Source of the DNA: a virus
Reading direction: 5' to 3' (one strand)
IMG/VR virus record: IMGVR_UViG_3300035661_000287
Span: 1 to 26,592 of that record
DNA: 26,592 nt
Positions within the stretch are counted from its first letter, which is position 1. Every line of letters starts with the position of its first letter. Of this stretch, positions 1 through 26,592 are shown in pieces. A model generated the notes under the pieces. That model made no database searches, was not told the DNA's origin, and saw only the letters and a program-made list of their open reading frames with translations. A program made the position numbers and the translations under genes.

Positions 1-86
1 TCCGTCTGCCATGCGTCGAGCTGCCCACGTGAGTCCGCGTGCTTTTGTTTGAACTCCTCAAGGAGCGGCAATCCCAGTATTCGCAT
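1..86 (-). CDS. HigB-like toxin, N-terminal part only (truncated by window edge)
   Basis: On the minus strand an ATG at 86 opens a frame that stays open to the window edge (28 codons). It begins MRILGLPLLEEF and continues with KHADSRGQLDAW. That pattern (hydrophobic start, LLxEFxxKHADxRxxLxAW) is what I know from the start of HigB/RelE-type mRNA interferases of type II toxin-antitoxin systems. These toxins cleave mRNA on the ribosome and are neutralised by HigA, usually encoded just downstream, which here would be outside the window. A near-consensus promoter lies 33-61 bp upstream. The gene is probably host chromosome next to the prophage, but it could be phage cargo. The call rests on 28 residues, so the family is likely rather than certain. 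Confidence 0.6.
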   Translation of the reverse strand, partial: MRILGLPLLEEFKQKHADSRGQLDAWQT

Positions 87-118
87 GAGGTGGATGGCGT
101 GTTCATGATCAGACCGGC

Positions 119-147
119 ATTGTATTTCCCAAAAAGGGAAATGTCAA
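119..147 (-). promoter_or_regulatory. Sigma70 promoter with palindromic operator in the spacer, driving the higB-like gene
   Basis: Read on the minus strand, a perfect -35 TTGACA (147-142) and a -10 TACAAT (124-119) are separated by exactly 17 bp. The whole spacer is a perfect inverted repeat, TTTCCC-TTTTT-GGGAAA (125-141). A palindrome exactly filling the spacer of a toxin-antitoxin promoter is what an autorepressing antitoxin site looks like. The sequence shows the promoter and dyad; the identity of the binding protein is inferred. Confidence 0.75.
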
Positions 148-643
148 CAGGATGTTTATATCGACTCGGGAAGTGGGGCGTGGCAGCTCCGCCCGAACTC
201 GTTTTGCTGCGTGATCTGCGAAACGCCAGCGACTAGCGAGGACGCCTACAAGAAGCTCAAATCAAGATTGATCCTTGACGATAGGGCACCTCAGAATGGC
301 GTTCATTTGCGCTACAATACGAGTCTGTGTGAGAGATTGGTTTGAATACGAACCATCTTGCACCACCAATATTTAAGGCCGACTGTTCTCAGTCGGCTTT
401 TCTATTTCTGCACTTTCCCGCAACCTGCACGGGGTTCCACCCCGTTCTGCATGTGCCACGAGCCCTGCGGCACGTCGCAAAATTTACCCGTTCCTGGCGG
501 GGTTCGACTCTTTTCTGCTCTCTGTTCTCAAAAAATATTGCGGAACTGCTCGCCGGTGGCACACGCAGAGCGCTTTCCCGGGCAATGACTTACGCGCGTG
601 CCTCTGATATCGGTTCGACGGGCATCGTCCTGTAGTAATGGCC
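148..643. other. Gene-poor stretch, candidate left prophage boundary
   Basis: This stretch of about 500 bp has no convincing gene. A plus-strand open frame ends at 345 and is followed by a terminator at 378-401, so a short unrecognised plus-strand transcript could end here. Beyond that there are two small hairpins, ACGGGG/CCCCGT at 429-445 and GTGCC/GGCAC in about 455-475. The recombinase cassette ends at 644, and serine-recombinase attachment sites usually lie close to the recombinase cassette, so attL probably lies here. Those sites share only a 2-bp core, so I cannot locate it. Confidence 0.35.
378..401 (+). terminator. Intrinsic terminator
   Basis: A perfect 8-bp stem, GCCGACTG (378-385) and CAGTCGGC (390-397), closes a TTCT loop and is followed by TTTTCT. 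It would end a plus-strand transcript coming from the left edge of the window. An AA tract before the stem gives only weak termination in the other direction. Confidence 0.8.
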
Positions 644-1123
644 TCATTGCTCGAACCCGAAGAGCACGCGTTGCTCCTCCCACGCCAACGGAACCTCGGC
701 CTGTCGCCCACGAACCGCATGTAAATTGAGGTGCCGAGGCTGACGTCCATCGAGGATCGCCTGAACAATATCGGGTGCCAAACGGGTCAGCCGTAGCACT
801 TCGGCGATCCAACCAGGCTCCAGACGGAGTTGCCGCGCCAGTTCGGTGGCGTTGGCCACGACACCGGTGTCCAACAACCGCTGCCAGTAATACGCCTTCC
901 CCAGTGTGCGGATCAGGGGCAAGTCGAAGGACGACTTGATCTTGACGCTCTTGCTGCCCGGCGGCGGCACCAGCACTTTGCTGTAATGGCGGCGCTTGAT
1001 GCTCAATGGCACAAAGGTGACCGAACGACCACCAGCCTCAAACTGACGCGCCTCGCCCGTCATGGTGATTTCCACCTTTCGTTGTGCTGGCACTTCGCGG
1101 AAATTCTTAGCGTCCATGCCCAT
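644..1123 (-). CDS. ParB/KorB-like helix-turn-helix protein coupled to the recombinase
   Basis: This protein of 159 aa is read from the ATG at 1123, which overlaps the recombinase stop as TGATG, so the two are translationally coupled; a GTG one codon earlier is an alternative start. The C-terminal half carries an HTH-like segment followed by LAPDIVQAILDGRQP, a pattern typical of the ParB/KorB and small HTH proteins that travel with DUF2924-associated serine recombinases. A likely role is a DNA-binding accessory factor for recombination, such as directionality control or site choice, but that is inference from linkage. It is the last gene of a four-gene leftward operon. No nuclease or recombinase motif is visible in it. 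Confidence 0.7.
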   Translation of the reverse strand: MGMDAKNFREVPAQRKVEITMTGEARQFEAGGRSVTFVPLSIKRRHYSKVLVPPPGSKSVKIKSSFDLPLIRTLGKAYYWQRLLDTGVVANATELARQLRLEPGWIAEVLRLTRLAPDIVQAILDGRQPRHLNLHAVRGRQAEVPLAWEEQRVLFGFEQ

Positions 1124-2544
1124 CACGCAATCTCCATCTCATCGATCCCGGCTGTCGCTGCCTCTCGCTGTTCCTCAACGAATGGGTGGCGTTCAAGTTC
1201 CCTGCGGAATTGGTGCCAGCTATCGTCGCGCCAGATGATGTCGAGCCCATCGGCACGCAGTTGAACGCGATCAATCAAGAGACGCATGATTCGATGCTGC
1301 TCGGGTGGGAACAGGTGGTTCCACACTGCGCTGATCTGGCGCATCGCTAGCAGAACTTTCGGCTCTTCAAATGCCTGCTTTTCTTTCAATGCCATGCCGG
1401 CCTGCCACACGCCGATGATCATCTCGGGCGCCTGTAACACTTGATGCACCTGAGCCAACACCGCACTCTCGATTTCCGCTGCCGGCAGTGACCCCATGCT
1501 GCGTTGCCCGGGCTGCGCCGACGCTCCGGCTCCTTGGCGCTTTTCGAGGTAAGGCACGTAGTAGCGGTAACGCCGGCCATCTTTCTTGGTGGTGTGGGTT
1601 GGAAGCAGTCGCTGTCCGTCCGGCGCATAGAGCAAGCCCGCCAACAATGCAGGGTTTTCGGTGTTCCGAACTCGTGGGCCCTTTTTCCGTTTCTGGATGA
1701 TGGTATGGGCGGCATCCCAAAGTTCGCGATCGATGATCGCCTGGTGCTGCCCTGGGTAGGACTGGCCGTGATTGCTGATCTCGCCGAGGTAGAGCCGGTT
1801 GCGCAGCATCGAGAACAAATACTGCTGATCAATCACCTTGCCCGGCCGATGCCGACCACCTTGCGTCACCCAGGACTTGGTGGTGTGGCCCTCAATCTGC
1901 AGCTCGCGCACCAGTTGCGCCGCAGAACCATGTTCGGCGTAGCGGGTAAAAATGTCGCGTGCCAAAGCAGCCTCGGGTTCGTTGATAACCAATTTGCGGT
2001 CTTTGACGTCATAGCCTAGCGGCGGCACCCCGCCCATCCACATGCCTTTTGCCTTGCTCGCCGCCAACTTGTCTCGGATGCGCTCGCCGGTCACCTCGCG
2101 CTCAAATTGGGCGAAGGAAAGCAAAATGTTGAGCGTCAAGCGCCCCATGCTGGTGGTGGTATTGAACTGCTGTGTGACGGATACGAAGGTCACGCCATGA
2201 GCGTCGAACAGGTCGACGATTTTTGCGAAATCTCCCAGCGATCGCGACAACCGGTCAATCTTGTAGACCACGACAACATCAACGTGGCCGCCCTCGATAT
2301 CAGCCAGCAGGCGTTTGAGGGCCGGGCGATTCATGTTTCCGCCGGAGAACCCACCATCGTCGTAGCCGGTGTCGTTGGCGATCCACCCCTCATGCCGCTG
2401 GCTGGAGATGAAGGCCAACGCGGCATCCCGTTGCGCCTCGAGGCTGTTGTATTCCTGATCCAGTCCCTCATCCGTGGACTTGCGTGTGTAAACCGCACAG
2501 CGACGTTTCGGTGTGACGGCAGAACGTGCAGTGGTCGATTTCAT
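1123..2544 (-). CDS. Large serine recombinase (probable phage integrase)
   Basis: A 473-aa protein with the resolvase/invertase catalytic domain at about residues 14-165. The nucleophile is Ser23 in VYTRKS, and the conserved DRLSRS helix follows near residue 100. A recombinase DNA-binding domain (about 175-290) follows, then a ribbon-like region (ALLAGLLY...HTTKKDGRRYRYYV) that lacks the usual zinc-binding cysteines, and a C-terminal helical part. Large serine recombinases integrate and excise phages between attP and attB through a Ser-DNA covalent intermediate. It is the only integrase-like gene in the window, so it is the best candidate integrase. The start ATG at 2544 overlaps the stop of the DUF2924 gene (ATATGA), with AAGGGA as ribosome-binding site just upstream. 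The missing cysteines also occur in relatives I know, so this need not mean loss of function. Confidence 0.92.
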   Translation of the reverse strand: MKSTTARSAVTPKRRCAVYTRKSTDEGLDQEYNSLEAQRDAALAFISSQRHEGWIANDTGYDDGGFSGGNMNRPALKRLLADIEGGHVDVVVVYKIDRLSRSLGDFAKIVDLFDAHGVTFVSVTQQFNTTTSMGRLTLNILLSFAQFEREVTGERIRDKLAASKAKGMWMGGVPPLGYDVKDRKLVINEPEAALARDIFTRYAEHGSAAQLVRELQIEGHTTKSWVTQGGRHRPGKVIDQQYLFSMLRNRLYLGEISNHGQSYPGQHQAIIDRELWDAAHTIIQKRKKGPRVRNTENPALLAGLLYAPDGQRLLPTHTTKKDGRRYRYYVPYLEKRQGAGASAQPGQRSMGSLPAAEIESAVLAQVHQVLQAPEMIIGVWQAGMALKEKQAFEEPKVLLAMRQISAVWNHLFPPEQHRIMRLLIDRVQLRADGLDIIWRDDSWHQFRRELERHPFVEEQREAATAGIDEMEIA

Positions 2545-3005
2545 ATGTTCCCTTTCTTGCGTTCACGGTGGGGTGGCTTCAATCCGAAGAAGACCGGTCC
2601 AGAGTGCGTGGTGCCGGTGATGGCACGCGCCACGCCCGTGAGGCTCTTATAGGGCCGTCCCTGGTATTCGAATCGGCCATCGTCCAGCACCATGACCCGG
2701 TGATTGATGCCATTGAATTCACGGACCATTACGGTGCCGGGTGCGACCTGGTTTTCCGAGCGGCGTTTCTGGTTGGGCACCTCACCGGTTTCACCGATCT
2801 TTTCCAGTCGGCGGCGCAGCGCTGCTGGCAGACCGCCATGTGCGCGCTCCTGCAGTTTGTAGGCGAGACGGCTTTCCAGATAAGTACGATGGTGGTGACC
2901 TGGGCGACGGTCGAAAAACTCATCCCACAGGGCCCAGAGATTTTCCATGGGGAGGATTGGCAACTGCGCAATTTGCGCCGTCACGGTGGTTGCGTGTGTC
3001 GTCAT
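2541..3005 (-). CDS. DUF2924 domain protein
   Basis: A 154-aa protein with the DUF2924 signature: an N-terminal QIAQLP...LWALWDEFF segment, a middle SRLAYKLQERAHGGL helix, and a C-terminal half with PGTVMVREFNG, FEYQGRPYKSL and ITGTTHSGPVFFGL. The C-terminal part is a small beta-rich fold of unknown biochemical function. The family is known for sitting directly upstream of serine recombinases in prophages and integrated elements, as here, so an accessory role in recombination is the best inference. Its ATG overlaps the stop of the preceding 78-aa gene (ATGA), and an AAGGAG site lies 8 bp upstream. A 15-bp element at 3032-3046 lies 26 bp upstream of the start and recurs in front of the gene starting at 18721. 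Confidence 0.88.
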   Translation of the reverse strand: MTTHATTVTAQIAQLPILPMENLWALWDEFFDRRPGHHHRTYLESRLAYKLQERAHGGLPAALRRRLEKIGETGEVPNQKRRSENQVAPGTVMVREFNGINHRVMVLDDGRFEYQGRPYKSLTGVARAITGTTHSGPVFFGLKPPHRERKKGNI

Positions 3006-3238
3006 TGACGAACTCCTTCTATGTAAGACGGGTTCGTATGAACGCTCTGGTTGGCACTAAAGCCAAGACAAACTTCGCTGTCCTGCAGCTGATTTGTCGC
3101 TTCAGAATCACTGCAGCTTTTTATGCGCGCCCGCGAGATTGCAATGGCCAGCAAGTCGGCAATTTCACGTTGCGGGTGTCGGGGGCGGGATTCTGTCGCT
3201 GGCTGGCGCCGCGTTGAGGGTAATTCGATTTCGGACAT
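3002..3238 (-). CDS. Small uncharacterised protein, first gene of the recombinase operon
   Basis: A 78-aa protein I do not recognise by name. The middle contains REIADLLAIAISRARI, a helix reminiscent of short proteins often found ahead of DUF2924-recombinase pairs. The ATG at 3238 has an AGGAG site 8 bp upstream, and the stop overlaps the DUF2924 start as ATGA. Spacing and coupling support a real gene although its composition (polar, Arg/Ser-rich) is otherwise unremarkable. No membrane segment, signal peptide or metal-binding motif is visible. Function unknown; an accessory role with the recombinase cassette is inferred only from linkage. Confidence 0.65.
   Translation of the reverse strand: MSEIELPSTRRQPATESRPRHPQREIADLLAIAISRARIKSCSDSEATNQLQDSEVCLGFSANQSVHTNPSYIEGVRQ
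3032..3046. repeat. Shared 15-bp dyad element, copy 1
   Basis: GTTCGTATGAACGCT here is identical to 18751-18765. Its core is GTTC-N4-GAAC, an operator-like dyad. Copy 1 lies 26 bp before the DUF2924 start codon and inside the 78-aa gene; copy 2 lies 29 bp before the minus-strand gene starting at 18721. Confidence 0.6.
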
Positions 3239-3367
3239 GGTTGGCGCTCCTGATGGAAAACACCATCCATGCTATGGGCCAACCCCTGTCGGAGTAACTC
3301 GTTTTGCGGGACATGCGCGGCTGATTGAGACTCAGCGATTCGGTTTCTGCGCTCGACTTGAATGCAA
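3239..3367 (-). other. Leader between the SIR2 operon and the recombinase operon
   Basis: A gap of 129 bp. A 5-bp hairpin (GATGG/CCATC, 3252-3267) sits just upstream of the ribosome-binding site of the 78-aa gene. I see no convincing promoter and no strong intrinsic terminator, so the XRE-ImmA-SIR2 transcript may read through into the recombinase cassette. Confidence 0.35.
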
Positions 3368-4363
3368 TCAACCTTCGAAGAAACGCATCACCTTGTTGAA
3401 TTCGATTGTGTCGCCGCCGAAAATGTCACGCAGCGGTCGCCTTGATGCGCCCATGAGTCCCCGCACAAATGTTTCCTCGAGGTTGGTGCCGACCCTGATG
3501 GGGGCTGCGTGGGTCGGATTTACCGAGCGGGCAAGATCCCCACCCTCCGGCGCGATGACAAACATTCTCATGCCGTGATCATTGACGGCACGCATGATGA
3601 CATCATTAATGTGGCTATCGCGAAAGCCGTAGCCAATGACCATAAGGCGCGCGTCTGGTCGACAAATGCTTTCCTCGAATATCTGGTGGTAGCGGGTCAA
3701 GACTGGTGACAACCCGATTTCACGCATCTTGTTCCCACCCATGATGAGCATCGGTGCGCCATGGGTTTCTTGCCAATTCGATGACCCATGCAACTTGAAA
3801 TAGGGCTGCATGCGTGAGTCGAGTGAAAACTCATTTATCGGTGCGGGAACCCAATTCCGCTGGGCCCATGAATTCTGGTTTGCTGCATGCGGATTGTGAA
3901 TCGGGCGCATCCCCGGCAGATCTGAGCCGCCCCAGCGTCGATTTGACAACAGCGACACATCGCGGTCGATGTAATAGTGCTCGAGCAGTAAATCTTGATT
4001 GAGCGTGAAGATGGCGTTGAATCGGGTGAGGAACGTACCGACCATTCTTTCCCGCGCTTGCTGGAATTCGAAGTCGGTGTGATCGAAGAAGCCACGATTC
4101 ATGTCATCGAACATTCTTGCCACGGCGCTTTGCAGCCCTTGCAGATTTTCCGTGTTCTCCTGGGGTGCCCGAATGAAATTGGCTTGCACCTCCGCCAGCG
4201 CATTCTCGAATCCGCCGTTGGGTTGGTTCCGCCAAAGCAGTGCCAGTAGTTGTGGATTGCGCACGACCTCGGGGCACCCGAGTAAATATTCAAATGCCTC
4301 TGACGCCAGCCATCCTCCCCAGTTTCTGCTGAAGCCAGCGCCAAGCAACAGGTAATGACTCAT
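3368..4363 (-). CDS. SIR2-domain protein, probable NAD-directed defence effector
   Basis: A 331-aa protein with the SIR2-like NAD-binding fold. It has GAGFS at residues 8-12 for the nucleotide loop, TLNQD at 120-124 (matching the sirtuin TxNxD, with the catalytic-type Asn122 and Asp124), KLHGS around 190-194 with the catalytic His192, and a C-terminal GYGFRDSHIN motif at 244-253. All residues expected for NAD hydrolysis or ADP-ribose chemistry are present. In phage defence, SIR2 domains (ThsA of Thoeris, DSR1/DSR2, SIR2-HerA, SIR2-pAgo) deplete NAD and stop infected cells. There is no fused sensor domain here, so activation probably depends on a partner. The start has AAGGAG 6 bp upstream and lies 12 bp after the ImmA/IrrE stop, so they form one operon. 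A housekeeping deacetylase is unlikely, since there is no Cys4 zinc module. Confidence 0.82.
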   Translation of the reverse strand: MSHYLLLGAGFSRNWGGWLASEAFEYLLGCPEVVRNPQLLALLWRNQPNGGFENALAEVQANFIRAPQENTENLQGLQSAVARMFDDMNRGFFDHTDFEFQQARERMVGTFLTRFNAIFTLNQDLLLEHYYIDRDVSLLSNRRWGGSDLPGMRPIHNPHAANQNSWAQRNWVPAPINEFSLDSRMQPYFKLHGSSNWQETHGAPMLIMGGNKMREIGLSPVLTRYHQIFEESICRPDARLMVIGYGFRDSHINDVIMRAVNDHGMRMFVIAPEGGDLARSVNPTHAAPIRVGTNLEETFVRGLMGASRRPLRDIFGGDTIEFNKVMRFFEG

Positions 4364-4375
4364 TACGGCTCCTTG

Positions 4376-5299
4376 TCACCGGATCGGCGGCTGCCCGTTG
4401 TCGACGAAGCGATCAAACGTATCGCGCGTTTCCTCATCTTCCCACCCGCTGCGGAAATAGGTACGTGGCGGCGCTGCCTCCAACATCAGCAATGACAGAA
4501 CGCGATTGCCATCGGCATAGGTATGTTTGAGTTCACGCAGCCTGATCTCGTCGGCCTCGCTTGAGCACCATGACCTGGCAGGCATATCGACGCCATCCCA
4601 TTCCTGGGCAACATCTTCATCAGCAGCCAAGGTACCGGTCAGTGGCTCCTGCGGATCATCGGTTTTTCGTAAACGCACCCGCGTTTTTCTAGCCTCGCCA
4701 CTGGGCCACTGATATTTCAGAAAGCCGTTATCCCAATACACGAGCACTGCGCGCTGTTCCGTGTATTTCACGAGGCGGATGCACATGGCCTCCAGTGACA
4801 CGCCGAACTCTTTGGCCAGCGCACCCAACAAATGGAAATCGATGCGCTTGCCGTCAATGCGGTCGCGCAGCATGTCGCCGGGCATGAGCAGGTTGCTGGC
4901 GAAATCATCCGCTTCGCGCTCGATCTGCTTCAACGAATCAATGCCGGTGTAGACACTTTCCTTGTCGCAGTTGAACGTTGCCTGCGTCGTGCGATGGAGA
5001 ATGAAATGCCCAAGTTCATGGGCGATGGTGAAGCGCCTGCGCTCTGGCCGGGCCTTGGGGTTCACGAAAACTCCCCACTCCACATGATTTTCTGGATTGC
5101 GAACCAGCGCACCCTCACTGGCATTCCATGTCAGATCGGCGGGCACCTTGATCACAGCGCCTCGACCCAAAGGCGTGTCGGGCAACATCTGCCGAACCAG
5201 ATCAAGATCGATCGGCAGGGTCCGCAGGCCGGTCGCTTTGAGCAAGTCCAGAATGCGCTTGGAGGCCTTGAAGGGGTTGAGGTCGTGCGGTACGGTCAA
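4376..5299 (-). CDS. ImmA/IrrE-type zinc metalloprotease (DUF955)
   Basis: A 307-aa protein. The N-terminal region is followed by the gluzincin motif FTIAHELGHFILH, with zinc ligands His94 and His98 and catalytic Glu95. EREADDFASNLLMP follows at 127-140, where a Glu (129) is the expected third ligand. In ICEBs1, ImmA cleaves the XRE repressor ImmR to switch on the element; IrrE/DdrO in Deinococcus works the same way. Here the gene directly follows an XRE repressor with overlapping stop and start (ATGA), the same arrangement, so the XRE protein is its likely substrate. Residues 200-307 form a longer C-terminal part than minimal ImmA and may sense a signal. It is followed 12 bp later by the SIR2 gene. 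Confidence 0.88.
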   Translation of the reverse strand: MTVPHDLNPFKASKRILDLLKATGLRTLPIDLDLVRQMLPDTPLGRGAVIKVPADLTWNASEGALVRNPENHVEWGVFVNPKARPERRRFTIAHELGHFILHRTTQATFNCDKESVYTGIDSLKQIEREADDFASNLLMPGDMLRDRIDGKRIDFHLLGALAKEFGVSLEAMCIRLVKYTEQRAVLVYWDNGFLKYQWPSGEARKTRVRLRKTDDPQEPLTGTLAADEDVAQEWDGVDMPARSWCSSEADEIRLRELKHTYADGNRVLSLLMLEAAPPRTYFRSGWEDEETRDTFDRFVDNGQPPIR

Positions 5300-5646
5300 G
5301 GGCTCTCCGAATCCGTTTTCGGGTTCGACCCGAACATCAATTTCATAGCCTCGCGGTACTTGGCTTTTTCGGCTTCGGTCATGCCGGCGTACTCCCGGAA
5401 AAAGGCAACGTCCTTCGGCGTGGCCGTTTGCATCTGAGCAACAGGTTCACCGAGCAGGTCCTGGATGGTGACGCCGAGCGTCTTGGCAATGGCGTTCAAT
5501 CGATCTGCGGTGGGTTTCTGGCCCTCGCGCATTTCCAATTCCCACACGTAGGCCTTGGTACAGCCGACGGCGTCTGCTACTTGCTGCAGCGTCAGACCCT
5601 TGGCTTCCCGAAACTCGCGCAGGCGTATTCCGAAGGGGGATGGCAT
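5296..5646 (-). CDS. XRE-family repressor
   Basis: A 116-aa protein read from the ATG at 5646. Residues 5-62 form a classic XRE/Cro-CI HTH (LREFREAKGLTLQQVADAVG, then ...YVWELE...). The C-terminal tail (EYAGMTEAEKAKYREAMKL) is a short helix typical of small ImmR-type repressors. An upstream in-frame ATG at 5697 is unlikely because a TATACT -10 box lies between the two starts. A weak GAGAG precedes the chosen start. By analogy with ImmR it would repress the divergent promoter at 5722-5749 and be removed by the adjacent ImmA-like protease. It is the first gene of the XRE-ImmA-SIR2 operon. Confidence 0.88.
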   Translation of the reverse strand: MPSPFGIRLREFREAKGLTLQQVADAVGCTKAYVWELEMREGQKPTADRLNAIAKTLGVTIQDLLGEPVAQMQTATPKDVAFFREYAGMTEAEKAKYREAMKLMFGSNPKTDSESP

Positions 5647-5656
5647 GGGCGTTCTC

Positions 5657-5706
5657 TCAAGTGAATCAGAGCTTGAAAGTATAGCAGAGAGAGCCAAATA
5701 GATGAA
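5657..5706 (-). promoter_or_regulatory. Leftward promoter and candidate operator for the XRE-ImmA-SIR2 operon
   Basis: On the minus strand a TATACT -10 box (5683-5678) lies 32 bp before the XRE start. The -35 at 17 bp spacing is weak (TTCATC, 5706-5701), as for an activated or modest promoter. Directly downstream of the -10 is a dyad TCAAG-N10-CTTGA (5657-5676) covering the likely start site, a good place for autorepression. Confidence 0.5.
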
Positions 5707-5721
5707 GATGTCCTGCTTTGA

Positions 5722-5749
5722 TTGACAAGCGGAAATGCGCGTGTAGAAT
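5722..5749 (+). promoter_or_regulatory. Rightward sigma70 promoter for the 411/320-aa operon
   Basis: A perfect -35 TTGACA (5722-5727) and a -10 TAGAAT (5744-5749) are separated by 16 bp. Transcription would start near 5756, giving a leader of about 120 nt before the ATG at 5876. It stands back to back with the leftward XRE promoter, -35 boxes about 15 bp apart, the geometry of a phage immunity switch. Confidence 0.75.
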
Positions 5750-5875
5750 TGCGTTTGTATCGTTTTACTTTACTTGTGATCGGTACGTGTATTTTTTCTT
5801 GTAACCCAGTCGCCGACGGCGGCACCGCAAGGTTCCCGGTCTTTAGACAACGACGACATCCTGAAAGGACCGAGT

Positions 5876-7111
5876 ATGAAACTGACCTACGCAGACGCGC
5901 TGCTCAACTTGCCAGTCGACGCGACGCTACGCACTTACCTCAACCAGCAGGGCATGGTGTTCCCCCCGGACTTTGACTGGACGGACGATCCCGCCACCTC
6001 CAACCGGCTGATCGAGGCGATTCAGACCTGTCCTGACAGCAGCGTGCGGGACAAGGTCGTGGCCGGTTTGCATGTGAGCATGCAGCTTGGCCATCCACGC
6101 GGCAAACAGGCTATGTTTGAGGCCACCAGGGCCAATAGCGCCGCGCTGGTCGGAATGATCGGATGCCAAAGTGATCCCCACCGCGCCTTTTGGTTGTTTG
6201 TCCATCATCTGGATCTGTTTGAACAGGCGGCGGAGAGCGAGTACGTTGACAGCCACACCCAGCATGCGCAACAGCACGATCTCGGGATCAAGTTGCCGGT
6301 GCGCCGTGATCCGGCTGCCATGGCGGCCTTCAGCGAGGCCATCAAAGGTTTCTACCAAAAGGAACTCGGCTGCGGCGAGGTCTGCGTTGCGCATCTGCTG
6401 GATCGAGCCCAGGGCACGCAGCTCGTCACGGTGCACGCCAAGGACCAGGCCATGATGCGGCTGGAGTTCAACGGCGCTACGCTGCAACGCCGTGTCGGTA
6501 GCCCGAATATCCACATGACCCTGGAGTATTCGGACGCTACCGGGGTGGTCCGCACCCTGATTCGCGGTGGTGCGAAATACCATGAGATGCTGGCCCAGGC
6601 TTTCGCCCTCCACCTGCTGGGTGTGGATGTCGCCGCCCAGCGCATCAAGCCGCCAACATTGGACCTGTCGACCTTGAAGTTGGGATTTCAGGTGCCGCAG
6701 GCTGCCGACGACGGATTTGTCACGCTGCAGGTCAAATCGATCACGCTGACGAGCCCTGATACGCAACTCAAGGCGGAGTTCACCGCCATGGCCAGCAGCG
6801 AGCATGAATGTGTCACGGACCTGATTGCCGAAAAATTCGAGCATGACAATCCGCTCGCGCGTCACTGGCTGGTGACCGCCGCCAGCATCAACCTCTATTA
6901 CGCGCCACCACCCGGCAAGCAACGCAGTCCGGTCGTGACCGTGGAGGTGACCCGTCGTGGCCGGTTGAACCTGCACAAGTTCGACGAGAAACTGCGCGCC
7001 CAGTTGGAGAGCTACCTGGTGCATATCGGCATCCTGCAGGAAAAGCAGACACTGTCGGCACAGGCGGACGTGGCCGGGCAGCATAGCGAACTGGTAGACG
7101 AGCGCAATTGA
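5876..7111 (+). CDS. Uncharacterised protein of 411 aa, first gene of the divergent operon
   Basis: I do not recognise this family. The start ATG has AAGGA 8 bp upstream. The protein is soluble, with no signal peptide or membrane segment. The N-terminal 130 residues are mostly helical, followed by alternating beta/alpha stretches. No Walker, HTH, nuclease or metal motif is evident; the only recurring feature is scattered histidines in HHLDLFEQ and HTQHAQQH (about residues 105-140). Position is informative: it is the first gene transcribed away from an XRE-ImmA switch, where phages place cro or early control genes or cargo. It is translationally coupled to the next gene, so the two products probably act together. 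A large antisense frame here is a coding shadow. Confidence 0.8.
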   Translation: MKLTYADALLNLPVDATLRTYLNQQGMVFPPDFDWTDDPATSNRLIEAIQTCPDSSVRDKVVAGLHVSMQLGHPRGKQAMFEATRANSAALVGMIGCQSDPHRAFWLFVHHLDLFEQAAESEYVDSHTQHAQQHDLGIKLPVRRDPAAMAAFSEAIKGFYQKELGCGEVCVAHLLDRAQGTQLVTVHAKDQAMMRLEFNGATLQRRVGSPNIHMTLEYSDATGVVRTLIRGGAKYHEMLAQAFALHLLGVDVAAQRIKPPTLDLSTLKLGFQVPQAADDGFVTLQVKSITLTSPDTQLKAEFTAMASSEHECVTDLIAEKFEHDNPLARHWLVTAASINLYYAPPPGKQRSPVVTVEVTRRGRLNLHKFDEKLRAQLESYLVHIGILQEKQTLSAQADVAGQHSELVDERN

Positions 7112-8070
7112 GCAAGGTGAGCAACGCAAGCACCTGGGCGCTGGCTTGTCGGCATTTTGGCAGTGACGAGCCGGCGCTAGAGGCGGCCCTGACCGATCCG
7201 GAACGCGACGCCCTGGCCGCGCTTGGTGAGATGCGCGCCGTGAAACAGCACAAACTGGATCTCCGCTATGTGCTGTGCCCCTACTGCCAGTTGCACCGTG
7301 GCCAGGTAGTTCAAATCAGCGGCGGCCTGGCCTGCCAATGTCCAGACTGCGGGACGGTGTCGGTGGATGCTGCCGATCGACAAGCGTGGCTTTTCGATGC
7401 TGAATGGCTGATTCGCAAACTGCGCGGCGCGCTGAGCATCCCGGCCCAGCAGGGCGTGGTGTCCGTGGTCGCCGGCATGTGGCGATTGGGGACATTTCAA
7501 CGCCGCCCCGTCATGCTGGCGCGCAGTCTGGACATGCTGCTACGACAGCCGGCGCTGATTGCGCGCACGCGTGGTGCAGCGGTGCCATGGTTGATCACGC
7601 CGAAACCGATGCGGGATATTGACCATGACCCGCTTGCTGGCGCTGCCGTTTGGCTACCGCTGGAGGAGCGATTCACCTTGTACGGCGGCAACCTCAGTTT
7701 TACGGAACCGGGGGCAGAGCCGGATAGCGATGCACAGACCAATACGACTGAGGCGGTGAACGGTCCGTTTTCGGCGGACTTCCGGTGGGTGCATCTGCCC
7801 GGGGAGTCGTCGCCGATCGCTGTGTCCGAAGCGCAGGCCTCGGTATTCCGTGCCTTCTGGCATTTTGCGGGTCAGGAGCAGGAAGCCCACAACGTGATGG
7901 GACGGGCCGGACTAACTAGCGACAAGCCCATTGATGTGTTCAAGGTCAAGACCAAAAACAAGGACGACCCCAAATACGAAGGGCCGCTGCGCGCCTACAA
8001 GGCATTGATCAATACCAATCAGCGCGCAGGCACCTATGTCATGCCCTGCGCGGCGCCAGTGAAATCCTGA
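7108..8070 (+). CDS. Uncharacterised zinc-ribbon protein of 320 aa, coupled to the 411-aa gene
   Basis: The family is unknown to me. The TTG start at 7108 overlaps the stop of the previous gene (TTGA); a GTG at 7117 is an alternative. Residues 57-81 form a zinc ribbon with CPYC (Cys57, Cys60) and CPDC (Cys78, Cys81). The centre has aromatic-rich stretches such as WLPLEERFTLYGG, and residues 240-315 look like a small winged-helix region (SEAQASVFRAFWHF...LTSDKPIDVFKVKTK). Zinc ribbon plus winged-helix-like end suggests a nucleic-acid-binding protein; this is inference. A strong terminator 20 bp after the stop ends the operon, so these two genes form a closed two-gene unit. Confidence 0.78.
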   Translation: MSKVSNASTWALACRHFGSDEPALEAALTDPERDALAALGEMRAVKQHKLDLRYVLCPYCQLHRGQVVQISGGLACQCPDCGTVSVDAADRQAWLFDAEWLIRKLRGALSIPAQQGVVSVVAGMWRLGTFQRRPVMLARSLDMLLRQPALIARTRGAAVPWLITPKPMRDIDHDPLAGAAVWLPLEERFTLYGGNLSFTEPGAEPDSDAQTNTTEAVNGPFSADFRWVHLPGESSPIAVSEAQASVFRAFWHFAGQEQEAHNVMGRAGLTSDKPIDVFKVKTKNKDDPKYEGPLRAYKALINTNQRAGTYVMPCAAPVKS

Positions 8071-8089
8071 TTTAACAAACCTCCATCAC

Positions 8090-8120
8090 AAAACGGCGGG
8101 CCATTGCGGCTCGCCGTTTT
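8090..8120 (+). terminator. Intrinsic terminator after the two-gene operon
   Basis: Arms AAAACGGCG (8090-8098) and CGCCGTTTT (8112-8120) pair perfectly over 9 bp, with further pairing inside, and end in a U-run. The A-run on the 5' side makes it potentially bidirectional. Confidence 0.8.
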
Positions 8121-8134
8121 CGTTTCTGCGTTCA

Positions 8135-8190
8135 CTGGCGAACCCGAACTTCCAGATCAGTTCGCCAGCCGGTTCCTTAACAGTTCGCCA
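8135..8190. repeat. Three GTTCGCCA sites flanking the early promoter (candidate operators)
   Basis: CTGGCGAAC (8135-8143) is a perfect 9-bp inverted copy of GTTCGCCAG (8160-8168). A third copy, CAGTTCGCCA (8181-8190), repeats 8158-8167 directly, 23 bp further on, about two helical turns. The last two flank the candidate -35 at 8177-8182. No gene occupies this interval. Confidence 0.6.
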
Positions 8191-8205
8191 CCCAAATTTT
8201 TCAAT
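8177..8205 (+). promoter_or_regulatory. Candidate early promoter
   Basis: TTAACA (8177-8182, 5 of 6 matches) and TTCAAT (8200-8205, 4 of 6) are separated by 17 bp, placing a start near 8212 and a short leader before the gene at 8243. The preceding operon is closed by a terminator, so a promoter is needed here. Repeats on both sides of the -35 fit repression by an unidentified factor. Confidence 0.45.
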
Positions 8206-8242
8206 AGCAGCGTTGTTCCTCACCTAACTGAAAGGGGTACCA

Positions 8243-8512
8243 ATGCTGCAATCAACATCAGCAAATCGCGGTCTGTCAGCCACTTTGGCGACGTCTGCAA
8301 GCGTGGCACCGCACGAGCGGCGTGTGCTCTCTGAAACCGAACTAGCACAGCGCTGGGGCGTGAGTCCGAAGACGCTGCAGCGTTGGCGCTCCGAAGGACG
8401 TGGCCCGCACTATCTCAAGCTCTCCAAGCGGGTGACCTATCCGCTGGATGTGGTGACCGAGTACGAGCACAGCGCGCTGCACGTCTCGACATCCGAACGC
8501 GCAGCCAAGTGA
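8243..8512 (+). CDS. Excisionase/MerR-like helix-turn-helix protein
   Basis: An 89-aa protein. After a low-complexity Ser/Ala-rich N-terminus of about 25 residues it has the HTH_17-type domain: LSETELAQRWGVSPKTLQRWRSEGRGP followed by the wing YLKLSKRVTYPLDVVTEYE. Such small proteins act as recombination directionality factors or transcription regulators. It is far from the recombinase gene, but first in the early operon, a usual place for an excisionase or early regulator. The start has AAGGGG 8 bp upstream. Which of the two roles it plays cannot be told from sequence. Confidence 0.78.
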   Translation: MLQSTSANRGLSATLATSASVAPHERRVLSETELAQRWGVSPKTLQRWRSEGRGPHYLKLSKRVTYPLDVVTEYEHSALHVSTSERAAK

Positions 8513-8523
8513 GGGAGATGACT

Positions 8524-9009
8524 ATGACCGACATAACCATCTTCCCCGCCGACATCGCCGAGATGTCCGTAAGTCAATTGGCGGCGCTTTCTCCGGCCCA
8601 GAAGCAGGAAATCAATCACAACCTCGACACCGCCATCGATTGGCTGAAGAAGGCGCGCGCCAAGTTCGATGCCGCCATGGAGCAATCCTATGGCGAGCAG
8701 GCACGCGCCGCTCGACTCGAGGCTGGCAAGGATTTCGGCGCCGTCCACTTCACCGACGGTCCGCTGCGAATCACCGCCGATACGCCTAAGCGCGTGGCGT
8801 GGGATCAAGCCGCACTGGCCGATTTCGCCCAACGCATCGCTGCCACCGGCGACAAGGTCGCTGACTTCATCGACATCGACTACTCGATTTCCGAGCCCCG
8901 CTTTAACGCCTGGCCCACGACCTTGAAGGAAACGTTCGCCAAGGCCCGCACCGTCAAACCCGGCAAAGCCAGTTACCGCCTCGCCCTCGCACAGGAGAAC
9001 CTCGCATGA
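8524..9009 (+). CDS. Uncharacterised early protein (161 aa)
   Basis: No family recognised. The ATG at 8524 was chosen because GAGGGAG (8511-8517) then has proper spacing; the ATG at 8518 abuts it. The protein is acidic and soluble. Residues about 15-65 are helical and rich in Ala, Lys and Gln (SVSQLAALSPAQKQEINHNL, then DWLKKARAKFDAAM), suggesting a coiled coil. The C-terminus ends in a basic stretch with ARTVKPGKASYRL. It lies between the HTH protein and a 96-aa unknown, overlapping the latter by 4 bp (ATGA). A small early phage accessory protein, function unknown. Confidence 0.75.
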   Translation: MTDITIFPADIAEMSVSQLAALSPAQKQEINHNLDTAIDWLKKARAKFDAAMEQSYGEQARAARLEAGKDFGAVHFTDGPLRITADTPKRVAWDQAALADFAQRIAATGDKVADFIDIDYSISEPRFNAWPTTLKETFAKARTVKPGKASYRLALAQENLA

Positions 9010-9296
9010 AAACCTCAACCCTGCATCAGACCCTTCAGGCCAAGCTCGGCGGCTTCGTCGGCGAGCACCTCAGCACCAGCATCCGCTACGAGGACCGCTA
9101 CGGCAACACCGTCGAGAAGCCCTTGCTGGACGCTACTCTCGACGAGGTCGCGTTCGCGATTCAGTCCCTGTGCCGCGAAAGCTCGGCGATTCATCGTCGT
9201 CGCAGTGCCCTCGAAGCGCTTTACACACTGGCCCGTGAGCACACCTACCAAGGCGCCGAAACCGTTGGCGAAATCGCCGTGGGGGTGACGAAATGA
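9006..9296 (+). CDS. Small uncharacterised early protein (96 aa)
   Basis: No family recognised. Its ATG overlaps the previous stop and its stop overlaps the next start (both ATGA), so it is embedded in a coupled run. Residues 20-60 look beta/alpha with charged loops (TSIRYEDRYGNTVEKPLLDA), and a helical C-terminal half follows. No metal or nucleotide motif is visible. Role unknown; co-expressed with the antirepressor-like gene that follows. Confidence 0.72.
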   Translation: MKTSTLHQTLQAKLGGFVGEHLSTSIRYEDRYGNTVEKPLLDATLDEVAFAIQSLCRESSAIHRRRSALEALYTLAREHTYQGAETVGEIAVGVTK

Positions 9297-10042
9297 ACCA
9301 GCTCGTCGCATTCAATTTTGAGTCAAGCAATGTGCGCGTGTGCATGGCTGACAACGGCGAACCGATGTTCGTCGCAGCCGACGTGCTGTCTACCCTGAAC
9401 CTTGATCGCAAAGCACTGGAGCGCCTCGACGATGACGAAAAGGGGGTGAATTCAATTCACACCCCTGGCGGGTCGCAGGACATGACCGTGGTGAACGAGT
9501 CAGGCCTCTTCAACCTAGTGCTGGGCAGCCGCAAGCCCGAAGCCAAACGTTTCAAGCGCTGGGTCACCCACGAGGTGCTGCCCTCCATCCGCAAGACTGG
9601 GTCGTATGCGTCAGTTGGCCCAGTTGCCGCATTGCCCGCGCCGACGCAGGACAAGGTCAACGCCATCCTGTCCATCGGCGAGGCCATTGCTCGCGTACCC
9701 GGCGTGAAACCCGGCATCGCCATGGCGGCGGCGCTGACCGTGATCCATGAGAACACGGGTCTGGCGGTTGATTCCCTGCGCAAGGTGCTGCCTGCGGCCA
9801 ATGAGCCGATCTGCAGTCTCAATCCCACCCAGGTCGGTGAACGGGTCGGCATGTCGGCACGCGCCATCAACACGCGGCTGCAGTCCCTGGGCTTTCAGTT
9901 CAAGAACGATCGCGATGAATGGGAGCTGACCGAGGCAGGCCAGCAGTGGGCAGAAGCGCTGCCGTTCTCGCGCAACGGGCATTCCGGTTACCAGATCCTC
10001 TGGAATCCGGCCGTGACCGATCTGATCCGCGAGGTGGCGTGA
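9293..10042 (+). CDS. BRO-N domain phage antirepressor-like protein
   Basis: A 249-aa protein. Residues 1 to about 105 are a BRO-N domain: an FVAADVLSTLNL segment, TPGGSQDMTVVNESGLFNLV, RKPEAKRFKRWVTHEVLPSI and IRKTGSY. The C-terminal region (about 170-245) has a winged-HTH-like part (LNPTQVGERVGMSARAINTR, then ELTEAGQQWAE). BRO-N proteins bind DNA and act as antirepressors or early regulators in phages. Its likely partner in control is the XRE repressor, but nothing in the sequence proves contact. A compact hairpin-forming inverted repeat lies inside the gene at 9442-9465. Confidence 0.88.
   Translation: MNQLVAFNFESSNVRVCMADNGEPMFVAADVLSTLNLDRKALERLDDDEKGVNSIHTPGGSQDMTVVNESGLFNLVLGSRKPEAKRFKRWVTHEVLPSIRKTGSYASVGPVAALPAPTQDKVNAILSIGEAIARVPGVKPGIAMAAALTVIHENTGLAVDSLRKVLPAANEPICSLNPTQVGERVGMSARAINTRLQSLGFQFKNDRDEWELTEAGQQWAEALPFSRNGHSGYQILWNPAVTDLIREVA
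9442..9465. repeat. Inverted repeat inside the BRO-N gene
   Basis: GTGAATT (9446-9452) and AATTCAC (9454-9460) pair around one base, and the flanking GGGG (9442-9445) pairs with CCCC (9462-9465) after one bulged A, giving an 11-bp near-perfect dyad. It lies in coding sequence that also encodes a conserved part of the domain, so codon constraint may explain it. Confidence 0.4.
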
Positions 10043-10890
10043 TGGCACTGCCAATCATCTCCGCCGAAGAACGGCTCAAGGAACGCCACAGCGCCAAGGT
10101 TGCATTGGTTGGCCCGGCGGGAGTCGGCAAAACCTCCCAGCTCAAGACGCTGCCGACCAACACCACCCTGTTCGTGGACCTCGAGGCCGGCGACCTGTCG
10201 GTGCGCGACTGGACCGGTGACACGGTGCGTCCGCGCACTTGGCCCGAGTTCCGCGATCTGGTGGTGTTCCTGGCCGGACCCATGCCCACCGCTAGTGCCG
10301 ACCAGGCGTTTTCGCAGGCGCACTTTGAGCACGTCTGCACCAGGTTCGGCGATCCGGCGCAGCTGGCCAAGTACGACACCTACTTCGTCGACAGCCTGAC
10401 CGTGCTCTCGCGCTTGTGCTTTGCCTGGTGCAAGACCCAGCCGCAGGCCTTCAGCGAGAAAACCGGCAAGCCTGACAGCCGGGGTGCCTATGGCCAGTTG
10501 GGTCAGGAAATGATCGCGGCGCTCACGCACCTGCAGCATGTCCGCGATAAGCACGTCATCTACGTCGCCATCCTGGAAGAAAAGATGGATGACTTCAACC
10601 GGCGCTTCTACCAGCTGCAACTGGAAGGCAGCAAGACCGCGCTCGAGTTGCCCGGCGTGCTCGATGAGGTCGTGACGCTGGCCATCTTGAAAGCCGACGA
10701 CGGTACCAACTACCGGGGTTTTGTCACCCGCGCCGACAACCCGTTCGGTTACCCCAGCAAGGACCGCAGTGGTCGGCTGGACGCCATTGAGGAGCCACAC
10801 CTCGGAAAACTCATCGCCAAGTGCCTGGGCCAACAACCGGCCCCGGTCGCACCCGTACTGCTGACCCCATCAATCAAGGACCCATCATGA
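10042..10890 (+). CDS. Sak4-like phage ATPase (single-strand annealing / RecA-like)
   Basis: A 282-aa protein starting at 10042 (overlap TGATG with the previous stop). Residues 24-31 are a Walker A, GPAGVGKT. A Walker B-type YFVDSL follows near residue 115. This is the short RecA/RAD51-core NTPase of the AAA_24 type found in phages and called Sak4 when functional. Sak4 ATPases anneal single strands with help from a phage SSB, and the next gene looks like one. Downstream are a Cas4-like nuclease and a primase-helicase, making a replication-recombination cluster. The assignment as Sak4 rather than another phage NTPase is probable, not certain. Confidence 0.82.
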   Translation: MALPIISAEERLKERHSAKVALVGPAGVGKTSQLKTLPTNTTLFVDLEAGDLSVRDWTGDTVRPRTWPEFRDLVVFLAGPMPTASADQAFSQAHFEHVCTRFGDPAQLAKYDTYFVDSLTVLSRLCFAWCKTQPQAFSEKTGKPDSRGAYGQLGQEMIAALTHLQHVRDKHVIYVAILEEKMDDFNRRFYQLQLEGSKTALELPGVLDEVVTLAILKADDGTNYRGFVTRADNPFGYPSKDRSGRLDAIEEPHLGKLIAKCLGQQPAPVAPVLLTPSIKDPS

Positions 10891-11531
10891 ACGCCAATAC
10901 AGCCAGCAACTGGAACGATTTCAATGACGCCGAAGCCCAGCATAGTGCCTTCGATCTGATCCCCAAGGGCACGATCGTGCCGCTGCGCATGACCATCAAG
11001 CCCGGTGGCCATGACGACCACAGTCAGGGTTGGACCGGCGGCTATGCCACCGAGTCCTTCGATACCGGCGCGGTGTACCTCGCCTGCGAGTTCGTCGTGA
11101 CCGGCGGTCCGTTTGCCAAACGCAAGATGTGGTCGAACGTGGGGCTGCACTCGAAGAAGGGGCCGACCTGGGGCCAGATGGGGCGCAGCTTCGTCCGTGC
11201 CGCGCTCAATAGCTCGCGTAATGTCCATCCGCAGGACAACACGCCACAGGCGGCGGCCGCGCGCCGGATCAACAGCTTTGCCGATCTGGACGGCATCGAA
11301 TTCATCGCACGGGTCGATGTGGAAAAGGACGCCAAGGGTGAAGACCGCAATGTGGTGAAGATCGCCATCGAACCGGACCACAAGGATTACGCGGCATTGA
11401 TGGGCGGCGTGCCCAAGGGTCCGACGGGTGGCGGAAATTCCGGCGCACCAGCACAAGCGTCCCCGGCATTCGCCGCACCGGCGCGCGCAGCCCAACCTTC
11501 CGCGACCGGCAAACCGTCGTGGGCACAGTAA
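10887..11531 (+). CDS. Single-stranded-DNA-binding-like protein
   Basis: A 214-aa protein whose ATG overlaps the Sak4-like stop (ATGA). The core (about 1-165) is beta-rich with a pattern of GTIVPLRMTIKPGG, VYLACEFVVTGGPFAKRKMW, GRSFVRAALNSS and DLDGIEFIARVDVEKDA, like DUF669-type phage OB-fold proteins. The tail is flexible, Pro/Ala/Gly-rich, ending in KPSWAQ, much like the unstructured tail of SSBs. Together with its tight coupling to a Sak4-like ATPase this supports a phage SSB role; I cannot show DNA binding from sequence. Confidence 0.72.
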   Translation: MNANTASNWNDFNDAEAQHSAFDLIPKGTIVPLRMTIKPGGHDDHSQGWTGGYATESFDTGAVYLACEFVVTGGPFAKRKMWSNVGLHSKKGPTWGQMGRSFVRAALNSSRNVHPQDNTPQAAAARRINSFADLDGIEFIARVDVEKDAKGEDRNVVKIAIEPDHKDYAALMGGVPKGPTGGGNSGAPAQASPAFAAPARAAQPSATGKPSWAQ

Positions 11532-11543
11532 TGAAAGCCCGCC

Positions 11544-12047
11544 ATGAAATGCTGGGTCTGCTCACGTCAGGCGCGCGGCTACGGCCATACGGAAAACCGG
11601 CACCGGGTGGGCGACCCCCGGCGCTATCCGATCGACTGGGTGTTTTGCTCACGCCGCTGCCAGGACGCGTTTCACAAGATGTACGGGTCCTGGACCCGTG
11701 CGCTGGACCAGGGTCTGCCACCGGAGGCCGCCATGGTTGATGCCACGCCCCTGGAAAAAGCCGCGATGCGCATGTGTCTCAAGTTCTTCGGTGAAGCGGC
11801 GGCCGCCATCGGTTTTGACAAGCCCCTCGGGGCTTACTCCGAAGCAGAGGCGCTGTCCGTGATCGAAGCCATCGTCACGGCCTATGTGGACGAGATGGCC
11901 GCGCAGCATGAACGCACCAAGTATCCGCCAGTGCGCATGCCCGGTACGACGCCCGTCAACGATCCCATCCGCGAATCGCTACCACCCGCGCAGGAGAACC
12001 CGTTCGCGGACATGGAGGATGACCTGCCATGGGAGACCACGCCATGA
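11544..12047 (+). CDS. DUF6511-type zinc-binding protein
   Basis: A 167-aa protein beginning MKCWVCSRQARGYGHT with Cys3, Cys6 and His15, followed by Cys35 and Cys39 in DWVFCSRRCQ, a small zinc finger in the first 40 residues. The pattern matches DUF6511 proteins of phage early regions. Residues 75-130 are helical. The stop overlaps the start of the nuclease gene (ATGA). Biochemical role unknown; position between SSB-like and nuclease genes suggests involvement in DNA metabolism. Confidence 0.78.
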   Translation: MKCWVCSRQARGYGHTENRHRVGDPRRYPIDWVFCSRRCQDAFHKMYGSWTRALDQGLPPEAAMVDATPLEKAAMRMCLKFFGEAAAAIGFDKPLGAYSEAEALSVIEAIVTAYVDEMAAQHERTKYPPVRMPGTTPVNDPIRESLPPAQENPFADMEDDLPWETTP

Positions 12048-12781
12048 TCGATTTCAATTCATCGGCCAGTCTCTCGGGGCGGCTGCAGGAACTGTTCGAC
12101 ATTGCACTGGAAGCCGAACGGGATGCCACTCCGCCGCGCGAGTACCTGGGCGCGTCGCGCCTGGGCGCAGCCTGCGAGCGGCAGCTCCAGTACGAGTACG
12201 CCAAGGCACCCGTGGATCACGGCAAAGGTTTCTCCGGCCGTCTGCTGCGCATCTTCGAACGCGGCCACCGCACCGAGGACATGGTGATCCGCTGGTTGCG
12301 CATGGCGGGTTTCCAACTCAAGACCGAGGACGCCAATGGCCACCAGTTCGGATTTTCGGTGGCCGGTGGTCGCCTGCGTGGCCACGTCGATGGCGTGCTG
12401 ATCTCTGGACCGGATGGCTTTGCCTACCCATCGCTGTGGGAGAACAAATGCCTTGGTGCCAAGTCCTGGCGCGATGTCGAGAAACACAAGCTGGCGGTAT
12501 CCAAGCCCGTCTATGCAGCGCAGATCGCGCTGTACCAGAGCTACCTCGAATTGCACGAGCATCCAGCGATCTTCACCGCCGTCAACGCCGACACGATGGA
12601 GATCTACGCCGAACTGATTCCGTTTGACGCGTCGCTGGCGCAGCGCATGTCCGATCGCGCCGCCCGCGTGATCACGGCCAGTGAGGCCGGTGATCTGCTG
12701 CCGCGCTCGTTCACCGATTCCACCCATTTCGAATGCAAGTTCTGCGCGTGGGCAGATCGTTGCTGGAGGACCACCCCATGA
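12044..12781 (+). CDS. PD-(D/E)XK nuclease, Cas4/RecB-like with Fe-S cluster
   Basis: A 245-aa protein. Asp116 in GHVDGVL, Glu133 and Lys135 in WENKCL form the PD-(D/E)XK catalytic set; QIALYQ at 160-165 is the RecB motif III (QxxxY). Four cysteines match the Cas4/AddB iron-sulfur arrangement: Cys44 in GAACERQ, then Cys231, Cys234 and Cys240 in CKFCAWADRC. Such phage enzymes resect DNA ends to provide single strands for annealing, consistent with the Sak4/SSB genes upstream. The ATG overlaps the previous stop and the stop overlaps the next start. No cas1/cas2 is present, so a CRISPR role is not implied. Confidence 0.88.
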   Translation: MIDFNSSASLSGRLQELFDIALEAERDATPPREYLGASRLGAACERQLQYEYAKAPVDHGKGFSGRLLRIFERGHRTEDMVIRWLRMAGFQLKTEDANGHQFGFSVAGGRLRGHVDGVLISGPDGFAYPSLWENKCLGAKSWRDVEKHKLAVSKPVYAAQIALYQSYLELHEHPAIFTAVNADTMEIYAELIPFDASLAQRMSDRAARVITASEAGDLLPRSFTDSTHFECKFCAWADRCWRTTP

Positions 12782-13029
12782 AAACCACCTCACCCCAGCC
12801 CTCTGTGGTCAGGGAGCCGTTCGTCGATGCGCGCGAAGCGGCCTACACCATGAATCTGCCGATGTACTACATGACCAATGCACGCCAGCGCACCAAATTG
12901 CGTGTCCCGTACTACCGCATTGGTCGCATGATTCGATTCAAGCTCTCGGAACTCGCTGACTGGCAACGCCTGCATGGCAGTGTCGCCCCCGCTACGCACG
13001 CCTCGGGAAGCGAGGTGTCCGATGAGTGA
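12778..13029 (+). CDS. AlpA/excisionase-like HTH protein
   Basis: An 83-aa protein starting at the ATG overlapping the nuclease stop. The middle (VDAREAAYTMNLPMYYMTNA, then YYRIGRMIRFKLSELADWQ) is an HTH_17/AlpA-type fold of about 50 residues. Its stop lies 8 bp into the primase-helicase gene. It is the second small HTH protein of the operon and could regulate replication or transcription; it is less likely to be the recombinase directionality factor given its place among replication genes. Confidence 0.75.
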   Translation: MKTTSPQPSVVREPFVDAREAAYTMNLPMYYMTNARQRTKLRVPYYRIGRMIRFKLSELADWQRLHGSVAPATHASGSEVSDE

Positions 13030-15331
13030 GCACGGAACCCATGATCCATTGGATTTCAATGACTGCACTGCGCCAGTAGAACCCAATCGCAGTGTCGAAC
13101 GCGATGAGACGCGCACAGCCTTGTTGGCGCGGCTCGAATCCGTCCTGTTCACGCTCTTTCCCGCCGGAAAAGTTCGACGCGGAAAATTCCACATTGGTGA
13201 CATTCTGGGCCGCCCGGGCGACAGCCTGGAGATCGTCCTCGATGGGGAGAAAGGCGGTCTGTGGACGGATCGCGCCACGGGCGATGGTGGCGACATCTTC
13301 GATCTGCTGGCGCTGCAGATGTCTGTCGATGTGCGCGCCGATTTTGCGCAGGTGCTTCAGTACGTCTGCGAACTGACCGGTCGCGCCAGCCCTGCGGCGG
13401 CACGCAAAGCCAAACGCGAAGCCCCGGTGGACGACCTCGGCCAGGCTACTGCCAAGTGGGATTACCTGGATGCCAACGGCGCCTTGATCGCCGTGGTGTA
13501 CCGGTACGACCCGCCCGGCCGGCGCAAGGAGTTTCGGCCTTGGGATGCCAAGCGCCGCAAGATGGCGCCACCCAATCCGCGACCGCTGTACCACCAGCCT
13601 GGCATCGTGGCTGCACACCAGATTGTTCTGGTCGAGGGTGAAAAGTGCGCGCAGGCACTGATCGACTTGGGCATTTGCGCCACCACAGCCATGCACGGTG
13701 CCAATGCGCCGGTCGACAAGACCGACTGGTCGCCACTGGAAGGCAAGGTCGTGCTGATCTGGCCGGACCGTGACAAGCCGGGCTGGGAATATGCCGACCG
13801 CGCATCTCAAGCGATCTTGGTCTCCGGCGCTGAGTCCGTTGCCATCCTGTATCCGCCTGCGGAAAAACCAGATGGGTGGGATGCGGCTGACGCGATAGCC
13901 GAGGGTTTCGACGTTCAGGGATTTTTGAAGGCCGGCGATCGCGTTCCGGTCACAGTGCAGAGTGATGCGCCGATCGAGGACAAACTGGTCGAAGGGATTG
14001 ACTGGACAACCGAAGACGGTTTGGCCACTGCCTTCACCCGCCGCTACGGTGAGGACTGGCGTTACTGCGCCCAGTGGGGCAAGTGGCTGGTGTGGACTGG
14101 GATTCGCTGGAATCCGGACCAGTTGCTCTATATCCAGCACTTGTCGCGCAACATTTGCCGGGCAGCTTCCTTCAAAGCAGAGACGTCACGTCTGCGTGTT
14201 CGGCTGGCCAGTTCGTCCACCATCAGCGCCGTGGAGCGCATCGCACGCAGCGACCCCAAGCATGCATCAATGGCGGATCAGTGGGATGCCGATGTCTGGC
14301 TGCTGAACACGCCCGGTGGCGTCGTGAATCTGCGCAGCGGTGTCATGCGCACGCATGACCGTGCCGACCGGATGACCAAGGTTTGTACTGCTGTGCCGCA
14401 AGGAGACTGCCCGATCTGGCGTGGATTCCTGTCGGATGTGACCGGTGGCGATGCGGAACTGATGGTCTATCTGCAGCGCATGGTGGGCTATTGCCTGACC
14501 GGGGTGACCAGCGAGCACGCACTGTTCTTCCTCTATGGCACGGGTGCCAATGGCAAGTCGGTGTTTGTGAATGTGATTGCCACCATCTTGGGCGACTACG
14601 CCGCCAACGCCCCCATGGACACGTTCATGGAAACCCGCTCGGACCGGCACCCGACCGATCTGGCCGGCCTGCGTGGAGCGCGCTTCGTCGCCTCGATTGA
14701 AACCGAGCAGGGGCGGCGCTGGAACGAGTCCAAGATCAAGACCATCACGGGGGGCGACAAGGTCTCCGCGCGCTTCATGCGCCAGGATTTCTTCGACTAC
14801 ACGCCGCACTTCAAGCTGGTCATTGCCGGCAACCACAAACCTTCGATTCGCAATGTGGACGAGGCCATGAAGCGGCGTCTGCACCTGATTCCGTTCACGG
14901 TGACGATTCCGCCGGAGCGACGCGACGGCAAGCTCACCGAGAAGTTGCTGCAGGAACGCGATGGCATTCTGGCCTGGGCACTGGAAGGTTGTCTGCTGTG
15001 GCAGCAGTCCGGCCTGAAGCAGCCGCAAAGCGTCATGGATGCGACCGATGAATATTTCGAGGCCGAGGACGCCATGGGGCGCTGGATTGAGGACCGCTGC
15101 GTTCAGCACGGCAACGCCAAGGCATTGACGTTTGAGTTGTTCAATGACTGGAAGCAGTGGGCGGAATCCAACGGCGAGTTCCTGGGCTCCATGCGCCGGT
15201 TCTCGGACGCGCTTCTGACGCGTCGTTTCGAGAAGTGGCGCAACGGTTCAGGCATGCGCGGCTTCGTCGGCATTGGCCTCAAAGAACCGACCAGCATCCC
15301 CCGCTCAAGCTACCCCTACAACGATAACTGA
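13022..15331 (+). CDS. Primase-helicase (TOPRIM + D5/SF3-type helicase)
   Basis: A 769-aa bifunctional replication protein. The N-terminal part (about 40-120) precedes a TOPRIM-like domain with EGEK (205-208) and WPDRDKPG (247-254), the metal-binding residues of primase/topoisomerase folds. The C-terminal half carries the D5-type helicase: Walker A GTGANGKS at 506-513, then the Walker B region SIETEQGR and a KLVIAGNHKP sensor. It primes and unwinds at the phage fork. The ATG at 13022 follows GAGGTG and overlaps the HTH gene by 8 bp. It is the largest gene of the window and the core of phage replication. No zinc-finger primase domain (CHC2) is seen. Confidence 0.9.
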   Translation: MSEHGTHDPLDFNDCTAPVEPNRSVERDETRTALLARLESVLFTLFPAGKVRRGKFHIGDILGRPGDSLEIVLDGEKGGLWTDRATGDGGDIFDLLALQMSVDVRADFAQVLQYVCELTGRASPAAARKAKREAPVDDLGQATAKWDYLDANGALIAVVYRYDPPGRRKEFRPWDAKRRKMAPPNPRPLYHQPGIVAAHQIVLVEGEKCAQALIDLGICATTAMHGANAPVDKTDWSPLEGKVVLIWPDRDKPGWEYADRASQAILVSGAESVAILYPPAEKPDGWDAADAIAEGFDVQGFLKAGDRVPVTVQSDAPIEDKLVEGIDWTTEDGLATAFTRRYGEDWRYCAQWGKWLVWTGIRWNPDQLLYIQHLSRNICRAASFKAETSRLRVRLASSSTISAVERIARSDPKHASMADQWDADVWLLNTPGGVVNLRSGVMRTHDRADRMTKVCTAVPQGDCPIWRGFLSDVTGGDAELMVYLQRMVGYCLTGVTSEHALFFLYGTGANGKSVFVNVIATILGDYAANAPMDTFMETRSDRHPTDLAGLRGARFVASIETEQGRRWNESKIKTITGGDKVSARFMRQDFFDYTPHFKLVIAGNHKPSIRNVDEAMKRRLHLIPFTVTIPPERRDGKLTEKLLQERDGILAWALEGCLLWQQSGLKQPQSVMDATDEYFEAEDAMGRWIEDRCVQHGNAKALTFELFNDWKQWAESNGEFLGSMRRFSDALLTRRFEKWRNGSGMRGFVGIGLKEPTSIPRSSYPYNDN

Positions 15332-15341
15332 GGGACAGATC

Positions 15342-15971
15342 ATGGAAACAATTTCACACGGCAGCCACGGTCTGACACATCCGACAACCCAGAACATTAA
15401 CTTGCTACACGTGCGCGCGTGCGCACCTATAGAGAAGTTACGTTGTCCCGAGTCCGATGCGTCAGACAGCGTCGACGCAGTTCCCGAATCAGCCATGTGC
15501 GCGGGTGGTGTTCCGACCATCCTTGCAATTGATCTTGGCACCACGACCGGCTGGGCCGTGCGCCCACGTGATCAGCAAATCGCACATGGTTTTGTCAGCC
15601 TGAAACCGCAACGGTTTGAGGGTGGCGGCATGCGCTACCTGCGATTCAAACGCTGGCTGTCGGAAATCCAGTCGATGGCGAACGACATTCACGCGGTGTA
15701 TTTCGAGGAGGTTCGTCGTCATGCAGGCGTCGATGCCGCTCATGTCTATGGCGGTTTGATGGCCACGCTCACCACCTGGTGCGAGCACCGCAACATCCCC
15801 TACCAGGGTGTGCCGGTCGGCACGATCAAGAAGCACGCAACCGGCAAGGGTAATGCGGATAAGGCCGAGGTCATTGCCGCCATGCGTGCCAAAGGCCATC
15901 CGGTGACGGATGACAACGAAGCCGACGCCCTGGCCTTACTGCACTGGGCCATCGAAACACAGGAGGGATGA
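15342..15971 (+). CDS. RuvC-like Holliday junction resolvase
   Basis: A 209-aa protein. After about 58 residues with no homology I can see, the RuvC/RNase H fold begins: AIDLGTTTGWAV with Asp64, then VYFEEVRRH (catalytic Glu), and near the end DDNEADALALLHWA (Asp pair). This is the phage-type RuvC that resolves recombination or packaging branch points. The start at 15342 has GAGGGACAG upstream. The 58-residue leader is odd; the next in-frame ATG is at residue 52 (15495), which would remove it. Inside the leader is a palindrome GTGCGCGCGTGCGCAC (15411-15426), so the leader may be regulatory DNA rather than protein. Confidence 0.82.
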   Translation: METISHGSHGLTHPTTQNINLLHVRACAPIEKLRCPESDASDSVDAVPESAMCAGGVPTILAIDLGTTTGWAVRPRDQQIAHGFVSLKPQRFEGGGMRYLRFKRWLSEIQSMANDIHAVYFEEVRRHAGVDAAHVYGGLMATLTTWCEHRNIPYQGVPVGTIKKHATGKGNADKAEVIAAMRAKGHPVTDDNEADALALLHWAIETQEG

Positions 15972-15972
15972 T

Positions 15973-16176
15973 ATGAAAACACCACAAGCTCAGTACCCAT
16001 CGCCCCTGGGACGCATGCAAGGCGAACACATTGATCTGGACGCCGTGAAGCAGCGTGGCTGGCAAGAGCAGGACATTTTGGTTGTGTCAGAGGCAGACGA
16101 GCGGCTTGGCACGATCGAGCGGCAACTCATTCGCATCATCGGAGAGCGTCTGTACGGGAGGACTCGCCATGGCTAG
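15973..16176 (+). CDS. Small uncharacterised phage protein (67 aa)
   Basis: Starts at 15973 one base after the RuvC-like stop, with a perfect AGGAGG (15961-15966) six bases upstream. It is a polar, helical protein (EADERLGTIERQLIRIIGERL) with no motif I recognise. Its stop overlaps the next gene by 8 bp. The excellent ribosome site argues it is genuinely expressed. Confidence 0.72.
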   Translation: MKTPQAQYPSPLGRMQGEHIDLDAVKQRGWQEQDILVVSEADERLGTIERQLIRIIGERLYGRTRHG

Positions 16177-16558
16177 AAATCCCGCTGTCTTGTCTGTCGA
16201 GGATGTTGCCGCACGTTTTCATGAGGCGGTGGTCACGGGTCGCCGTCTGCCGCCGGTACGCGTCAAAGGCTATTTCAACCTTTGGCCACCGATCGTGCGC
16301 CAGGAATGGGAGCGCTTTGCCGACCAGGAACGCGTCATTCGGTTTCCACCTTCCCCTGCAGACGTTGATCAGATGCTTGAGGTCATGGGGTGGGTGCAGT
16401 GGCTCGAAGTGGAGAGTCGGCATCTGGTCTGGATGCGTGCCGACAACTATGACTGGAACGAAATTGGCAGGCGTTTCGGGTGCTGCCGCACGACGGCCTG
16501 GCGGCGTTGGAAGCTGTCGATTCAGATCGTCGTCGAGCAGTTGAATGCGAATGCGTGA
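16169..16558 (+). CDS. DUF6362 family protein
   Basis: A 129-aa protein with the family pattern: VAARFHEAVVTGRRLPPVRV, then GYFNLWPPIVRQEW, MLEVMGWVQWLE, and a C-terminal HTH-like YDWNEIGRRFGCCRTTAWRRW. Members are found in phage early regions just before methyltransferase or packaging genes; I know of no tested function. The HTH-like end suggests DNA binding, perhaps a middle or late regulator. It is the last gene of the early operon, followed by a 231-bp non-coding gap. Confidence 0.78.
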   Translation: MARNPAVLSVEDVAARFHEAVVTGRRLPPVRVKGYFNLWPPIVRQEWERFADQERVIRFPPSPADVDQMLEVMGWVQWLEVESRHLVWMRADNYDWNEIGRRFGCCRTTAWRRWKLSIQIVVEQLNANA

Positions 16559-16683
16559 ATTGGCGGCATTTGGCGTGCATACACGGCGCAATTGCTTGCC
16601 CTGCGTGTGTTTGCGGCGAAAGCGTCCCTTTGACCGTGCAACACATTGGGGTGTTTTGGGCTACTATTTCAGCTATCTTCTGG

Positions 16684-16725
16684 ACAGTCGTGTGAGCAGT
16701 GCCAAGTGGCATCGCAGCACGACTG
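16684..16725 (+). ncRNA. Structured RNA element in the leader of the methyltransferase gene
   Basis: CAGTCGTG (16685-16692) and CACGACTG (16718-16725) pair perfectly over 8 bp. Between them TGCC-AAGT-GGCA forms an inner hairpin. Thirteen bases later an intrinsic terminator ends 15 bases before the ATG at 16790. No ORF in the gap is convincing. Stacked structure plus terminator before one gene could be an attenuator, or the 3' part of a small RNA. The sequence matches no riboswitch class I know. Confidence 0.35.
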
Positions 16726-16737
16726 GCCGACACCATA

Positions 16738-16774
16738 AACCCGCTCTGAGCATTGTGCTTTCAGCGGGTTTTTT
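16738..16774 (+). terminator. Intrinsic terminator just ahead of the methyltransferase gene
   Basis: Arms AACCCGCT (16738-16745) and AGCGGGTT (16763-16770) pair over 8 bp, extended by an imperfect GAGCA/TGCTT inner stem, and the 3' arm runs into six T. It ends the early transcript, yet the next gene starts only 15 bp downstream with no visible promoter between, so read-through or attenuation is needed to express it. Confidence 0.8.
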
Positions 16775-16789
16775 CATTTCCGGATACCC

Positions 16790-18043
16790 ATGAGCGCGCT
16801 GCAGATTCACTACCGACCCATCGACTCGTTGATCCCGTATGCCCGCAACGCCAAGCAGCATTCGGATGCGCAAGTGGCGCAGATCGCCGCCAGCATCCGC
16901 GAGTTTGGATGGGGCGCACCGATTCTGGTGGATGGTCAGAACAATGTGATTGCGGGCCATGGCCGTTTGCTGGCCGCCAGAAAACTTGGTCTGCAGGAAG
17001 TGCCGGTTGTTCCGCTTGAACATCTGACCGATACCCAGCGCCGGGCACTGATCCTGGCCGACAACAAAATCGGTGAAAACGCCTCATGGGAAGATGAACT
17101 GCTCGGCATCGAATTGGCTGAATTGAAAGAGGCTGGCTTCGACCTTGGTCTGACAGGCTTTTCGCCTGAAGAGTGGGAAGCGTTGATTGCTGGAGAAAAT
17201 GCCACTGACGGTCTCACCGACGATGATGCCGTTCCCGAGGTCACCGAAACGCCTATTTCCAGAACCGGCGATGTGTGGCTTCTGGGCGAGCACAAACTGC
17301 TGTGTGGCGATGCCACCAAGTCCGAGGACTACCAGACGCTGCTCGGTGACGAACTGGTCGACATGACCTTCACCGATCCGCCGTACAACGTGAATTACGC
17401 CAACACCGCAAAAGACAAGATGCGCGGCACAAACCGTCCCATCCTGAACGACAACTTGGGTGATGGCTTCGGGGCGTTTCTCGTTGCCGCCTGCCAGAAC
17501 ATTCTGACCGTCACAAAGGGTGCGGTCTACATCGCCATGAGTTCATCTGAACTCGATACCCTGCAGTCGGCCTTCCGTACTGCTGGTGGGAAATGGTCAA
17601 CGTTCATCATCTGGGCCAAGAACACTTTTACGCTGGGCCGTGCCGATTACCAGCGCCAATATGAGCCGATTCTGTATGGCTGGCGCGATGGCACCGATCA
17701 CTTCTGGTGTGGTGCCCGCGATCAGGGCGACGTCTGGAACATCAAGAAGCCGCAGAAAAATGACCTGCACCCGACGATGAAGCCGGTGGAACTGGTGGAA
17801 CGTGCCGTGCGCAACAGCAGCAAGACCCAGGACATTGTTCTCGACCCCTTTGGCGGTTCTGGATCAACACTGATCGCCTGCGAAAAAACTGGACGTCGCG
17901 CACGACTGATCGAGCTCGATCCGCAGTATGTCGATGTGATCGTGCGTCGCTGGCAGGACTACACCGGACAAGCAGCAAAACGCGACAGTGATGGCGCGAC
18001 ATTCGGACTTCCGTCCGAGATAGATCAACCGGCGATCGTGTAA
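16790..18043 (+). CDS. ParB-N/DNA methyltransferase fusion (orphan N4/N6 type)
   Basis: A 417-aa protein. Residues 8-100 are a ParB-like nuclease domain with SIREFGWGAPILVDGQ and IAGHGRLLAARKLG. The rest is an amino-methyltransferase: TDPPYN at 195-200 (catalytic DPPY) precedes the SAM-binding DPFGGSGST near residue 355, the beta-class order. It would methylate adenine N6 or cytosine N4 in the phage DNA, likely to escape host restriction or to control gene expression. No restriction endonuclease is adjacent, so it is an orphan enzyme. The ribosome site is weak. Its 3' end overlaps the convergent DUF3489 gene by 19 bp. Confidence 0.92.
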   Translation: MSALQIHYRPIDSLIPYARNAKQHSDAQVAQIAASIREFGWGAPILVDGQNNVIAGHGRLLAARKLGLQEVPVVPLEHLTDTQRRALILADNKIGENASWEDELLGIELAELKEAGFDLGLTGFSPEEWEALIAGENATDGLTDDDAVPEVTETPISRTGDVWLLGEHKLLCGDATKSEDYQTLLGDELVDMTFTDPPYNVNYANTAKDKMRGTNRPILNDNLGDGFGAFLVAACQNILTVTKGAVYIAMSSSELDTLQSAFRTAGGKWSTFIIWAKNTFTLGRADYQRQYEPILYGWRDGTDHFWCGARDQGDVWNIKKPQKNDLHPTMKPVELVERAVRNSSKTQDIVLDPFGGSGSTLIACEKTGRRARLIELDPQYVDVIVRRWQDYTGQAAKRDSDGATFGLPSEIDQPAIV

Positions 18044-18507
18044 ATCCGCTCGCTGCCTTGTTCCTTGCTTGAGGTGATTTCCAGTCCGAGTTTCTTCTTG
18101 AACGCGCCGGCAAATGTGCCGCGCACCGTATGTGCCTGCCACCCCGTTGCAGCGCAAATTTGCGCGATGGTCGCGCCATCGGGACGCTTGAGCATTGCGA
18201 TCACCTGGGCTTGCTTGCTGTTCTCGCGCGTGCGTGGTTTGACGGCCGTGGCTGACTCGATAACCGCGTCGATGGCCTCGGCGCTGACCGGTGCCTTGCG
18301 TGGGATACCGAGCGTGTCGTAACCCTCGGCCGCGATGAACCAGTCCTTCTGGTCTGTGGTGATGAGGGCGCGATTGACGAGTCCTGCGAGGACCTTGTTG
18401 CGCGCACCGCCTTTGATGTTCTCTGGAAACCAGACGATCTTGCCGTCGGTGTGCTGATGAGCATAGGACAGGATGGCGTGCTGGGCGGGTGTGAGTTGGG
18501 TGGTCAT
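18025..18507 (-). CDS. DUF3489 domain protein
   Basis: A 160-aa protein starting at 18507 (AGGAG 8 bp upstream). The N-terminal part (LTPAQHAILSYAHQHTDGKI...NKVLAGLVNRALI) and the C-terminal SKQAQVIAMLKRPDGATIAQICAATGWQ match DUF3489, a winged-helix-like family. Families DUF3489 and DUF2924-recombinase commonly occur together in integrated elements, and here they lie in one prophage but 15 kb apart. Its tail overlaps the methyltransferase gene tail to tail. Probably DNA-binding; biological role unknown. Confidence 0.85.
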   Translation of the reverse strand: MTTQLTPAQHAILSYAHQHTDGKIVWFPENIKGGARNKVLAGLVNRALITTDQKDWFIAAEGYDTLGIPRKAPVSAEAIDAVIESATAVKPRTRENSKQAQVIAMLKRPDGATIAQICAATGWQAHTVRGTFAGAFKKKLGLEITSSKEQGSERIYTIAG

Positions 18508-18523
18508 GTGGATCTCCTGAAAT

Positions 18524-18721
18524 TCAGACGTTGTGGATTTGCTTGGCGCGATCGAAGCCGACCCAGACGCCTTGGTCATTGAGACCGCGCGAGGCAAGTT
18601 CTTCGCGGGCCAGTCGGTTGAGGTCGAGTTCGCCCCTCGCCGCAGCGGCAAGCACTTTGGTCAGTGCGATTTGGATGAAGCCAACTTCATCGACGGTGAA
18701 TTCGTTGCTGGTGTAGGACAT
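18524..18721 (-). CDS. Small conserved protein upstream of DUF3489 (65 aa)
   Basis: Start at 18721 with AGAGGAA upstream, stop 16 bp before the DUF3489 start, so the two form a minus-strand operon. The sequence has FTVDEVGFIQIALTKVLAAA and LNRLAREELASRGL, a pattern I associate with short proteins paired with DUF3489 genes. Compact, helical, no motif for catalysis. Upstream lies the second copy of the 15-bp element at 18751-18765. Confidence 0.7.
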   Translation of the reverse strand: MSYTSNEFTVDEVGFIQIALTKVLAAAARGELDLNRLAREELASRGLNDQGVWVGFDRAKQIHNV

Positions 18722-18840
18722 GGTTTTGGTTCCTCTGGGTGGTTGATGGTGTTCGTATGAACGCTTCATTCCCGCGAGAAGCCAAGCGGAATCTCCCAGT
18801 AAATCGTTTCTTTTTTGAATCAGTTGGAAATCCACCGCAG
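18722..18840. other. Divergent intergenic region before the late genes
   Basis: 119 bp between the minus-strand 65-aa gene and the plus-strand HNH gene. It contains the 15-bp dyad at 18751-18765. A late promoter for the packaging genes should lie here but I see no near-consensus sigma70 sequence, suggesting an activator-dependent promoter or read-through from upstream. Confidence 0.4.
18751..18765. repeat. Shared 15-bp dyad element, copy 2
   Basis: Identical to 3032-3046 (GTTCGTATGAACGCT), 29 bp before the ATG of the 65-aa gene on the minus strand. The two copies have the same orientation relative to the gene downstream. Confidence 0.6.
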
Positions 18841-19218
18841 ATGCCTCGAAGCGCGCCAACTCCTTGTCGGTACCCGGGTTGTTCAGCCGTGCTGGCTGTG
18901 CCCGGCTACTGCGAGACACACCGGTCCGTCATCCACCGTGACTACGGCCGAAAACGTCGCAGCTTCGATGCCGAAGTCGGCTTCTATCAGTCGCGCGATT
19001 GGCGAGCTGTGCGTGCCGCGCACCTGACCACACACCCGTTGTGTGTGACCTGTGAGGCCGCCGGTCGCGTTGTTCCGGCCAAGGTTGTGGATCACGTTCA
19101 ACCGATCAAGGAAGGTGGCGCACGCTTTGATGCTGCCAACCTGCAGTCGTTGTGCGTGTCCTGCCACAACGCCAAGACCGCGCGTGAAAGCGCACGACGC
19201 AGGCCCATACCCCGGTAG
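18841..19218 (+). CDS. HNH endonuclease (packaging-associated)
   Basis: A 125-aa protein starting at 18841. Zinc-binding cysteines occur in two sets (Cys9, Cys14, Cys24 with His27; and Cys68, Cys71 with Cys105, Cys108). The HNH core is Asp84-His85 in VVDHVQP, Asn100 in DAANLQSL and His109 in CVSCHN. In HK97-type phages this nuclease sits next to the small terminase and helps cut cos ends during packaging, as gp74 does. It is the first gene of the late operon, 104 bp before the small terminase. Confidence 0.9.
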   Translation: MPRSAPTPCRYPGCSAVLAVPGYCETHRSVIHRDYGRKRRSFDAEVGFYQSRDWRAVRAAHLTTHPLCVTCEAAGRVVPAKVVDHVQPIKEGGARFDAANLQSLCVSCHNAKTARESARRRPIPR

Positions 19219-19308
19219 GGGGGGTGAATTCTTTGGCATCGCGTTCGAGCGATGCGTGCGCCCAGTCAGATTTTTATGCGTGCAAATTGAAACAGGGGGG
19301 ACTCCCCC
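19207..19308. other. Candidate cos region (G/C-run inverted repeats between HNH and small terminase)
   Basis: Two unusual G-run/C-run hairpin-like features lie between the HNH gene end and the small terminase start: CCCC-GGTA-GGGG at the HNH stop, and GGGGG-ACT-CCCCC at about 19295-19308. Cos sites of HNH-carrying HK97-type phages lie in this area, so this is a reasonable place for one, but the cut site cannot be read from sequence. The second run also sits just before the ribosome site of the small terminase gene. Confidence 0.3.
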
Positions 19309-19322
19309 AGGATGGAATCGTT

Positions 19323-19784
19323 ATGGCCGGTCGCAAACCGCTGCCCACCACAGTCAAGCAAATCAAAGGCACGCTGCAGAAATGCCGGACCAACTTGCGC
19401 GAGCCCAAGCCCCAAGGGGAATTGGTCGAGCCGCCCGAGTACATGAGCGAGGGCGCGAGGTCGGCCTGGCGCTATGCACTGGAATGTGCGCCGCCGCACC
19501 TGTTGAAGAAACTCGACATGTCGGTGCTGGAAGTGTGGGCGTGTGCCGCCGACCTGTATCGCAAAGCGCAAGCCGGCATCAACAAGACCGGATTGCTCAT
19601 CAAGGCGCCTAACACCGGGGTTCCGATGCAGTCCCCGTATCTGGCGATTGCCAACAAGCAGGCGCAGATCATGACTAAGGCCGCCACCGAAATGGGATTC
19701 ACTCCAGCCTCGCGTTCGCGCGTCACGCTGCCGATGGAAGCCGCTGAGGACAACCTTGATCCTTGGGCGGACATCGCGGGATAG
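19323..19784 (+). CDS. Phage terminase small subunit, P27 family
   Basis: A 153-aa protein beginning MAGRKPLPTTVKQIKGT, then LREPKPQGE, the recognisable start of the P27 small-terminase family, with helical segments after (LDMSVLEVWACAADLYRKAQ) and a C-terminal ASRSRVTLPMEA patch. It recognises phage DNA and recruits the large subunit for packaging. AGGATGG lies a few bases upstream of the ATG at 19323. Followed 8 bp later by a glycosyltransferase-like gene rather than the large terminase directly. Confidence 0.9.
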   Translation: MAGRKPLPTTVKQIKGTLQKCRTNLREPKPQGELVEPPEYMSEGARSAWRYALECAPPHLLKKLDMSVLEVWACAADLYRKAQAGINKTGLLIKAPNTGVPMQSPYLAIANKQAQIMTKAATEMGFTPASRSRVTLPMEAAEDNLDPWADIAG

Positions 19785-19792
19785 ACGGACTG

Positions 19793-20407
19793 ATGGCAAC
19801 CGAAGCGCGCATCGATGTTCATCTGCTCACCCTATACGAGCCTGCCCAATGGCGCGAGTCCTGCATCGCCAGCCTCGCGGGCGCACCGATCCAGTTGCAC
19901 ATCTTGCCGGGGATTCCGGGCCGCATTGGCAAGGCTCGTGCCGCCGGCTATACACAAGGCATCTTGCCCCTGGTGTCCTACGTCGATCCCGACGACCGGT
20001 ACGAAGCGAGTGCCTTCACGCGGCTGGCCGATGCGCTGGATGCCTGCCCGCAGGCGGTGATGGCCTACACCGATGAAACGCTGACCAACGAAAGCGGGCG
20101 AGACATTGCTGTGCGGCGTTTGACCTACAGCCGCCGGCAGCACGCCAGCAGCGGCAGCCATGTGCACGGCCTGATCGTGATGCGTCGACTCGCCGTCGAG
20201 GCCGTGCTCAAGGAAACCACCGACATCAACAATTTTTCCGACTGGCTGCTGACGCTGCTCGTTGCCAAGGGTGGCGATGTGCTGCACCTGCCCATCATCG
20301 GACGGCATTGGCGACAGCACCCGCGCCAAGGCCATCGCATAGGCGACCCGGAAGCGGTACGGCGCATTCGCCAAGCCTCAAATGACTGGACCGATGGCAA
20401 CCTCTAA
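19793..20407 (+). CDS. Glycosyltransferase-like protein (GT-A fold) between the terminase genes
   Basis: A 204-aa protein that starts at 19793. It begins with a strand-turn pattern like GT2 enzymes (IDVHLLTLYEPAQWRESCIASL), has the metal/sugar-nucleotide motif YVDPDD at 63-68 (DxDD), and VMAYTDE further on, the order of a GT-A fold. The second half has charged helices and HWRQHPRQGH. Short for a complete GT2 enzyme but near the minimal core. If active it could glycosylate a virion protein or DNA. Its end overlaps the large terminase start. Whether it retains activity is uncertain; no acceptor-specific domain is visible. Confidence 0.6.
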   Translation: MATEARIDVHLLTLYEPAQWRESCIASLAGAPIQLHILPGIPGRIGKARAAGYTQGILPLVSYVDPDDRYEASAFTRLADALDACPQAVMAYTDETLTNESGRDIAVRRLTYSRRQHASSGSHVHGLIVMRRLAVEAVLKETTDINNFSDWLLTLLVAKGGDVLHLPIIGRHWRQHPRQGHRIGDPEAVRRIRQASNDWTDGNL

Positions 20408-22106
20408 CTACGTCACCGTCGCCCGTCGCTACGCCGAAGCCGTGGTGGCCGGAGAAATCCTGGCTTGCCGCTGGGTGCAGCGGGCCTGCCAGCGCCAACT
20501 GGACGACTTGGTCCGGTACTCGGGCAAGGCCAGCCCTTTCCGCTTCAACCCGAAGCTCAAGGACAAGGAAGGCCGGACCTTTCAGCCGGCCGACAACTTG
20601 TGCGCCTTCATTGAGCGGCTGCCTCACGTCAAAGGCCCTCTGGCCGGCGAGCCAATCAGCCTGGAGCCCTGGCAGGTGTTCATCCTCTCCACCGTATTTG
20701 GCTGGATGAAGCCCGATGGCAAGCGGCGCTTCCGGCGCTCGTACATTGAGGTACCGCGCGGCAATGCCAAATCGACGCTGTCCTCGGCGCTGGCCCTGTA
20801 CATGCTGGCGGCCGATGGCGAAGGCGGTGCCGAGGTGTATTCGCTGGCCACCACGCGTGACCAGGCGCGCATCGTGTTTGGTGACGCGCAGACCATGGCA
20901 CGACGCAGTGCAGGTTTTCGGAGTCGCTTTGCGGTGAACGTCGGCGCGCACAACATGCATGTGCTGGCCAGTGGTTCGAAGTTTGAGGCGCTGTCCGCCG
21001 AAGGTTCAACCCTCGATGGTTTGAATATCCACTTCGGCTGCGTCGATGAACTGCATGCGCATAAAACGCGCACGGTCTATGACGTGGTCGAGACCGGTAC
21101 CGGTAAACGCGACAACTCTCTGCTGTGGGTGATCACCACCGCCGGCAGCAATCGCGCCGGCATTTGCTACGAGGTACGCACCTTTGTCACCAAGTTGCTC
21201 GACGGCGTAGTCCGGGATGACAGCCAATTCGGCATTGTCTACGGACTGGATGATGGCGATGCCTGGGACACCGAGGCGGCGTTGATCAAGGCCAATCCGA
21301 ACTGGGGCATTTCGGTGCGCCCGGAGGTGCTGGGGCCGTTGCAGGCCAAGGCCATGCAACTGCCCAGCGCCATCAACAATTTCAAGACCAAACACTTGAA
21401 CGAGTGGGTCAATGCCGACACGGCATGGATGGACATGCGGGCGTGGGATGCCTGCGCCAATTCCGGCCTCGATCTTGATGTCTTCGAAGGACAGCCTTGC
21501 TGGATCGGACTGGATCTGGCCAGCAAGACCGACATCGCGGCGCTGATGCTGATATTCCAGCATCCGGATATCTCGGACGCCTACGTGGTGTTCGGCAAAT
21601 ACTACCTGCCGGAGGATACGGTGAATGGCGCCGGCAACAGCCAGTACCCCGGCTGGATGCGCACCGGGCGTCTGACCGTGACACCGGGCAACGTGATCGA
21701 TTTCAGCTGGATTGAGGCCGACCTGCTGGACATGGCCTCGCGCTTTGGTATCCAGGCCGTGGCCTTTGATCCGTTCCAGGCCACACAACTCTCGACCCGG
21801 ATGCTGTCCGAAGGACTGCCCATGATCGAGGTGCGGCCGACCGTGCTCAATTTCAGTGAACCGATGAAGACCGTGGAAGCCCTGGTGCTACAGAAAAAAC
21901 TCATTCACGACGGCGACCCGGTTCTGGCCTGGATGGCCAGCAACGTGGTGGCGCATCTGGACGCCAAGGACAACATCTATCCGAGGAAGGAGCGCCCGGA
22001 AAACAAGATCGATGGCATCGTCGCGCTGATCATGGCGATCTCGCGCGCCATCAAACCGGGAGACGGTATCGTGATCGACAGCAGCTACGAACTGATGGTG
22101 CTGTGA
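20394..22106 (+). CDS. Phage terminase large subunit
   Basis: A 570-aa protein read from 20394 (MATSNYVTVARRYA); an ATG 12 bp earlier is possible. Residues 119-128 (EVPRGNAKST) form the Walker A-like ATPase motif, and CVDELH around 216-221 the Walker B. The nuclease half has WIGLDLASKTDIAAL near residue 365, VAFDPFQATQL near 460 and a late Asp (NKIDGIVALIMA), the RNase H-like metal set. This ATP-driven motor and headful/cos cutter packages phage DNA. It overlaps the glycosyltransferase-like gene by 14 bp and the portal start by one base (TGATG). Confidence 0.95.
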   Translation: MATSNYVTVARRYAEAVVAGEILACRWVQRACQRQLDDLVRYSGKASPFRFNPKLKDKEGRTFQPADNLCAFIERLPHVKGPLAGEPISLEPWQVFILSTVFGWMKPDGKRRFRRSYIEVPRGNAKSTLSSALALYMLAADGEGGAEVYSLATTRDQARIVFGDAQTMARRSAGFRSRFAVNVGAHNMHVLASGSKFEALSAEGSTLDGLNIHFGCVDELHAHKTRTVYDVVETGTGKRDNSLLWVITTAGSNRAGICYEVRTFVTKLLDGVVRDDSQFGIVYGLDDGDAWDTEAALIKANPNWGISVRPEVLGPLQAKAMQLPSAINNFKTKHLNEWVNADTAWMDMRAWDACANSGLDLDVFEGQPCWIGLDLASKTDIAALMLIFQHPDISDAYVVFGKYYLPEDTVNGAGNSQYPGWMRTGRLTVTPGNVIDFSWIEADLLDMASRFGIQAVAFDPFQATQLSTRMLSEGLPMIEVRPTVLNFSEPMKTVEALVLQKKLIHDGDPVLAWMASNVVAHLDAKDNIYPRKERPENKIDGIVALIMAISRAIKPGDGIVIDSSYELMVL

Positions 22107-23401
22107 TGGGCAAGATTGCCGATTTCTTTCGATTCAGGGGTGGACCCCGGGCCGACTCCGATGACCGCAGCCCGTGGGGTTCCTTTTGGTTCGAGCCGGT
22201 CACCATGCGCACTGTCAGTGGCGCGCGCATCTCGTCAGAGTCAGCGATGCGGCTGTCGGCCGTGTATGCCTGTGTCCGCATCCTCGCTGAGAGCATGGCG
22301 TCGCTGCCGTTCATTCTCTACCGCCCGGGTCAGGGCGGTGGCAAGGTTGAGCTGCGCAATCACTGGCTCTATCGCCTGTTCTACATCCGCCCGAACCAGT
22401 TTCAGAATCCCTTCGAGTGGCGCGAGATGCTGATGGGCCATCTGGCGCTGCGCGGCAACGCGTTCTGCCGCATTGTCAGCAACGCCAAGGGAGAAATCAC
22501 CGACCTGATACCGATCCACCCGGATCGCATCAGCCTGGTGCTCTCGCAAAGCCAGTCCGACGAATACAGTTATCGCATCATCGACCGGCTCGGCAATCAA
22601 CTGGTGCTGGCTCGCGGCGCGGTCTGGCACCTGCGCGGCTTGTCTTCCGACGGCATGCTTGGACTCTCGCCCATTGAAATGGCCCGCGAAAGCGTCGGGC
22701 TGGCGCTGTCGGCGCAGGACTATGGCGCGCGGTTTTTTGACAACGATGCCAAGCCCACAGGTGGCTGGATTGAATACGCCGGCACCTTCAAGGACAAACC
22801 CGCGCGCGACAATTTTCGGGAGTCGTACCAGAACGCTCAGGGCGCGATGAATCGCGGCAAGGTGCTGGTGCTCGAAGCTGGCATGAAGTACCACGAGGTC
22901 GGCGTCACCAACAAGGAAGCGCAGTTTCTCGAGCTCAGGAAATTCCAGGTCACCGACATCGCGCGCCTGTTTCGCGTGCCGCCGCACATGATCGCGGATC
23001 TTGACCGGGCAACCAATAACAACATCGAGCAGCAGTCCATCGAGTTTGTGCGCTACACCATGCGCCCGTGGGCGGAACGCTGGGAAGCCAGCATTCGGTC
23101 CGATCTGATGCTAGACGACGAAGGCCTCGACTGCGAATTTGATTTCGCGGCGCTGATGCGGGGTGACGCCAACAGTCGTGCCACCTATTACTCGGCGATG
23201 GTCAGCATGGGCGCACTCACTCGAAACGAGGTGCGCGTCGCAGAGAACTACACACCGCTGCCCGGCCTGGATGAGCCGCTGGTGGCGCTCAACATGGGGA
23301 TGACCGGCACCAATCAGCAACCGGCGACAGCACCACCGCCCGACGATGACAACGCCGAGCCCAACAAGATCAACACCGAAGAAGATGACGATGAAGCATG
23401 A
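22106..23401 (+). CDS. Phage portal protein, HK97 type
   Basis: A 431-aa protein with the HK97 portal pattern: SAMRLSAVYACVRILAESMASLPF, NPFEWREMLMGHLALRGNAF, GLSPIEMARESVGLALSAQDYGARFF and VTDIARLFRVPPHMIADL. The acidic tail (DDDNAEPNKINTEEDDD) follows. The portal forms the dodecameric entry for DNA at one vertex and docks the terminase. The ATG at 22106 overlaps the terminase stop (TGATG); a GTG one codon upstream is an alternative start. Its end overlaps the protease gene by 11 bp. Confidence 0.95.
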   Translation: MGKIADFFRFRGGPRADSDDRSPWGSFWFEPVTMRTVSGARISSESAMRLSAVYACVRILAESMASLPFILYRPGQGGGKVELRNHWLYRLFYIRPNQFQNPFEWREMLMGHLALRGNAFCRIVSNAKGEITDLIPIHPDRISLVLSQSQSDEYSYRIIDRLGNQLVLARGAVWHLRGLSSDGMLGLSPIEMARESVGLALSAQDYGARFFDNDAKPTGGWIEYAGTFKDKPARDNFRESYQNAQGAMNRGKVLVLEAGMKYHEVGVTNKEAQFLELRKFQVTDIARLFRVPPHMIADLDRATNNNIEQQSIEFVRYTMRPWAERWEASIRSDLMLDDEGLDCEFDFAALMRGDANSRATYYSAMVSMGALTRNEVRVAENYTPLPGLDEPLVALNMGMTGTNQQPATAPPPDDDNAEPNKINTEEDDDEA

Positions 23402-24326
23402 GATGAAGGGTGAACTACTGCTGGCTGAGTTTCTGGCAACGCCATGGGCCTTGATGCCCGAGCGCCTGAATGCACTGACGGCTGTACTGGGGCGATGGTC
23501 CAGAAGTCAGCCTGCCGGTGACGATGTCCTGGCTCAGGTCATGGCCGATCGTGAGGCCCGTCAGGCGAAACGCCAGATGGCGCAATCCGCCGGTGGTGCT
23601 GGCATTGCCGTGCTGCCGCTGTATGGCATCGTCACCCAGCGCGCCAACATGGTCGACGACGTCTCCGGTCCCGGCATGACCAGCACACAGATGTTCGGTG
23701 CTGCCTTGCGCCAGGCGCTGCTTGACGACTCGGTCGGCCAGATTCTGATCGACATCGACAGTCCTGGTGGCAGCGTCTATGGCGTGGCCGAGCTTGCCGA
23801 TCAGATCCAGTCGGCGCGCGCGAGCAAACCCGTCGTCGCGATCGCCAACAGTCTGGCGGCGAGTGCCGCGTACTGGATCGGCTGCGCCGCCGGAGAGTTC
23901 TATGTGACGCCCGGTGGTGAGGTCGGCTCCATTGGTGTCTGGCAGGCGCATTTCGATTACTCGCAGGCGATCGCTTCTGAAGGTGTGAAGCCCACGCTGA
24001 TTTCTGCGGGCAAGTACAAAGTCGAGGGCAATCCGTATGAGCCATTGAACGACGAAGCACGCGGCTTTATGCAGTCGCGCGTCGACGACTACTACGGTGC
24101 ATTCACCAAAGCTGTTGCCAAGGGGCGCGGCCTACCGGTTGCCAGCGTGCGTGACGGACTCGGTCAAGGTCGGGTTCTCGGCGCTGACGCCGCCGTTGAG
24201 CAAAAGATGGTGGATGGCATCAGCACCTTCGATGACGTTGTGACCCAAATGCAAAAGCGTTCGCGTTCGCAAAACCGAGGGGCATCCCGCCTCGCACAAG
24301 CAAGAAATGCGCTCGCACTTATTTGA
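23391..24326 (+). CDS. Head maturation protease, S49 (SppA-like) family
   Basis: A 311-aa protein. The core has LIDIDSPGGSVYGVAEL (119-135), the nucleophile Ser158 in SLAASAAYW, GSIGVW (179-184) and a candidate catalytic Lys208/210 in SAGKYKVEG. SppA-type phage proteases cleave the capsid's N-terminal delta domain during maturation. Start choice between ATGs at 23385, 23391 and 23403 is uncertain; 23391 has GAAGAAG at a fitting distance. The gene is followed by two terminators and then the capsid gene. Confidence 0.92.
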   Translation: MKHEMKGELLLAEFLATPWALMPERLNALTAVLGRWSRSQPAGDDVLAQVMADREARQAKRQMAQSAGGAGIAVLPLYGIVTQRANMVDDVSGPGMTSTQMFGAALRQALLDDSVGQILIDIDSPGGSVYGVAELADQIQSARASKPVVAIANSLAASAAYWIGCAAGEFYVTPGGEVGSIGVWQAHFDYSQAIASEGVKPTLISAGKYKVEGNPYEPLNDEARGFMQSRVDDYYGAFTKAVAKGRGLPVASVRDGLGQGRVLGADAAVEQKMVDGISTFDDVVTQMQKRSRSQNRGASRLAQARNALALI

Positions 24327-24381
24327 CCTGATTTGATTTTTCGCCTGCCTGCATTGACTGCATAAGCAGGCCAACCGAACA

Positions 24382-24411
24382 GCCGCCCTGGGAAACCATG
24401 GCGGCTTTTTT
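24382..24411 (+). terminator. Intrinsic terminator 1 between protease and capsid genes
   Basis: GCCGCC (24382-24387) pairs with GGCGGC (24400-24405), loop CTGGGAAACCAT, followed by T6. It would limit read-through from the protease gene into the capsid gene. No gene occupies 24327-24453. Confidence 0.75.
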
Positions 24412-24414
24412 CTT

Positions 24415-24437
24415 ACCCGCCTTTGTGCGGGTTTTTT
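24415..24437 (+). terminator. Intrinsic terminator 2, competing with capsid-gene leader pairing
   Basis: ACCCGC (24415-24420) pairs with GCGGGT (24427-24432) and runs into T6. The same GCGGGTT (24427-24433) can instead pair with AACCCGC (24446-24452), which directly follows the GGAG ribosome site (24442-24445) and precedes the ATG at 24454. The two structures exclude each other. Confidence 0.65.
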
Positions 24438-24453
24438 AATTGGAGAACCCGCA

Positions 24454-25845
24454 ATGAGTAAACAACTCCGCGAGCTGCAAGCTCGCAAAGCCAACCTCGT
24501 CAAGGACGCCCGCGCCGTAACCGACGCTGCTGTCGCTGAAAACCGAGATCTCTCGGCCGATGAGGTTGCACGTTTTGACACCCTGCGCGCGCAGATTGAA
24601 GCTGCGTCCGCCGCGCTCGATCGCGAAATGACATTGATCGCCGAAGAAGCACGCTCGGCCAGTGTTACTGCCGCCCTGGCGGCCAGTACGTCGTCCGCGC
24701 CGTCCGCTGCCAGTCATATCCTGAGCGTGCCATCCGGCGCTGGCTTGATTTCCGTCACCGAAAACCGCGATCTCGATCCCCAGCGCGGCTTTGCCAGCAT
24801 GGGCGAGTTCTTCCGGTCAGTGCGTCAAGCCGAGGTGGCGCGGCGTACCGGTGGCGCGGTCGATGAACGACTATTGGGCGGCTCCGGCATGAATGCTGTT
24901 GCCCCCGGCCTGGTCGCCAACGAATCCGCCGGTGTCGACGGTGGATTTGCGGTCCCACCCCAATTTGCACAGGATATTTTCACGCTGTCTCTGGGTGAGG
25001 ACGGCCTGTTGCCGATGACGGACAACGTCGAAATCTCCGGTAACAGCATGTCCTTCCCGAAGGACGAAACCACACCTTGGGGCTCCAACGGCGTGCGCGC
25101 CTACTGGCAGGGCGAGGCCTCCATCACGCAAGCCACCAAGCCGCAGCTGGGTCTGACCACTTTGCGTCTCAAGAAACTCATGGCGTTGGTGCCAATCACC
25201 TCGGAACTGCTCGAGGACACCAATGCGCTCACCTCGTATCTGCCAAAGCAGATCGCCGAACGCATTCGCTGGAAAACCAATGAGGCCATTCTGAACGGCC
25301 AGGGTGACGGCGTGCCACTCGGCGCTTTCCAGTCTGGCGCCGTGATCACTGTGCCCAAGGATCAGGGACAGGCGACACAGACCCTGACGCTGTCGAACCT
25401 GCTCAACATGCAGTCGCGCTTTATGCCGGGTTCAGAGAACAAGGGTGTGTGGATCATCAACAAGTCAGTCCAGGCGGCGCTCTACGGCATCACCTGGAAC
25501 GGCATGCCGGCCTTTATGCCGATCGGCTACCAGGTCAATCTGGGCGGCTCGCTGGCACAGGTGCAACGCAATACCTTGCTGGGTCTGCCGGTGATCTTTT
25601 CGCAGCACCCTGCAGCGTTCTCTGCCCAGGGCGACGTGATGCTGGTGGACCTGAACTATTACCACACGATCACCAAGGCAGGCGGCCTGCAAACCGCCAC
25701 CAGCATGCATCTTTATTTCGATGCCGATGCGGTGGCATTTCGCACCACCTTCCGCATGGACGGGCAAAGCAAGATCGCGCAGCCCGTTGCGCCAGCCAAG
25801 GGCGCGGCCACCTTGTCACCTTTTATTCAGCTCGGCGCGCGCTGA
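24454..25845 (+). CDS. Major capsid protein, HK97 fold
   Basis: A 463-aa protein. Residues 1-65 are a coiled-coil delta domain (KQLRELQARKANLVKDARAV, then DEVARFDTLRAQIEAASAAL) that acts as a built-in scaffold. A variable linker leads to VANESAGVDGGFAVPPQFAQ, the start of the mature HK97 core, followed by SMSFPKDE, LLEDTNALTSYLPKQIAERI, FRTTFRMDGQ and a hydrophobic end. The protease encoded upstream is expected to remove the delta domain. It has its own ribosome site and is preceded by two terminators, so it probably has extra control for its high expression. Confidence 0.95.
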   Translation: MSKQLRELQARKANLVKDARAVTDAAVAENRDLSADEVARFDTLRAQIEAASAALDREMTLIAEEARSASVTAALAASTSSAPSAASHILSVPSGAGLISVTENRDLDPQRGFASMGEFFRSVRQAEVARRTGGAVDERLLGGSGMNAVAPGLVANESAGVDGGFAVPPQFAQDIFTLSLGEDGLLPMTDNVEISGNSMSFPKDETTPWGSNGVRAYWQGEASITQATKPQLGLTTLRLKKLMALVPITSELLEDTNALTSYLPKQIAERIRWKTNEAILNGQGDGVPLGAFQSGAVITVPKDQGQATQTLTLSNLLNMQSRFMPGSENKGVWIINKSVQAALYGITWNGMPAFMPIGYQVNLGGSLAQVQRNTLLGLPVIFSQHPAAFSAQGDVMLVDLNYYHTITKAGGLQTATSMHLYFDADAVAFRTTFRMDGQSKIAQPVAPAKGAATLSPFIQLGAR

Positions 25846-25875
25846 TCTCCATTCCCCCACCTCAAAGGACATCTC

Positions 25876-26331
25876 ATGAGCTATCCCAACTCCAAGGGCT
25901 CGGAACAGTTCGCTGTTCTGGGCCGAACCGGGCCTCTGAACGCCAATGCTGGGCAATCCGCCTGGATCGCCGTAGGCAATTTTCACCGGCTGCTGGCGCT
26001 GGTCGATACCGGCGCCAACATGAACGGCATCCTCAACGCGCAGTTGTTGCAAGCGTTGGATGCCACTGGCACAGGTGCTAAACCAATAACCGGTGCCAAT
26101 GGCCTGGCCAAGGCACTGAGCCCGATTGCTGCAGGCGCCACGGCCAACATTCAGGCGCTGATCGACTGCTCCGTGGACGAGCTCGACACCAACAACGGCT
26201 ACGCCTTCGTTCAGTTGCAAATTGCCGCCTCATCTGCCGGCCTGTTCGCCGGGCTGCTGCTGGGCATCAACGCGCGGTTCGAACCAGCCAATTCACTCAA
26301 TGCGGCCAGCGTTACACAGATCGCTGGATAA
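25876..26331 (+). CDS. Uncharacterised virion-associated protein (151 aa)
   Basis: Family not recognised. The start lies 30 bp after the capsid gene, with AAAGGA 8 bp upstream. The protein is small, Ala/Gly/Asn-rich and beta-prone (LGRTGPLNANAGQSAWIAVG, LLGINARFEPANS), with no membrane or catalytic motif. Being directly after the major capsid gene, it could be a decoration or head-associated protein; that is inference from position only. Confidence 0.68.
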   Translation: MSYPNSKGSEQFAVLGRTGPLNANAGQSAWIAVGNFHRLLALVDTGANMNGILNAQLLQALDATGTGAKPITGANGLAKALSPIAAGATANIQALIDCSVDELDTNNGYAFVQLQIAASSAGLFAGLLLGINARFEPANSLNAASVTQIAG

Positions 26332-26376
26332 CCAACCCCATCAATTTACCCACCCACCCTCAAAAGGAAACGCACC

Positions 26377-26592
26377 ATGAATCTCATTCGTTACGTCATC
26401 GATTTTTTCCACATCAACGGCGCTGGCCAGCAATCTGTCAAATATGCCAAGGGACAGACCTATCCGGAATCCGATGAAACCATTTCGCACGTCGAGGCCG
26501 GACACGCTGAGATCGTTGTCGTCGAAGTGTCTGCCACGACAGAGACCACTGATGCAGACGCCACGCCGCAACCGGACGACAACACCAAACAA
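26377..26592 (+). CDS. Uncharacterised small phage protein, cut by window edge
   Basis: Starts at 26377 with AAGGA upstream and is still open at the window edge after 72 codons. The N-terminus (MNLIRYVIDFFHINGAG) is hydrophobic and beta-like, the later part acidic and Thr/Asp-rich (ETTDADATPQPDDNTK). No family recognised. It lies in the head or head-tail joining region; the full gene is needed for any assignment. Confidence 0.6.
   Translation, partial: MNLIRYVIDFFHINGAGQQSVKYAKGQTYPESDETISHVEAGHAEIVVVEVSATTETTDADATPQPDDNTKQ

Follow-up and report, generated by a model that had tools for sequence, protein, structure and literature searches.

The window, by which we mean the whole stretch of DNA analysed, is a viral contig of 26.6 kb. 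On the - strand side, it carries, in order, o160, a serine integrase, a DUF2924 protein (o154), the small o78, SIR2, ImmA and XRE. The + strand encodes, in order, g411 and g320, followed by a terminator, and then hth89, g161, g96, an antirepressor, a Sak4-like protein, SSB, o167, a Cas4-like protein and a primase-helicase, after which come the packaging and head genes (the names of the later genes were assigned partly by reading the sequence). An Rfam search of the whole window detects no RNA families. The features of g411-g320 and of the genes divergent from it are as follows.

3368–4363, - strand: SIR2-like gene in a variable cargo slot (profile and PADLOC searches)
4376–5299, - strand: ImmA/IrrE metallopeptidase with the HExxH motif (best match, the PADLOC capP model, 1.3e-54)
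5296–5646, - strand: XRE repressor in a CapH-like position (profile match), the proposed controller of g411-g320
5678–5683, - strand: TATACT, the -10 element of the divergent XRE promoter (AGTATAGC is conserved)
5722–5749, + strand: g411-g320 promoter, TTGACA-16-TAGAAT (sequence scan; kept in relatives)
5876–7111, + strand: g411, ORF of 411 aa with an ATG start (PHROG 37634)
7108–8070, + strand: g320, ORF of 320 aa with a TTG start, translationally coupled to g411
7276–7353, + strand: zinc-ribbon region of g320 (C57, C60, C78, C81; invariant columns)
7753–8061, + strand: winged-helix part of g320, residues 216–318 (structure comparison, Z up to 7.2)
8090–8120, + strand: terminator hairpin 3' of g320 (fold computation; stem conserved in relatives)

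The g411-g320 operon and its conservation

Full-length homologues of g411 and g320 are present in more than 100 phage or prophage loci, so that both are real genes, and the operon that they form is real, closed and translationally coupled. The ORFs, their 4-bp overlap, the promoter and the terminator are all as described in the original prediction, and the coupled pair indeed sits in the classic target position of an XRE/ImmA switch. The promoter scores 11/12, and one such site per 3.3 kb is the chance level (0.9 expected); both its -35 and -10 hexamers are conserved among the relatives. The terminator hairpin, with a 13-bp stem, a dG of -22.1 kcal/mol and a z of about -5, is missed by a simple terminator scan because its T-run is short. 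For the divergent XRE gene, the ATG start (5646–5296) is most likely, in preference to a TTG at 5697. In the g411 leader (5756–5800, + strand), a conserved inverted repeat, GTATCG...CGRTAC, precedes a T-run and is perfect in L050; this is possibly an attenuator or an XRE operator, and its fold in the window alone is not significant (z -1.2). A 400-aa antisense ORF (5927–7129, - strand) is regarded as spurious, the sense frame being homologous over the whole length.

The searches recovered g411 relatives at 43 viral loci and g320 relatives at 75, together with 80 bacterial loci; among the genomes sampled, profiles hit 27 of 300 from the Burkholderiales and 31 of 398 from the wider phylum. In nearly all complete relatives, g411 and g320 lie side by side in an unchanged order, the gap ranging from -17 to +17 nt among the viral loci. 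Among 38 relatives of the integrase with at least 4.5 kb of upstream sequence, g411 is found in 37, both genes in 36, and XRE together with ImmA in 37, the exceptions being mostly loci cut by contig ends. Three layouts are observed: in the first, that of the window, XRE/ImmA is divergent and the early genes are next in line; in the second, XRE/ImmA is divergent, the pair sits at the distal end of the prophage, with the early operon on the opposite strand; the third is characteristic of a group without XRE/ImmA. The g411-g320 pair is a core module of serine-integrase prophages that form one lineage spanning alpha-, beta- and gammaproteobacteria. No description of the pair turned up in a search of the literature on prophages of this kind. 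Several genomes (G539, G458, G465, G508 and others) contain multiple copies of g411, many with in-frame stops, which suggests decaying prophages.

In three lineages (L369, L370 and phage AcaML1, gp6), g411 and g320 are fused into one protein of 721–751 aa. An hhalign comparison matches the C-terminal half of the fusion to stand-alone g320 with 99.2% (E 2e-19) and the N-terminal half to g411 with 99.9%, compared to 0.3% for the control. The existence of these fusions argues that g411 and g320 act together, and the two proteins may well form a physical complex. AcaML1 is an isolated phage of Acidithiobacillus, and its gp6 (L377, JX507079.1, 3281–5536), the fused g411-g320, is annotated as hypothetical; the adjacent gp7 and gp8 resemble a PIN toxin and an HTH partner by sequence. 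A direct tblastn search of 50,697 phage records with the window proteins yields nothing, and this isolated member surfaced only via the primase, the integrase and the profile.

The pair also travels with its neighbours. In L229–L241, the integrase and the DUF2924 protein remain about 72% identical to those of the window, whereas XRE, ImmA and g411 are only 33, 32 and 23% identical, respectively, and g320 is recognisable by profile only. XRE, ImmA, g411 and g320 have thus been exchanged en bloc, in the manner of an immunity region. In a more distant layout (L372, 6278–8995, and L373, 6534–9150), a small XRE gene precedes, on the same strand, a g411-like protein of 502–568 aa; in L373, an ImmA-like gene lies between the two, and repeats at lags 12 and 23 are found before hth89.

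Sequence and predicted structure of the two proteins

Neither protein belongs to a known family, as originally noted: searches of Pfam and NCBIfam yield nothing above the cut-offs, PADLOC detects no family for g411 and none for g320, and the sole family match of g411 is PHROG 37634, of unknown function (2.8e-38). The predicted structure of g411 (mean pLDDT 78) consists of a helical N-terminal part (residues 1–130) followed by two alpha-beta parts that are TBP-like or RdgC-like. The model matches CENP-N (Foldseek E 1.4e-5, Z 9.8–10.8, 4–10% identity, partial coverage), RdgC (E 2.3e-4, Z 7.4 over 203 residues, rmsd 6.9) and TBP (Z about 6.5). Given that the TM-scores of the resemblance to RdgC, CENP-N/CENP-L and TBP-like folds are low (<0.32 of query), the likeness to CENP-N and RdgC is a fold lead, with homology not established; a g411 profile compared with PDB chains gives no significant sequence similarity to the RdgC, CENP-N or TBP families, and a Pfam match of g411 to RdgC is absent. 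In the XRE-less group (L011–L028), g411 ends in SLFE or DLFG, which resemble a sliding-clamp-binding motif; this beta-clamp-like motif was rejected as a general feature of g411 because it is not conserved outside that one group.

The description of the 320-aa protein as a zinc-ribbon protein holds for the beta/gamma set, in which C57, C60, C78 and C81 are invariant, and fails for the alphaproteobacterial versions, which have lost these cysteines; profile hits of g320 are limited to weak zinc-ribbon matches below the cut-offs. In the model of g320 (mean pLDDT 89), the C-terminus is predicted to adopt an OmpR/PhoB-like winged-helix fold. The similarity to the OmpR-type fold extends over 84 residues, and the top rows of the comparison are all of this type, the match being modest (Foldseek E 0.08). 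By sequence, g320 matches OmpR/PhoB weakly, and a profile search of PDB sequences finds nothing significant. Regulators of the OmpR/PhoB type carry a receiver domain, whereas g320 has a zinc-ribbon or degenerate N-terminal half in its place, and no Pfam match to the receiver domain, with its phospho-acceptor Asp, was detected. The OmpR/PhoB winged-helix family binds tandem repeats spaced by about 10–11 bp, roughly one helical turn. Like these regulators, g320 combines the C-terminal fold with an array phased at 11–12 bp upstream of its putative target; unlike their sites, the array in the window alternates 12- and 11-bp spacing and contains one inverted site. We propose that g320 is the DNA-reading subunit of a regulator in which g411 would be the larger subunit.

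The repeat array before hth89 and its predicted reader

The array lies between the terminator and hth89 and comprises, with the adjacent features, the following elements.

8136–8144, - strand: array site 1, GGTTCGCCA, inverted (repeat search)
8159–8167, + strand: array site 2, AGTTCGCCA (repeat search)
8171–8179, + strand: array site 3, GGTTCCTTA, degenerate, 12 bp after site 2 (sequence)
8182–8190, + strand: array site 4, AGTTCGCCA, 11 bp after site 3 and 23 bp after site 2 (repeat search)
8200–8205, + strand: TTCAAT, an instance of a conserved -10-like TNNAAT, placed precisely 17 nt past the last GTTC
8243–8512, + strand: hth89, AlpA/excisionase-like (profile match), first gene of the early operon and start of the proposed target operon

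In a sample of 59 non-redundant phages (g411 identity below 90%), the 150 bp before hth89 contain 396 repeat pairs at lags 11, 12 and 22–24, compared to 30 expected, and such pairs occur in 58 of the 59 regions; at the control lags 14–20, the same regions give 43 pairs against 42.7 expected. Upstream of g411, the integrase, o154, SSB, ImmA and XRE, repeats at the array lags are near or below expectation, with the highest count for ImmA (34 versus 23). The last repeat ends 50 bp (IQR 48–51) before the start codon of hth89, and TNNAAT begins exactly 17 nt after the last GTTC in 34 of the 42 phages with GTTC-type arrays and almost never at other offsets.

The letters of the array differ between phages: the window and its related groups have GTTCGCCA, the XRE-less group has GTTCCTT, L217/L229 have TGCCCACC and L221/L222/L347 have CCCGTACAT. 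These changes follow the type of g320. For pairs of phages that share 65% identity or more in hth89, the similarity of their arrays is 4.63 at g320 identities of 40% or more and 3.17 at g320 identities below 30% (n=26), with a background of 2.83. The overall correlation with array similarity is 0.85 for g320, 0.82 for XRE, 0.82 for hth89 and 0.77 for g411; since hth89, which is linked to the array, correlates almost as well as g320, the case for g320 as the reader depends on the comparison of swaps. An earlier correlation test had given hth89 a higher partial correlation, with a region that reached into the hth89 coding sequence. Phages in which the array letters have changed together with the g320 type in nature are ready material for decoding the specificity.

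A reader other than g320 (hth89, XRE or a host factor), with g411-g320 in some other role such as RdgC-like recombination control at excision, appears unlikely. The proximity of hth89 to the array, its correlation with array similarity and the RdgC-like fold of the g411 model are in line with such a scheme, but the recognition helix of hth89 is almost constant where the array letters differ completely. XRE is disfavoured as the reader because the array word occurs no more often than expected at the XRE/g411 promoter (5 occurrences versus 5.3 expected, compared to 93 versus 4.5 at hth89) and because all 17 non-redundant phages in which XRE was not detected retain the array, some of these loci being truncated. 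As g411 and XRE co-vary with g320, g411 could also be the part that contacts DNA. The comparison of swaps is best compatible with g320 as the reader of the array.

The early promoter at hth89 has no recognisable -35 element, and its -10 element is limited to the weak TNNAAT. Class II activator promoters are organised with an activator site in place of the -35 element, at a fixed distance from the -10 element, SetCD being a documented case (PMC4344509). The array with its fixed -10-like element has this layout, and it is from this promoter geometry that activation of the early operon would be read. On balance, it is probable, with ample room for doubt, that g411 and g320 are two subunits of a phage early-gene regulator, most likely a transcriptional activator, that is derepressed by DNA damage and binds the array before hth89. 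Upstream of hth89, no array is detectable in the fused forms of AcaML1 and L370, so that these fusions either recognise a different site or fall outside the model.

Two other functions would use the same binding site, and therefore only promoter geometry and damage control set them apart from activation. One is a cro-like role, whereby the pair would bind the array and repress the early operon late in infection or when lysogeny is established. The position of the pair opposite the XRE repressor is that of cro, and the array covers the -35 region, from which repression is equally conceivable. Nevertheless, the lack of a recognisable -35 element and the weak -10 element are typical of activator-dependent promoters, and a pure repressor that is released by damage through LexA or ImmA would close the operon exactly when the prophage should leave, so that this role seems improbable. 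Accordingly, the suggestion in the original prediction of a control unit holds in the broad sense but not as a simply cro-like one, the sequence evidence pointing to a downstream activator. The other function is that of a replication initiator, with the array serving as a set of iterons at the origin of the phage. Initiators of the winged-helix type recognise direct iteron repeats spaced by about 22 bp, and the array adjoins the replication and recombination operon. However, the fixed distance to the hth89 start codon and the -10-like element at 17 nt suit promoters rather than origins, these phages encode their own primase-helicase, SSB and Sak4-like proteins, and one of the layouts has the pair at one end of the module and the array at the other. 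Such an initiator is, in our estimate, quite unlikely, and activation of the early operon by g411-g320 remains the preferred reading.

Damage control and the proposed circuit

In most loci, g411 is divergent from XRE and a CapP-like ImmA protease. The ImmA of the window, an M78 peptidase with HELGH, matches the capP model over its full length (residues 13–274) and is of the CapP type. For CapP proteases, ssDNA is the activating signal, and their repressor is the substrate that they cleave (PMC13373217, citing Lau et al. 2022). The original prediction had raised the question of whether the pair always neighbours XRE-ImmA; this is not the case, and in loci lacking XRE/ImmA the g411 promoter has an overlapping LexA-type box, CTGTATATTTATMCAG. 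Boxes with at least 12 of 16 matching positions precede g411 in 18 of the 38 non-redundant regions that lack XRE/ImmA and in 0 of the 88 regions that have them (chance, 0.0013 per region). Because the 18 regions largely represent one clade, the number of independent switches of control is small; L135, outside this clade, has a separate CTG-N10-CAG. Either XRE/ImmA or LexA would place g411-g320 under DNA-damage control.

The following circuit is compatible with these observations. In the lysogen, the divergent XRE, or host LexA in the sister group, would hold g411-g320 off. Upon DNA damage, ImmA would cleave XRE, by analogy with CapH/CapP, or LexA would be inactivated, and g411-g320 would be made. 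The predicted complex would then bind the array via the winged helix of g320, replacing the missing -35 element, and turn on the early operon, that is, hth89 and the recombination and replication genes. In the layouts in which the early operon is located beyond a terminator or on the other strand, a trans-acting product is needed.

The closest parallel to this scheme is SetR/SetC-SetD of SXT/R391 (and AcaCD, FlhDC), where a repressor relieved by damage controls a two-gene operon, as proposed here (PMC4344509). The two SetCD products function jointly as a single activator, bound in the -35 region of promoters without a good -35 element, which we propose for g411-g320 from sequence, and both operons are located near integration genes (PMC4344509). 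The gene order and control regions of g411-g320 fit this arrangement, in which damage releases a two-gene operon from an adjacent repressor. There are also differences: SetR is thought to be inactivated by RecA-driven self-cleavage, whereas here a separate ImmA protease or host LexA would be involved, and SetCD binds a 19-bp site, in contrast to the multi-copy repeat phased at 11–12 and 23 bp and the OmpR-like winged helix of g320 (PMC4344509). Pfam matches of g411 or g320 to FlhC and FlhD are absent, for which reason we consider the proteins unrelated to SetCD. The circuit would thus work like SetR/SetCD while being built from unrelated proteins. This analysis offers a testable function for PHROG 37634 and its partner and points to a prophage switch with two tiers, a replaceable damage sensor (LexA, or XRE with a protease) and an activator that is kept together with its array.

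A bolder version of this proposal, to which we give little credence, is that g411-g320 defines a novel type of phage master activator, heteromeric in nature, with ImmA/XRE or LexA as exchangeable damage sensors upstream and a PhoB-like repeat array downstream, and that g411 is a genuine homologue, in prokaryotes, of the RdgC/CENP-N/CENP-L TBP-like proteins. If so, a phage transcription switch would be linked to the ancestry of a kinetochore DNA-binding protein.

The original prediction had listed a defence or anti-defence pair under XRE/ImmA control among the possibilities. CapH/CapP-type control normally governs immune operons (PMC13373217), and SIR2 is encoded in the neighbouring operon. However, g411-g320 is core to the phage lineage rather than sporadic, PADLOC matches are lacking for both proteins, and genes for defence and for toxin-antitoxin systems occupy a separate, variable slot, all of which makes a defensive role highly improbable and leaves the pair as the predicted early-gene regulator. 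As in CapH-CapP controllers, the window has an XRE gene upstream of ImmA, with variable, often defence-type, cargo downstream; unlike in those controllers, XRE/ImmA here also faces a divergent phage operon. By this analogy, XRE/ImmA of the window would govern both the cargo and prophage induction, so that a CapH/CapP-type controller would be wired to the defence cargo slot and to the prophage switch alike. The slot corresponds to 3368–4363 (- strand) in the window, with the matching slot in L029–L126, and is located downstream of g320 in L011–L028 and L052–L067. Its occupants include SIR2, AbiEi/AbiEii, AbiLi/AbiLii (RloAB), HipA and GmrSD, among others.
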